From Bacteroidota bacterium (GTDB taxonomy: Bacteria; Bacteroidota; Ignavibacteria; UBA10030), in contig JAKAJH010000002.1 in the NCBI GenBank assembly GCA_021813905.1, forward strand, positions 1-64,000: 64,000 bases of DNA. Direction: 5' to 3'. Position 1 is the first letter of the stretch. Each line of letters opens with the position of its first letter. This document shows, piece after piece, positions 1-64,000 of the stretch. The notes beneath the pieces are model-generated. The model saw only the letters and a list, made by a program, of their open reading frames with translations. It was not told where the DNA came from and did not search any database. A program made the translations under genes and the position numbers.

Positions 1-113
1 TTAGTGCCATTCGCCAACAAAGGATGTCGAACAGATAAGATCATGAGCTTTGCTGCCAACAGTGCCGTTTCACCTTTCGTGCTCGCGCGCAGCTTAGCTC
101 CCACACGTTAGGC
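1..113 (+). repeat. attC site 1 (left part cut by window edge)
   Basis: This is the 3' part of an attC site, nearly identical to attC 3 over its whole visible length. It ends with the arm GCGCGCAGCTTAGC and the box GTTAGGC at 107-113. About 38 bp, holding the RYYYAAC box and first arm, must lie left of the window if it matches the other sites in length. Confidence 0.85.
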
Positions 114-131
114 AGCGCGCCTTTACTTGTG

Positions 132-740
132 ATGAAACCTTCGATGAGATCTCTTTGGCTCTTCACGCTTCTATTCTTCCTCATGCCGTGCGCGGCTCTG
201 GGTACCGCACAGACACCAGAAGACTCGCTTGCACAGAGAGAGTTCTCTCCCTCATATGTCGCGACATTTACGTGTGCGCTTTTCCCCGGCGCCGGAACAC
301 ACGATTGGATTCCCACACTTGCCATTCGTGCCGGATACGGCTTTTACCTCGACAAGCGCACCACGCTTTCCGCTTTTGTGGAATACGATCACTACAAACT
401 TGGTCAAAGTGGTGGCTTGTCTTCGTATTCCTCGCTTTCGCCGAAGCGCACTGACATCGCCCTGTACGCGTCTATGGCAATGGTGCAAACGATCGAAATT
501 GGTTTTGGGGTGGCTTATTCGGCCTCTGATGATGTCACGTACAATACTCCAGACGGGCATTCGGGCTCCTGGCCCAATGCGGGCAAAGCAGAATTCAGGA
601 CCTATCTTTCTGTGGGCGTTCGCTATGCAATTTCAATCACCCACGCGCTCTCGGTGCCTGTAGGCATATACTACCGCGCACTCGACTATGGTACCGAAAG
701 TTCGCCTGCGGTAAGAATCGGCATCCAGTGGCTTTTTTAG
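132..740 (+). CDS. Cassette 1: secreted outer-membrane beta-barrel-like protein
   Basis: This 202-residue protein has a clear N-terminal signal peptide (hydrophobic residues about 9-25, cleavage near Ala-Leu-Gly-Thr-Ala). Alternating polar/apolar strands follow, and the C-terminus ends in Trp-Leu-Phe. A terminal Phe after short amphipathic strands is typical of outer-membrane barrels. ATG 132 is preferred over GTG 129 directly before it. The gene fills one integron cassette: the GTTAGGC box ends 18 bp upstream and its own attC begins 10 bp after the stop. A paralogue sits in cassette 4 (2469-3077). No specific function can be assigned; a small porin-like or adhesive barrel is a guess. Confidence 0.72.
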   Translation: MKPSMRSLWLFTLLFFLMPCAALGTAQTPEDSLAQREFSPSYVATFTCALFPGAGTHDWIPTLAIRAGYGFYLDKRTTLSAFVEYDHYKLGQSGGLSSYSSLSPKRTDIALYASMAMVQTIEIGFGVAYSASDDVTYNTPDGHSGSWPNAGKAEFRTYLSVGVRYAISITHALSVPVGIYYRALDYGTESSPAVRIGIQWLF

Positions 741-750
741 CAGGCGCGCT

Positions 751-902
751 GCCTAACAGGTCGCTCAAGCTGACGCGCGAAGAAGGCTTTAGTGCCGAAA
801 GCCGGCAAAAGGATATCAAACAAATGAGATCAAGAGCCTTGCTGCCGACAGTGCCAGGCGAGCCATTCAGCTCGCGCGCAGCTTAGCTCCCACACGTTAG
901 GC
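751..902 (+). repeat. attC site 2 (complete)
   Basis: The site runs from GCCTAAC (751-757) to GTTAGGC (896-902). The inner arms at 763-778 and 874-887 pair perfectly except for two extra bases, C766 and A773, in the left arm. Such unpaired bases are what gives a folded single-stranded attC its strand polarity. Its left box complements the TTAGGC that opens cassette 1, as expected for one excisable unit. Confidence 0.9.
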
Positions 903-928
903 CGCCGGCGGCCGAAAGGACTCGAAGA

Positions 929-1492
929 ATGGAATGGCAGAACACATCAAGTCTCTCTTCACTCAAGTACAAATGCGGGTACTGCAATTACGTTGTCGCT
1001 TCGACCGTCGGCTACTACTCAAAATCTCGCACCGGCGCAGACAGACATGTCTACATTTGTCCCAACTGCCAGAAGCCCACTTACTGGGACTACAATTCTC
1101 TCGTCCCAAGCCCGATACCGGGATCTGACGTCACGCATCTGCCGCAGGAGGTCGCAGGGCTGTACCTTGAAGCACGAAGATGCATGGCCGTCGAAGCCTA
1201 TACCGCTTCAGTTATGGCTTCCCGCAAGCTTCTTATGAACATAGCCGTTTCAAAGGGCGCATCACTTGACAAGTCTTTCCTCGACTACGTCCAATTCCTA
1301 GCGACAAAAGGCTTCGTACCTCCCGACGGTACTGGCTGGGTTGACCACATCCGCAAGAAAGGTAACGAAGCCAATCACGAGATCAAGCTGATGGGCAAGT
1401 CCGACGCCGAAGACTTGGTTCAGTTCAGCGAAATGCTTCTTCGCTTCGTCTTCGAGTTTCCAAACCGAATTCCAAAGCCGCCGGCGGCCTAA
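929..1492 (+). CDS. Cassette 2: DUF4145-type protein with N-terminal zinc ribbon
   Basis: This 187-residue soluble protein starts with a zinc-ribbon-like pair of cysteine knuckles (CGYC near residue 16 and CPNC near residue 44). A helical region resembling DUF4145 follows, with the signature-like stretches AYTASVMASRKLL and GNEANHEIK. DUF4145 proteins are frequent in defence islands and mobile cassettes; their biochemical role is not settled. There is no signal peptide. The stop codon (TAA, 1490-1492) lies inside the first box of the following attC, so the cassette end supplies the terminator codon. Family assignment is by pattern recognition; function is unknown. Confidence 0.75.
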   Translation: MEWQNTSSLSSLKYKCGYCNYVVASTVGYYSKSRTGADRHVYICPNCQKPTYWDYNSLVPSPIPGSDVTHLPQEVAGLYLEARRCMAVEAYTASVMASRKLLMNIAVSKGASLDKSFLDYVQFLATKGFVPPDGTGWVDHIRKKGNEANHEIKLMGKSDAEDLVQFSEMLLRFVFEFPNRIPKPPAA

Positions 1493-1637
1493 CAGGTCGC
1501 TCAAGCTGACGCGCGAAGAAGGCTTTAGTGCCGAAAGCCAACAAAGGATGTCACACAGATAAGATCATGAGCTTTGCTGCCGACAGCGCCGTTTCACCTT
1601 TCGTGCTCGCGCGCAGCTTAGCTCCCACACGTTAGCC
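1487..1637 (+). repeat. attC site 3 (complete)
   Basis: The site runs from GCCTAAC (1487-1493) to GTTAGCC (1631-1637), 151 bp, with the same arms as attC 2. Its centre is nearly identical to the visible part of attC 1. The left box belongs to cassette 2, which opens TTAGGC. The right box TTAGCC belongs to cassette 3 and is matched by GGCTAA at the far end of that cassette. Confidence 0.9.
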
Positions 1638-1651
1638 CGCGCAACTTGTCA

Positions 1652-2299
1652 ATGAAGGCGCCCGTCATGAAGCATGCGATTGTGCCCCTCCTTTTTACCA
1701 CGCTTCTCGTCTCATGCGTGTCGTTCTTGCCGTATCGCTCGACAAGCTACAGACTGATGGAAGTCGATTCGTGCGCAGTGGGCGAAGCCTTGATATCCGT
1801 TTGCAATGGCTACATACCAAGCACCGACTCTACGAACTTCTTCGGTTACGAGGCAGAACTTGTGTATACGGGTACCTCCGGTTCGGTAATCCACTTGACG
1901 TACCGCGAGTACGAAACTGATATTCGCGGTACGTACATTCGTCCGGCCTTCTCTCTACCGATCATGTACGATCTTTCAACGGACAAGCACATCGTCTTTC
2001 GCAAGTACGCTATTGATATCATAGACGCATCCTCCTCTAGATGTGTGTTTCGAGTTGTACGCGACAATTACTCCGTCCGAACGGAGCTTCGTGCATCTCA
2101 TACTACTCCACCAGTAGTTCTATTGCCCGTCGACAAGCGCCGTCACGTTAGGATCCGCACTGCTGGCGGCTCGCTCGACGTCTTCATCGTCGCTGAAACA
2201 GACTCAAAGTATTACGTCTCAAAGGAGCGTGAGCCAACCGACTCACCGGGCGGCTTGCCAAAGACAGCCGTACTCGAGATTTCAGATCTGCCCAACTAG
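1652..2299 (+). CDS. Cassette 3: predicted lipoprotein of unknown function
   Basis: This is a 215-residue protein if read from ATG 1652; a second possible start, ATG 1667, gives a tighter signal peptide. A hydrophobic stretch ends in Leu-Val-Ser-Cys, a plausible lipobox, so the mature protein would be lipid-anchored at that Cys. The rest is rich in Tyr, Thr and Arg with a beta-type pattern. No family is recognised. It is the only gene of its cassette, has no visible promoter of its own and is flanked by attC 3 and attC 4. Cassette-borne lipoproteins of unknown role are common in large chromosomal integrons. Confidence 0.68.
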   Translation: MKAPVMKHAIVPLLFTTLLVSCVSFLPYRSTSYRLMEVDSCAVGEALISVCNGYIPSTDSTNFFGYEAELVYTGTSGSVIHLTYREYETDIRGTYIRPAFSLPIMYDLSTDKHIVFRKYAIDIIDASSSRCVFRVVRDNYSVRTELRASHTTPPVVLLPVDKRRHVRIRTAGGSLDVFIVAETDSKYYVSKEREPTDSPGGLPKTAVLEISDLPN

Positions 2300-2306
2300 T
2301 TGCGCG

Positions 2307-2450
2307 GGCTAACCGGTCGCTCAAGCTGACGCGCGAATGAGGCTTCGGTGCCGTTAGCTGGCAAGATTGGAAGTAGATCACAAGTTTAGGTTATCACGCT
2401 GCCGTTCGAGCCTTTCAGCTCGCGCGCAGCTTAGCTCCCACACGCTGGGC
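2307..2450 (+). repeat. attC site 4 (right box degenerate)
   Basis: The left box is GGCTAAC (2307-2313) and the arms are conserved. The right box reads GCTGGGC (2444-2450) instead of GTTRRRY. The essential second base of the cleavage triplet GTT is changed, so recombination at this junction is probably impaired. The central part is also more diverged from the other sites. Confidence 0.85.
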
Positions 2451-2468
2451 AGCGCGCTTACACCTTTA

Positions 2469-3077
2469 ATGAAAGATTCGGTGAGAATTCGCCGGCTGCT
2501 CATATTTGTCATTTCTTTCTTGCCGTGCGCGGTTGCAGGCGCCGCACAATCGCCGGCTGATTCTACCGCGCAGAAGAAAGTCTCGCCATCCGAGATTGCA
2601 GCCTTTACAGTCACGTTTTTTCCCGGAGCTGGAGTACACGATTGGATCCCGACAATAGCTCTTCGTGCGGGTTATGGTTTGTCTCTGGATAAGCGGATGA
2701 CGCTCCGAGCCCATCTAGAGTATTCGCACTACAGGCTTGGTGAAAACGGTGGTTTGTCGACGTATTCCACTCCCTCAGCTCGGCGACATGACATCTCCCT
2801 ATACGGAGGTCTCGTGATCGTACATATTGTCGAGATCGGATTCGGCGTGAGCCACACCGAGGCTGACGCCGTCACATATACTTCCCCGGACGGGCACTCC
2901 GGAGCGTGGGCAAGTGGTGGCAAATCGGAGTTCGTACCATATCTCAGTATCGGCGTTCGGTACGCCGTTCCAGTTTGCCAGAGACTATTGCTCCCCATCG
3001 GAGTATACTACCGCGCGCTCGACTATGGTACCGAGAGTTCGCCTGCGGCAAGAATCGGCATCCAGTGGCTCTTTTAG
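2469..3077 (+). CDS. Cassette 4: secreted beta-barrel-like protein, paralogue of cassette 1
   Basis: This 202-residue protein has a signal peptide (hydrophobic residues about 9-24) and a C-terminus ending in Gln-Trp-Leu-Phe. It is colinear with the cassette 1 product without obvious gaps and shares blocks such as FPGAG, HDWIPT, RAGYG, TPDGHSG-like and YYRALDYGTESSP. ATG 2469 is chosen because upstream codons lie inside attC 4. The last roughly 100 nt are about 95% identical to cassette 1 (five differences seen), far closer than the remainder. The function is unknown; an outer-membrane location is inferred from the C-terminal Phe. Confidence 0.72.
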   Translation: MKDSVRIRRLLIFVISFLPCAVAGAAQSPADSTAQKKVSPSEIAAFTVTFFPGAGVHDWIPTIALRAGYGLSLDKRMTLRAHLEYSHYRLGENGGLSTYSTPSARRHDISLYGGLVIVHIVEIGFGVSHTEADAVTYTSPDGHSGAWASGGKSEFVPYLSIGVRYAVPVCQRLLLPIGVYYRALDYGTESSPAARIGIQWLF

Positions 3078-3087
3078 CAGGCGCGCT

Positions 3088-3112
3088 GTCTAACAGGTCG
3101 CTCAAGCTGACG
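3088..3112 (+). repeat. Truncated attC site 5 (left half only)
   Basis: GTCTAAC (3088-3094) is followed by the left arm GCTCAAGCTGACG, after which similarity to the other attC sites stops. No GCGCGCAGCTTAGC arm or GTTRRRY box is found in the next several hundred bases. The site is therefore broken and marks the right-hand limit of the array. Confidence 0.75.
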
Positions 3113-3299
3113 TGGAAAGAGGCGCCAGTATTGAAAGTCAGCAAATGAACATCTCAAGCCAAATCACCCCTTGGGTTGCTGGTGCCAATTCTCAGAATGT
3201 TTCTTCTGTTTGCTGCGGTCGTGTGAGTGTCGCCTGAGCACCCGATAGACGCCCTGGTGTGACCCAAGGTAGGTGTTGGTCACGACAGAGTTTTTGGTG

Positions 3300-4115
3300 T
3301 CTGTGAATCAGTATTCGATGTGGCTGCGCCACCAGGCCTTCGTTGGCTTCAAGATGCGTCGAATGTCGTTCTTGCATTGTCGAATCCATCGCAATACCGC
3401 TGGCGTCTGGTAAGGCGAGAACTTGTCCAGGATCGGCAAATCCGTTCGCGGACGAGATGGCCAGACGAACTCGCTCGACCACTTCCAGCATTCTCTTCGA
3501 ACACTTGCGAATTCTGAACCATCCCCGCGTCCGGACGTGATGGACAACCAACCGTTTGAAGAAGTGCTGAACGCCGGGAGGTTTGGTGTAGTCGGCCGGC
3601 AAGCGGTTCGGCTGCCCTGTGTCAGCCCGACCGTAGTCATGTGAGGGCCGTGGTTCCAGCGGTCCGAACGCATCGAAGCACAGAACGACGCTCCTCTATG
3701 TAGCGTCGGTACAAACGGACCACCCGCTTCCTTTCACATCGAAGTTCCGCTCGCTCGAAAGTTTTCAGGTCTTCGTCCGTTGGAGCCGCACCTTCTTGGC
3801 GTCCACAATCCTCGCCAAGGTCTGAAGTCCGATGGAACGAACCGCCTTGCGGGTGATCAGGAACCGACGGAGCTTCCCGAGCCTTCACCTGCTTTTGGTC
3901 TGCTCCTCTGAGCTGATCCTCGGCCGGCAACCGGAGCCTTGCCTTCGCTTCAGGATCTCAATGCCCTCGCCATTGAAGAGCAAACTGAGCTTCCGGATAT
4001 GCTCTTTGCGCAATTGTGTCACCTCCTCGATCTGGCTGGCTCGGAAGGCTTGATCGGACACCAGCGCCGCTCGGACGCGAAGCCCTCCCCGTGGTACCAC
4101 CATAACATCCTCCAT
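3300..4115 (-). pseudogene. IS630-family transposase remnant, multiply frameshifted
   Basis: Read on the minus strand across three frames, the fragments line up with an IS630-type DDE transposase. A helix-turn-helix/GRP-like part comes first (VRAALV, then CRPRISSEEQ, 3885-4115). A middle segment follows (TLARIVDAKKVRLQRTKT, about 3770-3860). A C-terminal catalytic part ends the series (LDKFSPYQTPAVLRWI and AWWRSHIEY, 3308-3450). Active relatives read LDN.SPH and SWLN.IE there, so both frame and catalytic surroundings are damaged. It lies between the broken attC 5 and the first core gene. No terminal inverted repeats could be fixed by eye. Confidence 0.72.
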
Positions 4116-4331
4116 CCTCGTTTCACATTCCTGGTATAGAGGGAAGGAAAGTTCTGAATCCACCGCAACGCTCCGCCCCGTCATCACGGCACAGTGCGGA
4201 CGTCCGGATTCACCGCCACCGAACCAGGAACCCGCCTGGCTGCGATTACCGCGCCACTCCGATACTCCATTCCCCCTTGGCCGATCAGCCGTGGCCAAGC
4301 TCACACGTGCAGCAAATCCACGTCTGGGATC

Positions 4332-4359
4332 TTGCCTTTCCACTGTCTTCTCGTATATT
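4332..4359 (+). promoter_or_regulatory. Predicted sigma-70 type promoter for the DUF6588-type gene
   Basis: TTGCCT (4332-4337), a 16 bp spacer and TATATT (4354-4359). This predicts a start near 4366 and a leader of about 70 nt holding the 4376-4393 inverted repeat and a strong GAGGAGG ribosome-binding site at 4421. Confidence 0.55.
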
Positions 4360-4433
4360 TGTGCTACCCATTGATGGCCGATAGGTATCGGCCGGGCCAT
4401 CTCCACCACCTATCATCTTTGAGGAGGCGTCTT

Positions 4434-5462
4434 ATGCGTTCAACTTTGCGAACTGTTGTAGTAGTGCTGTCTGTGCTCTTCCTTGTTGCATCCATGGCAA
4501 CCGCGCAAGACCTTTCGCAGCAAATCGCGAAACTGGGTCACAATGCCGCCGTCAGTTACGTCACGCCCCTGTTCCAGGGATGGGCGGCGGATCTGAATTC
4601 GGCGATCTATCATTCGGCCGACCTCCACGACATTCTGGGATTCGACATCGGCGTGAAGATCAGCGCAGCGCGGATCCAGGATGAAGACAAGACCTACCAG
4701 TTCACGATGCCTTCGACGTTGACGGTCAGCTATCCGGGATTCGGCAGTGTCGTTCTGACGGGCGGCGCCAACGGTTCCGGCAACTACGATCTGGTCACCA
4801 CGGCCCCTACTGCGGTCGGTGCGAAAGATGCGGTTCCGATCACGATCCGCAATTTGACCGGCGCCGCCAGCGCGCTGAACGGGAAGGAGATCGTAAGGCT
4901 GCCCGGCGGCTTTGCCCCCGGTGCGATCGGTGTGCCGCTTGTGGCTCCCCAGGTTGCCATTGGATTGCCGCTTGGCTTCGAAGTGATCGGTCGATTTATT
5001 CCGACCGTCAAGCTTGGCGACTACGGGAAGATCAACTTCCTCGGCTTCGGACTGCGCCATGACATCGATCAGTACATCCCGATGTGCCCGGTGGACATCG
5101 CGATCCACTTTATGACGCAGAAGTTCACCCTCAAGGACTCGGCGGATAGCAATATCCTGACAGGCTCGGGCACCGCCTTCGGCGTCGAGGTGAGCAAGAA
5201 GCTGTTCATCCTGACACTCTACGGCGGTCTGCAGATTGAAAGCGGCAAGTTCGAGCTTTCGGATTTCAAGGCAACGTATGTTGATCCGGCATCGCAGTCC
5301 CTTGTCACCGGCACCGTTCCCGGTTTCACCATCGAGAGCAAGAATAAGTCCCGCTTCACCGTCGGTGCGCGGCTGCTGCTGCTGTTCATCAACGCCCACG
5401 TGGAGTACAGCTTCGCCAAGATGCCTGTCCTGGCGGCCGGAGTCGGCATCACCCTGCGCTAA
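4434..5462 (+). CDS. DUF6588-type secreted/outer-membrane protein
   Basis: This 342-residue protein has a signal peptide (hydrophobic residues about 6-22, cleavage after Ala-Thr-Ala-Gln). It resembles the DUF6588 family of FCB-group bacteria: a long Gly-rich region, PLGFEVIGRFIP in the middle, and several beta hairpins ending in a strand that closes with Leu-Arg. ATG 4434 is chosen because a GAGGAGG box lies just upstream and the signal peptide begins there; the frame stays open upstream without coding character. An outer-membrane barrel or surface role is likely, substrate unknown. It is monocistronic between its own promoter and the hairpin at 5521. Confidence 0.75.
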   Translation: MRSTLRTVVVVLSVLFLVASMATAQDLSQQIAKLGHNAAVSYVTPLFQGWAADLNSAIYHSADLHDILGFDIGVKISAARIQDEDKTYQFTMPSTLTVSYPGFGSVVLTGGANGSGNYDLVTTAPTAVGAKDAVPITIRNLTGAASALNGKEIVRLPGGFAPGAIGVPLVAPQVAIGLPLGFEVIGRFIPTVKLGDYGKINFLGFGLRHDIDQYIPMCPVDIAIHFMTQKFTLKDSADSNILTGSGTAFGVEVSKKLFILTLYGGLQIESGKFELSDFKATYVDPASQSLVTGTVPGFTIESKNKSRFTVGARLLLLFINAHVEYSFAKMPVLAAGVGITLR

Positions 5463-5490
5463 CCGCGTCGATTGCGCCGTCCGGAGCGCT

Positions 5491-5519
5491 TGCCCCGCGG
5501 CGAAAATCTGCGTATCTTA
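5491..5519 (+). promoter_or_regulatory. Predicted typA promoter
   Basis: TTGCCC (5491-5496), 17 bp, TATCTT (5514-5519). The predicted start near 5526 lies inside the left arm of the terminator hairpin at 5521-5557. Confidence 0.5.
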
Positions 5520-5520
5520 G

Positions 5521-5560
5521 AAATGCCTCAGACGCTCATGCAGTCTGAGGCATTTTTATT
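5521..5560 (+). terminator. Rho-independent terminator after the DUF6588-type gene
   Basis: A 13-bp perfect stem (AAATGCCTCAGAC, 5521-5533, with GTCTGAGGCATTT, 5543-5555) and a 9-nt loop, followed by a T-rich run. Only 21 bp separate it from typA. Confidence 0.85.
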
Positions 5561-5581
5561 TTCCTATCGGATCGGACGTTG

Positions 5582-7441
5582 ATGACTTCTCAGGAACAAA
5601 TACGAAATATCGCCATTATCGCACACGTGGACCACGGCAAGACGACGCTCGTGGATTACATGCTGCGCCAGACAGGGACCTTTCGCGCCAACCAGGAGGT
5701 CGGCACGCGGGTGATGGACTCGAACGAGCTCGAGCGCGAGCGGGGAATCACCATTCTCGCGAAGAATACCGCGGTACTCTACTCGTCGCCGACCGATGGG
5801 CAGACCTACAAGATCAATATTGTCGATACGCCGGGCCACTCGGATTTTTCCGGAGAGGTGGAACGGACGCTGAAGATGGTCGACGGCGTGCTTCTGCTGG
5901 TCGATGCTGCTGAAGGACCGCTCCCCGGCACCAAGTTCGTCCTGAAGAAATCGCTCGACCTCAACCTGCACCCCATCGTGGTGATCAACAAGATCGACCG
6001 CAAGGACGCCCGGGCGCACGAGGTTCTGGACGAGGTTTTCGAGCTCTTTCTCGCCCTGGGTGCCCACGATCATCAGCTCGATTTTCCGACCATCTATTGC
6101 GTGGCCAAGCAGGGAATTGCCATGCACGAGCTCGAGCACGAAGGCAAAGATCTCCTGCCCCTGTTCGAGACCATCATCAAGCATGTGCCGCCGCCTGCCG
6201 GCGATCCCGCGCTCCCTTTCCAGATGCTCGTGACAACCATCGATTACAACGACTATCTCGGTCGTCTTGGCATCGGACGCATCAATCGCGGCACGATCCG
6301 TCTGGGAGAGCCGCTCAAGGTCATCCGGCGCGACGGCAGACTCGAGGATGCCCGCGTCACCAAGATCTACACGTTCCAGGGCCTGAAACGCAGCGAGGTC
6401 GAGACCGCCGGAACCGGCGATATCATTGCCGTGGCCGGAATGGAGGATGTGGATATCGGCGAGACCATCACCGACGCCTCCGATCCCGCGCCGCTCCCCT
6501 TCGTCTCCATCGAAGAGCCCACCCTCTCGATGAACTTCGTGGTCAACAACTCGCCGTTCGCGGGACAGGAAGGCAAATTCGTCACCACCCGGCACCTCGG
6601 CGAACGCCTCGCGCGCGAATTGCGCTCCAATGTGAGCCTCCGTGTCGAGCTCACCGACTCTCCGGATATCTTCAAGGTGAGCGGCCGCGGCGAACTTCAC
6701 CTCGGCGTGCTGATCGAAACCATGCGACGGGAAGGCTACGAATTCCAGGTCTCACGACCGGAAGTGATCATGAAACGCATCGACGATGTGCTGTGCGAGC
6801 CGGTGGAGCACGTGATCATCGATGTGCCGGACGAGTTCGTCGGGGTCGTCATGGAGAATCTCGGCCAGCGCAAGGGCGAGATCCGGAACATGATCCAGAA
6901 CCAAGGGAATACGCGACTGGAGTTTGTCGTGCCGGCCCGGGGCTTGATCGGATTCCGGTCCGAATTCATGACCCAGACCAAGGGCACCGGTATCGTCCAT
7001 CATAATTTCCACGGCTACGAGCCGTACAAAGGCGACTTGTCCCACCGGACTCGCGGCGCGCTCATCGCGCTCGAAGACGGCACCGCCGTCGCCTATGCCA
7101 TGTGGAAACTCCAGGAGCGGTCGGTATTCTTCCTCGACCCGGGGACCCGGGTCTATGCCGGCATGATCGTCGGCGAGAACTCCCGCGAGCAGGACATGGT
7201 CGTCAATGTGTGCAAGACAAAGCATCTGACGAACATGCGTGCCTCAGGAGCCGACGAAGCGATCCGCCTGGAAACGCCGCACATCATGACGCTCGAGCAG
7301 GCGATCGAATGGATCGGCGACGATGAGCTTGTCGAAGTCACGCCCAAATCCATCCGCCTGCGCAAACGCTGGCTGGACCACAACGAACGTAACCGGCGCG
7401 CCCGGAAGAAGACCGAAGAATTGACCGACGACGACGCGTGA
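5582..7441 (+). CDS. typA: Ribosome-associated GTPase TypA/BipA
   Basis: TypA/BipA is a translational GTPase related to EF-G that binds the 70S ribosome and supports large-subunit assembly and growth under cold or stress. The 619-residue length is normal for the family. Visible G motifs are AHVDHGKTT (about 14-22), the RERGITI switch (about 54), DTPGHSDF (about 82) and NKIDR (about 136). The C-terminal half holds the BipA-specific region with GRGELHLG and RGLIGFRSEFMT. ATG 5582 is taken over the adjacent TTG. The gene is preceded by a promoter that overlaps a terminator; the next gene follows 30 bp downstream. Confidence 0.97.
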   Translation: MTSQEQIRNIAIIAHVDHGKTTLVDYMLRQTGTFRANQEVGTRVMDSNELERERGITILAKNTAVLYSSPTDGQTYKINIVDTPGHSDFSGEVERTLKMVDGVLLLVDAAEGPLPGTKFVLKKSLDLNLHPIVVINKIDRKDARAHEVLDEVFELFLALGAHDHQLDFPTIYCVAKQGIAMHELEHEGKDLLPLFETIIKHVPPPAGDPALPFQMLVTTIDYNDYLGRLGIGRINRGTIRLGEPLKVIRRDGRLEDARVTKIYTFQGLKRSEVETAGTGDIIAVAGMEDVDIGETITDASDPAPLPFVSIEEPTLSMNFVVNNSPFAGQEGKFVTTRHLGERLARELRSNVSLRVELTDSPDIFKVSGRGELHLGVLIETMRREGYEFQVSRPEVIMKRIDDVLCEPVEHVIIDVPDEFVGVVMENLGQRKGEIRNMIQNQGNTRLEFVVPARGLIGFRSEFMTQTKGTGIVHHNFHGYEPYKGDLSHRTRGALIALEDGTAVAYAMWKLQERSVFFLDPGTRVYAGMIVGENSREQDMVVNVCKTKHLTNMRASGADEAIRLETPHIMTLEQAIEWIGDDELVEVTPKSIRLRKRWLDHNERNRRARKKTEELTDDDA

Positions 7442-7471
7442 GCGGAGCAATGTCTCCGCTCCGCCGTATCC

Positions 7472-8629
7472 ATGTTCGCCCGACGGACACACTGGAACAC
7501 CCGGCCCAACGCCCTGACGACGCTGCTCGAAGAGAAGCAGCGCTGCGGCGAGACGGTCATCGATCTCACGCGCTCCAATCCCACCCGCTGCGGATTCTCC
7601 TATCTCCCTCCTGACGCCCTGGCCCCGCTGTCACAGGCAGCCGCCCGGCAGTACGAGCCGCACCCGCGCGGTCTGTTGACCGCACGCAAGGCCGTCGCCG
7701 CGCTGTATGCGGACAGCCGCATCCTTTCCCCCGCGGATGTGGTTCTCACAGCCTCCACGAGTGACGCGTATGCAATGCTCTTCCGTTTGTTGTGCGACTT
7801 CGGCGATGGGATCGCCGTGCCGCGACCCAGCTATCCATTGCTCGAATACCTGTGCGATCTTGCCGATGTAGAACCGATGCCGTACCGCCTTTCGCTCGAC
7901 GACGAATGGTCGCTCGACGTGGCTTCGGTCCTTCGGTGCATCGACGCCGGCGCACGCGCGGTGATCCTCGTGCATCCTAACAATCCCACCGGGACGTGGG
8001 TGCGTCCGGAGGATCTCGCGCAGATCAGCCGGCACGCCGCTCGCGAGGGTTGCGCTATCATTCGGGACGAGGTCTTTGCACCGTACACGTGGTCCGACCG
8101 CAGCGATCCGACGCATGGATACGATCGTGAAACGCCGGCGCTCACGTTTTCGCTGAATGGCCTGTCGAAATGGGTGGGACTTCCACAGCTGAAGCTCTCA
8201 TGGATCACACTGGCGGGTCCCGCATCGCTGCGCCGCGAAGCGCTTGAGCGACTGGACGTCATCGCGGACACGTTCCTTTCCGTCAATACGCCTGTCCAGG
8301 TAGCGTTGCCCGATCTTCTCCGGCTGGGACCCACCGCCCACGCGGCCATTCGCGAGCGCATTCTCCGGAATCTTGGTGCCGTGCGGACCGCATGCCGCAA
8401 TACGGCCGCGACGCTCCTTCCCGCCGACGCGGGGTGGTACGCCATGCTGCGTCTCCCCCGCACGAAGACAGATGACGAATGGGCCATGCACGTGCTTCAA
8501 CACGCAAACGTGCTGGTCTATCCCGGACATTTCTTTGATGCGGACGATGATGCGCTCATGGTCATCAGTCTCCTTCCCCCAAAGCGGGAAATAACCGACG
8601 GTATCTCCGCGCTGCTTCAGCAATTATGA
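7472..8629 (+). CDS. PLP-dependent class I/II aminotransferase
   Basis: This 385-residue fold-type I enzyme shows NPTG (171-174), the Asp of DEVF (199) that pairs with the pyridine nitrogen, and the Schiff-base lysine in LSKWVG (about 233). It should transfer an amino group between an amino acid and a 2-oxo acid in the cytoplasm. The substrate cannot be told from sequence; the closest look is to aspartate/alanine/aromatic-type class I enzymes. It begins 30 bp after typA without a clear ribosome-binding site, so co-transcription with typA is likely. A perfect AT-rich hairpin lies downstream at 8655-8678. Confidence 0.88.
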   Translation: MFARRTHWNTRPNALTTLLEEKQRCGETVIDLTRSNPTRCGFSYLPPDALAPLSQAAARQYEPHPRGLLTARKAVAALYADSRILSPADVVLTASTSDAYAMLFRLLCDFGDGIAVPRPSYPLLEYLCDLADVEPMPYRLSLDDEWSLDVASVLRCIDAGARAVILVHPNNPTGTWVRPEDLAQISRHAAREGCAIIRDEVFAPYTWSDRSDPTHGYDRETPALTFSLNGLSKWVGLPQLKLSWITLAGPASLRREALERLDVIADTFLSVNTPVQVALPDLLRLGPTAHAAIRERILRNLGAVRTACRNTAATLLPADAGWYAMLRLPRTKTDDEWAMHVLQHANVLVYPGHFFDADDDALMVISLLPPKREITDGISALLQQL

Positions 8630-8654
8630 CATTTCGCACCGTTTGCCAGGACGC

Positions 8655-8678
8655 TGCAATTAACAAAATTTAATTGCA
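8655..8678 (+). terminator. Perfect AT-rich hairpin after the aminotransferase gene
   Basis: TGCAATTAA (8655-8663) and TTAATTGCA (8670-8678) form a 9-bp stem with a CAAAAT loop. No T-run follows, so it may be a weak terminator, a 3'-end stabiliser or a protein-binding palindrome. Confidence 0.4.
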
Positions 8679-8780
8679 CCCGCCTTGCTTCTCCCTTCGC
8701 GGTTGGCTAACATGCCCGCAACAGTCATGAGGTCGTTCGACAATCGGTCTGTCACAACACATTTCAGAGGAGAATCTGCC

Positions 8781-9098
8781 ATGAAGAAACTTTTGCTCGT
8801 TCTCACGCTTGCGTTCGCCGTGGTCGCCGGACCGGCATTGCTCGCTCAGGAAAAACCTGCCGAGAAGAAGCCGGAAGCGGAAAAGAAGACGGAGAAGATG
8901 GAGAAGAAAGCAAAGAAAGCCGAGATGAAGGCGAAGAAGGCTGAAAGGAAAGCGAAGAAGGCCGAGAAGAAAGTGAAGAAGGCCGAACTGAAGACGAAAG
9001 AGGCAAAGAAGGCGGTAAAGGAAGAGAAGAAGGAACTGAAGGAAGAAAAGAAAGAAATGAAGGAAGAGAAGAAAGAGCTGAAAGAAGAGAAGAAGTAA
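8781..9098 (+). CDS. Small secreted Lys/Glu-rich helical protein
   Basis: This 105-residue protein has a clean signal peptide (residues about 1-21, ending Leu-Leu-Ala-Gln). The mature part is composed almost only of Lys, Glu and Ala with a few Met, Leu and Thr. It falls into two blocks: units like KKAE repeated about every 4-7 residues (about 27-75), then EEKKELK/EEKKEMK units of seven residues (about 76-105). Alternating i/i+4 Lys-Glu pairs predict a single long charged alpha-helix. A good AGAGGAGA site precedes ATG 8781; the frame upstream is non-coding. A periplasmic spacer, cell-wall or nucleic-acid-binding role is possible; nothing decides between these. Confidence 0.75.
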   Translation: MKKLLLVLTLAFAVVAGPALLAQEKPAEKKPEAEKKTEKMEKKAKKAEMKAKKAERKAKKAEKKVKKAELKTKEAKKAVKEEKKELKEEKKEMKEEKKELKEEKK

Positions 9099-9123
9099 TT
9101 CTCTGCGATTTCAGGACGTTCAG

Positions 9124-9159
9124 AACGGCGAGGGCTTCGGTTCTCGCCGTTTCTTTTTG
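9124..9159 (+). terminator. Rho-independent terminator between convergent genes
   Basis: The stem AACGGCGAG/CTCGCCGTT with a GC-rich loop is followed by TTCTTTTTG. It ends the Lys/Glu-rich gene and faces the end of the K+ channel gene 11 bp further on. Confidence 0.8.
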
Positions 9160-9170
9160 TCCCGCGTCGA

Positions 9171-10175
9171 TCAGGCCCCGGACAGCGTCGCCCGCAACGC
9201 GGTGACCCGCTCGGCGGTTCCGATCACGATGAGGATGTCGCCGCCTCCGATGATCGTATCGGGCGGCGGATTGAAGAGGTACTGCCCCGACTCGTCGCCG
9301 CGTTTCATCGAGACCAGAACGACTCCCGCCGCGGAGATCTCTTCGCACTCGCTGATCCTCTTTCCGATGCACGGCGAATGTTCCGCCACGCGAGCCTGAT
9401 CGACCCGCAGGGCGGCATCATCCCGGAGCATCGTGTCGAGAAAGGTTGTCGTTTCCGGCCGGACGAGTTCCGACGCCATGCGTAACCCGCCGATATAGCT
9501 GGCCGAGACGGCAGCATCGGCGCCGCTGCGCAGAAACTTCTCGCGGACCGCTACGTCGTCCAGCTTTGCGATGATCCGAAGATTCGGATTCAAGCCCCGC
9601 GCGGTAATAACCACAAACAGATTGTCCTTGTCCTCCGGAAGCGATGTGATGAGTCCCGCCGCCCGGTCAATGCCGGCTTCCTGCAGAACGCGGTCGTCCG
9701 AGGCTTCGCCCGCGATCGCGGGAATCTCCCGCAAGATCAGATCCTGCACCTTCTTTACGTCCTTTTCCACCACCACAACCTTCCGTTTCGTCCGGACGAG
9801 CTCATCGAGCACATAACACCCGTTCCTGCCCGCGCCACAAATGATGTAGTGGTTCGTCATTCGTTTGACTGAACGCTCCATCTTGCGTCTCCTCAGAATT
9901 CCCGCAATCCCGCCCTCAACGACGAATTGCGTCACTTCAGAGATCCCGTAGAGGATGATCCCCATTCCTCCAAGGATCAGAAAGATCGTAAACGCCCGGC
10001 CCGGCATGGAAAGCGGATGCGTCTCACCGTATCCCACCGTCGCGAGCGTGATGACCGACATGTAGAGCGCATCGAAGAATGACCAGCCTTCGATCAGGTG
10101 ATAGCCGAGCGTGCCTGCGAGCAGGATCAAGACCAGCAGGCCGACAATCTGAAGGCCATGTCGGGCTGAGCTCAT
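9171..10175 (-). CDS. Two-TM potassium channel with RCK (TrkA-N/TrkA-C) domains
   Basis: This 334-residue membrane protein has TM1 (about 8-25), a pore loop with the K+ selectivity filter TVGYGE (46-51) and TM2 (about 60-80). A Rossmann RCK/TrkA-N domain follows, with the nucleotide motif GAGRNG (114-119), then a TrkA-C domain (about 250-330). The architecture is that of MthK/GsuK-type ligand-gated K+ channels, whose RCK rings bind Ca2+, nucleotides or c-di-AMP. Its start overlaps the stop of the upstream Lon-like protease by 4 bp, implying translational coupling. It may belong functionally with the osmotic genes at 44-54 kb; that is inference. Confidence 0.92.
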   Translation of the reverse strand: MSSARHGLQIVGLLVLILLAGTLGYHLIEGWSFFDALYMSVITLATVGYGETHPLSMPGRAFTIFLILGGMGIILYGISEVTQFVVEGGIAGILRRRKMERSVKRMTNHYIICGAGRNGCYVLDELVRTKRKVVVVEKDVKKVQDLILREIPAIAGEASDDRVLQEAGIDRAAGLITSLPEDKDNLFVVITARGLNPNLRIIAKLDDVAVREKFLRSGADAAVSASYIGGLRMASELVRPETTTFLDTMLRDDAALRVDQARVAEHSPCIGKRISECEEISAAGVVLVSMKRGDESGQYLFNPPPDTIIGGGDILIVIGTAERVTALRATLSGA

Positions 10176-12661
10176 TGCGCCACGGCTCCGCCGTCAGTGA
10201 TCGGCCCGCGTTCGAACATGCGCCATTCCGTCGCGAACCGTCGCAGTTTCTCATCGGCCCGCGCACAGACCGTTCCCGGCTCGAAAGCCATGCCCCTCTG
10301 CAAGCCCGACTTCACGCCGGTCAGGATCTCGATGCCGTCATCGATCGTCCGCACGGCATAGATGCGGAATTTCCCCCGGCGCACAGCGTCGTACACATCT
10401 TCGCGCAGCATCAGGTCGGGAACGTTCTGCCGTGGAATGATCACGCCCTGCGATCCGGTGAGTCCGCGCGCGTTGCAGATGTCGTAGAATCCTTCAATTT
10501 TCAGATTCACGCCGCCGATCGGCTGTACCTCACCCTTCTGGTTGACCGACCCCGTCACGGCGATATCCTGACGGATGGGAACATCCGCAAGACTCGAAAG
10601 AATCGCATAAATCTCGGTCGACGACGCGCTGTCGCCGTCCACACCGCCGTAGGACTGCTCAAAGGTGATGCTGGCATCCATGACAAGCGGCTTGTCCTGG
10701 GCGAAACGGCTGCGGAAGAACCCGCCCAGGATTGCGACGCCTTTCGTATGCGTCGGACCACTCAACTCCGCCTCGCGTTCGATGTTGATGACGCCGCTGC
10801 GCCCGACCGCCGTACGTGCCGTGATCCGGGCCGGCTTGCCGAATTCGTGCTCGCCGATGGCGTACACGGACAGTCCGTTCACCTGTCCCACCACCGCTCC
10901 GCTCGTGTCGATCATGATCGATCCCGTCTCGATCATCTCCTGGAGCTTGTCCTCCACCAGTTGCATCCGGTAGATCCGCTCGGCGATGGCCTTCTCCACG
11001 TGGTCGCCGGTCACGACCGCCGAACGCCGTTTGCCGGCCCAGTAGTTCGCCTCCCGTGCCACATCGGCAATCACGTTGAAGCGCGTGGAGATCTTGCGCT
11101 GATTGCCGGCCAGCCGGACGCCGAACTCGATGATCTGTGCGAGCGCCGTCGCGTCGAACGGCCGCAGCTTCTCGTCGTCGCACACCATCTTCACGAACCG
11201 GACGTACTGGGTGACCGCGGTTGCGCTCTTCGGCATCTCGAAGTCGAAATCCGCGCGGACTTTGAAGATCTTTTTGAAGTCGTCGTCACGGGCGTACAGC
11301 ATGTGGTACACTTCTGAATCACCGATCATGATGACCTTGACGTTGATCGGGATCGGTTCGGGTTTCATGCCGGTCGCCGGGATGCCGACGGCAGTCTCAT
11401 ACGTCTGGATATCGACCAGGCCGGTCCGGAGCGAGCGCTTCAGATCCTGCCACACGCCCGGCTCGATGAGTGTGTCCAGTGCGTTCAGCACCAGATAGCC
11501 CCCGTCGGCCTGCAGCAGAGAGCCCGCCTTGATCAGCGTGAAATCGGTCCGCCACACGCCTCCTTTGTCCCACTGGCGCTCGACCGTGCCGAAGATATTT
11601 TTATACTTCGGGTTGGTTTCGATGATGATCGGTACGTGCGGCGTGTCGGCGTTATCCACGAGCACATTCACTTTGAATTCGATGAAATCGTCCGCCGCCG
11701 CCTCTTCCTCGCCGTCATCCTGGGGGGTCTGGATCTGCGATTTCCGGAACCGATCCAGGTTGGCCGCGATGTGAGCCCGCGCGTCGTCCAGGTACTGGTG
11801 GATCCTTGGATGATCATACGTCGCCCGCACGACGCGAAGCACTTCGTCCACCGTCGGCATGACTATTTGCTCTTCCAGCTCCCGGAGCGACTGCTGCACC
11901 TTCTTCTCAATGTTCCGCAGTTCCCGGAATACCGTACCCATCTGCTTTTCCATCTCCCCCAACTCCACGCGCAGCGCATCGAACTGCTCGTGCGTCATTT
12001 CCCCTTTCTGCACGAGCTGGTCCACCTGCTCGAGCGGCGTCGGATTGCCGCCGATCAACGGCACAATCTCCGGTCGCGTCACCGGACCAACCTGCACCTG
12101 AATGAGGTCCAACCCCCGCTCCTTGACCCGACGCTCGAAATCCTGCAACAGGCTGCGCTGGCGGTCCTGGAAATGCTGCATCGTGTTCTTACGGGCCTGC
12201 TGGTACCGCTGGCCTTCGTAGACGGCGGGAATGTCACGCAGCAGGTCGGCAAGGACCGTTTCCATATCCTGCCGGAACGCGCGTCCCTGTCCCGCCGGCA
12301 CGGCAATGGCGGTCGGCGTGTCTGGATTCTTGAAGTTGAAGACGTAGACGTGATCGAGCGCTTCCCCCCGTTTCTGCTCGAACTCCTGGAGCATCCGCTT
12401 GATCGTCGTCGTACGGCCGGTACCGGACAGTCCGCTCACAAAGATGTTGTAGCCGAAATGGTTCATTTCGAGGCCGACGCGGAGGGATCGCAAGGCGCGT
12501 TCCTGACCGATGATCTCCCGGGACGGTTTCACATCGCTCGTCGTGCGAACGCCGAGCGACTTGGGGTCGCATTGCCAGCGGAGCTGCTTCAACGGTACGG
12601 AAGGATGGACGGAGGCCCGTTTGATCGGCGGGTCGGATTTGCGTGGTCGTGTTCGCTTCAT
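10172..12661 (-). CDS. Lon-related ATP-dependent protease (S16 family, LonB/COG1067 type)
   Basis: This 829-residue protein has an N-terminal AAA ATPase part with Walker A GLSGTGRTTT (about 77-86), a long insertion with helical, coiled-coil-like segments (about 160-330), and a C-terminal Lon protease domain. The catalytic dyad is Ser in GDSASS (about 673) and Lys in VNLKIEG (about 718). It lacks the N-terminal substrate domain of classical Lon, which is encoded separately at 23436. The start chosen is ATG 12661, which follows a predicted promoter; the frame remains open for 183 nt upstream without support. It is co-transcribed with the K+ channel through a 4-bp overlap. Confidence 0.9.
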   Translation of the reverse strand: MKRTRPRKSDPPIKRASVHPSVPLKQLRWQCDPKSLGVRTTSDVKPSREIIGQERALRSLRVGLEMNHFGYNIFVSGLSGTGRTTTIKRMLQEFEQKRGEALDHVYVFNFKNPDTPTAIAVPAGQGRAFRQDMETVLADLLRDIPAVYEGQRYQQARKNTMQHFQDRQRSLLQDFERRVKERGLDLIQVQVGPVTRPEIVPLIGGNPTPLEQVDQLVQKGEMTHEQFDALRVELGEMEKQMGTVFRELRNIEKKVQQSLRELEEQIVMPTVDEVLRVVRATYDHPRIHQYLDDARAHIAANLDRFRKSQIQTPQDDGEEEAAADDFIEFKVNVLVDNADTPHVPIIIETNPKYKNIFGTVERQWDKGGVWRTDFTLIKAGSLLQADGGYLVLNALDTLIEPGVWQDLKRSLRTGLVDIQTYETAVGIPATGMKPEPIPINVKVIMIGDSEVYHMLYARDDDFKKIFKVRADFDFEMPKSATAVTQYVRFVKMVCDDEKLRPFDATALAQIIEFGVRLAGNQRKISTRFNVIADVAREANYWAGKRRSAVVTGDHVEKAIAERIYRMQLVEDKLQEMIETGSIMIDTSGAVVGQVNGLSVYAIGEHEFGKPARITARTAVGRSGVINIEREAELSGPTHTKGVAILGGFFRSRFAQDKPLVMDASITFEQSYGGVDGDSASSTEIYAILSSLADVPIRQDIAVTGSVNQKGEVQPIGGVNLKIEGFYDICNARGLTGSQGVIIPRQNVPDLMLREDVYDAVRRGKFRIYAVRTIDDGIEILTGVKSGLQRGMAFEPGTVCARADEKLRRFATEWRMFERGPITDGGAVAQ

Positions 12662-12736
12662 GGGTAGACGTTGTCCGTGCGGATCTGGCCGTTCCCCGGC
12701 GGCCAGGGTTGGGTGCCGCCATTTGACGACTGCACG

Positions 12737-12765
12737 ATGGTACGCAAAAGAGGCGCGAGTGTCAA
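12737..12765 (-). promoter_or_regulatory. Predicted promoter of the Lon-related protease / K+ channel operon
   Basis: On the minus strand, TTGACA (12765-12760), exactly 17 bp, then TACCAT (12742-12737). It lies 76 bp upstream of ATG 12661. Confidence 0.55.
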
Positions 12766-12783
12766 CGCGGGAGAAAACGCGAA

Positions 12784-12806
12784 CGCCCGGAGGAGCTCTC
12801 CGGGCG
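12784..12806 (-). terminator. Hairpin terminator downstream of dnaA
   Basis: A perfect 9-bp GC-rich stem, CGCCCGGAG/CTCCGGGCG, followed on the minus strand by TTCGCGTTTTC. It sits 31 bp after the dnaA stop codon. Confidence 0.65.
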
Positions 12807-12836
12807 CGCACGATGCACACACTCAGCGAAACGATG

Positions 12837-14267
12837 TCACGCATTCATCGTGATGCGCTTCCGGAGACGCTCCAGTTGCTGGCGGAAGGCGTCGTCCCGC
12901 TTCGCATTCTCCTCCACCGCCTGACAGGCGTGGATGACCGTGCTGTGATCCCGCCCGCCGAAATGGAGGCCGATCGTCTTCAGCGAGGAATTGGTCAGTT
13001 CCTTGGCAAGGAACATGGCCGTCTGCCGCGCAACGACCACTTCCTGCTTCCGCGTCTTCGCGCGGACGAGGTCAACGGGAAGGTCGTAGTACTCGCACAC
13101 CTTCCGCTGGATTTCTTCGATCGTGAGCGGCGCGCGGAGTTCGTGTACAACGATGCGCAGCACATCTTTCGCAAGATCGATCGTCAGCTCGCGGCTCTCC
13201 AGCGATGCGCGGGCCAGCATGCTGATCAGGCAGCCTTCCAGCTCGCGAATATTGTTCGTCACATTGGCCGCAATGAATTCGAGCACGTCCTGGGGCAATT
13301 CGAGGCCGTTTTCCTGGCTCTTCTTCTGCAGGATCGCAATGCGGGTTTCCAGATCGGGGGCCTGGATGTCGGCCGTCAGACCGCACTGGAAACGGGAAAT
13401 GAGCCGGTCGTCAAGTCCTTTGAGTTCTTTCGGCGGCACGTCCGACGAGAGGACGATCTGTTTCCCCATCTGCTGCAGCGCGTTGAAGGTGTGAAAGAAA
13501 TTGTCCTGCGTCTTTTCCTTGCCGGCGAAGAACTGGATGTCGTCGACGATCAGCAGATCCATGCTCCGATAGAACTGCGAGAATTCTGCCAGCGTATCGG
13601 ACTGGATCGCCTCGACGAAGTCCACAGTAAACTTCTCGCTCGACACGTAGATGACCCGTTTGGCCTTGCCGGTCGCCAGGGCATGGTTGCCAAGCGCGTG
13701 CATCAGATGCGTCTTGCCGAGGCCGGTGCCGCCGTAGACCACGAGCGGATTGAACGAAGTGCCGCCGGGGTTATTCGCCACGGCCATGGCTGCAGCACGC
13801 GCCAGTTGGTTGCAGTCGCCTTTGATGAAGTTGTCGAAGGTGTACCGCGGATTCAGGTTGTCCCGCACCGCGAGCATATTCTCGGACCGAAGCGCGACGT
13901 GCGGAGCAAACGGACGGTGCTGCTCGACGGCTTGCGGGGGGGCAATTTCGGGTGCTGCCGAGGCCGGCTCGGGATTGTCCGCGCTGATCGCATAGAAGAG
14001 GCGGGCATCTTCGCCAAGGACGGCCATGATGGTATCCCGGATCAACGCGTTGTAATGCTCCTCGAGCCAGTCATAGAAGAACTGGCTGGGCACCTGGATG
14101 GTGAGGTCCTTCCCTGCCAGCCGCACCGGTGTGACCGGCTGGAACCACGTTTTGAAGCTGAGGGTCGAAACCTGATCTTTCAGGATGTTCAGGCATTGCT
14201 GCCAGACCTCAGATGCCGTGCGTGCGGGAATGATCGTGTGCTCGGAAACCGGGAGTGGGAGTGTCAT
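12837..14267 (-). CDS. dnaA: Chromosomal replication initiator DnaA
   Basis: This 476-residue DnaA has domain I (about 17-90), a short linker, the AAA+ domain III with Walker A GGTGLGKT (179-186) and Walker B LLIVDDIQF, and the DNA-binding domain IV with the signature GGRDHSTVIHA (about 440-450). It binds DnaA boxes at oriC, opens the duplex and loads the replicative helicase. It is transcribed away from the 495-bp non-coding gap (14268-14762) that carries DnaA boxes, divergently from rpmH. Boxes lying just upstream of its start suggest autoregulation. Confidence 0.98.
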   Translation of the reverse strand: MTLPLPVSEHTIIPARTASEVWQQCLNILKDQVSTLSFKTWFQPVTPVRLAGKDLTIQVPSQFFYDWLEEHYNALIRDTIMAVLGEDARLFYAISADNPEPASAAPEIAPPQAVEQHRPFAPHVALRSENMLAVRDNLNPRYTFDNFIKGDCNQLARAAAMAVANNPGGTSFNPLVVYGGTGLGKTHLMHALGNHALATGKAKRVIYVSSEKFTVDFVEAIQSDTLAEFSQFYRSMDLLIVDDIQFFAGKEKTQDNFFHTFNALQQMGKQIVLSSDVPPKELKGLDDRLISRFQCGLTADIQAPDLETRIAILQKKSQENGLELPQDVLEFIAANVTNNIRELEGCLISMLARASLESRELTIDLAKDVLRIVVHELRAPLTIEEIQRKVCEYYDLPVDLVRAKTRKQEVVVARQTAMFLAKELTNSSLKTIGLHFGGRDHSTVIHACQAVEENAKRDDAFRQQLERLRKRITMNA

Positions 14268-14640
14268 GTTGATCGGAGAAACGCGTCAGGGGTTCGTAAC
14301 AAGAACGCACAACTTATTCACAAACTTCCGCACAAAGCCGTTCGATCGAACTTCAATCGTGGACGGCGTTCACTGCGTACTTCACTTGAGTATCCGGTCC
14401 GAACTGCTTGCGGGGGCTTGATGAACTTTCCTCTGTGCACACCGTTATCAACATTCACACACAGAGGCAAAACCAACAATCAGAGCGGACGATTCAGCAC
14501 CTCCCGCCTGGAACGCAAGCTTATCCACACGTTGTCAACAGCCCGCAAGGCGTTCCAAAAGGGGGCGTGTATTATAACACCGATCCATCGAGTTTGCAAG
14601 AGGAATTATTACAATGACACGGGATAGTGAACGCTGCATG
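14268..14640. other. Predicted chromosomal replication origin (oriC) with DnaA boxes
   Basis: The dnaA-rpmH gap has no gene but several DnaA-box-like 9-mers on the plus strand: TTATTCACA (14314-14322), TTATCAACA (14445-14453), a perfect TTATCCACA (14521-14529) and TTGTCAACA (14532-14540), plus the palindromic CTGTGCACA (14433-14441). A 12-bp perfect palindrome, GTTCGATCGAAC, lies at 14340-14351. The stretch after the last boxes (14560-14625) is relatively AT-rich and could be the unwinding element. Genes diverge on both sides, as at most bacterial origins. Confidence 0.8.
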
Positions 14641-14699
14641 CGAGGCTCGGGCCCGTGTGCAGTTTTGGGAGAAGGTGAGCGATGAGCCTTGTATCGCCG

Positions 14700-14721
14700 G
14701 AACAATTTTCGTAAATTGTTC
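14700..14721. promoter_or_regulatory. Perfect inverted repeat just upstream of the rpmH promoter
   Basis: GAACAATTT (14700-14708), TCGT, AAATTGTTC (14713-14721). It ends 2 bp before the predicted -35 box of rpmH and looks like a repressor or activator operator. Confidence 0.55.
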
Positions 14722-14723
14722 TA

Positions 14724-14752
14724 TTGACTCGCGTATCGTGAACCTTTATCTG
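14724..14752 (+). promoter_or_regulatory. Predicted rpmH-rnpA promoter
   Basis: TTGACT (14724-14729), 17 bp, TATCTG (14747-14752). The predicted start near 14759 leaves a leader of only a few bases before the rpmH ATG (14763). Confidence 0.45.
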
Positions 14753-14762
14753 GATAGTGTGC

Positions 14763-14909
14763 ATGAAACGGACGTATCAGCCCCACCGACGGAAACGTCG
14801 CAACACCCACGGATTCCGCGCCCGCATGGCCACCAAGAACGGCCGCAAGGTACTCAACCGGCGCCGCAAGGCAGGCCGCAAGCGACTGACCGTCAGCGAC
14901 AACCGGTAG
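14763..14909 (+). CDS. rpmH: 50S ribosomal protein L34
   Basis: This 48-residue, very basic protein starts [18 protein letters not shown] and contains the invariant L34 block [11 protein letters not shown] followed by [12 protein letters not shown]34 is part of the large ribosomal subunit. It lies directly before rnpA, the conserved order at bacterial origins. No Shine-Dalgarno sequence is evident and the predicted transcription start is only a few bases upstream, so initiation may be nearly leaderless. Confidence 0.97.
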
Positions 14910-14932
14910 AACGCCGCACGCGCGGCGAACAA

Positions 14933-15346
14933 ATGCTCATGCGTCAGTCGCTGCGCCGATCGAATATCCTCCGCGGATATCGCTCCTTCTCAACCGTCAT
15001 TTCGCACGGCGCTCTGCTTGTGGAGCGGCCGGTCCGGTTCTATTACATCCTGGAAGAATCGTCCGATCCGAGGCTCCGGATCGGATTCGCCGTCGCCCGT
15101 GGCGTGAAAGGCGCGGTGCACCGCAACCGCATTAAACGGGTGCTTCGCGAAGCGGTGCGATTGCATCGGCAGACGCTTGACGCCGATCTTCGACTTCAGC
15201 GCCGAACACTTCGGGCGGTCGCGCTCTTTACTCCTTCCGGTCCGTCATCGTCGCCCCCCAACCGCGTGAACCTCGCCACGGTGGAAGCAGCGATCGCCCA
15301 ACTCCTGACACGGATCGATCATCAACTGGCGAACCCGAAATCATGA
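14933..15346 (+). CDS. rnpA: Ribonuclease P protein component
   Basis: This 137-residue basic protein (RnpA) assists the catalytic RNase P RNA in 5' maturation of tRNAs. The family signature [11 protein letters not shown] is present at about residues 64-74. ATG 14933 follows the rpmH stop by 23 bp; ATG 14939 is an alternative. The upstream part of the open frame lies inside rpmH and the origin and is not coding. The stop overlaps the yidD start by 4 bp. Confidence 0.95.
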
Positions 15347-15558
15347 GAAAGGTCTTCGTCATTCTGATCCGCGGCTACCAGATGTTGATTTCCCCTCTGC
15401 TGCCGTTCAATCAATGCCGATTCTACCCGACCTGCTCCCAATACACCATTGAGGCCGTGGAGAAACATGGCACGTTGCGAGGCTTGTGGCTTGGCGCCAA
15501 GCGGATCTCCCGGTGCCATCCCTATTCCAATTCCAGCGGCTATGACCCGGTGCCATAG
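15343..15558 (+). CDS. yidD: Membrane protein insertion efficiency factor YidD
   Basis: This 71-residue protein of the YidD/haemolytic family helps YidC-dependent membrane insertion. It shows the family pattern [19 protein letters not shown] and [14 protein letters not shown], with three conserved cysteines. It overlaps rnpA by 4 bp (ATGA) and precedes yidC by 36 bp, the classic rpmH-rnpA-yidD-yidC order. Confidence 0.96.
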
Positions 15559-15594
15559 CCGGTAATCGATCACTGTTCACGACTGGTACTTTGT

Positions 15595-17373
15595 ATGGAT
15601 CGTCAAGCGACATTCGGATTTATCCTGATTTTTGTCGTCCTCCTTGTGTGGATGTGGATGAACGCTCCCGAGGCCAAGAAGCCTGCGGAGCCCCCCGCAA
15701 AGGCACAGGTGCAGGATACGGTTCAGCCGGTTCGTCCGACGGTCAAAGCGTCGGCAGCCGACAAGGCCGAACCAAACCCCTTTGGTACCTATTTTTCGGC
15801 CCGCGCGACGGGCCGGGAACGGCTGATCACCGTCGAAACCGACGAGTTCCGAGCCGTCTTTTCAACTCGCGGCGGTCTAATCCAATCGTGGGAAGTCAAG
15901 GGCTACAAGACCTGGTTCGGAGGTCCGGTTGACCTGGTGGGATCGGATACGCGGGGCGACTTCAGCCTGCTGTTCACGACCAGCGACGGCCGGGTGGTCA
16001 ACACGCGGGATCTGTATTTTGACGCGCCGACCGGTTCGGATCACATCGCACTCACCGGAAATTTTGAATTTGAACTAAAATTTTCTCTGCCTGCGTCGAA
16101 CGGCGGCCGGATCGAGAAAGTGTTCCGCTTCCGGAACGGCGAGTACGGATTCACCGCGGATGTGCGCCTGGTGAACATGGCTGACGTCATTTCCGGATAC
16201 GAATACCAGATCGTCTGGGAACACGGTATCCGCTATGCCGAACATAACAGCATCGACGAATCATCCTTCGCGGCGGCGTATGCGTACGCCGGCGGCGAGC
16301 TGACGGAGATCGATGCCTCCAAGGTCGATCAGAAGGAACAAAAGGAACTCGCCGGGACCATCGAGTGGGTCGCAACGCGGAACAAGTATTTCGGCGTCGC
16401 GCTCATCCCCCGCTCCTCGCAGAGCGATGGTGCATACCTTGAAGGCATCCGCCACGCCGCGCCGGACAACGGAGCCGTCGAATCGTACGCCATCGCGCTC
16501 AAGATGCCGTTCAAAGGCAATGCCGATGAGACTTCCTCTCTCGCCGTCTTCCTCGGTCCGCTGCAACACACATTACTCAAGTCGTACAACGTGGGGCTCG
16601 AAAACATCATGAGCCTCGGTTGGGCGTGGCTCATCCGGCCCATCTCCGAATACGTTATGCTCCCGCTCTTCAGCGGGATCCATTACTTCATTCCGAACTG
16701 GGGCCTGGTCATCATCGTCTTCTCCATCATCATCAAGATCGCGCTGCATCCGCTGACGAAGAGCAGCATGAGTTCGATGAAGAAGATGCAGAAACTGCAG
16801 CCCATGATGGACGAGATCCGGGAGAAGTACAAGGACGATCCCCAGAAGATGAACTCGTCAATCATGAACTTGTACCGCGACTACGGCGTCAATCCGGCCG
16901 GCGGCTGTCTGCCGTTGTTGCTGCAGCTCCCGATCATGTACGCCCTGTACGCCGTGTTCCGCTCCGCCATCGAGCTGCGCCAGGCAAGCTTCGTCTGGTG
17001 GATCACCGACCTTTCGGTGCCCGATGTCGCGTTCTCCCTGCCCTTCCATATCCCGCTCTTTGGGGTGAAGGACATCAGCGGCATTGCGCTGCTGATGGGT
17101 GTGACCATGTTCGTTCAGCAGAAGATGAGCGTCCAGGATCCGCGCCAGAAGGCGATGGTCTGGATGATGCCCATCATGATGACCCTGCTGTTCAACGGCT
17201 TCCCGGCCGGTCTGAACCTCTATTACGCGGTTTTCAATCTGCTTTCGATCGGCCAGCAGTACTTCGTCAACAAGCAGCATGACGACGCGCCCTTGCGCAA
17301 AGTCGAGCCCAAGAAGAAATCGCGCGGCGGCATCTTCAAACTCACCAAGGATATGCCGCGGCTCAAGAAGTAG
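15595..17373 (+). CDS. yidC: Membrane protein insertase YidC
   Basis: This 592-residue insertase of the YidC/Oxa1/Alb3 family folds and inserts inner-membrane proteins, alone or with SecYEG. It has an N-terminal TM helix (about 7-22), a large periplasmic beta-sandwich domain (about 65-330) typical of Gram-negative YidC, and the five-helix core (about 345-560) with the cytoplasmic helical hairpin SSMKKMQKLQPMMDEIREKY and the PAGGCLPLLLQLPI signature. The tail is Lys-rich. A GC-rich hairpin follows at 17398. Confidence 0.97.
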   Translation: MDRQATFGFILIFVVLLVWMWMNAPEAKKPAEPPAKAQVQDTVQPVRPTVKASAADKAEPNPFGTYFSARATGRERLITVETDEFRAVFSTRGGLIQSWEVKGYKTWFGGPVDLVGSDTRGDFSLLFTTSDGRVVNTRDLYFDAPTGSDHIALTGNFEFELKFSLPASNGGRIEKVFRFRNGEYGFTADVRLVNMADVISGYEYQIVWEHGIRYAEHNSIDESSFAAAYAYAGGELTEIDASKVDQKEQKELAGTIEWVATRNKYFGVALIPRSSQSDGAYLEGIRHAAPDNGAVESYAIALKMPFKGNADETSSLAVFLGPLQHTLLKSYNVGLENIMSLGWAWLIRPISEYVMLPLFSGIHYFIPNWGLVIIVFSIIIKIALHPLTKSSMSSMKKMQKLQPMMDEIREKYKDDPQKMNSSIMNLYRDYGVNPAGGCLPLLLQLPIMYALYAVFRSAIELRQASFVWWITDLSVPDVAFSLPFHIPLFGVKDISGIALLMGVTMFVQQKMSVQDPRQKAMVWMMPIMMTLLFNGFPAGLNLYYAVFNLLSIGQQYFVNKQHDDAPLRKVEPKKKSRGGIFKLTKDMPRLKK

Positions 17374-17397
17374 CACGCCGCATTCGTTGTTCACTTC

Positions 17398-17421
17398 GTG
17401 CCCCGTCCTCCGGCGGGGCAC
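17398..17421 (+). terminator. GC-rich hairpin after yidC
   Basis: GTGCCCCG (17398-17405) pairs with CGGGGCAC (17414-17421). There is no T-run, so termination is uncertain. Confidence 0.4.
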
Positions 17422-17438
17422 GTTCATGTACGGCCCCG

Positions 17439-17467
17439 TTGTAAAACCTCCCTGCGTTTCGTACATT
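17439..17467 (+). promoter_or_regulatory. Predicted mnmE promoter
   Basis: TTGTAA (17439-17444), 17 bp, TACATT (17462-17467); predicted start near 17474, 14 nt before ATG 17488. Confidence 0.5.
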
Positions 17468-17487
17468 GGCTGTCCGATTCCCCGCTC

Positions 17488-18894
17488 ATGAATCCGCTCT
17501 CCGACACAATCGCTGCGCTCGCCACACCTCCCGGTGAAGGAGGAATCGCGGTCATCCGGGTCAGTGGCCCGGATGCACTGAACCTCGTCGATCGCAGCTT
17601 TCGCGGCAAGGTGACGTTGCCTTCGGTCGTTTCCCACACGGCGCACGTGGGCGAGATTGTCGACGGGAAGCATCTCGTACTCGACCAGGTCGTGTGTCTC
17701 GTTTTTCGCGGACCGCATTCCTACACCGGGGAGGATACTGTCGAGGTGAGCTGCCACGGAGGAACATTCGTGTCGCAACGGGTGCTCCAGGCAATCCTCG
17801 ATTCGGGGGCGCGCCACGCGCGGCCGGGAGAGTTCACGCAGCGCGCGTTCCTTAATGGAAGAATGGACCTGAGCCAGGCGGAGGCGGTGGCCGACTTGAT
17901 CCATGCGCACTCGGACATGGCACACCGGGCGTCCATCCAGCAATTGCGCGGAAGCGTGCTGCAGTCGGTCGACGCGTTGCGCCGTCAGCTGATGGATACG
18001 GCGGGACTCATCGAGCTCGAACTGGATTTTGTGGACGACGGATACGAGTTCAAAGATAAAGATGTCCTGCGGAGCCAGCTGACGCAAACGATCGCGCGGA
18101 TCGACGAACTCGCCAGCACATACCGGTACGGCCGGATCTGGCGCGAAGGCGTTCACATCGTCATTGCCGGCTCACCGAATGTCGGCAAGTCGAGCCTGCT
18201 GAACGCATTGCTCAACGCCGATCGGGCGATCGTTACCGACATCCCCGGGACAACACGCGATTTCATCGATGAGTCGATCAATCTCGACGGGATTACCTGC
18301 CGCCTGACCGACACGGCGGGGTTGCGTCTGACCGAGGATCCGGTCGAGCGGGAGGGGGTGGACCGAGCCGTCCGGTTGAGTGATGAAGCAGACATTGTGC
18401 TGTTCGTTCTGGATCAGTCCCGGGCGATCGCCGACGAGGAGCTGACCTGGCTTCGCAAGCTCATCAAAGAGGGGGGAAGCGTCCGGCGAAAGTCTATCGT
18501 CGTCCTGAACAAGACGGACATTCCTTCTGCACCATCCGCGAAGGTTGACGCGCTGCTGAACTCACTTCCTCATTTGAACATTGTACGGCTGTCCGCCCGA
18601 ACAGGCGAGGGGCTACGGGGTCTCAAGAAGGCCGTTGTCACCATCGTCCGGGCGGGCATGGTGGGACCTGCACAAGAAACCGTGGTGGTCACGAACTCCC
18701 GGCATTTTCATGCTCTTACACAAGCCAAGTCCCGGTTGGAGCTGTGCCTGGACTCGCTTGACCAAGGAAGGTCGGGGGAATTCATTGCTGTCGACCTGCG
18801 GGCAGCCCTGGAGAACCTCGGCGAGATCGTGGGGGCGGTTACGACCGACGACATTTTGAACAATATTTTTGCGCGATTCTGTATCGGAAAGTAG
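17488..18894 (+). CDS. mnmE: tRNA modification GTPase MnmE
   Basis: MnmE, with MnmG, adds (carboxymethyl)aminomethyl groups to U34 of certain tRNAs. The 468-residue protein has the N-terminal tetrahydrofolate-binding domain with [14 protein letters not shown] (about 13-26), a helical domain carrying the inserted G domain (GSPNVGKSS about 228, DTAGL, NKTD), and the essential C-terminal Cys motif FCIGK. ATG 17488 is chosen over upstream in-frame codons because it follows the predicted promoter and begins the conserved domain. mnmG follows 33 bp downstream with a parS-like site in between. Confidence 0.97.
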
Positions 18895-18897
18895 AAT

Positions 18898-18913
18898 TGT
18901 TCCACGTGAAACC
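18898..18913. promoter_or_regulatory. parS-like centromere site 1 (mnmE-mnmG gap)
   Basis: TGTTCCACGTGAAACC matches the ParB-binding consensus TGTTNCACGTGAAACA at every position but the last. It is 4.4 kb from the predicted origin boxes. Confidence 0.78.
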
Positions 18914-18927
18914 CTTCGGCGGATAGA

Positions 18928-20850
18928 GTGACGGACGGGCTGAGAGATTCATATGACGTTGTTGTCGCAGGTGGGGGACATGCGGGAATCGAGGCGGCGC
19001 TGGCGGCGGCACGGCTCGGTGCAGATGTCCTGCTCGTGACAATGGACCGAAGAGCCGTCGGGCGCATGTCGTGCAATCCCGCAATCGGGGGAACGGCGAA
19101 GGGACACCTGGTCAGGGAGATCGACGCGCTGGGGGGCGAGATGGGGAAGATCGCAGACGAGACCGGAATTCACTTCCGGATGCTGAACCGGTCAAAAGGA
19201 CCGGCAGTCTGGTCACCCCGCTCTCAGAACGACCGCGAGCTCTATTCCAAGTCGGCCGAACGCCGGCTTGCCTCACAGCCCGGAGTGACTATTTTGGTGG
19301 ACATTGTCGTCGATGTCCTGACAGAAACCTGGAAAGGCCTTTCTCCTTTTCGCCTGACAGGGGCGCGGCTCCGATCCGGAAGAACGATCCGCTGCCGCGC
19401 GATGGTTCTCGCCGCGGGGACGTTCATGCGGGCACTCATGCATACGGGAGACCGCATGACGGTGGGTGGAAGATATAACGAACCCCCGTCCGACGGACTG
19501 ACTGAGCGGCTCGAGGCGATGGGCTTTGTCAGCGGGAGATTGAAGACGGGAACCCCGCCGAGGATCCATCGTGACAGCATCGATTTCCGAAAGGTTGAAG
19601 AACAGCTCAGTGACCCGGATCCACGGCCGTTCTCTTTCCAGACGGCGTCAGTCTCCAATCGGTTGATTCCTATGTATCTCACCTCCACGACGGCAGAAAC
19701 GCATGCCGTCCTGAGAACGGGATTCGACCGATCCCCGATGTTCACAGGAAGGATCAAAGGCCTCGGCCCACGCTATTGCCCCTCGATCGAAGACAAGATC
19801 AACCGATTCGCGGACAAGGATCAGCACCACATCTTCCTTGAGCCGGAAGGGTATGATACCGATGTCGTGTATGTGAACGGTTTTTCGACGAGCTTGCCGG
19901 AGGACGTACAGCTTGAAGGACTGCGGACCATTCCCGGCCTTGAGGGCGTCCGGATGCTTCGCCCGGGCTATGCGGTCGAATACGACTACTTTCCGCCACA
20001 CCAAGTCAAGCTGACACTCGAGACCAAGCTGACAGAGGGGCTCTTCTTTGCCGGGCAGATCAACGGCACCTCCGGCTACGAAGAAGCGGCCGGGCAAGGC
20101 CTCGTGGCGGGCGTCAACGCAGCGCTCCGGTCGAGAGGCAGTGAAGAAACGTTCACGCTCAGCCGGTCCGAGGCCTACATTGGAGTTCTCATTGACGACC
20201 TGGTAAACAAGGGGACCGACGAGCCGTACCGCATGTTCACTTCCCGTGCGGAGTATCGACTGGTGCTGCGTCAGGACAATGCTGACCGTCGGCTCATGCA
20301 CCGGTCCCACCGGCTCGGACTTCTGCCGGCTCCTGCCTATCGGCGTTTGCTCAGAAAAGAAGACCTCATCCGCGACATCCTTCAGGAGTGCGAGCGACTG
20401 CCGCTCACTTCCGACGATGCGAACCCGATCCTTGCCGTTCTGGGGTGCGAGCCGTTGGACGGGACCGAGCGTCTTGTACGTATCGTCCGGCGGCCAAACG
20501 CCGCTTTGTCAGCATTGCTCGATCTCGGTCCCATTCGCACAAGTCCCGTCTTTTCCCGACTGCGGGGGCTGGAAGATGCACGGATGCAAAGGGAGGTGAT
20601 CGAGCAGGTTGAGATCGAGCTCAAGTACGAAGGGTACATCTCTCGCCAGTCCGACGAGATCAGGCGGTTTGAACAGCACGAGGCACTTCACATTCCTCCC
20701 GACTTCGATTACCAGAAGGTAAAAGCGCTCTCTTGGGAGGGGAGGGAGAAGCTCGTCCGGACCCGCCCCGTCTCCATCGGGCAGGCGGCTCGTATCAGCG
20801 GCGTAACGCCGGCAGATGTCTCGGTATTGATGGTCTATCTACGAGGATAA
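18928..20850 (+). CDS. mnmG: tRNA uridine-5-carboxymethylaminomethyl modification enzyme MnmG
   Basis: This 640-residue FAD enzyme is the partner of MnmE in U34 tRNA modification. The N-terminal dinucleotide motif [13 protein letters not shown] (about 12-24), the MSCNPAIGG and GTPPRIH blocks, [19 protein letters not shown] (about 374-392) and the C-terminal helical region with YISRQ are diagnostic. The start is GTG 18928; no ATG fits the conserved N-terminus. It lies between mnmE and rsmG and is bracketed by two parS-like palindromes. Confidence 0.97.
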
Positions 20851-20853
20851 TCA

Positions 20854-20869
20854 CGTTCCACGTGGAACA
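20854..20869. promoter_or_regulatory. parS-like centromere site 2 (mnmG-rsmG gap)
   Basis: CGTTCCACGTGGAACA contains a perfect 14-bp palindrome, GTTCCACGTGGAAC (20855-20868), around the CACGTG core of parS. It sits 4 bp after the mnmG stop codon. Confidence 0.7.
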
Positions 20870-20872
20870 CGC

Positions 20873-21586
20873 ATGAATGACGAAGTCCTTTGGTTACGAA
20901 CCGTCTGCGCCCACCACGGGCTCTCACTTGACGACCGGCAGGTCTCCCGGCTGATGACGTTCGCTGAGCTCCTCCTGGGCTGGAACAGGCAGGTCAATCT
21001 CATCTCCCGAAAGGACGAGGAGTCGTTCTGGACATACCACATCCCTCATTCCCTGTCGATTCTCATGAAGCTCGATATTCCGGCCAGCTCGGCCGTGCTT
21101 GATCTCGGCACGGGGGGTGGACTTCCGGGAATTCCTTTGGCTATCGTCCGTCCCGATCTCCGCTTTACGCTTCTTGACTCGACGAAGAAGAAGATCGACG
21201 CGGTCTCCGACATGGCATCACGGTTGGATCTTTCGAATGTTCATTCGGTCTGGGGCCGCGCGGAAGAAGTCGCACGGTCGAACGACTTCCACCGGAAGTT
21301 CGACATTGTCATCGCGCGTGCCGTGGCATCACTGAAGGACCTGGTGAAGTGGTCCCAACCATTTCTCGCACGGTCCGGAGCCGGAGAAACTCCCGCCGCA
21401 AGCGCTTCGTCTCGCTTCCCCGTACGCTCCGCGCTGATCACGCTGAAGGGCGGCGATCTGGAGAGCGAGATGCGCCAGGTGAACCATGTGCAATCCATCC
21501 GGAAGATTACGACCATTACGATCGATATTGCGGAGTCCGAGGCATTCCTTGCTTCAGACAAGAAAATTCTCGTAGTTGAATTCTGA
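20873..21586 (+). CDS. rsmG: 16S rRNA (guanine-N7) methyltransferase RsmG
   Basis: RsmG methylates G527 of 16S rRNA using S-adenosylmethionine. The 237-residue protein shows the SAM-binding motif DLGTGGGLPGIPLAI (about 77-91) and the RxWN-like WNRQVNLISRKD segment (about 37-48). An insertion rich in Ala and Ser near residue 175 extends one loop. It directly follows parS-like site 2. In many bacteria the next genes would be parA and parB; here murQ follows after 24 bp. Confidence 0.94.
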   Translation: MNDEVLWLRTVCAHHGLSLDDRQVSRLMTFAELLLGWNRQVNLISRKDEESFWTYHIPHSLSILMKLDIPASSAVLDLGTGGGLPGIPLAIVRPDLRFTLLDSTKKKIDAVSDMASRLDLSNVHSVWGRAEEVARSNDFHRKFDIVIARAVASLKDLVKWSQPFLARSGAGETPAASASSRFPVRSALITLKGGDLESEMRQVNHVQSIRKITTITIDIAESEAFLASDKKILVVEF

Positions 21587-21610
21587 ATCCTTCCTCACTC
21601 CAGGCATCCC

Positions 21611-22573
21611 GTGTCAGAATCCAAAGCCCTTTTTGAACAACTCAAGCACCTTTCCACTGAACAGCGGAATCCGGCGAGCATGGATATTGACGCCCGCTCA
21701 ACGGAGGAAATCGTCTGCATCATCAACAACGAAGACAAGCGGGTGGCTCTTGCCGTCGAGACCCAGATCTCCTGGATCGCACAGGCGGTCGAGCTCGCGG
21801 TACGTGCATTCAAATCCGGCGGCCGGCTGCTTTATGTCGGAGCCGGCACCAGCGGACGGCTTGGCGTCCTCGACGCGGCCGAGTGTCCCCCGACCTACGG
21901 CACTCCGCCGGAGATGATCCAGGGAATGATCGCCGGGGGAGAGCAGGCCATGTTTCGCGCCCAGGAGGGCGCCGAGGATAAGGAAGAGAACGGCGCACGG
22001 GAAATGGACAGCCGCAGCGTTGGACCGAACGACCTCGTGTGCGGGATCGCCGCGAGCCTCCGGACCCCGTATGTGGTCGGGGCCGTCAAGCGGGCCAAGC
22101 AGCTTGGCGCAAAGACGCTCTACGTCACCACCAATCCCCGGACGAAGCTGTCCGAGCCGGACTTCGAAGCGCTTGCACGCGCCATCGATGTCGCCATCTG
22201 TCCCGAAGTCGGCCCCGAGGTGGTCATGGGTTCGACCCGCATGAAATCCGGAACGGCGCAGAAGCTGGTGCTGAACATGATCACCACGGCGGCGATGATC
22301 CGGCTTGGCAAGGTGTACGAGAACATGATGATCGATCTGCAGATGACGAATCTGAAGCTCCGGGAGCGTGCGAAGCGGATCGTCATGACGATCACCGGTG
22401 TTTCGTATGAGGAAGCGGCCGACCATCTTGACAAAGCGGACTATCATGTGAAGACCGCGCTCGTCATGATTCGCGCCGGCGTATCGAAGGATGAGGCGCG
22501 CCGGCGACTTGAGCGCGCCGACGGATTCGTTCGCGCCGCCATCGAAGGCAAAGAGTACCGGATTCTGCATTGA
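21611..22573 (+). CDS. murQ: N-acetylmuramic acid 6-phosphate etherase
   Basis: MurQ cleaves the lactyl ether of MurNAc-6-phosphate to give GlcNAc-6-phosphate and D-lactate in peptidoglycan recycling. The 320-residue SIS-domain protein shows GRLLYVGAGTSGRLGVLDA (about 72-90), AECPPTYGTPPEMI, and GPEVVMGSTRMKSGTAQK with the family's conserved lyase residues. The start is GTG 21611. Its stop overlaps the TTG start of the DUF2461 gene. No anmK or transporter for anhydro-MurNAc is visible nearby. Confidence 0.95.
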   Translation: MSESKALFEQLKHLSTEQRNPASMDIDARSTEEIVCIINNEDKRVALAVETQISWIAQAVELAVRAFKSGGRLLYVGAGTSGRLGVLDAAECPPTYGTPPEMIQGMIAGGEQAMFRAQEGAEDKEENGAREMDSRSVGPNDLVCGIAASLRTPYVVGAVKRAKQLGAKTLYVTTNPRTKLSEPDFEALARAIDVAICPEVGPEVVMGSTRMKSGTAQKLVLNMITTAAMIRLGKVYENMMIDLQMTNLKLRERAKRIVMTITGVSYEEAADHLDKADYHVKTALVMIRAGVSKDEARRRLERADGFVRAAIEGKEYRILH

Positions 22574-23292
22574 CACCCCGAGCCCCCATCCCCGACATCG
22601 ATCTCGATGTCTATCCTCCGTTCGACGGCTTTCCGCGCGAGGGATTGCGCTTCCTTCGCAGTCTGAAGCGCAACAATCGGCGCGACTGGTTCGAGAAGCA
22701 CAAGCACGAGTACGAATCGTTCGTACGCGATCCGATGCTCGCGCTCATCGCCGCGCTGCAGCCGCACTTCGCACGCTTCGCGCCGGAGTTCGACCTGAAT
22801 CCGAAGCGGGCGATCTTCCGGATCTACCGCGACGTCCGGTTCAGCACGGACAAATCTCCGTACAAGACACACGTTGCAGCGCACTTCGTTCTTGGCGGCA
22901 AGCCGAAAGGCATCGCCGGCTCAGGCTACTACATGCAGATCGAGCCCGGCGAAGCGTTCTTCGGCGGCGGCATCTATATTCCGGATTCGGATCAGCTGAA
23001 GAAGATCCGGCGTGCGATCGCCGATCACGGAGACGCGTTCGCGTCGATCGTCACCTCGCGGAAGTTCACGCGCGCATTCGGCGCGCTGGAGGGGGAGCAG
23101 TTGAAGCGGATTCCTGCGGGATACGATGAGACGCATCCGATGGCCCGATGGCTGAAGTACAAACAGTTCTTTGCCGGCGCATCCTGGCCGGAGTCGGTGT
23201 GCTTCTCTTCGTCGCTCGTGGATCGGCTCGCGCGCACGGGCGAAACGCTCGCGCCGCTTGTCCGCTTCCTCAACGACGCGATCGCACGTTAA
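22570..23292 (+). CDS. DUF2461 (TIGR02453) family protein
   Basis: This 240-residue protein matches the DUF2461 pattern: FLRSLKRNNRRDWFEKHK (about 29-46), YRDVRFSTDKSPYKTH (about 85-100) and a Gly-rich GGGIYIP strand near 136. The family is widespread but its biochemical activity is unknown. The start is the TTG at 22570 overlapping the murQ stop by 4 bp, so translation is probably coupled; the first 15 residues are weakly conserved and a later start is possible. No signal peptide is seen. Confidence 0.85.
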   Translation: MTPRAPIPDIDLDVYPPFDGFPREGLRFLRSLKRNNRRDWFEKHKHEYESFVRDPMLALIAALQPHFARFAPEFDLNPKRAIFRIYRDVRFSTDKSPYKTHVAAHFVLGGKPKGIAGSGYYMQIEPGEAFFGGGIYIPDSDQLKKIRRAIADHGDAFASIVTSRKFTRAFGALEGEQLKRIPAGYDETHPMARWLKYKQFFAGASWPESVCFSSSLVDRLARTGETLAPLVRFLNDAIAR

Positions 23293-23304
23293 TTCAAATT
23301 TGAA
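23293..23304. repeat. 12-bp perfect palindrome upstream of lon promoter
   Basis: TTCAAATTTGAA lies directly after the DUF2461 stop and 28 bp upstream of the lon -35 box. It could be an operator; no known regulator motif is matched. Confidence 0.35.
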
Positions 23305-23332
23305 ATAATAAGGAACAGCGCCCGCGGATGCC

Positions 23333-23361
23333 TTGACAGTCGGGCCTTTCCTCGGTATATT
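23333..23361 (+). promoter_or_regulatory. Predicted lon promoter, near-perfect sigma-70 consensus
   Basis: TTGACA (23333-23338), 17 bp, TATATT (23356-23361); predicted start near 23368, about 68 nt upstream of the chosen ATG. Confidence 0.7.
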
Positions 23362-23435
23362 GTTTGCACACAGTGCGGGTGGATCCGGCGATTTGGATGC
23401 ACCCCCTTTTTGTTTTGGAGCGGACGGTTCCTGCG

Positions 23436-25877
23436 ATGAGCGACACCACCATCAGTACATCCGACCAGCCGATCGAGACGCTGGACAATATCCCAACGAC
23501 CCTTCCGGTTTTGCCGTTGCGGGACGTGGTTGTGTTTCCGTACATGATCTTCCCGGTTCTCGTGGGCCGGGAGACGTCGCTGCGGGCCGCGAACGCAGCG
23601 CTGGAGCGGGGAAAGAACATCTTTCTCCTCGCACAGAAGAGCCCTTCGGTGGACGAGCCGACCGAGAACGATCTGTACCGGGACGGCACGGCCGCCAAGA
23701 TCCTCCAGATGCTCAAGCTTCCCAACGGACTCATGAAGATCCTTGTGGACGGCGTGGTCCACGCCACGGTGAAGAAGTTCCTCCCGACGACCGATTTCCT
23801 CGAAGCCGAAGTGACCATCCACCGCCAGGAGCCACCGACCGGTCGGGAGCTCGAAGCGCTGGTGCGCCACACGTCCAATCTCTTCACCGAGTACGTCCGC
23901 CTGAACCGGAATCTCCCACCGGAGGTCCTGATGGCCTACGAAGGCATCAAGGAGCCCCAGCGGAAGCTCTTCTATATGGCCTCGAATCTCGTCCAGAGCG
24001 TGGAGGTAAAGCAGCGCATCCTGGAGATCCATGCGCTGCGCGATCAGATGTACGAGCTCTCCAAAATTCTCACGACCGAAGTCGACATCCTGAAGATCGA
24101 GCGGGATATCGACACGAAGGTCCAGGACAACATCCAGAAATCGCAACGAAAGTATTTCATCCAGGAGCAGATCCGCATTCTCCAGGATGAGCTGGGGGAA
24201 GACGAGGCATCTCCGGAGCTTGCGAAGCTCAAGGACCAGCTGCTTCAGGCCAGGATGCCGAAGGAGGTTCAGGAAAAGGCCATGGAGGAGTTCAACAAGC
24301 TGAAGAAGACTCCGACCATGTCGCCCGAGTTCACGGTCACCCGTAACTATCTCGACTGGCTGACGGCGGTTCCCTGGCGGAAGCGCACCAAGGACAATCT
24401 CAGCATCGAGCACGTGCGAACCATCCTCGACACCGATCATTACAGCCTCGAAAAGCCCAAGGACCGCATCCTCGAGCACATCGCGGTACTGAACCTCGTC
24501 AAGGAAATACGCGGGCAGATCCTGTGCTTCGTCGGCCCTCCGGGCGTCGGCAAGACTTCGCTCGCCAAGTCGATCGCCCGCGCGCTCGGACGGAAGTTCG
24601 TGCGCATCTCCCTCGGCGGCGTCCGGGACGAGGCCGAGATCCGGGGCCATCGCCGCACCTACATCGGCTCCATGCCCGGCAAGATCATCCAGTCCATGAA
24701 GCGGGCCGGCGTGATCAATCCGGTGCTGCTGATGGATGAGGTGGACAAGATGAGCATGGACTTCCGCGGCGATCCGTCAGCAGCTCTGCTGGAGGTGCTC
24801 GACCCGGAGCAGAATGTGGCATTCAACGACCACTATCTGGAGGTCGATTACGATCTCTCCAAGGTCATGTTCATCACCACAGCGAACGTCCGCTACCAGA
24901 TCCCGCTTCCGCTGCAGGACCGTATGGAGATCATCGAGCTGCCCGGATATCTGGAGCACGAGAAGAAAGAGATCGCCCGGCGGCATATCCTCCCGAAACA
25001 ACTGGAGGCACACGGGCTCACCGAGAAGGACGTGCGCTTTGAGGACGAGGCGCTCCTCGGTGTAATTCAGGAGTATACGCGCGAAGCCGGTGTGCGCAAT
25101 CTCGAGCGGGAGATCGCCTCCATCTGCCGCAAAGTGGCAAAGGAAAAAGTGCTGGCACGTCAGAAGAACGGAAAGGCCGGTGCCGCGAAAAAACGCCTTC
25201 CCATCGTCGTGGACCGGACCAGTGTGGAGAAATACCTGGGCGTTGCCAAATTCCGGAAGAAGTCGGCCGAGCACGAACGGCGGGTCGGCTCCGTGACGGG
25301 ACTCGCCTGGACGAGCGTCGGCGGAGACATATTGAACGTGGACGTCACCATCATGCGCGGCTCCGAGCGGTTGACGCTCACGGGCCAGCTGGGCGATGTG
25401 ATGAAAGAATCCGCCCAAGCCGCGTTGAGTTACATCCGCTCGAACGCGAAGCTCTTCGGCATCGATCCGGAATTCACCAAAGGGCGCGAGATTCATATCC
25501 ATCTTCCCGAGGGTGCGATTCCCAAGGATGGACCTTCCGCCGGCATCACGATGGCGATGGCGATCATATCCGCCGCCAGCAACCGGGCGGCCCGCAACGA
25601 TGTGGCCATGACGGGGGAGATCACTCTTCGCGGAAATGTGCTCCCGATCGGCGGCCTGAACGAGAAACTCCTGGCCGCTCAGCGCAGCGGGATCAAGACT
25701 GTTCTGATCCCGAAAGAGAATGTGAAAGATCTGACCGAGATCCCCGATAAGGTCAAGGAGGGACTGAAGATCGTCCCCGTCGAAACCATCGGGGAGGCCA
25801 TGGCGTACGTGTTCGACCGGGCAGCCACGGCGGCTCCGCGCACGCGGCACACCGCGCGCGGACGGCGCCGGGCCTGA
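23436..25877 (+). CDS. lon: ATP-dependent protease Lon
   Basis: Classical LonA of 813 residues: N-terminal substrate-binding domain (about 20-225, starting [16 protein letters not shown]), AAA+ module with GPPGVGKTS (about 366-374), and the S16 protease domain with catalytic Ser in PKDGPSAGI (about 702) and Lys in NEKLLAAQR (about 744). It degrades misfolded and regulatory proteins. ATG 23436 is chosen because the longer frame begins upstream of the predicted transcription start and the conserved domain begins soon after. A second Lon-type protease is encoded at 10172-12661. Confidence 0.97.
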
Positions 25878-25944
25878 GCCCGCCGATTCTTTGCCCATTT
25901 CCCGTTTCGATTTTCATCCGGGAATTCGTATTTTAGGACCACCC

Positions 25945-27741
25945 ATGTCGTATCAAGTCACCGCCCGAAAATGGCGGCCGATGGTGTTCGATGACGTCAT
26001 CGGCCAGACCCATGTGACCAGCACCCTGCGCAATGCCATCGCGGCGGGTCGCGTCGCACATGCGTATCTCTTCAGCGGCACGCGCGGCTGCGGCAAGACC
26101 ACGACCGCCCGCATCCTGGCGCGCGCTCTCAACTGCCAGTCGCCGGTCAATCAGAATCCCGACAACACCTGCCCCATTTGTCTTGAGATCATCGAAGGAC
26201 GCAGTCTCGACGTCATTGAGATCGACGGTGCATCGAACCGCGGCGTAGAGGAGATCCGTAACCTGCGAGACTCCGTCCGCTACACGCCCGCGCACGGCTC
26301 GCACAAGGTATACATCATCGACGAAGTCCACATGCTGACGAAGGAGGCGTTCAACGCGCTCCTGAAGACGCTTGAAGAGCCGCCGGCGCACGTGGTCTTC
26401 ATTTTCGCGACGACGGAAGTACACAAGGTGCCGATGACGATCCTCTCCCGCTGCCAGCGCTTCGACTTCCGGCGCATTGCTGTGGATGAGATCGTCGAGA
26501 GTCTCGGCAACATCGCGCGGCAGGAGGGGGTCACGATCGAGCCCGACGCCCTCGCGATTATCGCCCGGCGTGCCGACGGCTCGCTGCGCGACTCGCAGAG
26601 CATCTTCGACCAGGTGCGGTCATTTTGCGGCAACGACATCCATGCGACCGACCTGTTGAAGGCCTTCAACGTGGTCAATCAGGATCTGTATTTCCGCGTC
26701 ACCGGATTGTTCCTCCAGCATGATTCCAAGGGGGCCCTCGAGCTCGTTGATGAGGTGATCCGCAGCGGATACGACCTGCGCGAGTTCACCGGCGGACTGA
26801 TTGAGCATCTGCGAAACCTTCTCATCGTCCGGTCGACCGGCGCGGCCACGCTGGTTGAAGGGTCCGAGGGTGAGCGCCAGCGCTATGCGACCGAAGCGCC
26901 GCAGTTCGCTGAGGCCGACCTGTTGCGGCTCATCCGGCAGGCGAACGATCTCGACCAGTCTCTGCGCTGGGCTTCCCAGCCGCGTTACCGGCTCGAGGCC
27001 GGACTGCTGCAAATGGTGAAGATGGACAATGCGGTCCAGCTCCACCAGCTCCTCCGGCAACTGGACGAGCTGAAAAAAAAACTGAATGACGGTCGGTCCG
27101 CGTCTGTCCCCGCCGATCCCCCGTCCCGCCCAACGGCCTCACACGCACCCGCCCCGCCCGCGAACAATGTACGCGTCGCCGGAGAGGTGAATGCCGGGTA
27201 TCTGAAAAGCCCGGCCGCCGTGCGCTATCCGTCAACCTCTCCGCCGCCGTCAGATGCAGAGATTGAGCGTCTGCGCCGGACCATGGCGCCGGCATCCGAA
27301 TCGGCAACGATCCTGAATTTCTCGCGGCCCGCGTCCGCGACGCCGGTCTTCTCGCCCGACGATGTGCTGAACCGCTGGAAAGACTTCGTGGGCTCAGTGC
27401 GGACCAAGAAGATCGCTCTCGGGACCACACTCAGCGAAAGCTCGCTGCTCGACACACGGAACGGAACGCTACGTCTGTCCTGTCCGGACGACTTCCACCT
27501 GGCGACGCTGAAGCGGCACAAGGATTATCTGGCCGAAACGTTCGAGCAGTTCTTCGGTGCGCGGGCGATGTTCGAGCCCGTCCTGCAGGGAACACCCCTC
27601 ACTTCCGCGTCCCCCGGGAACGGACACGATGCATCCGAACCGACCCATGGCATTCCCGGCAACGGCCACGGGGAGGCCGAACACCCACTCCTCACGATTC
27701 TCCGCCGCGACTTCGGCGCAGAGCGCGTGGACCCTTCTTGA
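25945..27741 (+). CDS. dnaX: DNA polymerase III subunit tau/gamma
   Basis: DnaX is the clamp-loader ATPase of the replisome. The 598-residue product has Walker A SGTRGCGKTT (about 45), a zinc site (Cys in ALNC and CPIC), and DEVHMLTKEAFNALLKTLEEPP. Clamp-loader domains I-III end near residue 370, followed by a Pro/Ala/Ser-rich linker and a tau-specific C-terminal domain. A run of nine A residues at 27073-27081, right after domain III, is a likely slippage site giving a short gamma form. ATG 25945 follows a possible -10 box TATTTT (25929). The -35 box of the next gene overlaps its stop codon. Confidence 0.95.
   Translation: MSYQVTARKWRPMVFDDVIGQTHVTSTLRNAIAAGRVAHAYLFSGTRGCGKTTTARILARALNCQSPVNQNPDNTCPICLEIIEGRSLDVIEIDGASNRGVEEIRNLRDSVRYTPAHGSHKVYIIDEVHMLTKEAFNALLKTLEEPPAHVVFIFATTEVHKVPMTILSRCQRFDFRRIAVDEIVESLGNIARQEGVTIEPDALAIIARRADGSLRDSQSIFDQVRSFCGNDIHATDLLKAFNVVNQDLYFRVTGLFLQHDSKGALELVDEVIRSGYDLREFTGGLIEHLRNLLIVRSTGAATLVEGSEGERQRYATEAPQFAEADLLRLIRQANDLDQSLRWASQPRYRLEAGLLQMVKMDNAVQLHQLLRQLDELKKKLNDGRSASVPADPPSRPTASHAPAPPANNVRVAGEVNAGYLKSPAAVRYPSTSPPPSDAEIERLRRTMAPASESATILNFSRPASATPVFSPDDVLNRWKDFVGSVRTKKIALGTTLSESSLLDTRNGTLRLSCPDDFHLATLKRHKDYLAETFEQFFGARAMFEPVLQGTPLTSASPGNGHDASEPTHGIPGNGHGEAEHPLLTILRRDFGAERVDPS
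27073..27081 (+). promoter_or_regulatory. A9 slippage site inside dnaX
   Basis: Three in-frame AAA codons (Lys 377-379) are followed by CTGAATGAC. A shift to -1 reads ACT GAA TGA and a shift to +1 reads TGA at once, so either slip ends the protein within two codons at about 380 residues. Confidence 0.7.
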
Positions 27742-27766
27742 CTCTCGGACCGAATTCCCCTACTTT
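27738..27766 (+). promoter_or_regulatory. Predicted promoter of the PorV-like gene
   Basis: TTGACT (27738-27743, overlapping the dnaX stop), 17 bp, TACTTT (27761-27766). The leader would be about 144 nt and contains the hairpin at 27864-27900. Confidence 0.5.
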
Positions 27767-27863
27767 CGAAGAGACAACAGGAGCACGCGTACCGGCAATT
27801 GAAAGAGCGTTGTGAGGTGCAGTTCCGGCGGTTGACCATCACACGACTCTGACTTTTGCCACG

Positions 27864-27900
27864 AACCGAATGTCGCAGGAGTCCGCACATTCGGTTTTTT
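27864..27900 (+). terminator. Terminator-like hairpin in the leader of the PorV-like gene
   Basis: AACCGAATGT (27864-27873) pairs perfectly with ACATTCGGTT (27887-27896), followed by a T-run. It ends 16 bp before ATG 27917, so it either terminates dnaX read-through or attenuates the PorV-like gene. Confidence 0.75.
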
Positions 27901-27916
27901 CGTTTTTCGGGTACCC

Positions 27917-28933
27917 ATGAAGGCACGACGAATCATTCTGGCGCTTGCGATCCTTGCCCCGACGGGATTGACGGCCCAATCCATCGCGAAATACGCCGGT
28001 GAATTCCTTTCCATCGGTGTCGGCGGGCGCGCGCTCGGTCTCGGCGGCGCGCATGTGGCGCTGGTCAGCGATGCGACCGCCGGCTACTGGAATCCCGCCG
28101 CCCTCGCCCGCCTCACGTATCCCGAAGTGATGCTCATGCACGACGAACGCTTCGGCGGGCTGATGAACTACGATTATGCCGCCGTGGCGATCCCGTCCGG
28201 TCCAGACGTCAGTCTTGCCATCAGCGTGATGCGGCTGGGTGTGGACGGCATTCCGGACACGCGGAACGCCTGGATCGACGCGAACAACAACGGGGTTTTC
28301 GACGCCTTTGACCGGATCGATTACGACAAGGTCACCTATTTCAATTCGGCCGACTGGGCCGGGTATTTTACCTATGCCTGGCGGCAGTCCGACGACCTGC
28401 AGCTCGGCATCAACCTGAAGCTTATCCGCCGCTCCATTGCCGAGTACAGCGCCACGGGGATCGGCTTTGACGTCGGGGCGTTGTATTCCCCGATGGAGAA
28501 CCTGTTCATCGGCGCCAACGCGCAGGACATCACCACCACGCTGGTCGCCTGGTCCACCGGCCGGAACGAGCTGATCAGCCCCACCCTGAAGATCGGGACC
28601 GCGTATCTGTTCGATCTGTTCGGCGGCCGCTTCGCCCCGACAGTGGATGCCGATGTTCGGTTCGAGAACCGTCAGTACGCCTCGATCGCTCACCTCGGAC
28701 CAGTCAGTATCGATCCGCACGCCGGCCTCGAGTTCGACTACAAGAACACGGTGGCCCTTCGGGTCGGTTACAGCGATGTCCGCCAGTTGACGGTCGGCGC
28801 GGGGTTGCACCTGCGCAAACTGGACATCGATTATTCCTTCGCCCGGATGGGGAAGGAGAACGATCTGGGCGACACACACCGCATTTCCCTCTGTTTCATT
28901 TTTCAGGAAGAGCGCTTCGCCCGCGGGCATTAA
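27917..28933 (+). CDS. PorV/PorQ-family outer-membrane protein
   Basis: This 338-residue protein has a signal peptide (about 1-20, ending Leu-Thr-Ala-Gln). The opening block FLSIGVGGRALGLGGAHVA and the SDATAGYWNPAALA motif are hallmarks of the PorV/PorQ (UPF0164) barrel family, related to FadL. In Bacteroidota PorV belongs to the type IX secretion outer-membrane complex; other paralogues have no known role. No other T9SS component is in the window. The gene lacks a clear ribosome-binding site and is preceded by a terminator-like hairpin. Confidence 0.85.
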   Translation: MKARRIILALAILAPTGLTAQSIAKYAGEFLSIGVGGRALGLGGAHVALVSDATAGYWNPAALARLTYPEVMLMHDERFGGLMNYDYAAVAIPSGPDVSLAISVMRLGVDGIPDTRNAWIDANNNGVFDAFDRIDYDKVTYFNSADWAGYFTYAWRQSDDLQLGINLKLIRRSIAEYSATGIGFDVGALYSPMENLFIGANAQDITTTLVAWSTGRNELISPTLKIGTAYLFDLFGGRFAPTVDADVRFENRQYASIAHLGPVSIDPHAGLEFDYKNTVALRVGYSDVRQLTVGAGLHLRKLDIDYSFARMGKENDLGDTHRISLCFIFQEERFARGH

Positions 28934-29072
28934 TCCGCACTTCCGTTTCCCCTGCTTCGCACCCCCGACCGATCTGCCGCCGGATCACGATCCCGAAAAC
29001 TGCAATTCGGACAATTTCATCGGGAGCAATTGCCGCGGGAATGACGGGAGAGGCGGAAAGGCGGACGGTACA

Positions 29073-29549
29073 ATGACAGTACGAACCTTGAGCACTGCGA
29101 TGTTCGCGGTCGTTCTGTTCGTGGGAAGTGCGCATGCTCAGCGCCGGGCGTGGGGTGCGGGCATCGTTCTGGAGGAGCCGACCGGAATCAATGCAAAAGC
29201 GTAGTTGAGCGGATCGTCAGCGCTGGACATGGCGGCCGCATGGACGTTTTCGTGCGGCGCACGAAACGGCGGTGGTTCGGCGATGCAGCCTCCCGCGGAC
29301 TGCATCCTTCACAACTTCGACGTTGCGCACGTGCGCAGTGGACAACTCCCGATATTCTACGGTATTGGCGGTCGTATTGTCACCGGCTACGCGGGGACAG
29401 TGGGTGTGCGGATCCCGGTCGGATTTGTCTACCTCTTTGCCGGGGCACCGTTTGACATTTTTCTCGAAGCCGTCCCCGAGCTTGACCTTGCCCCGTCGAC
29501 GGATTTTCATCTCGCCGGAGCGCTTGGCGGGCGGTTCTGGTCCCGGTGA
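29073..29549 (+). pseudogene. Small outer-membrane barrel gene interrupted by one in-frame TAG
   Basis: From ATG 29073 the frame encodes a signal peptide (ending Ala-His-Ala-Gln) and GAGIVLEEPTGINAKA, then TAG (29202-29204). It continues in the same frame as LSGSSALDMAAAW, LPIFYGIGGRI, GVRIPVGFVYLFAGAPFDIF and ELDLAPSTDFHLAGALGG to a normal stop at 29549. Relatives in FCB bacteria carry Trp at the interrupted position, as in a WLS motif, so TGG to TAG is the simplest explanation. With the stop read through, the product would be about 158 residues. It could be a recent pseudogene, a strain variant, a sequencing error or suppressed amber. Confidence 0.75.
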
Positions 29550-29727
29550 TCCTGAATTTCGCGCGAAATACAGCCTTTTTGGGTCAAAGGTTTTACTGGA
29601 ATCAATGGCATTTGTCGTTGGGAGTTCGTATCTTGGTATAGGACGTACAGTTCACCGTTAGAGACCTTTGAAGCCCCGAGCAACAGGGGGCGGTTTGTGT
29701 TTGAGCAGTTGTCGACCTCAACAAACG

Positions 29728-29770
29728 ATCCCGGCCATGGTGAAACCCACGATGCCGGGATTTTTCATTT
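29728..29770 (+). terminator. Terminator-like hairpin upstream of the cold-shock gene
   Basis: ATCCCGGC (29728-29735) pairs with GCCGGGAT (29754-29761), then TTTTCATTT. It lies 77 bp before the cold-shock ATG. The rest of the 297-bp gap (29550-29846) shows no gene. Confidence 0.65.
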
Positions 29771-29846
29771 CAAGGAACGGGCTGTTCACTTCCACCGCCT
29801 GTCCGCCGGTTGCGGATCGACAGTACTCAACACAAGGAGACATTCC

Positions 29847-30050
29847 ATGGAACGTGGAATCGTCAAATGGTTCAACTCAGCAAAAGGCTTCGGATTCATT
29901 AAGCGCGCGAGCGGCGATGACGTGTTCGTGCACTTCAACTCTATCGTCGGTGACGGCTACAAGAGCCTGAACGAAGGCGATTCGGTTGAATTCGAAGTGC
30001 AGCAGGGCCCCAAGGGCCTCCAGGCGTCGAAGGTCACGAAGGTTTCCTGA
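29847..30050 (+). CDS. cspA: Cold-shock domain protein (CspA family)
   Basis: This 67-residue OB-fold protein carries both RNA-binding motifs, KGFGFI (about 13-18) and VFVHF (about 26-30), and begins [18 protein letters not shown]. It is expected to act as an RNA chaperone in the cytoplasm. ATG 29847 is supported by an AAGGAGA ribosome-binding site and by the conserved length; the frame upstream is non-coding. It is flanked by two terminators with almost the same stem sequence. A long leader, as in regulated csp genes, is possible. Confidence 0.95.
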
Positions 30051-30074
30051 CCTCGCGCAGGGTGTTTTTCTGCG

Positions 30075-30108
30075 ATCCCGGTCTGCATGGCAGGCCGGGA
30101 TTTTTTTT
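30075..30108 (+). terminator. Rho-independent terminator after the cold-shock gene
   Basis: Stem ATCCCGG...CCGGGAT (30075-30081 with 30095-30101), extended by CTGC/GCAG, followed by an eight-T run. Confidence 0.9.
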
Positions 30109-30231
30109 GCGCTCTCGTGCCGCTCCGCCGCCGGCTTGCGTTTGCCCGGCATCTTTCTCGTGCGCTCAAACGACAGGGGCAGATGAGGATGAGGAAGAGG
30201 ATGGGTGGATACGAGGGTACGGCAGTCGTGT

Positions 30232-30915
30232 TCAGGAGTCCGAGTTGCGTCGGGTTGCGTAGGAGCAGACCAGGCGGAGCGGGCATAGGCCGCAGTTGGG
30301 ATCGGTGGGGCGGCAGATTTCACGGCCGAGATACGACAGCGACATGCCGGCCTTGTTCCAATCCCTCCGAGGGATGAGGTCCATAAGCGCACGCTCAATC
30401 GCGTCAGGTTTATCGCTGTCCGTGATCCCGATCCTCGGGACGACACGATCGACATGCAGGTCCACAATGATCCCTTCCGCCGTTCCCCCCGATTCGCGGA
30501 TGATCACATTCGCTGATTTTCGTCCGATCCCGGGCAATGTGATCAGGTCTTCGAGCGTTGTCGGGATCGCGTCATCCGTTCCAACTGTTCGGGCGATTGT
30601 CGTCAGCCACGTCGCCTTCTTGATGCATCCCCGTACTGAGGCAATGAGAGGCACCACGTCCTCCACTGTTGCCGCCGCAAGCTTCTTCATCGACGGGAAG
30701 CGCCGGAAGAACGCCGGGGCCAGCGCATTGATCCGCTCATCCGTCGTCTGCGCCGACAGGACGACCATCACCAGCAACTGATAGCGATTCCGATAGTCCA
30801 GCGGATGTTTCCGCTTTCCGTATGCGGCAAACAACGCGTGCAGCGCTGCCATGAGAGCCTCCCGCTTTGCCGGCGGGAGCGTTTGTTTCACGGACGGGAC
30901 TGATTTGCGCCGCAT
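30232..30915 (-). CDS. nth: Endonuclease III (base-excision DNA glycosylase/AP lyase)
   Basis: This 227-residue helix-hairpin-helix glycosylase removes oxidised pyrimidines and nicks abasic sites. The HhH motif LPGIGRKSANVI contains the catalytic Lys; the catalytic Asp is in VDLHVDRV. The [4Fe-4S] cluster ligands follow the C-X6-C-X2-C-X5-C pattern in the C-terminal CRPTDPNCGLCPLRLVC. It is the last gene of a minus-strand run and begins 2 bp after the DUF72 stop. Confidence 0.95.
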   Translation of the reverse strand: MRRKSVPSVKQTLPPAKREALMAALHALFAAYGKRKHPLDYRNRYQLLVMVVLSAQTTDERINALAPAFFRRFPSMKKLAAATVEDVVPLIASVRGCIKKATWLTTIARTVGTDDAIPTTLEDLITLPGIGRKSANVIIRESGGTAEGIIVDLHVDRVVPRIGITDSDKPDAIERALMDLIPRRDWNKAGMSLSYLGREICRPTDPNCGLCPLRLVCSYATRRNSDS

Positions 30916-30917
30916 CG

Positions 30918-31826
30918 TCAGGGCCTCTGCATGGATCCGTTGAACAGCGATTCCTCCGACTCAACTGCTGTTCCAATCACTCCGAGCTCGGGGGAAAGAC
31001 GCACAAGCGGCGCGGGAATCATGAGCTTCTTCGCCGGGTCAACGATGTGCCGGAACTGAAATCCGTTCACCGGCGAGTTCGCCTGCGGATCATTGTGAAA
31101 CACGACGAACGTTGAAGGAGCCGCCACCGACCGGATCCGTTCCAGCAGATCCCGCAACTCCGCCTCCGAATAGCGGTACAGGTAGCGATCCCCTTTCTCA
31201 GGATGATTCCACGTCTCGGCATTGCGGCCCATCATGCGGAAATATGCGCGGCCCGCCGCGGTGCGGCTACCCAACGGGACATGAGTGCGCATCGCCGGAA
31301 GGTCCGTGTTGACCGGACACATTTGCCGGGACGTGAGAAATTCCCACACAGCCGGATCATCCCAGGAGCGGTGACGCACTTCAACGAAGAGCGGATCATC
31401 GCCAAACGTCTCGCCCAACTTTCCCAGATAGAGAAGCCGGTCTTTGGTCCGCGCGAAGGATCCCGGGAACTGGATCACCACGCCCGCGAGCCGGCCGGAT
31501 TCGCGGAGCGGTTCCAGAAGCCTCCGGAATGCTGTCGCATCACGCTGGGTGGCGTCAAAGGTATGCGTGAATCCGCGGAAGAGTTTCACCGTGAAGCGGA
31601 AGCGGGCGTTCGGGGAGACATCCTGAAGCCATCGCCGTGCCTGCGAGGGAGCGAGTGCGGTGTTGTAGAACGTGACGTTGACCTCGACCGCATCGAAGAA
31701 CCGCGCGTAGTACGCGAGCTTGCGGAATCCCTTCTCCTGTGCCGCCGGATAGAAGCGCCCGTCGAACGGCGGCAGGTCCCATCCCCCCATGCCGACGATG
31801 ATCTCTTGTGACGAATCGGCCGGCAT
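30918..31826 (-). CDS. DUF72 family protein
   Basis: This 302-residue TIM-barrel-like protein of the DUF72 (YecE) family shows the opening GMGGWDLPPFDGRFYP, then FDAVEVNVTFY (about 43-53), FTVKLFRGFTH and the late FVVFHNDPQANSPVNG. The family's activity is not established, although its conserved residues suggest nucleic-acid or metal binding. It sits immediately upstream of nth (2-bp gap) and 9 bp downstream of the MFS gene. DUF72 next to DNA-repair genes is compatible with a role in nucleic-acid maintenance; that link is inference. Confidence 0.88.
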   Translation of the reverse strand: MPADSSQEIIVGMGGWDLPPFDGRFYPAAQEKGFRKLAYYARFFDAVEVNVTFYNTALAPSQARRWLQDVSPNARFRFTVKLFRGFTHTFDATQRDATAFRRLLEPLRESGRLAGVVIQFPGSFARTKDRLLYLGKLGETFGDDPLFVEVRHRSWDDPAVWEFLTSRQMCPVNTDLPAMRTHVPLGSRTAAGRAYFRMMGRNAETWNHPEKGDRYLYRYSEAELRDLLERIRSVAAPSTFVVFHNDPQANSPVNGFQFRHIVDPAKKLMIPAPLVRLSPELGVIGTAVESEESLFNGSMQRP

Positions 31827-31835
31827 GCGTGTTGG

Positions 31836-33140
31836 CTAGGCAAGTTGTCGGACGAACGGCGCGCGCCACAGCAGGTACAGGCTGTATGCCAACGCCACTC
31901 CACCGCCGATGCCGGCACCGATCGGGACGCTGAAGCGCTCCGCCAACGCACCGATCAGCAGGGCGCCGACCGGAAAGAACCCCTGGAACACCATCATGTA
32001 CACGCTCATGACGCGGCCGCGCAGATTGTCCGGCACACTGGTCTGGATGAGCGTGTTGACCGTGGCATTCTGCACCATGAAGCCAAGTCCCGTGAAAACC
32101 AGCAGGCCCATGGTCAGGGGAAGCGCCGTGGAGAACGCCACGCCCAGCACCATCGCCGGAAAGAGCAGGTTTCCTGCGGTCAGCAGACGGCCCTTGTGCT
32201 GATACTCGCCCAGCGAGGCAATGAGCAATGCGCCGGCCAGCGCCCCGATGCCGATGGACGCGCTCAGCATGCCGTAGCCGACCTCGCCGGCATGCAGCAC
32301 ATCACGCGCGAAGGCCGGCAGGAGCGTCGAGTAGCCGAAGGCGAACACGTTCGAGACCGCGATGATCGCGATCAGGACGCGAATGGTCGCGTGGTGCCAG
32401 ATGTACCGGACCCCTTCCCGCATCTGGGCGACCGGAGATTCCTTCGACGTCGCTCCGACGTACGGTTTGACGTTCATCATGGTAAGCCCCGCGATGACCG
32501 CCAGGAAGCTTACGCCGTTGAGAATGAAGCACCACGCCGTACCGACGGCCGCCAGGGCAACGCCGGCAACCGCCGGACCGACGATCCGGGCTGAGTTGAA
32601 GATCGCGGAGTTGAGCGCGATCGCATTCATCAGGTCCGCCCGTCCGACCATCTCCACCACGAATGCCTGGCGTGCCGGGGCATCAAAGGAATTTGCGGTC
32701 CCCAGCAGGAACGCCATGATCGCAACATGCCACCACACCACCGTGCCGAGGAAGACATCGGCGGCCAGAACGAACGCCAACAGCATCATGAATGTTTGCG
32801 TGGCGATCAGCAGGCGCTGCTTGGGTACACGGTCCACCACCACGCCGGCCCAAAGCGACAGCGCGAGTACCGGAACGCCGGACGCGAACATGACCACGCC
32901 GAGATAGAACGGCGAATCGGTCAGCTGATACACCAGCCACGCCTGGGCGACATTCTGCATCCAGGTGCCGACGAGGGAGATAAGCTGGCCGAAAAAGAAA
33001 AGCCGATAGTTCCGGTGTTTCAGCGCGGCAAACGTTCGCGGCAGCGTGATGCCCCGCCGGGCGCCGGGACCATCCGGGGCGGGTTCGACAGGTGCCGCGG
33101 GAGTAGCCAACGGCGGAGTTGATGTGGGATCGTTTTCCAT
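31836..33140 (-). CDS. MFS transporter (EntS/MFS_3 type)
   Basis: This 434-residue protein has about 12 predicted TM helices after a Pro/Ala-rich N-terminal tail of about 35 residues. It resembles the enterobactin-exporter-like MFS_3 group: HRNYRLFFFGQLISLVGTWMQ after the tail, the loop 2-3 motif GVVVDRVPKQRLLI, and NSARIVGPAVAG. Such proteins export small molecules by proton antiport; the substrate is unknown. It lies between the amylase and DUF72 genes with 9-bp gaps on both sides, so one transcript is likely. Confidence 0.88.
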   Translation of the reverse strand: MENDPTSTPPLATPAAPVEPAPDGPGARRGITLPRTFAALKHRNYRLFFFGQLISLVGTWMQNVAQAWLVYQLTDSPFYLGVVMFASGVPVLALSLWAGVVVDRVPKQRLLIATQTFMMLLAFVLAADVFLGTVVWWHVAIMAFLLGTANSFDAPARQAFVVEMVGRADLMNAIALNSAIFNSARIVGPAVAGVALAAVGTAWCFILNGVSFLAVIAGLTMMNVKPYVGATSKESPVAQMREGVRYIWHHATIRVLIAIIAVSNVFAFGYSTLLPAFARDVLHAGEVGYGMLSASIGIGALAGALLIASLGEYQHKGRLLTAGNLLFPAMVLGVAFSTALPLTMGLLVFTGLGFMVQNATVNTLIQTSVPDNLRGRVMSVYMMVFQGFFPVGALLIGALAERFSVPIGAGIGGGVALAYSLYLLWRAPFVRQLA

Positions 33141-33149
33141 GGACCGCGG

Positions 33150-34937
33150 TTATTCCGGACGCAGAATCGCCCCGCTCCGGGCCGCCAGTGTCACCTCCGC
33201 ATTCCCGCCGGAGGAATGGACCCGAGTTCCTGTCAGCGCATCGATCCAGGCTCCGGTCGTCGGGATCCGGACCGTCCGTTCGGCGTCGCTGTTGTTCAGG
33301 ACGACAATGGCCGAATCCCTGACCGTCGTGCGGCCAAAGACGAAGACGGCGTTCGCATCATCCGCAAGGATCGTGCGGTACGCGCCGTGGGACAGCGCCC
33401 GACTCGCCGTCCGGACAGCGACGAGCGTGCGGTACCAGGTGAACAGGGAAGAGTCGAATCGCACCGCATCGTCGGGGCGCGTCATGCCCGGGATCGGATG
33501 CGAGCGTTCGTCGTCGTACGTCATATCCGGCCAGACCATCGGCTTCCGGTCGTCCGGATCGTCGGCACCCCACATGCCCGCCTCGTCGCCGTAGTAGATC
33601 ATCGGTGCGCCGACATAGGTCATCTGAAACAGCGCCATCAGCCGCTGGATGCGCCGTGCATCCGCCGATGGCGCCGCAACGGTATAATGCGGGTTCTGGC
33701 GCAGGCCGTTGTCGGCGTCGAATCGCCGGTTCGGATTCATAATCATCGAGGCCAGCCGATCCGTGTCGTGGCTGTCGAGCAGATTCTGCAGCACCGCATC
33801 CGCATCGGCGGGACAGGAATTCCGGACATGCTCCAGTTCGTGGTCGAATCCGGTCGGGGTCAGACGGCGATCATTCGTGTCAACGAAGAAGCGGACGCAC
33901 GCACGCGCGAACGGATAGTTCATCACCGCATCGAACATATCGCCTTTCAGCCAGGCGTTCGCATCATCCCAAATCTCCCCCACGATATAGGCCTGCGGAT
34001 TGACCGATTTGACCACGGTGCGCCACTGCCGCCAGAAGACCTGCGAGACCTCGTTCGGCACATCCAGCCGCCAGCCGTCGATGCCGTCGGACGGATCGCC
34101 GTCGCCGTTCGGGTCCATCCACCGCTTCGTCACGGCGAAGAAGTACTTCTTCACCGCCGGTACGAATCCGCTCGAATCCTCCCGGAACTCCGGCAGATCA
34201 CTGTTGCCCCACCAGCCGCGATACGCAAACTCGTTCGGCGGTGTGCGGTCGTCGTCCCAGTGCGTCACGTCGTACCAATCGGCATAGCGCGAGCGCCGCT
34301 GGTGCTCCAGCACGTCCTGAAACGCGAAGAACCGTGTGCCGCTGTGGTTGAACACGCCGTCGATGATCACGCGGATGCCGCGCCGATGCGCCTCGCGGAT
34401 GAGATGCAGGAACAGCGAATCCGCCGACGTCCAGTGCCACGTCGCCGGATCGTCCGTTTCGGAGGCCATGAGCGCGCGGTCGCCGGCCGGATCCGGACCG
34501 AACGTATGGTCGATGTGGTGGTAGCTCGAGGCGTCGTACTTGTGGAGCGAATAGGCGTCAAAGACCGGGTTGAAATAGATGGCGTTGACACCGAGCGCTT
34601 TCAGATAGTCGAGCTCATCGAGCACGCCCTGCAGGTCGCCGCCGTAGCGGCGGTCGAAGACATTCCGGTAGAAAGCGGAATCATGGGCTTTCTCCCACGG
34701 TTGCAGGGCATACCAGTCGCTTGTCCAGGGCGAAATGTGCCATTCGCGCGAGGCGGGGAACTCCATGTCCGCGGGTGTCGGGTCGTTGGCCGGATCGCCG
34801 TTGCGGAAGCGTTCCGGAAAGATCTGGTACCACACCGCATCCCGGGCCCAGGCGGGGGGCTGCGATTGCGCCGGAGCCGGGATGGTACACCATACAAGTG
34901 CGCCCGTCAGGGCGGCGAAAACGAAGCGATGATTCAT
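33150..34937 (-). CDS. Secreted GH13 alpha-amylase-type glycoside hydrolase
   Basis: This 595-residue protein has a signal peptide (about 1-25, ending Ala-Gln-Ser-Gln). The (beta/alpha)8 GH13 domain shows the conserved regions DGVFNHSG, GWRLDVPNE (nucleophile Asp), GEIWDDA (acid/base Glu) and LLDSHDTDR (transition-state Asp). A C-terminal beta domain follows. It lacks the N-terminal CBM34-like domain of neopullulanases but otherwise resembles that subfamily. It should hydrolyse alpha-1,4-glucans or maltodextrins in the periplasm or outside. It is grouped with an MFS gene downstream. Confidence 0.92.
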   Translation of the reverse strand: MNHRFVFAALTGALVWCTIPAPAQSQPPAWARDAVWYQIFPERFRNGDPANDPTPADMEFPASREWHISPWTSDWYALQPWEKAHDSAFYRNVFDRRYGGDLQGVLDELDYLKALGVNAIYFNPVFDAYSLHKYDASSYHHIDHTFGPDPAGDRALMASETDDPATWHWTSADSLFLHLIREAHRRGIRVIIDGVFNHSGTRFFAFQDVLEHQRRSRYADWYDVTHWDDDRTPPNEFAYRGWWGNSDLPEFREDSSGFVPAVKKYFFAVTKRWMDPNGDGDPSDGIDGWRLDVPNEVSQVFWRQWRTVVKSVNPQAYIVGEIWDDANAWLKGDMFDAVMNYPFARACVRFFVDTNDRRLTPTGFDHELEHVRNSCPADADAVLQNLLDSHDTDRLASMIMNPNRRFDADNGLRQNPHYTVAAPSADARRIQRLMALFQMTYVGAPMIYYGDEAGMWGADDPDDRKPMVWPDMTYDDERSHPIPGMTRPDDAVRFDSSLFTWYRTLVAVRTASRALSHGAYRTILADDANAVFVFGRTTVRDSAIVVLNNSDAERTVRIPTTGAWIDALTGTRVHSSGGNAEVTLAARSGAILRPE

Positions 34938-34973
34938 ACGACTCCAGATGATTCGGGTTGGCGGTACGGCCTG

Positions 34974-36305
34974 TCAGGACGGATCTTCGTCGGCGTCCTC
35001 ATCCGGCGGTGGAATGATCCGTTTGATACGCACGGTCTCAACGGCATTTTCCACGACCTTTTCAGTCGTCAGGTCAAGGGTGTTCGCATGCAGCGTTTCG
35101 CCCACGCGGGGAATATGGCCCAACTGCTCGATGATGAATCCGCCGATGGACCGGATATCCATGGGCGACAGCTCGGTGTTCATCAGTCGCTCGACGTCAT
35201 TCGTCGTCACGCTTCCGTCGACGACATACTCGTCGTCGGAGATCCGGACGACCTCGGGCGTTTCGCGGTCGTACTCATCCTGGATCGTGCCCACGAGTTC
35301 TTCGAGCACATTCTCGAGTGTGACCAGTCCCGCGGTGCCGCCGTATTCGTCGGCGAGAACGATCATGTGCGTCTTTTTCTGGAGAATGGTCTCCAGGGTC
35401 TTTTCCAGCGTCGCGGTTTCCGGCAGCACAACGGCGTCCCGGATGACGGCATTCAGCGTAAAGCCGGGTTGCAGATGCCGGTCCTGTTTGAAGATATCCT
35501 TTGTGACAACGATGCCCACGATGTTGTCAATGGTGTCCTTAAAGACGGGATATCGTGAAAACTTGTTGGTGCGCATGACGGCGATGCTCTCGGCCGGCGG
35601 GGCCGCGAGGGAAAGCGCCACCATTTCCTTTCTCGGCGTCATCACATGGCGGGCCTGTTTCCGGTGGAAGTCCATCGCGTTCAGGACGACGGCGCGGCTG
35701 ATCGGAGAAACGCCGGGTTCGCTTGCCAGAATGAGGCGGAGCTCTTCTTCCGAATGACGCATTTCCGTATCGCTGGCCGGTTGAATCCCGATCAGCCGGA
35801 GGACGCTATTGGCGACCGTGTTCAGCGCGACGATGAACGGCCGGAAGACGAAGAAGAAGATTCGGAGCGGAGAGGCAACCAGAAGCGTCGTGCCGAAGGT
35901 TTTCTGAATGGCGATCGATTTCGGCGCCAGTTCTCCCAGCACAATGTGCAGGAACGTGATCGCGGAGAACGCAACGATCAGGGAAACGCCCTGCACCACC
36001 TGCGGACTGATGACGCCGACGGCGGCAAGCCACGGTTCAATCATGCGGGCAACCACCGGTTCGCCAATCCAGCCCAGGGCCAGGCTGGTCATCGTGATGC
36101 CGAGCTGGGTGGCCGACAGGTAGGCATCGAGGTGGGTGACGATCTCTCTTGCCAGTTTGGCCCGGAAGTTGCCCCGCTGTGCCAGCGGTTCGATCTGCGT
36201 CATCCGGATCTTCACGATGGCGAATTCCGCCGCCACGAAGAACCCGTTCAGCAGAACAAAGAGCAGCACGAACAGGATGTCCGCGAGGATCTCCCAGAAA
36301 CTCAT
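34974..36305 (-). CDS. CNNM/CorC-HlyC family transporter (hemolysin-type, CBS domains)
   Basis: This 443-residue protein has an N-terminal CNNM (DUF21) membrane domain with three to four helices, including FVLLNGFFVAAEFAIVK and HIVLGELAPKSIAI. A CBS pair (about 205-330) with the motif DEYGGTAGLVTLENVLEELVG and a CorC_HlyC FAD-like domain (about 345-430) follow. Members export Mg2+ or Co2+ or sense divalent cations. It sits at the 5' end of the amylase-MFS-DUF72-nth run (36-bp gap) and 121 bp after the helicase gene. Confidence 0.92.
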   Translation of the reverse strand: MSFWEILADILFVLLFVLLNGFFVAAEFAIVKIRMTQIEPLAQRGNFRAKLAREIVTHLDAYLSATQLGITMTSLALGWIGEPVVARMIEPWLAAVGVISPQVVQGVSLIVAFSAITFLHIVLGELAPKSIAIQKTFGTTLLVASPLRIFFFVFRPFIVALNTVANSVLRLIGIQPASDTEMRHSEEELRLILASEPGVSPISRAVVLNAMDFHRKQARHVMTPRKEMVALSLAAPPAESIAVMRTNKFSRYPVFKDTIDNIVGIVVTKDIFKQDRHLQPGFTLNAVIRDAVVLPETATLEKTLETILQKKTHMIVLADEYGGTAGLVTLENVLEELVGTIQDEYDRETPEVVRISDDEYVVDGSVTTNDVERLMNTELSPMDIRSIGGFIIEQLGHIPRVGETLHANTLDLTTEKVVENAVETVRIKRIIPPPDEDADEDPS

Positions 36306-36426
36306 TCCTTCCGTCTCCGCATTGGGGGAGAAATATAGGGGGAAATGCCTAGCGGTTCAAGGAAACGCGGGATTTCAGCGCGAAAGCGCCAGCCGCATCA
36401 TTCCGGGAGGATGGATATGCTGCGAC

Positions 36427-39294
36427 TCAGCGGCGGACCTGTTCGGAGATCCAGCCCAGGTACGATTCGAGTCGTCCGAGGAAGTTGAGATAGGCCGTCG
36501 ACCAGTCTACCGGATTGGCCGGCTGCGTCTTGCCGAGAAGATCCTGGAATACTTTTGATACCTCGACGGCGATTTTCTGTTTGCCTTCTTCCATGACCGC
36601 GCGGACATCCGCGGAGTAGAACGCACGCAGGTTGCGGATCTCCTGCCGCACGCGCGCCTCAGGGCCCGTGTGCGCGAACACGGTCACTTCCGTCTTGTTA
36701 CCACCGGAGGATTCGTAGATGAGAAGATTCCACTTCTCCATCACCTCGCGGAAGTGCTTCTCATTCTCGCAGAGCGTCCACGGAAGTTTCCCCATGGCAT
36801 CTTCGGTCTCGAACGTGCTGCGGAACAGCAGATCGCCGCCGACGAATTGCGAAAGGAGGTTGATGTCGGTGCGCTCGCCAAGCACCCGCATCACGCCGAG
36901 ATAGGTTTCCCGCTCGAAGTCACGGCCGGCGGCAACCGGTCTTCCTTCCCGCTGGCGATTCAGCATCTTGAGCTTCAGTTTCAGCTCGGCATCTTGGGTT
37001 TGGGGTGCTGCGGTTTCGCCGGCGGGAGGCAGCACGGTTTCCCGTTCGCCCAGCGCCATCAGCTTCGTTCGCTTCGCAAGATCCAGCTCGTCGAACTTCT
37101 TCACCGCCGCTGCGAACGACGGATCCTTTTCGTCGGCCTCGGCCTGAAGAAGCATCAGGAGCCGGACGAAAAGCCGGTCCTTGTAGAGCGTCTTGAAGTG
37201 CTTCATATCGGCCAGGATGTACAGGTCTTCACCCACGCACGAGAACACGGTATTGAAGAGCCGCGCAATGCGGTGTTCGCCGATCTTCCTGTCGTCGATG
37301 GCGCGGACGGTGTAGTCCGCCCCGGCCATGGTCGTATCGAAAATGATCGCCTTCTTCCGCATGTTCGCAAAGCTGGCCGGCGTGCCCACTTGCACATTCT
37401 CGATAGCCTGCAGACGGAGCCACAGCTTCGTAAAGAGGGTCGGACCGGTGAACGGCGCGATGATGCCCACGTCCCCGCTGTGGCGTCCGGGCTCCATGAG
37501 CGCGTGTTTCACGCATTCGATCGTCCGGCGCGTCTGAAGCTCGTTGTACGGAAGGATCCGTTTCCGCCCCACGTATTGCTTGCAGCGCCCATTCAGAGAC
37601 GACGTGTCAATGAAGAAGATACGTCCTTTGGCGGCCGGCGTGACAAAGACATTGATCTTGTCGTCGTACAGCACCGATCCGGCGAACAGGGAAAGCTTTG
37701 GTGTCGTGGCAAAGTGAGACGCCAGGAGAATACAACACTCGCTGTGCTGCTCGGTCCAGTCGAAGAGGCGGTGAAGCTCCTCCGTTCCTGCCACAAAAAG
37801 GAAGATGTCTCGCTGGAGCCATTTCTGCGCCAGCTCGTTGTTCGTGACGGATTCGGGCTGCGCCAGGAACGGATCGCCGGCGAGGACCAGCTTTTCCCGC
37901 GCCAGTCCCGCCAGGGCCGCGAGCGTCGGCATGTTCACCGACTGGACGTCGTCCACCAGCACGAGGTCGAAATGCTGGCTGCGGACCAGCGGATCGAGGA
38001 ACGCCGTGGTGACGCTCGTGGCAATGTACTGCTTCCCGTGGAGCAGCGCCGGCTCGTCGACCGCGATGAACGCATCGACCGCCTGCGTGACTTTTTCGAG
38101 CCCGCCCAGTTCGTCCATCCGCTTGACCGTGGCACGGAATTCCTTCATTTCGTCGGCGGGGATCGGGGCGGACTGCTCGGACCGCACGATCTCGTCCGTC
38201 AGTGCCTGCTGGAGCGCGGTCAGGCGCTTATGCTGTTGCTGCCGTTCGCCGAGCTGCTTTTGGGCGGCTTCGACGTCGTCACGCGAGAATCCTTTCTTGA
38301 GCCGCTCGAGCACCGAGGCATCCTCGAAGCGGCCGATCGCTTCGGTCAGTTGCGAGATGTCCTTGTAGACGGAGTCCGCCTGCCGTTTGGTTTCGGACAG
38401 CCGGACGCGCATCTCGCTGATCCGCAGGTAGTAATCCTCATGGAGGATCTGCCGCAACTTGATGCTCCAGTAGGTCCGCAGGAGGGCGACGCGCTCCTGG
38501 AAGACTTTGCGTTTCTCTTCCCGCGCGGATTCCACCTGATGATCGAAGGAGTACGGTCGGATCGCTTCCGCGAGCGTCAGCGACGGCAGATCCACGCGGG
38601 CGGTGACCTTCTCCATCTTCACGCCGATGGCCGTTCCCACTTCGACGGTCTTCGTCAGCATCTCGTCGACGTTGTCGTTTCCGGGGGCGACGAAGAGGAC
38701 GCGTTTGCCCGCCTTGAGATACGCCGCTGCCGTGACCGCGAGCGTGTACGTCTTTCCGGAGCGCCGGGGTCCCCACAACAGCGAAACTCTGTTCCGGAGG
38801 ATCCTGGTGACTGCGGCGATCTGGTCCGGCGGGGTTGACGGGATCTGCGGAGGCTGAATATCGGTGTCATGCCTGTTATCCGCACCGGCGGGATCGAAGA
38901 GCGCGCGGATCAGGTCCGCATGTTCGTCGAGCTGCTGCAATTCGCCGATCACCGGGCTCAACTGGCGCTGATAGTCCCAGTGGCAGGTGATCTCCGGGAG
39001 CAGCGGGCCGAAATCGCGGGGGAGGGCGATCGTGAGGAACTGATTGTCGATGGTGATGACATTGCCCTCGACCGCGATCGTTTCGGCGCGACCGATCGAG
39101 AGCGTGGCGCGCTCCGTTGTCGGAAGCAGAAGTTCTTCGGGGAGTTCGAACCGGTAGTAGGTGTATCCGGCGAAGGCACCCACCCGGCGACCGCTGAACA
39201 GCGTCACGTCGCGTCGTGCGGCCGTGAGCTGGTCCAGCTCGCCCTGCAGGGCTCTGGCAAGAGAGGAAAGCAGTGATTCATCCGGCCCGGTCAT
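36427..39294 (-). CDS. Divergent SF1 (Upf1/DNA2-like) helicase-fold protein
   Basis: This 956-residue protein has an intact Walker A, GPRRSGKT (about 175-182), a long coiled-coil insertion (about 250-400), and Walker B as VLVDDVQS where helicases of this type have DEAQ. A motif III-like KLVLAGDPFLAQP follows. The second RecA domain is recognisable (ASHFATTPKLSLFAGSVLY, then NTVFSCVGEDLYILAD), but the usual Gln-Tyr-Arg and the motif VI arginine are not visible. ATPase or helicase activity is therefore uncertain. ATG 39294 is chosen because an AGGAGA box lies 7 nt upstream. It is divergent from the FN3-type gene. Confidence 0.75.
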   Translation of the reverse strand: MTGPDESLLSSLARALQGELDQLTAARRDVTLFSGRRVGAFAGYTYYRFELPEELLLPTTERATLSIGRAETIAVEGNVITIDNQFLTIALPRDFGPLLPEITCHWDYQRQLSPVIGELQQLDEHADLIRALFDPAGADNRHDTDIQPPQIPSTPPDQIAAVTRILRNRVSLLWGPRRSGKTYTLAVTAAAYLKAGKRVLFVAPGNDNVDEMLTKTVEVGTAIGVKMEKVTARVDLPSLTLAEAIRPYSFDHQVESAREEKRKVFQERVALLRTYWSIKLRQILHEDYYLRISEMRVRLSETKRQADSVYKDISQLTEAIGRFEDASVLERLKKGFSRDDVEAAQKQLGERQQQHKRLTALQQALTDEIVRSEQSAPIPADEMKEFRATVKRMDELGGLEKVTQAVDAFIAVDEPALLHGKQYIATSVTTAFLDPLVRSQHFDLVLVDDVQSVNMPTLAALAGLAREKLVLAGDPFLAQPESVTNNELAQKWLQRDIFLFVAGTEELHRLFDWTEQHSECCILLASHFATTPKLSLFAGSVLYDDKINVFVTPAAKGRIFFIDTSSLNGRCKQYVGRKRILPYNELQTRRTIECVKHALMEPGRHSGDVGIIAPFTGPTLFTKLWLRLQAIENVQVGTPASFANMRKKAIIFDTTMAGADYTVRAIDDRKIGEHRIARLFNTVFSCVGEDLYILADMKHFKTLYKDRLFVRLLMLLQAEADEKDPSFAAAVKKFDELDLAKRTKLMALGERETVLPPAGETAAPQTQDAELKLKLKMLNRQREGRPVAAGRDFERETYLGVMRVLGERTDINLLSQFVGGDLLFRSTFETEDAMGKLPWTLCENEKHFREVMEKWNLLIYESSGGNKTEVTVFAHTGPEARVRQEIRNLRAFYSADVRAVMEEGKQKIAVEVSKVFQDLLGKTQPANPVDWSTAYLNFLGRLESYLGWISEQVRR

Positions 39295-39389
39295 GCCGGT
39301 CTCCTGTGCGCATGGTACCGTCTGTGAACGTCGGGTGGCGCCGGAAAATACGATTATTCTGAAGAACTTCAAATGACCGAACGTGGCGC

Positions 39390-39418
39390 TTGCGTTTTGA
39401 CGGGGGAGCGTCTACATT
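39390..39418 (+). promoter_or_regulatory. Predicted promoter of the FN3-type lipoprotein gene
   Basis: TTGCGT (39390-39395), 17 bp, TACATT (39413-39418); predicted start near 39425, 22 nt before ATG 39447 with a GGGGGA box between. Confidence 0.55.
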
Positions 39419-39446
39419 GATGCGTGTTCACTCCGGGGGAAGTCGT

Positions 39447-40178
39447 ATGCGACTCAAAACGAGTTGTGCACTCCTGGCGTTCACCGCGGCCTTGGGCGTT
39501 TCCGACTGCCGGTTGCCTGAAGCGGATCGCATCGATCCGACAGGAACGACCGGACCCTCTCCCGTCCCCGCGGTCGATTCGTTGTCCACACCGTTTGTGC
39601 CGGCGCTGTGGTCCGACACCTTCACCGACGATTCTGTCACGCTGACGTGGTCCACGCTGCCGACCACCACCCGGCTTTGCGTTCTCGAGCGCTCGGACGA
39701 CGACACGCTCAACTTCCATGTGATCGCATCCCCGGCGACAGTCTCACGGTCATACGTGGACGTCGGGCTCAAGCAGATATTCGTACCGTACTATTACCGT
39801 CTGCAGATCGTCTACGATGACGGGGCGCGGACCTCCCGGGCGGTGTTCCGGCTGTATCTCGATCCCAAGCGGCCGATCTCGGTTCATCCGCTGCACCGGT
39901 CGGCGCAGTGTGTCGCCCTTCAGTGGATGTTCAAAGGAAATATCTGTCAGGCATTCTCAATAACGCGAACTCAGGATGAAGGACCGCCGGCCGTGCTGGC
40001 AACCGTCCCGGCCGGAACGCGGATGTTCACCGACAGCACGCTCGAGACGCGATCCGCGTATACCTACCGGATCACCGCGCTGACCAAATCACAGGCCGGT
40101 CCGCCCTCACTCCCGCTGACAATCGGTTATGTGGAAGATCCTGTGTCGGGTGTGACCGAATGGCGACGCATCGATTAA
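39447..40178 (+). CDS. Secreted protein with two fibronectin type III-like repeats, probable lipoprotein
   Basis: This 243-residue protein has a hydrophobic leader ending near a Cys (GVSDC), a tolerable lipobox. A Pro/Thr-rich linker follows, then two FN3-like units: one with VTLTWSTLP...YYYRLQIVYDDG (about 60-130), one with CVALQWMF...SAYTYRITALTKSQ (about 155-225). The Trp and Tyr-x-Tyr-x-hydrophobic positions are those of FN3 strands. No enzymatic domain is visible; a binding or adhesion role at the cell envelope is inferred. ATG 39447 is chosen from the ribosome-binding site and predicted promoter. Confidence 0.7.
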   Translation: MRLKTSCALLAFTAALGVSDCRLPEADRIDPTGTTGPSPVPAVDSLSTPFVPALWSDTFTDDSVTLTWSTLPTTTRLCVLERSDDDTLNFHVIASPATVSRSYVDVGLKQIFVPYYYRLQIVYDDGARTSRAVFRLYLDPKRPISVHPLHRSAQCVALQWMFKGNICQAFSITRTQDEGPPAVLATVPAGTRMFTDSTLETRSAYTYRITALTKSQAGPPSLPLTIGYVEDPVSGVTEWRRID

Positions 40179-40200
40179 TGCAGCGATGCGGAGAGAACGG

Positions 40201-40226
40201 CACGGGCGGCTCATTGGCCGCCCGTT
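40201..40226 (+). terminator. GC-rich hairpin between convergent genes
   Basis: ACGGGCGGC (40202-40210) pairs with GCCGCCCGT (40217-40225). It lacks a T-run but sits between two converging genes. Confidence 0.5.
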
Positions 40227-40275
40227 GTGGTGTACTGAGGAAAGGGTACGCCGGGACCACCGCCGGCACGGTTCA

Positions 40276-41988
40276 TCAGAACGGTCGGTTCACGCGGAGG
40301 ATGAACTGAACCGGAGCGGCGACGTCCGTCCGCCATGCCACGCCGATGCGGAAGGATCCGGTGCGATTCGAGAGCGCAATGCCGACGTCATGTCGGAATT
40401 CCTTCCATGTCACCCCGTCGAATCCTTCGTTCGGATCGAGCCGCGTCGGCACGCTGCGCGTGAAGCCCGCATCGCTCAACAGCAGGAAGTTGAAGTGCCG
40501 GAACAGCCATGTCGGCCAGAACTCCAGGTCATCGAGGGCCGCCCCGTTCAGCACCAGCTCGGCGTTCATGAGCAGCATCCGGTTGCGGGGCTGTGAGTTG
40601 CGGGGCTGTGAGTTGCGGGGCTGTGACTTGAACGGAAACGCGTTCAGCGTGCCCAATCCCCCCATATCGAACACCCGCTGCTGCGGCAGCACGCCCGACG
40701 CCGAACCGCCCCGCACGCGGATGTTGAAATTCTCATACCGTCCCAGCGGCTGGAAGCGCCGAAGATCCAGGATGTATCGGTCGAATTCCGCATCGCCGCC
40801 GTAGGACCGTTTGGCAAATTCCGCTGTCGCCGTGATATTCCAGCCTTCGTCGCCGCCGGAGTAGCGTGTCACCGTATTCAACCCGAGTGATCCCGTGATG
40901 TTGTGGATCCGGTCCGGTTGGATGGCCGGGTTGACACGAAATCGCTTGTCGCCGCCGAAGAGTGCCCAGTCCACTTTGTTGCTCAGGGAATCGTACCGGT
41001 CCGCGCTGTACGCAACGCTTGCCTCGCTCCTGAAATTGTCCCGCGCCGAATAGTAGGCCACGTGCACGGTGTATCCTTCCCGCTTGAAGTAGTCCCGGAA
41101 GTCTTCGTGCATCAGCAGCGCCGCCAGCGTGTTTTCCATCGGATGGATAATCCACTGATCCTTTGTGTCGGTGAGGCTGTAGCCTTCCACGCCCAATTCC
41201 AGCAGCTCGTGTCCGTCCGAATTCCGCAGCGCGAACTGACGCGCCAGGCCGAGGTTCCCGCGCCACGCGTGAGACTTGAAGCCATAGCCGACAGAGCCAT
41301 ACGCGTTCCAGTGCCGCTGGCCCTCCCAGTAGTATTTCTTTTCCGTGCCGAGCCCCAGGAAGAGACCTTCGACGCGGTTGTACCGGAAAAGGACATTCTC
41401 GTAGGACGTGGATTCGGTCAGCCAGGGCACGTCGAAGGAGGTGGCTCCGTGGGTGAAGCGACGCCGCGGCTCGCGATAGCGGGTGGACTGCGCGCTCGTC
41501 CGGTCTTCGTACCCTTCGATCGTGGCGCCATCATCTTTGATGATATCGCCGTTGATCACGCGCGCATTACCGGTGATCACCCCGCGGTCACGCACGCGAA
41601 GATTCCCGCCCACCACCACGACGTCGCCGTCCACTTTACCGGCAACGGTCAGGTCGGCGCCTTTCACGACAATATTTCCGTTGACCACTTCCGAGTCCGC
41701 AACGAGCGTCGCGGTGGAATAGGTGTGCGTATCGCTCTCCGATTCAAGATCCTCCCAGTCGACCGCCTGACGCACTCGCCGTTGCGACGTGTCCTGCACC
41801 GACGCGTCATCCTCTACGCGGGCATCCCAACGCTGCGTAAAGCGATTTACGAAGCGCTCAACCTCGGTGCCGATGCGATCCCCGATATCCTTCGCACGCT
41901 TCTCGCGCTGATCGTCCTGCGCGGAAGCGGTCAGCACGATGGTCGACGCAGCGAGAATGATCAGTCCAAAAGACCTGTTTGTTTTCAT
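40276..41988 (-). CDS. Outer-membrane protein: bactofilin-like repeat segment plus beta-barrel
   Basis: This 570-residue protein has a signal peptide (about 1-23, ending Ser-Ala-Gln) and a charged region. A polymer-like beta-helix segment follows (about 95-160) with hexad repeats such as VNGNIVVKGADLTVAGKV and GDVVVVGGNLRVRDRG. A long C-terminal part ending VNRPF with many antiparallel strands resembles a BamA/Omp85-like or DUF5686-like barrel. A Ser-Gln-Pro-Arg-Asn repeat (three copies) lies in one late loop. It may shape or decorate the envelope; no substrate can be assigned. Confidence 0.72.
   Translation of the reverse strand: MKTNRSFGLIILAASTIVLTASAQDDQREKRAKDIGDRIGTEVERFVNRFTQRWDARVEDDASVQDTSQRRVRQAVDWEDLESESDTHTYSTATLVADSEVVNGNIVVKGADLTVAGKVDGDVVVVGGNLRVRDRGVITGNARVINGDIIKDDGATIEGYEDRTSAQSTRYREPRRRFTHGATSFDVPWLTESTSYENVLFRYNRVEGLFLGLGTEKKYYWEGQRHWNAYGSVGYGFKSHAWRGNLGLARQFALRNSDGHELLELGVEGYSLTDTKDQWIIHPMENTLAALLMHEDFRDYFKREGYTVHVAYYSARDNFRSEASVAYSADRYDSLSNKVDWALFGGDKRFRVNPAIQPDRIHNITGSLGLNTVTRYSGGDEGWNITATAEFAKRSYGGDAEFDRYILDLRRFQPLGRYENFNIRVRGGSASGVLPQQRVFDMGGLGTLNAFPFKSQPRNSQPRNSQPRNRMLLMNAELVLNGAALDDLEFWPTWLFRHFNFLLLSDAGFTRSVPTRLDPNEGFDGVTWKEFRHDVGIALSNRTGSFRIGVAWRTDVAAPVQFILRVNRPF
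40582..40626 (-). repeat. Three perfect 15-bp tandem repeats in the barrel gene
   Basis: The plus-strand unit GTTGCGGGGCTGTGA occurs three times head to tail and encodes Ser-Gln-Pro-Arg-Asn on the minus strand. Copy-number change would keep the reading frame. Confidence 0.9.
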
Positions 41989-42135
41989 GGTGTCACCTCG
42001 AAAGACTTGGAGACTCCCCCCAGTTGGTTACGCCCGGATATCCAAAAAGGTTGCGAATCCGCACGGAACAGGGCGTTCCGCTTCTCCTCGACCCGAAATT
42101 TCGCTATATTCAGCGAGTTGAACGGAGGATCCGTA

Positions 42136-42852
42136 ATGCAGCTGGCGATCAATATCGATCATATCGCGACGCTTCGAAACGCCCGGGGCGGCACGTTTCC
42201 CGACCCGGTTGAAGCGGCACGCATTTGCGAGCTTGCCGGCGCGATCGGAATTGTATGCCATCTGCGCGAAGACCGGCGCCACATTCGCGACCTCGATGTC
42301 GCGCGCCTCCGCGAATCCCTCACGTCAAAGCTCGACCTGGAAATGGCGGCGACCGACGAGATCGTCGGCATTGCGCTGCGCACGAAGCCCGATCTCGTCA
42401 CCCTCGTTCCCGAGCGGCGTCAGGAGCTGACCACCGAAGGCGGTCTGGATGTCGTCGCGCAGCAGTCGCGGCTCGCGGACGTCGTTCGCCGATTCCGCGA
42501 TGCCGGCATTGCCGTCAGTCTCTTCGTCGATCCGGTGCGCGACCAGATCCGCGCTGCGCACGAGATCGGCAGTCATATGGTGGAGTTGCACACCGGCGAG
42601 TACGCTGACGCGCCCACCCCGGATGAGCGGCGGCGTCAGTTCGACCGCATTCGCGAAAGCGCGGCTTTCGGAAAATCGCTTGGCCTCGGCGTCAATGCCG
42701 GTCACGGACTGAACTACGAGAACGTCACGCCCGTCGCCCGACTCGCCGATATTGACGAGATGAGCATCGGCTATGCCGTCATTGTCCGGGCGTTGTTTGT
42801 CGGACTGGAGCAGGCTGTTCGCGAGATGAAGACCCTGATCGGGGGGCGTTGA
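42136..42852 (+). CDS. pdxJ: Pyridoxine 5'-phosphate synthase
   Basis: PdxJ condenses 1-deoxyxylulose-5-phosphate with 3-amino-2-oxopropyl phosphate to pyridoxine 5'-phosphate. The 238-residue TIM barrel begins LAINIDHIATLRNARGG and shows HLREDRRHIRD, LDLEMA, VSLFVDP and GLGVNAGHGLNYEN. A GGAGG box precedes ATG 42136; the much longer open frame upstream is antisense to the barrel gene and is not coding. A possible promoter, TTCTCC-17 bp-TATATT (42082-42110), starts transcription about 19 nt before the ATG. Confidence 0.97.
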   Translation: MQLAINIDHIATLRNARGGTFPDPVEAARICELAGAIGIVCHLREDRRHIRDLDVARLRESLTSKLDLEMAATDEIVGIALRTKPDLVTLVPERRQELTTEGGLDVVAQQSRLADVVRRFRDAGIAVSLFVDPVRDQIRAAHEIGSHMVELHTGEYADAPTPDERRRQFDRIRESAAFGKSLGLGVNAGHGLNYENVTPVARLADIDEMSIGYAVIVRALFVGLEQAVREMKTLIGGR

Positions 42853-42861
42853 ACACCGCGC

Positions 42862-43857
42862 TTACGAACCGCCCGTCCGGAGCGCCTCCTCCAGCACCCG
42901 CTGATTCGCCAACCCCTCTTCCCCCGGCACCGGGAGCGGCGTCCCGTCGAGGATCGCCGCGGAAAATCTCGTGATCTCTTCTTCGTAGAGATTGTGCACG
43001 ACGACCGGCTCGCGTGTCCGGTCTCCCCGCTCGCCGTTAATCCCTGTAACGATCTCCAGTTCCGTCGAAATCCCGCTTCGCGTGAAATCCTCCGCCGACA
43101 GCGTTCCCTCCGTACCGATCACTTCCAGGAATGACCGGCGGTACGGCGCCTCGTACGAGGTCACGATCGTCGCCAGCACGCCCCCGGAAAAGCGCAGGGA
43201 GAGCTGTGCGGTTGATTCGGTTCGCGTCGCTGTCGGCGTCGGCTCGAGATGCGCCCGCACCGACGTTACCTCGTCGTCCAGCAGGAACCGGATCGTATCC
43301 AGGCAGTGAACGGCGATGTCGAACAGGGGTCCGCCGCCCGCCGCCTTCCGGTCGAACAGCCACCCGCGTTTCGAGAGCCGCGCATCATAGACGAACTCCG
43401 AGCGCACCATACGCACCGGCCCGATCCGGCCACTACGGATCAGTTCTTTCATGCGCGTCACCACCGGTGACAGGCGCACCATGTGGCCTACCATCAGCTT
43501 CACGCCGGTATCGCGGCAGGCACGGATCATCGTTTCTGCTTCGGCAACATTCATGGCCATCGGTTTTTCCACGAGGACATGCTTGCCTGCCCCGGCGGCG
43601 ATGAGCGTCTCCGGCGCATGCGCGACGTTGGCCGATCCGATGAAGACCGCATCGACATCCCGGCATGCCACGAGAGCTTCGGGCGAACTGAACGCCTGCG
43701 GAACGCCGAGTCTCCGCGCGGCGTCCTGCGCTGCCTCCGGTGATCGTTTCTGGACGGCAACGAGTTCGGAGTTGCGCGATTGCTGGATGGCGGGCGCGAT
43801 GGCCCGTTCGGCGAATAATCCGAGCCCGAGAATGCCGAAGCGAATCCGATCGTTCAT
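42862..43857 (-). CDS. Gfo/Idh/MocA family NAD(P)-dependent oxidoreductase
   Basis: This 331-residue enzyme has an N-terminal Rossmann fold (FGILGLGLFAERAIAPAI, about 7-24), the family motif EKPMAMN (about 97-103) whose Lys is catalytic, and a GGGPLFDIAVHCLDT block (about 174-188) with the conserved His. Family members oxidise or reduce sugars and cyclitols, or reduce biliverdin; the substrate here is not predictable. It is convergent with pdxJ (9-bp gap) and divergent from the small membrane-protein gene. Confidence 0.9.
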   Translation of the reverse strand: MNDRIRFGILGLGLFAERAIAPAIQQSRNSELVAVQKRSPEAAQDAARRLGVPQAFSSPEALVACRDVDAVFIGSANVAHAPETLIAAGAGKHVLVEKPMAMNVAEAETMIRACRDTGVKLMVGHMVRLSPVVTRMKELIRSGRIGPVRMVRSEFVYDARLSKRGWLFDRKAAGGGPLFDIAVHCLDTIRFLLDDEVTSVRAHLEPTPTATRTESTAQLSLRFSGGVLATIVTSYEAPYRRSFLEVIGTEGTLSAEDFTRSGISTELEIVTGINGERGDRTREPVVVHNLYEEEITRFSAAILDGTPLPVPGEEGLANQRVLEEALRTGGS

Positions 43858-43925
43858 ATCATTCCGTACGAATGTCGATTTTTGGCGCCAGTACGCGACA
43901 TCAGCGTCCGAGAGGCTGATTCTGC

Positions 43926-43954
43926 TTGCAATTCTGCGCGCCAGTGCCTATAGT
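43926..43954 (+). promoter_or_regulatory. Predicted promoter of the small membrane-protein gene
   Basis: TTGCAA (43926-43931), 17 bp, TATAGT (43949-43954); predicted start near 43961. Confidence 0.55.
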
Positions 43955-43973
43955 AGAAAGAGTGTCTCTTCGC

Positions 43974-44321
43974 ATGAATACCGCGTTTCGATACGCCGTG
44001 AACACTCTGATCCTGACGGTCTATCTGACCGTCGGCGTCGCCGGTTATTTGCAGCCGGTGCCGGTGTTTGGCGCGCTGGTGGAGCTTCTTCTGCGCGGTC
44101 CCCAGAATCCGCCGCAGGAGCATCCGGCCGTCTGGACGCAGCAGAAGCACATTCCTGCCGCCGAAAAGGTCAGTGTTCCGAATGCGGTTGTGGCGCCTGC
44201 CCCGATTCCTCCCCGGTGCGACCAGCCGGCGGTCCTTCAGTCTTCTTCGCTTCCATTCCCAACTCTCTTCAGCGGCTTTCGGGAATCATCGCCCCGTTCT
44301 CCGCCGCTGGCTCTGATCTGA
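43974..44321 (+). CDS. Small hypothetical protein with one N-terminal membrane segment
   Basis: This 115-residue product from ATG 43974 has a hydrophobic segment (about 9-26) that could be a signal anchor. A Pro/Ser-rich, low-complexity tail with no recognisable domain follows. Support is the good promoter just upstream and the lack of an overlapping gene. No clear ribosome-binding site is seen. It lies between divergent and convergent neighbours and is not obviously part of an operon. The coding assignment is tentative. Confidence 0.5.
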   Translation: MNTAFRYAVNTLILTVYLTVGVAGYLQPVPVFGALVELLLRGPQNPPQEHPAVWTQQKHIPAAEKVSVPNAVVAPAPIPPRCDQPAVLQSSSLPFPTLFSGFRESSPRSPPLALI

Positions 44322-44414
44322 CGGTCCTTTGATTCCGGGCGGTCCCGAGCGAGGGGCGACGCCCTTTTCATCCCCGGCGATTGACGCGTGAGGCTCAATT
44401 TATCGGGATGGCTG

Positions 44415-45593
44415 TCAGCGGGGTTTTTCGGCAACCTGAACAACGATCTGAGCCGGCTGCACATTCTCAACATAGAGTGCTTCCGGCGCGGAGATATTTG
44501 ACCGGGTGATCACCCGGCGATAGGTGCCGGTTTTGGCTCCGTAGAGCTTCAGTTCGACGCGGATCCGGTCAGCGGTCACAAAATAGAACGAGCGGCGTGA
44601 ACCGGAAAGCGTCACCTCCAGCTCGGAGGGTTCGATCTTCTGCACGACGCACTGGCCCGACACGCCGTTCACCTGAACCGGAACAGTGAAGGAGCGGTAG
44701 TCGATGCGCGCCTCATGCACAAAGAAGAACCACAGGATGACCGTTACGGTTACCGCAAGGAGCTTTTCGCGGTAGTTGTGCGTGAATACGCTCACCCACG
44801 ACCGCCGGCCCGTGGGCGGTGTCAGTTCGCGATAGAACGATTCAAGCAGCGTGGGAAGGTCGTTCGGGTCCGAGAGAACCGTGATATCACCGTTGCGAGC
44901 GGCGGATATCGTGCCGCGCTCTTCGGAGACGACGAGACACAGCGCATCGGTTCGTTCCGCCAGACCCAGGGCCGCCGCGTGGCGGGTTCCGGTCTTCTGG
45001 AGCTTGCGGAGATTTCGCGAGAGCGGCAGATAGCAGGAAAACGACGAGATCTTGTTGCCGGCAATGATTGTCGCGCCGTCGTGGCCGGGTGAACCGGGGT
45101 GAAAGATCGCGCCAAGGAGCGCTTCGCTCAGCTCGCCGCTGAGTTCGACGCCTCCTTCCAGATGGCGGCCCAACGGATCCCGGCCCGCGAGAACAAGGAT
45201 GGCCCCGACGCGTTCGCGGGAGAAGTTCCGGAGTGTGTTGACGAGGATATCGATCTCGCGCCGCGATCCGATGAGCAGACGGCGCGCCCGCAGACTGCTG
45301 ATCATGCTCCGACTCGCAAGCTGCTCGAGAATGTGCTTGATCTCTTCCTGGAAGATGACGACGACCGCAATCAGGATGATGGCAAAGAATCCCTGGAAGA
45401 CGCTGATGGTCAGCGAAAGATCCAGTTGCCGCGCAAGCAGATACGCCGCGCCCAGCATGAACATGCCGATTACCACGAAGGCGGCTCGCGTGCGCCTGAA
45501 CCAGACGAGCGTGGAATAGATGATGATCGACATGAACGTGATGTCGAGCAGACCCGAAATGCCAACGGTTTCGAAGAGAGAGAGAATGTCCAT
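44415..45593 (-). CDS. cdaA: Diadenylate cyclase (CdaA type) fused to a YbbR-like region
   Basis: The 392-residue protein has three N-terminal membrane helices (about 14-90) followed by the DAC domain (about 100-245) with the active-site motifs GHDGATII and GTRHAAALGLAERTDALCLVVSEERG. It makes cyclic di-AMP from two ATP. A fourth TM (about 275-292) and a beta-rich segment like one YbbR domain (about 295-392) follow. In Firmicutes the YbbR regulator CdaR is a separate neighbouring gene; here regulator and cyclase seem to be one chain. The DHH phosphoesterase gene lies 4 bp upstream, so synthesis and breakdown are probably co-transcribed. Confidence 0.9.
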   Translation of the reverse strand: MDILSLFETVGISGLLDITFMSIIIYSTLVWFRRTRAAFVVIGMFMLGAAYLLARQLDLSLTISVFQGFFAIILIAVVVIFQEEIKHILEQLASRSMISSLRARRLLIGSRREIDILVNTLRNFSRERVGAILVLAGRDPLGRHLEGGVELSGELSEALLGAIFHPGSPGHDGATIIAGNKISSFSCYLPLSRNLRKLQKTGTRHAAALGLAERTDALCLVVSEERGTISAARNGDITVLSDPNDLPTLLESFYRELTPPTGRRSWVSVFTHNYREKLLAVTVTVILWFFFVHEARIDYRSFTVPVQVNGVSGQCVVQKIEPSELEVTLSGSRRSFYFVTADRIRVELKLYGAKTGTYRRVITRSNISAPEALYVENVQPAQIVVQVAEKPR

Positions 45594-45597
45594 CGGG

Positions 45598-46647
45598 CTA
45601 TCCTTCCGGCACGGGGGGGATGGACGTTCGCACGAGCGGCACGAACGTTCCGCGTTTTCTCAGCTTGAGCCGATCGACCAATCGCTGGGTGACGGTTTGC
45701 TCCAGGAGCGACCAGCGCTCTTCGTCCTGCGATTTGCCGACATGCATTCTTCCGCCGGCGATGCGGCCATGCCCGCCCGCCTGGCGCGGTGCGTCGACGA
45801 CGGTACGAAGAATCGCGCCGGCCGTGACATCGGCCCGTGTGGTGCGAAGCGACAGGTGCAGATTCTCGCCGTGGCGACCCGTACACAGGGCCCACTCAAC
45901 GCGCTCGCACGTCAACAGGACGTCCGCCATCTGCGAGACGAGGTCGGGATTCTCGACGCGTCCGAGGTGCGACACGATCAGCGACTGCCGCACCTGGGCG
46001 TTCGTAAGCGCATGATGAAGATCGTTGAAATATCGCCGGGGGCGCACCGGGTTCTGGATTCGCGCGAGGATATGCACGTCGCCCATCGGCAGAAGGCGCA
46101 GGTAGGTCTCCACTACCTCCCGGTGCGCAACCCGATAGAAATCGAGCGTGTCCGACAGGATGCCGTACACGAGCGCGGTAGCAAGCCGCACGGGGATCTG
46201 GACGCCCGCGTCGAGCAGGATCTGCGCCAGGAGCGTCGAAGTCGCTCCGGCATCATTGTCCAGCAGAACCAGATCCGCGGACGGGGCTTCGGCTCCCTGG
46301 TGCTGGTCGATGACGATCGCGGCTTTGCGATTCCGGGGAAACGAATGGTTGTCGAATCCCGGCTGGGTGTCGACCAGGGCGACGGCAGCGGAGGACCGGA
46401 AATCCGACGGCCGGAGTTTGTACGCCGGGATCTTCAGCAGGCGGACCATCTCGCGATTTTCACTGCGTCCGACGAAACCGCCATAGGCAATCCGGGACCG
46501 GATGCCGACGACCTTTTCCGCGAGATACTGCAGCGCATACGCGGAGGCAAGCGCGTCGGGATCGGGAAAGTCGTGCGTCAGCACCAGGAGCGGGGAAAGC
46601 CGCTCGCGGTTCGCTTCGAGGTATTCCAGAAGGTTCGGTTGGTCCAT
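45598..46647 (-). CDS. DHH/DHHA1 family phosphoesterase (NrnA/c-di-AMP hydrolase-like)
   Basis: This 349-residue protein shows the metal-binding motif FPDPDALASA (about 27-36), VALVDTQPG (about 88-96), a DHH-position motif that reads IDQHQ (about 112-116) instead of DHH, and the C-terminal DHHA1 motif GGHGRIAGG. Relatives hydrolyse c-di-AMP, pApA or nano-RNA. Its position directly before the diadenylate cyclase gene argues for a c-di-AMP or pApA role. A predicted promoter lies upstream; it is divergent from the MscS gene. Confidence 0.88.
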   Translation of the reverse strand: MDQPNLLEYLEANRERLSPLLVLTHDFPDPDALASAYALQYLAEKVVGIRSRIAYGGFVGRSENREMVRLLKIPAYKLRPSDFRSSAAVALVDTQPGFDNHSFPRNRKAAIVIDQHQGAEAPSADLVLLDNDAGATSTLLAQILLDAGVQIPVRLATALVYGILSDTLDFYRVAHREVVETYLRLLPMGDVHILARIQNPVRPRRYFNDLHHALTNAQVRQSLIVSHLGRVENPDLVSQMADVLLTCERVEWALCTGRHGENLHLSLRTTRADVTAGAILRTVVDAPRQAGGHGRIAGGRMHVGKSQDEERWSLLEQTVTQRLVDRLKLRKRGTFVPLVRTSIPPVPEG

Positions 46648-46675
46648 GGTCTCGCCGCCTGTCGCGGGCCACAGG

Positions 46676-46705
46676 AAAGTAGAAGAAAAACGGGCAGAAG
46701 GTCAA
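46676..46705 (-). promoter_or_regulatory. Predicted promoter of the DHH phosphoesterase - cdaA operon
   Basis: On the minus strand, TTGACC (46705-46700), 18 bp, TACTTT (46681-46676), about 29 bp upstream of the ATG. Confidence 0.5.
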
Positions 46706-46728
46706 CACTCAATCGGGAATGGTGACGC

Positions 46729-47811
46729 ATGCAAATTCTTGAACGAACGTACCTCGGCGCATCCCTTTTCCACTGGCTTATCGCCCTTGGAGCAGCGGGG
46801 GCGCTGTTTCTTGTCCTTCTGGTGACGATCCGAACGATTGCGCGGCGTCTGGACCGCATTGCGCAGCGCACGACGACGGACCTCGACGACCTTGCGGTCG
46901 ATGTCCTCCGGCATACCCACTGGATCACGCTGCTGGTCGTTGCCCTCTCGGTCGGGCTGGAGGCCGTTCCGATCGCATCGCACCTAGGACGGATCCGGAG
47001 CTCCGCTATCACCCTTGCCGCTTTTCTGCAGCTCGGGTTGTGGCTACAGGTGGTCATCCGGTACGCCACCGAGCGCGTCGCCCGCCGCCGCGGGGGACGG
47101 CCCGGCGCGGCATTCGTCGGGACGTTCCGTTTTCTGCTGCGCCTGTTGCTCTGGTCGGTGCTGGCCCTCTTCGCCCTCGACAATATCGGGGTCAACATCA
47201 CGAGCCTCATCGCGGGACTCGGGATCGGCGGTATCGCGATCGCGCTGGCGCTGCAGAACATCCTCGGCGACCTGTTTGCGTCGCTCTCAATCGCGCTGGA
47301 CACGCCGTTCGAGGTGGGAGATTTCATTGTTGTCGACGACTATCTCGGCTCGGTGGAGTATATCGGCCTGAAGACGACGCGGCTCCGAAGTCTGTCCGGC
47401 GAGCAGATCGTGTTTTCAAACACCGATCTGCTCAAGAGCCGCATTCGGAACTATCAGCGCATGAACGAGCGGCGCGTGGTCTTCACGTTCGGCGTCACAT
47501 ACGAGACCCCCGCCGCCGCGGTCGAACGGATCCCCGGCATCGTCCGCGGCATTATCGGGCAGCAGGCGAAGACGCGGTTCGACCGGGCGCATTTCAAGGA
47601 GTTCGGCCAGTCGGCGCTCGTCTTTGAAGTGGTGTACTATACGCTCAGTCCGGACTATAACGTGTACATGGATATTCAGCAGGCGATTAATCTCGGCATT
47701 CTGCGGGCATTCACGGAGCAGGGAATCTCCCTGGCCTATCCCACCCGGACGGTTATTATGCGGACGGGGCCATCGGCAGCCGAGTCACCAACAACGGAGA
47801 CGGCGTTATGA
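46729..47811 (+). CDS. MscS-type mechanosensitive channel
   Basis: This 360-residue protein has about four to five TM helices. The pore-lining TM3 region is GLGIGGIAIALALQNILGDL (about 164-183), followed by the MscS beta domain (PFEVGDFIVVDDYLGSVEYIGLKTTRLRS) and the C-terminal alpha/beta region. It should release solutes on hypo-osmotic shock. It is divergent from the c-di-AMP genes, and its stop overlaps the DUF5752 start by 4 bp, tying the channel to trehalose synthesis. Confidence 0.92.
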   Translation: MQILERTYLGASLFHWLIALGAAGALFLVLLVTIRTIARRLDRIAQRTTTDLDDLAVDVLRHTHWITLLVVALSVGLEAVPIASHLGRIRSSAITLAAFLQLGLWLQVVIRYATERVARRRGGRPGAAFVGTFRFLLRLLLWSVLALFALDNIGVNITSLIAGLGIGGIAIALALQNILGDLFASLSIALDTPFEVGDFIVVDDYLGSVEYIGLKTTRLRSLSGEQIVFSNTDLLKSRIRNYQRMNERRVVFTFGVTYETPAAAVERIPGIVRGIIGQQAKTRFDRAHFKEFGQSALVFEVVYYTLSPDYNVYMDIQQAINLGILRAFTEQGISLAYPTRTVIMRTGPSAAESPTTETAL

Positions 47812-48449
47812 CACCGTTTCTCTTTCACACCAAGCTTGACCAGACGCTGTTGCTCGGTCGGCACGCGAAGAATCTGAAGGAGCTGGAAGCCGGCTTGCGC
47901 GAGGTGCCCGAGTCGTGCCTGTACTTTCATACGCACCGGTATCTCCGGCAGCATCATTTCCTTTCTCCGGAACCGCCGAACGATTTCGCGTACTGGATCA
48001 CCGAGGTGCTTGTCGAGCCGGCGCTCGGCGAACGCATCTCCAGTCTGGATATCGTTCAATACCACTCGCTGGAAGATCTGCGCACCGAGCTGCTCCGCGT
48101 CATCGAGGAGCATCTGCGGGACGCCACCCGGATTCCCACGGCGCCGGCCGGCCAGGAATTTCATTTCATGGCATCGCGCACCTTCGTCTTTCGCACGCCG
48201 TTCAGCGCGTCGTCGATGAACGAGTTCCGGTCGATCCTCCAGCGGATCTCGGTGAACTCGCTCTATTATCATATCTTCGAGGCAAAACTGCGGCTGGAAC
48301 GGGGACAGAACGACTTCTCCCGCTGGTTTCGGGACAACGGCTTCGCCGATCTCGCGACCCGTGTCGAGCGGCTCGATCCGTACACCTACACACTGGAAGG
48401 ACTGCGTCACACGCTTGTCACACTGATCGATGCCTATGGTACACATTGA
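47808..48449 (+). CDS. DUF5752 family protein
   Basis: This 213-residue soluble, helical, Arg/Glu-rich protein includes ESCLYFHTHRYLRQHHF (about 35-51), FAYWITEVL and FRSILQRISVNSLYYHIFEAKLR. It matches what I know of DUF5752, a domain found beside or fused to trehalose synthase genes. No catalytic motif is recognised; several conserved His and Tyr could bind a ligand. It overlaps both neighbours (4 bp with MscS, 20 bp with the glycosyltransferase), so a regulatory or scaffolding role for that enzyme is a reasonable guess. Confidence 0.72.
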   Translation: MTPFLFHTKLDQTLLLGRHAKNLKELEAGLREVPESCLYFHTHRYLRQHHFLSPEPPNDFAYWITEVLVEPALGERISSLDIVQYHSLEDLRTELLRVIEEHLRDATRIPTAPAGQEFHFMASRTFVFRTPFSASSMNEFRSILQRISVNSLYYHIFEAKLRLERGQNDFSRWFRDNGFADLATRVERLDPYTYTLEGLRHTLVTLIDAYGTH

Positions 48450-49686
48450 CGATTACCGGCCCATCGTCGGCGACTCCGTCCTCGACGAACTCATGATGCT
48501 GTCCGCGCATCTCCGCGGACGACGCGTGCAGCACATCAACTCCACCGCTGTCGGCGGCGGCGTGGCGGAGATCCTCACCCGCATGGTGCCGTTGCTCAAT
48601 CAGCTCGGCGTCGAAACGCGGTGGGATGTGATCCGCGGAGACGAAAGATTCTTTGCGACTACGAAGAAGTTCCACAACGGCCTGCACGGCATTCCGGTGG
48701 ATATCTCGGACGCGGAATTCAACGCCTTTCTGGAGGTGGACCGTGAGAACGCGGCGGCCATGACGTTCGACGATATCGTCTTCGTCCACGACCCGCAGCC
48801 GATCGCACTGGTCGAGGAACGGGAGCTGCGCGGCGGACGCTGGCTGTGGCGCTGCCATATCGACTTCTCCCGTCCGGTGAAGAACGTGTGGACCTTTCTG
48901 GAGAAGTATATTGCGCGGTACGACAGTGCCGTCTTCTCGGCGCCGGCGTTTGCGCGCAGCCTGTCGATTCCGCAGGCGCTCATCTCTCCCTCCATCGATC
49001 CGTTGAGCGACAAGAACCGGGCGCTTCCCGAAGGAACAATCGACGAGGTCTTCCGCCGGTTCAGTATCGACCGGAGCCGGCCCGTGGTCACGCAGATCTC
49101 GCGTTTTGACTATCTCAAGGATCCGCTCGGCGTGATCAAAGCGTACAAGCTCGTCAAGAAGCATCTGGACGTGCAGCTGGTGCTGGCGGGCGGCGGAGCG
49201 ACCGACGACCCCGAAGGCCCGGCCGTTATGCAGACCGTGCGGGAGGAAGCAGAGAAGGACAAGGACATCATCGTCCTGTTCCTGCCGCCGTCGAGCGACA
49301 TCGAGATCAACGCCCTGCAGCGCGGATCGACCATCGTGCTTCAGAAATCGCTGCGCGAGGGATTCGGGCTGACCGTCGCGGAGGCGCTCTGGAAAGGCCG
49401 GCCGACCATCGCCTCGGCGGTCGGAGGCATTCCGCTGCAGATCGCGCACAAGTACTCCGGCATCCTGACGCATTCGATCGAAGGAACGGCCTTCTGGATC
49501 AAGCAGCTGCTGCACGAGCCGGCCTTCGCTCAACGGCTCGGGGCCAACGGCCACGAACACATCAAGCATAACTATCTCATCACGCGCCACATCCGGGATT
49601 ATCTGCTGCTCTTCCTGTCGCTCTTCCACGACGGCGATGTGGTGGATCTGTCGGCCGGCGCATCCTCCACGGTGACCCGTGGCTGA
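48430..49686 (+). CDS. treT: Trehalose glycosyltransferring synthase (TreT-like, GT4)
   Basis: This 418-residue GT-B retaining glycosyltransferase has the N-terminal GGGVAEILTRMVPLL loop (about 47-61), typical of TreT, and a C-terminal donor domain with KSLREGFGLTVAEALWKG (about 308-325) holding the E-x7-E motif. TreT makes trehalose directly from ADP- or UDP-glucose and glucose. ATG 48430 lies within the DUF5752 gene; ATG 48436 is an alternative. Its stop overlaps the next gene by 8 bp. Trehalose phosphorylase-like or other GT4 activity cannot be excluded. Confidence 0.85.
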   Translation: MPMVHIDDYRPIVGDSVLDELMMLSAHLRGRRVQHINSTAVGGGVAEILTRMVPLLNQLGVETRWDVIRGDERFFATTKKFHNGLHGIPVDISDAEFNAFLEVDRENAAAMTFDDIVFVHDPQPIALVEERELRGGRWLWRCHIDFSRPVKNVWTFLEKYIARYDSAVFSAPAFARSLSIPQALISPSIDPLSDKNRALPEGTIDEVFRRFSIDRSRPVVTQISRFDYLKDPLGVIKAYKLVKKHLDVQLVLAGGGATDDPEGPAVMQTVREEAEKDKDIIVLFLPPSSDIEINALQRGSTIVLQKSLREGFGLTVAEALWKGRPTIASAVGGIPLQIAHKYSGILTHSIEGTAFWIKQLLHEPAFAQRLGANGHEHIKHNYLITRHIRDYLLLFLSLFHDGDVVDLSAGASSTVTRG

Positions 49687-51943
49687 ACAGGCGCGACTCA
49701 TCATCGTTTCCAACCGATTACCGTTCACGGCGCGCGTGGAGAACAACGCGCTGACCGTGAGCGAGAGCGCGGGAGGCCTCGCGACCGGACTGAGCGCGTT
49801 CCTGGATTCGTACCGCTCGCATTTGCCGTCGCGGGAAGGCGACCTGTGGGTCGGGTGGCCCGGCAGCACCATTGACGAGGCGTGGCAGGAGCCGCTCCGG
49901 ACACTGGCGCTCGGGAAACACCACGCCGTGCCGGTGTTCCTGTCGGAACAGGAAATGGACGAGTTCTATCTCGGCTTCTGCAACAAGACGCTGTGGCCGC
50001 TGTTCCATTATTTCCCCTCATATGCGGAGTATCGAGACGAATACTGGGCACGGTATGAGCAGGTGAACCGGCGCTTCGCGGAGACGCTGGATGAGATCGT
50101 CCGTTCCGGCGATGTCGTCTGGGTGCAGGACTATCATCTCATGCTGCTCCCGGCGCTGCTCCGCCAGCGCCATCCGGATCTCGTCATCGGATTCTTCCTT
50201 CACATTCCGTTCCCCTCCTTTGAGATCTTCCGGCTGCTGCCGCAGCGCTGGCGCCACGCATTGCTGGAAGGCCTGCTCGGCTCCGACCTGGTCGGGTTCC
50301 ACACGTACGAGTACACGCGCCACTTTCTCCAGGCGGTCCTGCGCATCCTGGGGATCGACCACTCCATGGGCCGACTCATTCTCTCCGGTCACGTCACGCG
50401 CGTCGAGACCTACCCGATGGGCATTGATTTTCATCGCTTTGCCGGCGCGGCCGATCATGAGGAGACCACCGCGGAGAAATGCTCGCTGCGCGAGACCCTT
50501 CGCGACCTGCGAGTGATCCTGTCGGTGGACCGGCTGGACTATTCGAAGGGCATTTTGAATCGGCTGCAAGGCTTCGAGTTGCTGCTCGAGCAGCACCCGG
50601 AGTTTCACGGCCGCATTGTGCTCATTGCGGTCGTGGTGCCGTCGCGTATCGGCGTCGACCAGTACGAACATATGAAACGTCAGATTGAAGAACTGGTCGG
50701 CCGCATTAACGGCCGGTTCGGATCGGTCGGCTGGAGTCCCATCATTTATCAGTATCGGCATCTCCTGCTGCATCAGCTCGTGGCGCTGTACGGCATCAGC
50801 GATGTCGCGCTCGTCACCCCGCTGCGGGACGGAATGAACCTGATCGCCAAGGAGTATCTTGCCTCCCGCCCGGATCAAACCGGTGTGCTCGTGCTGAGCG
50901 AAATGGCCGGCGCGTCCAAGGAGCTGAATGAGGCCATCATCATCAATCCCAACGACCGGAGCGAGATCGCCCACGCGCTGGCGGAAGGACTGCAGATGCC
51001 GCCGGAGGAACAGCAGCGGCGCAACGCCATCATGCGACAGCGCCTGAGCCGGTACGATGTCGTGCGGTGGGCGGAGGATATTCTCTCCGATCTGCAATCG
51101 ATGCGTGCGGTGCGGGAACAGTTCAACATCAAGCTGCTGACGCATCATGCTCGTCAGTCGCTCCTGTCCGCGTATGCCGCGGCGGCCCGCCGTCTCATCT
51201 TCCTCGACTACGACGGCACGCTCACGCCGTTCGTGCGACGTCCGTCGATGGCAGCGCCGTCCGAGCGCGTGCTGAAGCTTCTCGGACTGCTCTCGGCCGA
51301 ACCGCGGAATACCACTGTGATCCTAAGCGGGCGAGACCGGCCCTCGCTCGAGCGGTGGTTCGGTCCCCTGCCGGTCGGGCTCGCAGCCGAACATGGATTC
51401 TGGCTGCGCGATGCCGGCGGCAGCTGGACGCCGGCGAAACACGTCCAGACCGACTGGAAGCCGCATGTCCTCGCGATCCTTCAGCAGTATGCGGACCGTC
51501 TGCCGGGAGCGTTCGTGGAGGAGAAAGATTACTCGCTCGTCTGGCATTACCGCGCGGCGGATCCGGAGCAGGCCCGGCCGCTTTCCGCGGAGGTGATGGA
51601 TCATCTCGTCAACTTCACGGCAAATCTGGATGTGCAGACGCTGCTCGGAAACAAGGTCATCGAAGTGCGTGTCGCCGGCGTCAACAAGGGGTCCGGGGCG
51701 ACGCACTGGCTTGGTGAGGGCGGCTTTGATTTTGTCGCGGGGGTGGGCGATGACTGGACGGACGAGGACCTGTTCGCGGCGTTGCCGGAACAGGCGTGGA
51801 CGATCCGCGTCGGCGTCACCACCACCCGCGCGCAGTACACGGTGCACGGCGTTGAAGATGTGCTGACATTACTGGAGAACCTGGTCACCGTGCCGCCCCT
51901 CACCGCTCTTCCGATCACCACAACAGAAGGGAAAGCTCCATGA
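49679..51943 (+). CDS. Bifunctional trehalose-6-phosphate synthase/phosphatase (OtsA-OtsB fusion)
   Basis: This 754-residue protein has an N-terminal GT20 synthase half (about 5-480), with SNRLPFTARV, the GGLATGLSAF donor loop, VWVQDYHLMLLP and TPLRDGMNLIAKEYLA. A C-terminal HAD phosphatase half (about 500-745) has the nucleophile motif FLDYDGTLTPF and GVGDDWTDEDLF. It makes trehalose from UDP-/GDP-glucose and glucose-6-phosphate. The start is GTG 49679, overlapping the TreT stop. It gives a second trehalose route in the same operon. Confidence 0.96.
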   Translation: MAEQARLIIVSNRLPFTARVENNALTVSESAGGLATGLSAFLDSYRSHLPSREGDLWVGWPGSTIDEAWQEPLRTLALGKHHAVPVFLSEQEMDEFYLGFCNKTLWPLFHYFPSYAEYRDEYWARYEQVNRRFAETLDEIVRSGDVVWVQDYHLMLLPALLRQRHPDLVIGFFLHIPFPSFEIFRLLPQRWRHALLEGLLGSDLVGFHTYEYTRHFLQAVLRILGIDHSMGRLILSGHVTRVETYPMGIDFHRFAGAADHEETTAEKCSLRETLRDLRVILSVDRLDYSKGILNRLQGFELLLEQHPEFHGRIVLIAVVVPSRIGVDQYEHMKRQIEELVGRINGRFGSVGWSPIIYQYRHLLLHQLVALYGISDVALVTPLRDGMNLIAKEYLASRPDQTGVLVLSEMAGASKELNEAIIINPNDRSEIAHALAEGLQMPPEEQQRRNAIMRQRLSRYDVVRWAEDILSDLQSMRAVREQFNIKLLTHHARQSLLSAYAAAARRLIFLDYDGTLTPFVRRPSMAAPSERVLKLLGLLSAEPRNTTVILSGRDRPSLERWFGPLPVGLAAEHGFWLRDAGGSWTPAKHVQTDWKPHVLAILQQYADRLPGAFVEEKDYSLVWHYRAADPEQARPLSAEVMDHLVNFTANLDVQTLLGNKVIEVRVAGVNKGSGATHWLGEGGFDFVAGVGDDWTDEDLFAALPEQAWTIRVGVTTTRAQYTVHGVEDVLTLLENLVTVPPLTALPITTTEGKAP

Positions 51944-52137
51944 TCTCAAAGACCGCTGTGACGCATTTCGCGCTGCTGTTCTTGCCGCTCCTGATCGTCT
52001 GTCTGATCGTGAATTTCCTGATCGAGCTCTGGAGCACCAGCCATCCCGGGGTTGCCTGGCTGCCGTCGGTCGGCGCGACGATCGTACTGGACGCCATTCT
52101 CACGTTCCTTCAGACCCGGAAGCACCGGGGGGAGTAG
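51940..52137 (+). CDS. Small two-helix membrane protein of the trehalose operon
   Basis: This 65-residue protein has two hydrophobic segments (about 8-29 and 40-58) and a basic C-terminus. ATG 51940 overlaps the OtsAB stop by 4 bp, which supports real translation. No family is recognised. It could be a small regulator or anchor of the operon's enzymes or channel; that is only a suggestion. Confidence 0.65.
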   Translation: MISKTAVTHFALLFLPLLIVCLIVNFLIELWSTSHPGVAWLPSVGATIVLDAILTFLQTRKHRGE

Positions 52138-52151
52138 CCGGCACATCGCGC

Positions 52152-52180
52152 TTTCAGGACTCCGGAGATCATCGTATATT
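52152..52180 (+). promoter_or_regulatory. Possible promoter of the ClC gene
   Basis: TTTCAG (52152-52157), 17 bp, TATATT (52175-52180). The predicted start at about 52187 is only 2 nt before GTG 52189. Confidence 0.45.
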
Positions 52181-52188
52181 CCGATACC

Positions 52189-53991
52189 GTGAGCATCGCA
52201 AGGATCGTTCGTCCTCTGTTCACCATCCTTTCAGATCGGTTCGACCGGCTGCGGGCCAATGCGGCGCGCGCGCTTGTCAAGTTTGACCTGTCTCAGGATC
52301 TGCCGTTCATTCTTCTGGCTGTCCTCGTCGGACTCGGTGCCGGCTACGGTGCGTACCTGTACCATCAGGCCATTGAATTTGTCCGCATCGCCCTGTTCGT
52401 CGATCTCAACAGTCTCGGCGGCTCTTCCGCCTTTGCGCCGTATCTCATCATGTTCTTTCCCGCCATCGGCGGTCTGCTGGTCGGCATCATCCTGCATTTC
52501 GTCTCACCGGAGGCGCGCGGTCACGGTGTTCCCGACGTGATCAAGGCGGTCATCGCCAAGGGCGGGTACATCAAGTCCTCGCTGCTTTTGCCCAAGATCG
52601 CCACCTCGGCGCTGAGCATCGGTTCGGGCGGTGGTGCGGGGCGGGAAGGACCGATCGTGCAGATCGGCGCCACGGTCGGATCCGCGGTGGGACAGTTCTT
52701 CCGGCTTTCGACTGATCACGTGCGGACGCTGGTCGCCGCGGGCTCGGCCGGCGGCATTGCCGCCATCTTCAACGCGCCCATCGGTGGGGTCATGTTCGCG
52801 CTGGAGGTCATCATCGGCGAATTCAGTATCCGACGATTCAGTCCGATCGTTGTTTCGTCGGTCGTCGCAACCGCCGTCGCGCGCAGTCTTCTGGGCAACC
52901 ATCCGACGTTTGTCTCCACGCATTACCAGCTCGTTTCGAACAGCGAGCTGGTGTTCTACGTGCTGCTGGGGCTCATGGCCGGTGTGATCTCCGTCTGGTT
53001 CACGCGGGCCGTGTTCTGGGCTGAGGATCTGTTCGCGAAGATCCGGCGCGTGCCGCGCATTCTGCAGCCGGCGCTGGGTGGCCTTGGTGTGGGCGTCATG
53101 CTGATCTGGTTTCCGTCGCTGGCCGGGTTCTCGTACGACATCAACAACCAGGCGATCCTCGGACAGGCGGACGTGCTGGTGCTGTTGGCGGTCTTCCTGC
53201 TCAAACCGGTGGCGACCGGACTCACGCTCGGCTCGGGCGGATCCGGCGGCGTCTTTGCGCCGGCGCTGAAAGCCGGTGCGGCATTCGGGGGCATCGTGGG
53301 GGTCTTTCTGCACTGGGCATTTCCGCAATCGACGGCGACATCCGGCGCGTATGCGCTCGTGGGTATGGGCGCGCTGCTTGCGGGCACGATGCACGCCCCG
53401 CTCACCGCGATCATCATGCTGTTCGAGGTGTCGGATACCTATCAGGTCATTTTGCCGATCATGTTCGCTGCGGTCGCGTCGGTGACGGTCGCCAAAATCT
53501 TCCTCAAGCAATCCATCTACACGCTGCCGCTGGAGCGGGAAGGGATCGAGGTCGCCTACGGCATCAATCTTTCCATTGTGCACCGCTTCCCCATCACCGC
53601 GCTCGTCAATCACGATTCTCTCACGGTCGTTCGGACAGCGTCGATCCGCCACGTACTCGCCTTGTTCGAGAACCACGAGCAGGACATTCTCCCTGTGCTC
53701 GACGGCAACCAGGGGCTCATCGGCATCATCCGCTTTCAGGATTGCCGGCCGGTGTACGCCCAGCCGCACATGCAGGACACGATGGTCGCCGAAGACATCA
53801 TGACAAAGAACGCGCCCATCGTCGAAGAGAAGGAGTCTCTGGACGAAGTGCTGAAGCTGTTCGAGCTCGTCGATGTCGATACGCTTCCGGTCGTCAACGA
53901 CGAAGCACAGCGCACATACGTTGGATTGATCCGCCATGAGGATGTGCTGCGCCGGTATCGTCGCGAAGTGCTGATGCGATCGGAGCGCTGA
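52189..53991 (+). CDS. ClC-type chloride channel/transporter with CBS pair
   Basis: This 600-residue protein has a ClC membrane domain (about 35-435) with the selectivity motifs GSGGGAGREGPIVQIGA (the Glu is the gating residue) and LGSGGSGGVFAPALKAG. Two CBS domains (about 455-590), with VAEDIMTKNAPIVEEKESL, likely sense nucleotides. ClC proteins move Cl- or exchange it for H+. The start is GTG 52189; no ATG fits. It follows the trehalose operon by 51 bp and has its own possible promoter, so it may respond to the same osmotic cues. Confidence 0.93.
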   Translation: MSIARIVRPLFTILSDRFDRLRANAARALVKFDLSQDLPFILLAVLVGLGAGYGAYLYHQAIEFVRIALFVDLNSLGGSSAFAPYLIMFFPAIGGLLVGIILHFVSPEARGHGVPDVIKAVIAKGGYIKSSLLLPKIATSALSIGSGGGAGREGPIVQIGATVGSAVGQFFRLSTDHVRTLVAAGSAGGIAAIFNAPIGGVMFALEVIIGEFSIRRFSPIVVSSVVATAVARSLLGNHPTFVSTHYQLVSNSELVFYVLLGLMAGVISVWFTRAVFWAEDLFAKIRRVPRILQPALGGLGVGVMLIWFPSLAGFSYDINNQAILGQADVLVLLAVFLLKPVATGLTLGSGGSGGVFAPALKAGAAFGGIVGVFLHWAFPQSTATSGAYALVGMGALLAGTMHAPLTAIIMLFEVSDTYQVILPIMFAAVASVTVAKIFLKQSIYTLPLEREGIEVAYGINLSIVHRFPITALVNHDSLTVVRTASIRHVLALFENHEQDILPVLDGNQGLIGIIRFQDCRPVYAQPHMQDTMVAEDIMTKNAPIVEEKESLDEVLKLFELVDVDTLPVVNDEAQRTYVGLIRHEDVLRRYRREVLMRSER

Positions 53992-54268
53992 TCGGTACCG
54001 CGTTCTCCTCGCGATCCTCCCCTCCTTCCCGCATTTCGCCGGCAACAGATTTCGGCGTTTCCCGTCTTTCCCAATTCTGAAAACAGCCTCTCCGCTCTCT
54101 TTTTAGGATTGGGAAGCCCCGGCCGGCTCCGCTGACCAGGTATTGCTGCGTGTCGGATTGACGCCGGATTCGTCACGCCTTCCGACAGCCGCACCTTCTG
54201 ATTGTTGGCATACGCATTGCCTAGTCCGAGCAGACTTCCCTCTACCTACAAATTGTCAAGGAGCTGCA
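53992..54268. other. 277-bp intergenic region upstream of the carboxylate operon
   Basis: It holds an imperfect inverted repeat, TTCCCAATTCT...AGGATTGGGAA (about 54067-54113, one mismatch, long loop), and a good AAGGAG-type ribosome-binding site before ATG 54269. No gene and no convincing promoter were found by eye. Confidence 0.5.
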
Positions 54269-55387
54269 ATGGCGAAGTTCACAATCGCATGGTTACCGGG
54301 TGACGGGATCGGCATCGAAGTGTTGGAAGCGGCGAAGATCGTTCTCGAGAAGATCGCGCTCGACGCTGAGTACATTCACGGAGACATCGGCTGGGAGTTC
54401 TGGTGCACGGAGGGCGACGCATTCCCGCAGCGCACTGTTGATTTGCTGACGCGCGTCGATGCAGCGATGTTCGGCGCCATCACTTCCAAACCGGTCAAGG
54501 CCGCCCAGGCCGAACTCGCGCCTGCACTGCAATCCCAAGGCCGGATTTACCGGTCGCCGATCGTGCGCATGCGACAGATGTTCGATCTCTACAATTGTCT
54601 TCGCCCGTGCAAAGCGTATCCGGGCAACCCGCTGAACTTCAAGGAAGGTATCGACCTTGTCGTGTTCCGTGAGAACACCGAGGATCTCTATTCGGGCGTG
54701 GAGTTCTCCCCTGTGCCGCCCGAGGTCGCCGCAGCGCTCACCAACGTCTCCAAACCGTTCGCACCCTTCGCCAAGCTCCCTGCCGATCAGTACGCCGTGT
54801 CGTGCAAGATCAACACGCGCGTCGGTTCCGAGCGCATCGTGCGCGCCGCGTTCGAGTTTGCGCGAGCCAACAAGCGCAAAAAGGTCACGATCGTCCATAA
54901 GGCGAACGTCGTGCGGGCCACCGACGGTCTGTTCCTCGAGGTCGCAAAAGAGGTGGCCAAAGGGTTTCCCGAGATCAAAATGGATGAAGCCAACATCGAT
55001 GCGATGACGATGTGGCTGCTGAAGAATCCGTTCAACTATGACGTGCTTGTGGCGCCCAATCTGTACGGCGACATCATTTCCGATCTGTGCGCGCAGATGG
55101 TCGGCGGGCTGGGCTTTGGATGCTCCGGCAACATCGGGACGAAGCTCGCGGTCTTCGAGCCGACGCACGGATCCGCGCCGAAGTACGCCGGACAATACAA
55201 GGTCAATCCCATTGCCACGATCCTCGCGGCCAAGATGATGCTCGACTGGCTCGGCGAGACCGCGAAGGGTGCGGCCATCGAACAAGCCGTCGCCGCCGTG
55301 ATCAAGGAGGGCGCGGTTCGGACGTACGACATGGGCGGATCAGCCTCGACGTTGGACATGGCGAAGGCCGTCGCGGCCAAACTGTAG
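54269..55387 (+). CDS. Isocitrate/isopropylmalate-type dehydrogenase
   Basis: This 372-residue beta-decarboxylating dehydrogenase shows LPGDGIGIEVLEAAK (about 9-23), RSPIVRMRQMFDLYNCLRP (about 94-112) as substrate loop, VFRENTEDLYSG and the nucleotide motif THGSAPKYAGQ (about 305-315). The Lys-Tyr pair is as in NADP-type isocitrate dehydrogenase rather than the Asp-Ile of isopropylmalate dehydrogenase, suggesting NADP+. The substrate loop fits neither family cleanly, so isocitrate, 3-isopropylmalate, 3-methylmalate and homoisocitrate all remain possible. It heads an operon with a LeuC/LeuD-type hydro-lyase. Confidence 0.88.
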   Translation: MAKFTIAWLPGDGIGIEVLEAAKIVLEKIALDAEYIHGDIGWEFWCTEGDAFPQRTVDLLTRVDAAMFGAITSKPVKAAQAELAPALQSQGRIYRSPIVRMRQMFDLYNCLRPCKAYPGNPLNFKEGIDLVVFRENTEDLYSGVEFSPVPPEVAAALTNVSKPFAPFAKLPADQYAVSCKINTRVGSERIVRAAFEFARANKRKKVTIVHKANVVRATDGLFLEVAKEVAKGFPEIKMDEANIDAMTMWLLKNPFNYDVLVAPNLYGDIISDLCAQMVGGLGFGCSGNIGTKLAVFEPTHGSAPKYAGQYKVNPIATILAAKMMLDWLGETAKGAAIEQAVAAVIKEGAVRTYDMGGSASTLDMAKAVAAKL

Positions 55388-55444
55388 CAGCGCCCGGAAC
55401 ACGATCCTCTGACGGTTGGATCGGGAGGCATCTCGGAGTCACAC

Positions 55445-56365
55445 ATGGGTCAGATCATTATTCATGAAGTCGGGCTGCGTGACGGCCTGCAGATGGAAAA
55501 GCAGACCGTCCCCACAGAGAAGAAGATCGAATGGGCGGATGCCTTGATAGCTGCGGGCGTGGATATTCTGCAGCTCGGTTCGTTCGTGCATCCGACGAAG
55601 GTGCCGCAAATGGCGGACACCGACGCATTGTTCCGGCACTATCAGGAGCCGGGGCGGCGTCCCGCGAACGTGATTCTCGCCGGACTCGTGCTGAACGAGA
55701 AGGGCTTGGAGCGCGGCATGGCATGCGGCGTCGACATGTTCTGCATGGGCGTTTCCGCCAGCGAGACCCACAGTCGGAAGAACACCGGCATGTCCATCGC
55801 CGAGGCGACCGAACGGATCATCGCGATGGGGAAACAAACAGTGGCGTTCGGAAAACGCGCGCAGGTGTCCGTGCAGTCGGCATTCGGGTGCGGATTTGAG
55901 GGATATGTGCCGCCCGAGCGTGTGCTGGGCATCGTGCGCAAATTCCTCGACGCCGGCCTGAAGAACATCAGTCTCGCCGACACGGCAGGGCATGCGACGC
56001 CGGAAGCGGTGGAGCAGCTGTTCGGGGCCATTCACCGGCTCGATCCCTCCGCCGAATGCACCTGTCATTTCCACAACACCTACGCGCTGGGGATCGCCAA
56101 TTGTCGCGCGGCAATGAACGCCGGCGTACAGTACTTCGAATCCTCTATCGCCGGCCTCGGCGGTTGTCCGCACACGAAGGTCGCCGGCGGCAATGTCTGC
56201 ACGGAAGATTTTGTCCATTACCTCCATCGCATCGGCATCCGCGCGGACATTCATCTCGACCGGCTGCTTGAAACGGCGTCATCGGTCGCGCAGTACTTCG
56301 CGCGCGATCTGCCCGGCATGGTGTACAAATCCGGACCGATTCCGACACCGGCGCCGGTGCACTGA
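55445..56365 (+). CDS. HMG-CoA lyase-like enzyme (DRE-TIM family)
   Basis: This 306-residue TIM barrel has the opening EVGLRDGLQMEK (about 7-18), where Arg and Asp bind metal and substrate, a CHFHNTYALGIAN metal-binding strand (about 202-214) and the loop GLGGCPHTKVAGGNVCTED (about 239-257) with the catalytic Cys. Family members cleave 3-hydroxy-3-methylglutaryl-CoA or related acyl-CoAs such as citramalyl-CoA. It lies 57 bp after the dehydrogenase gene and 33 bp before a CoA-transferase gene, which could supply its acyl-CoA substrate. Confidence 0.9.
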   Translation: MGQIIIHEVGLRDGLQMEKQTVPTEKKIEWADALIAAGVDILQLGSFVHPTKVPQMADTDALFRHYQEPGRRPANVILAGLVLNEKGLERGMACGVDMFCMGVSASETHSRKNTGMSIAEATERIIAMGKQTVAFGKRAQVSVQSAFGCGFEGYVPPERVLGIVRKFLDAGLKNISLADTAGHATPEAVEQLFGAIHRLDPSAECTCHFHNTYALGIANCRAAMNAGVQYFESSIAGLGGCPHTKVAGGNVCTEDFVHYLHRIGIRADIHLDRLLETASSVAQYFARDLPGMVYKSGPIPTPAPVH

Positions 56366-56398
56366 GCGAATCACTTCTGACGAATCGGATCCTCTGAC

Positions 56399-57592
56399 AT
56401 GAAACTGCTTGACGGTATTCGGGTACTCGACCTGACCAACGTGCTATCCGGTCCCTTCGCCACACTGCACCTGGCGCTCGCCGGCGCGGAGGTGATCAAG
56501 GTCGAGAATCCGACGGATGGCGACCTCGCACGGAAGCTCGGCAGTGTGCCGAAGTACAATCAGATGCTGCTCGGCACAAGTTTCCTCGCCCAGAACGCCA
56601 ACAAGAAATCCCTTACGCTGAACCTGAAGTCCCCGGACGGGAAGGCGATCTTCAAGAAGCTCGTCGCCACCACGGATGTCGTCGTGGAAAACTTCCGCCC
56701 CGACGTCATGACACGCCTCGGATTGTCCTACGACGTGCTGAAAGAAATCAATCCGCGGATCGTCTACTGCGCCATTTCCGGTTTCGGACAGACCGGTCCC
56801 GACGCGCTGAAGCCGGCGTATGATCAGATCATCCAAGGATTGAGCGGTGAGATGGCGATCAACGGCGACGACCGGCTGACTCCGCTGCGGGCCGGCTTCC
56901 CGGTGTGCGACACCGTGGGCGGACTGAACGCGGCGTTCGCCGTGATGGCCGCGCTGTACTATCGGGAGCGCACGGGAGAGGGGCAGTTTATCGACGTGGC
57001 GCTGCTCGATTCCATCATGCCGCTGATGGGCTGGGTCGTCGCCAACCTGATGATCGGCGGCCAGCAGCCGGTGCTGATGGGCAACGATAATTTCACCGCC
57101 GCTCCATCGGGCGTATTCCGGACGAAGGATGGATTTATCAACATCGCCGCCAACAAGCAGGAACAGTGGGAAGCGGTCGCCGACGTGCTCGGCGTGCCGG
57201 ACCTAAAGACCGACCCCCGTTTCCAGGAACGCGACACGCGCAAGAAGAATCGCACCCTGCTCACGCCGCTGCTCGAAGAGCGCCTGACGCGGAAGGAAAC
57301 CGCGCTGTGGGTGGATGAGCTGAACGCCCACGACGTCCCGGCCGGCGCCATTTTGACGCTGGAGCAGGCGATGACGCAGGCGCAGGTGGAACATCGCAAG
57401 ACCTTCACTACCGTCCATGTGGACGGCATCGGAGACTTCCCGCTCTTCAACATGACCGCGAAATTCTCGAAAACTCCGGGCGGCGTGACCGCCCCGCCGC
57501 CGACGCTGGGACAGCATACGCATGAGCTGCTGAAAAGCATTGGGTATAACGATCAACAGATCGCCGGCCTTCGGCAGAGCAAGGTCGTCTGA
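56399..57592 (+). CDS. Class III (CaiB/BaiF) CoA-transferase
   Basis: This 397-residue protein shows the family opening LLDGIRVLDLTNVLSGPFAT, GAEVIKVENP (about 29-38), NKKSLTLNLK, and the catalytic Asp in PAYDQIIQGLSG (about 142). These enzymes transfer CoA between an acyl-CoA such as succinyl- or acetyl-CoA and a free acid. With the neighbouring lyase it would activate or release a hydroxy-acid such as citramalate or a methylglutarate; the partner acid is not known. Ten or so residues of the C-terminal THELLKSIGY segment match the family end. Confidence 0.92.
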   Translation: MKLLDGIRVLDLTNVLSGPFATLHLALAGAEVIKVENPTDGDLARKLGSVPKYNQMLLGTSFLAQNANKKSLTLNLKSPDGKAIFKKLVATTDVVVENFRPDVMTRLGLSYDVLKEINPRIVYCAISGFGQTGPDALKPAYDQIIQGLSGEMAINGDDRLTPLRAGFPVCDTVGGLNAAFAVMAALYYRERTGEGQFIDVALLDSIMPLMGWVVANLMIGGQQPVLMGNDNFTAAPSGVFRTKDGFINIAANKQEQWEAVADVLGVPDLKTDPRFQERDTRKKNRTLLTPLLEERLTRKETALWVDELNAHDVPAGAILTLEQAMTQAQVEHRKTFTTVHVDGIGDFPLFNMTAKFSKTPGGVTAPPPTLGQHTHELLKSIGYNDQQIAGLRQSKVV

Positions 57593-57644
57593 GCGGCGCG
57601 GCAAGGTTTCGTCTCACCATCACACACATCGAAAGGCCCATGGT

Positions 57645-58937
57645 ATGGGTATGACGGTTGTTGAAAAGATCCTCGCACGTGCGAGCGGACTGAAATCCGT
57701 GAAGGCGGGCGACGTCGTGGAGCCGAAGGTCGATCTGGCGATGTCGCACGAGAACGGCGCGCTGGTCATCAATCAGTTCCTCGAAATCTACAAAGACACT
57801 TCCGTAACGCCGAAGATCTGGGATCCCTCGAAGATCGCCATCATCTTTGACCATCGTGTTCCCGCCGAGTCATCCAAAACCGCCACAAATCAGAAGAAGA
57901 TCCGCGAATTCGTCGCCGCCAATCGCATCGGTAAGTTTCACGATATCCGCGGCGATCTCGGCGGGATCTGCCATCAGATCCTTCCGGAGAACGGCTATGT
58001 GCGGCCCGGCGCCGTCGTGGTCGGCACGGATTCGCACACGACCAGCCATGGCGCGCTGGGCGCGTTCGCATTCGGCATCGGTGCCACCGAGATGGCCAGC
58101 GTATGGGCGCTCGGGACCGTGCTGAACGTCGAAGTGCCGCAGACCATCAAGGTGGTGGTCACGGGGACGTTCCCGAAGTTCGTCGGCCCGAAAGATCTGA
58201 TCCTCCACCTGATCGGCCGGCTGAGTGCTCAGGGTGCAAATTTCAAGGTGATCGAGTTTCACGGCCCCACCATCCGCAAGATGTCCACGTCGGGTCGCCT
58301 CGTCATCTGCAACATGTCCGTCGAAGCCGGTGCCACGTCCGGCATCGTTCCGGCAGACGATGAAACCGTGCGCTATCTGCGCGAAGAAGCCGGCGTGACC
58401 GGCAAGATCGCTCTGGTCGCCCCCGATCCGGACGCGACGTACGACCAGATCGTCGAAATCGACGTGTCGAAACTGGCGCCGCAGATCGCCTGTCCGCACA
58501 CGGTCGACAACGTCAAACCGATCAAGGACGTGAAGGGCACAAAGGTCAATCAGATCGTGATCGGCTCGTGCACGAACGGGCGGCTGGACGATCTCGTGGT
58601 AGCCGCGAAGATCCTGAAGGGGCGCAAAGTGGCTGCCGGCACGCGCATGCTTGTGTTCCCGGCGTCCGGACGTATCTACAACCAGGCCCTGGCGAAAGGG
58701 ATCATCGGCGACCTGATGAAGGCCGGTGCCGTGGTCATGAATCCCGGCTGCGGTCCCTGTCTCGGCGTGCACGAAGGAGCGCTGGGTGACGGCGAGGTCG
58801 CGCTGTCCACGACGAACCGGAACTTCAAGGGCCGGATGGGCAATCCGACGGCCGGCGTGTACCTTTGCTCTCCGGCGGTCGCGGCGGCATCCGCGCTCAA
58901 GGGCGTTATCACCGATCCGACGAAAGGAGTGAAGTAA
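57645..58937 (+). CDS. Aconitase-superfamily hydro-lyase, large subunit (LeuC type)
   Basis: This 430-residue subunit carries the three [4Fe-4S] cysteines in GSCTNGR (about 310) and NPGCGPCLG (about 368-374), plus GTDSHTTSHGALGAFAFGIG (about 125-144). The length and the separate small subunit fit the 3-isopropylmalate dehydratase/homoaconitase/methylmalate-type group rather than true aconitase. ATG 57645 is used (GAAAGG box upstream); ATG 57651 is an alternative. The small subunit follows after 1 bp. The substrate is open. Confidence 0.9.
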   Translation: MGMTVVEKILARASGLKSVKAGDVVEPKVDLAMSHENGALVINQFLEIYKDTSVTPKIWDPSKIAIIFDHRVPAESSKTATNQKKIREFVAANRIGKFHDIRGDLGGICHQILPENGYVRPGAVVVGTDSHTTSHGALGAFAFGIGATEMASVWALGTVLNVEVPQTIKVVVTGTFPKFVGPKDLILHLIGRLSAQGANFKVIEFHGPTIRKMSTSGRLVICNMSVEAGATSGIVPADDETVRYLREEAGVTGKIALVAPDPDATYDQIVEIDVSKLAPQIACPHTVDNVKPIKDVKGTKVNQIVIGSCTNGRLDDLVVAAKILKGRKVAAGTRMLVFPASGRIYNQALAKGIIGDLMKAGAVVMNPGCGPCLGVHEGALGDGEVALSTTNRNFKGRMGNPTAGVYLCSPAVAAASALKGVITDPTKGVK

Positions 58938-58938
58938 G

Positions 58939-59439
58939 ATGGGAAAGGTCGTGTATACTGTTGGCGACGACGTCTCGACGGACGTCATCTATCCCGGCCG
59001 CTACATGGCGACGGTGCTCCCCACGGAAACGCCGCAGTACGCCTTCGCGGATCACGCGGAATTCAATGCCAAGCTGAAATCGAAGCAGGTCCCGCCGGGC
59101 AGCGTACTCGTCGGCGGGAAGAATTTCGGCTGCGGCTCTTCACGCGAACAGGCGGTCTCGACGCTGAAGGGCTACGATCTGGTCATCGTGGCCCGCTCGT
59201 TCGCCCGGATCTTCCTCCAGAACAGCATTAATCTCGGTCTCCGCACCGTCGCGGCACCGGATATCGACGCGAAAGACGGCGACGAGCTCGAGATCGCGGA
59301 GCACGAGGTGATCAACAGGACCAGCGGCAGGTCGTTCCGGATCGAGCCGCTTCCGCCGGCTCGCCGGGACATCATGGAGGCGGGTGGTCTCATCGCCTAT
59401 ACCCGCGCACGGGTACTCGCAGGATCCGGCGCACGCTGA
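58939..59439 (+). CDS. Aconitase-superfamily hydro-lyase, small subunit (LeuD type)
   Basis: This 166-residue swivel domain has DDVSTDVIYPGRYM (about 10-23) and the substrate-binding loop GKNFGCGSSREQAV (about 60-73). With the preceding large subunit it forms a stereospecific hydro-lyase that moves a hydroxyl group through an unsaturated acid. In LeuD-type proteins the loop after DVI decides substrate size; here YPGRYM lacks the usual LeuD TKY-type sequence, so isopropylmalate is not assured. A strong hairpin ends the operon. Confidence 0.9.
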   Translation: MGKVVYTVGDDVSTDVIYPGRYMATVLPTETPQYAFADHAEFNAKLKSKQVPPGSVLVGGKNFGCGSSREQAVSTLKGYDLVIVARSFARIFLQNSINLGLRTVAAPDIDAKDGDELEIAEHEVINRTSGRSFRIEPLPPARRDIMEAGGLIAYTRARVLAGSGAR

Positions 59440-59461
59440 ACGCGTCCGGCATTCTCCTCAG

Positions 59462-59489
59462 GAAACGACGCTCTGCGGAGCGTCGTTTC
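59462..59489 (+). terminator. Terminator of the carboxylate operon
   Basis: A perfect 12-bp stem, GAAACGACGCTC/GAGCGTCGTTTC, with a TGCG loop and a short T-rich tail, 22 bp after the LeuD-type stop. Confidence 0.8.
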
Positions 59490-59501
59490 TGTTTCCGGCG
59501 G

Positions 59502-59530
59502 TTGTGAAAGAAGCTGAAGATGCCTATCTT
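59502..59530 (+). promoter_or_regulatory. Predicted promoter of the HDOD gene
   Basis: TTGTGA (59502-59507), 17 bp, TATCTT (59525-59530); predicted start near 59537. Confidence 0.55.
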
Positions 59531-59558
59531 CAATACACCCCTTCACAACTCCGCGCCC

Positions 59559-60428
59559 ATGAGAGACATCCGCAGCGAAATAGAGAAGATCAACGAGATC
59601 GTGCCGTTCCCGACCGTCGTGGCGCAGATTATGTCCGAGCTCCTTAAGGACGACACGGCGACGGACCGGATCGTGCAATTGATTGAGACCGACGCGGTGC
59701 TCACCGCCCGGATCCTGCGGGCGGCTAATTCACCGTATTACGGTCTCCGCTGGGAAGTCAACAGCATCTCGCGCGCAGTCGTACTGCTGGGATTCGAAGA
59801 GGTCAGCCGTCTTGTGCTGATCTACCAGATGAAGCAGCGCGTGTTCGCCCTCAGCCCCGAGCAGCGCGAATATCTCGAGCGACTCTGGCGCCACAGCGTT
59901 TCCACCGGTGCCGTTGCGCGCATGCTGGCACTGCTGGTCGGCTTCCGGGGGGAAGGGAAGGAATTCACCGCCGGTCTTCTCCATGACATGGGCAAGATCG
60001 TGCTGGTGCAGTACTTCGCCGACTCCATGGCCATGATCCAGCGGATGACCGCGGAGCTGGACGCCCGGGACGTGGAGGCCGAGATGCAGACGGTTGCGGT
60101 CACGCACGCCGAGATCGGCGGCCAACTGGGCGAACGCTGGGGACTTCCTCCGGTGTACGTCGAGGTGATGCGGTGTCACCACGATCCCGCCACCGCCACA
60201 CTCAACCGTCCGCTCGTGGCGCTGACCCGCTTCGCCGATCTGCTGTGCGAACGGTGGGGCAGCGGAATCGGCGAGCAAAAGATGAACTTCGATCTCAGTA
60301 CCGATCAGAGCTGGACGCTCCTGCGGCGGTCGTTCCCACGCATGGCAGACGAAAACGCCGATGCCGTCGAACAGAAGCTCCTCGGCCTCTACGAAATGAA
60401 CCAGGACTTCATCAAGCTCTTCGCGTAA
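59559..60428 (+). CDS. HDOD-domain signalling protein
   Basis: This 289-residue protein is essentially one HDOD domain (about 10-215): VPFPTVVAQIM, LTARILRAANSPYYGL, SISRAVVLLGFEEVSRLVL and LLHDMGKIVL (about 143). The last retains His-Asp, and HHD is present near 208, so some metal-binding HD character remains. HDOD proteins act in signalling, often with GGDEF/EAL systems, but most lack phosphodiesterase activity. ATG 59559 is chosen because the upstream ATG 59520 precedes the predicted transcription start. The PLP enzyme gene follows after 28 bp. Confidence 0.85.
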   Translation: MRDIRSEIEKINEIVPFPTVVAQIMSELLKDDTATDRIVQLIETDAVLTARILRAANSPYYGLRWEVNSISRAVVLLGFEEVSRLVLIYQMKQRVFALSPEQREYLERLWRHSVSTGAVARMLALLVGFRGEGKEFTAGLLHDMGKIVLVQYFADSMAMIQRMTAELDARDVEAEMQTVAVTHAEIGGQLGERWGLPPVYVEVMRCHHDPATATLNRPLVALTRFADLLCERWGSGIGEQKMNFDLSTDQSWTLLRRSFPRMADENADAVEQKLLGLYEMNQDFIKLFA

Positions 60429-60456
60429 CGGGCGGGGAGGAACGACACCGGGCCCT

Positions 60457-61581
60457 ATGCCGCTGAATGATCTGACGACTCCTGCCCTCCTCCTCGACGT
60501 CGATATCCTGGACCGGAATCTTGCTTCCATGCAGGAGCGGGCCAACCACCTCCGCGTCGCACTCCGTCCGCACATCAAAACACACAAGTCCCCCGAGATC
60601 GCCCGGCGCCAGATCGGTCACGGCGCCCGCGGACTGACCGTCTCGACCCTCTGGGAAGCGCAGCAATTCGCCGCAGCCGGATTCGATGATCTCACCTGGG
60701 CGCTGCCTCTCCCGCCGGTCTATGCCCGGCAGGCGGTGGCGCTCGCGGAACGCATGACGCTCCGGCTCCTCGTCGATTCGCCGGAAGCGCTCGATGCGCT
60801 GGGCGCGGAAGCCCGCCGGACCGGAGCCCGACCCCGCGTCTGGCTCAAAGTCGATTGCGGCGCTCACCGGGCCGGTGTGGATCCCGCATCCGCCGCGGCT
60901 CTCGACATGGCGCGCAGGATCGCGGACGGTCCGTTTGTTTTCGAGGGCATCCTCACGCACGCCGGTCAGTCGTACAACGCCACGAATCGTCCGGAACTTG
61001 CGGCCATCGCGGCCCACGAGCGCGATGTCATGGTGTCCTTCGCCGAACATCTTCGCGGCAACGGTATCGCCGTTCCCGGCATCAGCATCGGCTCTACGCC
61101 GACGATGCGCACGGTCGACCGGCTGGATGGCATCACCGAGATCCGTCCGGGCAACTATGCGTTCTTCGATCTGACGCAGGCAGAGCTTGGCGTCTGCGAC
61201 GTGGCGAACTGCGCCGTCACGGTGCTCGCCTCCGTAATCTCTCATCGGTCCGGATCGGATATTGTCATCACCGACGCGGGTGCGCTCGCGCTGTCAGAAG
61301 ACCGCGGAGCGGTGCATCTTGGGCGTACGCGCGGCATGGGACGCGTGTACCGCAATTACGCTGAAAAGGATCTGTTTCCCGAGACCGAGCTCGAGATCCG
61401 GTCGCTCTCGCAGGAACACGGCACGCTTTCCGTCCACGCAGACGGCCCCTGGCGCGTCGGAGAGCGCATCAGGATCCTCGAGCATCATTCCTGTCTCACC
61501 GCCGCGCAGTTTGATCGGTACACCGTCGTTCGCGGTGAGGAGATTATTGATGCCTGGCCGATCCTCCGCGGCCGCACCTGA
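60457..61581 (+). CDS. D-threonine aldolase / D-serine dehydratase-like PLP enzyme
   Basis: This 374-residue fold-type III (alanine-racemase-like) enzyme has the PLP lysine in RPHIKTHKSPEIA (about 37-49). C-terminal HHSC (near 345) is the expected Zn/Mn site of this family, and LKVDCGAHRAG and GSTPTMRTVDRL are visible phosphate-binding segments. Relatives cleave D-threonine or D-3-hydroxyaspartate, or dehydrate D-serine; which one applies here is unknown. It is in line with the HDOD gene upstream and an SDR dehydrogenase 23 bp downstream. Confidence 0.88.
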   Translation: MPLNDLTTPALLLDVDILDRNLASMQERANHLRVALRPHIKTHKSPEIARRQIGHGARGLTVSTLWEAQQFAAAGFDDLTWALPLPPVYARQAVALAERMTLRLLVDSPEALDALGAEARRTGARPRVWLKVDCGAHRAGVDPASAAALDMARRIADGPFVFEGILTHAGQSYNATNRPELAAIAAHERDVMVSFAEHLRGNGIAVPGISIGSTPTMRTVDRLDGITEIRPGNYAFFDLTQAELGVCDVANCAVTVLASVISHRSGSDIVITDAGALALSEDRGAVHLGRTRGMGRVYRNYAEKDLFPETELEIRSLSQEHGTLSVHADGPWRVGERIRILEHHSCLTAAQFDRYTVVRGEEIIDAWPILRGRT

Positions 61582-61604
61582 ACATTCTTTCACAGAACAC
61601 CGAG

Positions 61605-62381
61605 ATGACCATGAAGAAACTCGCCCATCAGACCGTATTGATCACCGGCGCCAGCAGCGGTATCGGACGCGCCTGTGCCCAGGCGTTCGCCGCCGCCGGA
61701 GCCCGGCTCTTGCTCGTCGCACGGCGCAAGGAGCGCCTCGACGCCCTCACGGCGGAACTCCGCAAAGAGTACCAGACCCAGAGCCACGTGGCATCCCTAG
61801 ATGTGCGCCGTCGCACCGACGTCGACCGCTTCTTTTCCCATTTGCCCGCAGAATGGCGAACGATCGACATCCTCGTCAACAATGCCGGATTAAGCCGCGG
61901 CATGGACAAGCTGCACGAAGGCTCCTTGGATGACTGGGAGGAGATGATCGATACGAACGTGAAGGGATTACTGTACGTCAGCCGGGCCGTGGTGCCGGGG
62001 ATGGTGGAGCGGGGACGGGGTACAATCGTCAACATCGGATCGATTGCCGGTCACGAGGTCTATCCGCGCGGCAATGTGTACTGCGCCACAAAGCATGCGG
62101 TCGATGCGTTGACGAAGGGATTGCGGATGGATCTCATGGACACGCCCGTGCGGGTATGCACAGTGGATCCGGGACTGGTGCAGACCGAGTTCAGCGAGGT
62201 GCGGTTTCGGGGCGATCGGTCACGCGCACAGGCGGTGTACCAGGGATACACGCCGCTTTCGCCCGACGATATTGCGGATGCGGTAATCTACGCTGCTACG
62301 CGACCGGCGCATGTACAGATCGCCGAGGTTCTCATTCTGCCGACGGCGCAGGCTTCCACGACGCTGGTTCACCGCACCTGA
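61605..62381 (+). CDS. Short-chain dehydrogenase/reductase
   Basis: This 258-residue classical SDR has the cofactor motif TGASSGIG (about 14-21), NNAG (about 91), and the catalytic Ser and YxxxK (YCATK, about 153-157). ARRKERLDAL after the second strand suggests NADP(H). It resembles YdfG-type 3-hydroxy acid dehydrogenases that oxidise L-allo-threonine, serine or 3-hydroxypropionate, which would fit the preceding beta-hydroxy amino acid enzyme. ATG 61605 or 61611 may be the start. Its 3' end overlaps the convergent lipoprotein gene by 13 bp. Confidence 0.9.
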   Translation: MTMKKLAHQTVLITGASSGIGRACAQAFAAAGARLLLVARRKERLDALTAELRKEYQTQSHVASLDVRRRTDVDRFFSHLPAEWRTIDILVNNAGLSRGMDKLHEGSLDDWEEMIDTNVKGLLYVSRAVVPGMVERGRGTIVNIGSIAGHEVYPRGNVYCATKHAVDALTKGLRMDLMDTPVRVCTVDPGLVQTEFSEVRFRGDRSRAQAVYQGYTPLSPDDIADAVIYAATRPAHVQIAEVLILPTAQASTTLVHRT

Positions 62382-63004
62382 AGCATCGCGTCGCGGGATG
62401 AGTCAGGATTCTGCTGCTGACGCTCCCGACGATGCTCCTTTGACTGCTGCATGAAGAGGCGGAATTTCGCGGTGAAGTCTGACGCCGCCGTGAAGTTTCG
62501 TTTCTGCAGCGTCAGGCCGAAGTCCCGGGTGCTCGGCGGCCACGAGATCGTCGTGCTGTCGCGCGTCTGCACCACGTCCCCGTTTGTCCGAACGACCGTC
62601 TCGTCCGCTCCGACCACGATCCGTACGCTGTCGCCGCTGATCGCCTCCTGAAACAGCTTCCGGAAGTCCGAAAAGAGAGACGTTTCCCGCCATACCAGCA
62701 CGCCGCCCTCCACATCAAGACGTCGATCTTTCACGTACACGCCCTGACCGGTCTTGTCCAGCAGGTATTCATCCCCCTGCCAGTCCCGGACCAACTCCTC
62801 GAAATCCGCCTGTTGGCGTGCGGGATCGGGCTGATCGGATTGAATATTCCGCTTCACCACTGTGACCGTGCCGCTTTTGCCGTCCGCGTTCAGATGGATG
62901 CTGTACTCATCCCGCTCACTGATCAGGCATCCGGCGAGCAACAGCAGGAATGGGATCATCGCGACGGTGAACGAGCGTCGCCTGAAGCCAAGAAAAGAAT
63001 GCAT
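62369..63004 (-). CDS. Predicted lipoprotein of unknown function
   Basis: This 211-residue protein has a basic N-terminus, a hydrophobic stretch and the lipobox LLAGC (Cys about 26). The mature part is beta-rich and charged (DEYSIHLNADGKSGTVTVVKR, cut here for length) with a Gln/Arg-rich tail. ATG 63004 is chosen because a GGAAAGG box precedes it and the frame upstream adds only unconserved residues. It is the last gene of a minus-strand set with the membrane protein 50 bp upstream. No family is recognised. Confidence 0.75.
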   Translation of the reverse strand: MHSFLGFRRRSFTVAMIPFLLLLAGCLISERDEYSIHLNADGKSGTVTVVKRNIQSDQPDPARQQADFEELVRDWQGDEYLLDKTGQGVYVKDRRLDVEGGVLVWRETSLFSDFRKLFQEAISGDSVRIVVGADETVVRTNGDVVQTRDSTTISWPPSTRDFGLTLQKRNFTAASDFTAKFRLFMQQSKEHRRERQQQNPDSSRDAMLQVR

Positions 63005-63054
63005 GGCAACCTTTCCGGGAGGCACGGCCCGCGCCTCCTTGTTTGTGACCACGC

Positions 63055-63450
63055 TTACTTCGCCGCCGGGTGCCGCATCTCCATGCCGCGCACAATCACG
63101 TAGGCGATCAGCGCGAACATGAAGAACAGGAGCAGCATCCAGGCGATGCTTTGGAGTGTTTCGATGACCGTCCGATAAACCTCAAGCACCCAGCGGTCAG
63201 TCGTCAGGTCGAGGATCACGCCACCCTGATTGCGCGGCGTGATATATTTCTCCAGGTCCCAGATGCGCACGCCGCCGGAGATCCCGACCACGTAGACGGC
63301 AAAGACCATATACTTGCCCCACGTGGCGAAGATCTCTTCCTGGATGAGACGGTGAAGGATGTTGTTGATCGGATTCCGGAACACCCGTGCTACAATGAAA
63401 CAGACCGTCAGGGCGATCAGGAAGTTCACAACGAGCAGTCCGATGAACAT
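63055..63450 (-). CDS. Hypothetical integral membrane protein
   Basis: This 131-residue protein has about three hydrophobic segments (1-23, about 46-63 and about 100-125). Between the last two lies a polar loop with ITPRNQGGVILDLTTD. ATG 63450 follows a GAGG box; the open frame upstream is short. It lies between a HAD phosphatase gene (20-bp gap) and a lipoprotein gene (50-bp gap), and all three are probably co-transcribed. Function is unknown. Confidence 0.72.
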   Translation of the reverse strand: MFIGLLVVNFLIALTVCFIVARVFRNPINNILHRLIQEEIFATWGKYMVFAVYVVGISGGVRIWDLEKYITPRNQGGVILDLTTDRWVLEVYRTVIETLQSIAWMLLLFFMFALIAYVIVRGMEMRHPAAK

Positions 63451-63470
63451 GGTGAGCCTCCGTATCCCGA

Positions 63471-64000
63471 TTACAGCCGGTTGATCCGGTCCCACTGGGC
63501 CTCGCCGAACTCGACGAGGGAACGCAGCTTGAGGCCGGCAATGGAAAAGCGTGGATCGTCAATCTGTGCCGCACTGGGAACCGCGACGGTCTTCATCCGT
63601 GCGGCCGTTGCGGCCACGAGGCCGGCGAACGAATCCTCGAAGACCAGACAGCGGGTCGGTTCCACGTTCAGTTGCCGGGCAGTACTCAGAAAGACCGCGG
63701 GATGCGGCTTGCCGAGTTCTTCCTTCTCGCCCGAATGCACGACCTCAAAGACACCGGTCAAAGATAATTTCTCCAGCACTGTCCGGATCAGATGCATGTT
63801 CGAGGAGGAAGCCAGTGCAAGCCGGATGCTTCGCGCCCGGAGAAAATCGATCAGGGCCTCCACGCCGTTGCATGCCGTACCACGCTCGCGGACGCGTTGC
63901 TCCACACCGTGCAGGATCTTTGCTTCCACCTCCGCAAACGACATCCCTTTCCACGGATGACGCGCATGCCAGTACGGAATGACCTGTCCCACCCCTATTC
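63471..64000 (-). CDS. hxpB: HAD-superfamily sugar-phosphate phosphatase (HxpB/YniC-like), 5' end outside window
   Basis: About 175 residues of a HAD phosphatase are visible; the N-terminus with the DxDGT nucleophile motif lies right of the window. Seen are WHARHPWKG, the cap helices, LALASSSN (motif II, Ser), GKPHPAVFL (motif III, Lys), and LVFEDSFAGLVAA (motif IV), ending with VAVPSAAQIDDPRFSIAGLK. This C-terminal pattern closely follows E. coli HxpB (2-deoxyglucose-6-phosphate/hexitol phosphatase). It heads the minus-strand operon with the membrane protein and lipoprotein. Confidence 0.85.
   Translation of the reverse strand, partial: IGVGQVIPYWHARHPWKGMSFAEVEAKILHGVEQRVRERGTACNGVEALIDFLRARSIRLALASSSNMHLIRTVLEKLSLTGVFEVVHSGEKEELGKPHPAVFLSTARQLNVEPTRCLVFEDSFAGLVAATAARMKTVAVPSAAQIDDPRFSIAGLKLRSLVEFGEAQWDRINRL

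Follow-up and report, generated by a model that had tools for sequence, protein, structure and literature searches.

Sedentary integrons of the Vibrio type carry arrays of tens of cassettes. The integrases of integrons prefer attC sites in which the extrahelical bases show T-N6-G spacing (PMC3053210), and complete integrons have already been reported in Chlorobi and Ignavibacteriae (PMC9024848). In chromosomal integrons the attC bottom strands are leading in 25 of 30 cases and lagging in 5 of 30, and the lagging-template orientation accompanies small arrays (PMC5371416). Inversion of a Vibrio array into the lagging orientation raised excision (PMC11023631).

The cassette array described here belongs to a genome of 3.08 Mb in 90 contigs, and the window, the whole stretch of DNA analysed, comprises bases 1-64000 of contig C28 (134,527 bp). 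Since base 1 of the window is also the end of C28, the array at this end is cut by the assembly and not by an arbitrary window edge. A genome-wide search located its remainder, with three more attC, cassettes, and an intact intI, at the end of contig C6. A complete sedentary chromosomal integron almost certainly sits between mfd and the DUF6588-typA pair; the window holds its distal part, with intI and further cassettes on C6. This agrees with the original prediction of the far end of an array. The features are as follows, in window positions unless C6 is named:

1..113, plus strand: attC with its 5′ side truncated by the contig end, starting about 36 nt into the element; R′ GTTAGGC at 107-113
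107..895, plus strand: cassette A, a 202-aa exported beta-rich protein (132-740) with its attC; 16-nt perfect inverted repeat 107-122/742-757
751..902, plus strand: complete attC; covariance model 42.6 bits, E 9e-10; bottom strand T-N6-G
896..1630, plus strand: cassette B, a 187-aa DUF4145 protein (929-1492); 17-nt inverted repeat 896-912/1477-1493
1487..1637, plus strand: complete attC; covariance model 39.9 bits, E 5e-9; T-N6-G
1631..2443, plus strand: cassette C, a lipoprotein-like protein of about 210 aa (~1646-2299); 19-nt inverted repeat 1631-1649/2295-2313 with one mismatch
2307..2450, plus strand: complete attC with R′ altered to GCTGGGC; covariance model 22.4 bits, E 3e-4; T-N6-G
2444..3094, plus strand: cassette D, the last cassette; its exported protein of 202 aa (2469-3077) is paralogous to that of cassette A
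~3088..3153, plus strand: last attC, 3′ half lost; 78% over 71 nt; missed by the covariance model
3160..4420, minus strand: stretch beyond the array that is non-coding or decayed and may be the remains of a transposase (weak HTH_29 match, E 0.018, below cut-off)
4434-5462, plus strand: DUF6588 outer-membrane-like gene of the right flank, near mfd in relatives
5579-7441, plus strand: typA/bipA of the right flank, near mfd in relatives
12837..14600, minus strand: dnaA and upstream DnaA-box cluster (14314, 14445, 14521), one of two candidate origins
C6:147-297, 832-975, and 1287-1430, opposite strand: three attC, inverted relative to the window sites, found by DNA search

All five of the homologous attC elements first noticed at the left end of the window are found, within 1-3153, although three of them are complete and not two as counted earlier. 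The other attC are 74-87% identical to the site at 746-904, so that the array is homogeneous in the manner typical of a chromosomal integron, as had been proposed. A covariance model trained solely on attC of other genomes, with none from the array itself, recovers all six complete attC (144-152 nt), including the three on C6 (each E 1e-6 or better), and also matches the attC of one class 1 resistance cassette. The covariance search that the original prediction called for therefore accepts these elements; across the whole genome it returns only array sites and one site on contig C45. The truncated element at 1-113 is 83% identical to the attC at 751-904 and gives a weak partial match (E 0.68). 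The bottom strands of the six complete attC form R and L stems, with the same L stem common to all and with extrahelical T and G six bases apart, and compensatory changes occur at 7 of 12 L-stem pairs among the relatives' attC from which the covariance model was built. The minimum-energy fold of C6:147-297 differed from the canonical attC fold, at this one site only. A strict structural attC scanner gave no matches in 166 kb of shuffled DNA, and a looser setting gave some. RNAalifold, run on the covariance-aligned attC of this array, returned a local fold that is rejected as spurious, because these sites are too similar to each other. Rfam gives no relevant match in the first 15 kb of the window or in the C6 array.

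Between the window attC lie single plus-strand genes, as anticipated, at 132-740, 929-1492, ~1646-2299, and 2469-3077, with short leaders of 25-33 nt in cassettes A, B, and D. The proteins of cassettes A and D are paralogues with 59% identity, and the structure prediction for the former gave no usable model (pLDDT of 36). The cassette B protein matches PF13643 (DUF4145) at 43 bits, above the cut-off, and is weakly similar to the anti-phage protein PD-T7-4 (E 2e-7), and from this weak similarity the gene at 929-1492 may be considered a candidate phage-defence cassette. No family was found for the cassette C protein, which, like the C6-cassette protein, looks like a lipoprotein by sequence. No resistance genes were recognised among the cassettes.

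In six of seven cassettes the opening bases can pair with the region of the cassette's own R″, over 16, 17, 19, 10, 10, and 17 nt; in the seventh the GTT core is lost. The local attC halves pair less well than the cassette ends (p = 1e-4 when pooled with relatives). Such complementarity is expected if each cassette was once a circle. Extended end complementarity was considered as a novel feature and rejected, because class 1 cassettes show the same behaviour, with end pairing of 12, 9, and 16 nt versus 7 and 5.

The integrase gene occupies C6:1988-3022 and is open and full length. Its product scores 429 bits against TIGR02249 (cut-off 265), and the best PDB match is IntI4 (2A3V; 314 residues, E 2e-81). 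Catalytic and integron-specific motifs are found at residues 131, 201, 266, and 290, and the protein carries the LPGALERK integron-specific patch together with the R/H-R/Y motifs. Some 560 bp separate the gene from the first C6 attC, and it is divergent from the cassettes, which run away from it; the orientation on C6 and in the window thus agrees with the earlier expectation that cassettes point away from intI. The region at C6 ~1970-1748 is probably attI, judging by its position and by the junction GTTAGTT (C6:1748), which lies after intI and before cassette 1. A promoter-like TTGACA-N17-TAGATT at C6:1970-1942 points toward cassette 1, with one such match found against 1.2 expected by chance.

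The C6 cassettes comprise two noncoding cassettes, one lipoprotein cassette, and a noncoding-type cassette cut by the contig end. The first two after intI are tandem 455-bp noncoding near-duplicates with 94% identity, located at 836-1748 on the minus strand in the C6 array, and the one at the contig end is a third, partial relative. In the noncoding cassettes no ORF is convincing, Rfam gives no relevant match, and the RNA fold is not unusual.

In joined order, the locus would begin with mfd (leftward), intI (leftward), and a probable attI with its rightward promoter-like site. These would be followed by the two tandem noncoding cassettes, the lipoprotein cassette, the cut noncoding-type cassette, the assembly gap, cassettes A to D, and the broken last attC. 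IntI would recombine the folded bottom strand of each attC; cassettes could then leave as circles and be reinserted at attI, to be expressed there from the promoter. We infer integrase activity, cassette expression, and turnover.

A decayed integron, with a platform still in place and an array that no longer changes, is unlikely but keeps appreciable weight. The broken last attC, the single R′ without a GTT core (GCTGGGC), and the 6% divergence of the duplicated noncoding cassettes would all be consistent with decay. However, the integrase gene is open, full length, and equipped with all catalytic motifs, and cores are intact in five of the six complete attC.

For the complete integron, which is the preferred reading, the order of the two contigs follows from synteny. 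In seven relatives mfd is adjacent to or near the DUF6588-typA pair, and in six of the seven it is divergent from the pair; the spacing is only 228 bp in the relative G006. In this genome mfd lies on C6 beside intI, and the DUF6588-typA pair lies on C28 beyond the array. The conserved neighborhood in relatives and its split across both contigs indicate that C6 and C28 join here, that the integron occupies the mfd/typA intergenic gap, and that the integrase lies to the left of the window, where it had been predicted. It is therefore very improbable that the window array is a CALIN (an attC cluster without integrase) and that the C6 intI belongs to a different array. The intI and the window array do sit on different contigs, and a separate integrase-less cluster is probably present in the genome, but on C6 the stretch from intI to the contig end contains attC of the same type, oriented compatibly, and the synteny sets C6 beside C28. 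The locus is chromosomal, between mfd and typA and near dnaA, and is not on a transposon or plasmid. The visible array, with eight attC on the two sides of the unsequenced stretch between C6 and C28, does not show the large size invoked earlier; the cassette and attC counts cover those two sides. Beyond the array, the stretch at 3160-4420 was considered as a multicopy insertion sequence, which is ruled out by its single copy in the genome.

Contig C45 has a further cluster that resembles a cassette array but has no integrase (3600-13300 region); its main genes are all on the minus strand. Within it are one attC, the site picked up by the covariance model (C45:7476-7584, 33.8 bits), and a pair of cassettes whose end repeats match (13262/12723, 19 of 20 nt, and 8134/7578). 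It also has a different family of attC-like repeats and what appears to be a homologue of the cassette C protein. The cluster is probably a separate integrase-less cassette cluster.

A genome-wide DNA search with one attC confines the repeat to the left end of the window and C6:1-1430, and the concern that the cassette repeats might be a family dispersed over the genome is thereby settled. A non-cassette repeat family (REP-like or transposon-derived) that separates genes by chance would fit homogeneous repeats of about 150 bp, but it can be dismissed given the restriction to two contig ends, the canonical attC ends and bulges, the adjacent intI, the compensatory changes in relatives, and the cassette-specific end complementarity.

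IntI occurs in 17 of 61 genomes in the search of relatives, the own genome counted, and intI in 105 of the 395 genomes of the phylum sample, about a quarter. The view that integrons are little described in this lineage is therefore only partly fair, considering these 105 genomes and the published reports (PMC9024848). G001, a genome from the same genus, has a completeness of only 55%, too little for a comparison of array turnover. In the relatives examined, intI lies at different loci, and no two of the integrons compared share an informative downstream (3′) flank that would mark a common insertion locus. The IntI tree is mostly without resolution at its deeper forks. The lack of a shared flank and the form of the tree suggest that platforms moved or were regained over time. 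One relative (G009:C7:1-20000) has 24 attC in 20 kb and offers a useful comparison array.

The array was also predicted to lie about 11 kb from the replication origin. The gene dnaA is indeed 11 kb away; it belongs to a dnaA-rpmH-rnpA region of canonical type, where three DnaA-box-like sites lie at 14.3-14.5 kb. About 73 kb from the array, however, are the minimum of the GC skew and another cluster of DnaA boxes. The dnaN-recF-gyrB-gyrA genes have moved to 76.4-83.9 kb on C28 (block C28:75970-83888), where dnaN is preceded by AT-rich intergenic DNA containing three DnaA-box-like sites, and cumulative GC skew reaches its minimum at 76.9 kb. The dnaN-side origin is the likelier of the two candidates, and with this skew minimum and DnaA-box cluster in front of dnaN the unusual closeness of the array to oriC becomes uncertain. 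Both genes were checked in twelve relatives: only in G040 do dnaA and dnaN fall on different contigs, and in the others they are neighbours. Here the two are about 62 kb apart, each with its own DnaA-box-like cluster, which is possibly a split bipartite origin.

Both candidate origins lie to the right of the array, and GC skew is negative on its left side, which indicates that the fork passes leftward through the array and that the bottom (minus) strand of attC is the lagging-strand template. It can be tentatively proposed, at somewhat less than even likelihood, that this is a natural integron fixed in the minority orientation, with a lagging template and cassettes facing the fork, near a split dnaA/dnaN origin region. 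If so, this orientation would make for a wild array of high turnover and limited size, with noncoding cassettes held in first position.

Taken as a whole, this is a real and fairly ordinary sedentary chromosomal integron of known type, and it leaves the general understanding of integrons unchanged. It documents a complete chromosomal integron with lineage-typical attC in a phylum sample of which about a quarter of the genomes carry intI, and it supplies a naturally lagging-oriented example for asking whether the size and turnover of an array are set by its orientation relative to replication. Of note in the cargo are cassette B, as a weak candidate for phage defence, and the noncoding duplicates; these duplicates, along with the lagging-strand orientation, are the most interesting points.

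Like the sedentary chromosomal integrons of Vibrio, Xanthomonas, and Treponema, this one has an intI divergent from head-to-tail, single-gene, short-leader cassettes and homogeneous, lineage-like attC, and it is chromosomally fixed between housekeeping genes. It differs from them in its mfd/typA locus and small visible size, and from most chromosomal integrons (25 of 30 leading) in that its attC bottom strands are on the lagging-strand template. The integrase resembles IntI4/VchIntIA of Vibrio cholerae (2A3V) over a 314-residue alignment with R, H-R, Y, and the integron-specific patch, although it is divergent in sequence; identity is about 51% to IntI1 and about 60% to the best IntIs of relatives. 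Class 1 cassettes such as aac(6′)-Ib and catB3 share the R/L box layout and the cassette-specific end pairing. Unlike class 1, however, the attC here are 144-152 nt long, compared with 60 nt for the class 1 site matched by the model, and the array is chromosomal, not on a transposon, and has no recognised resistance genes.
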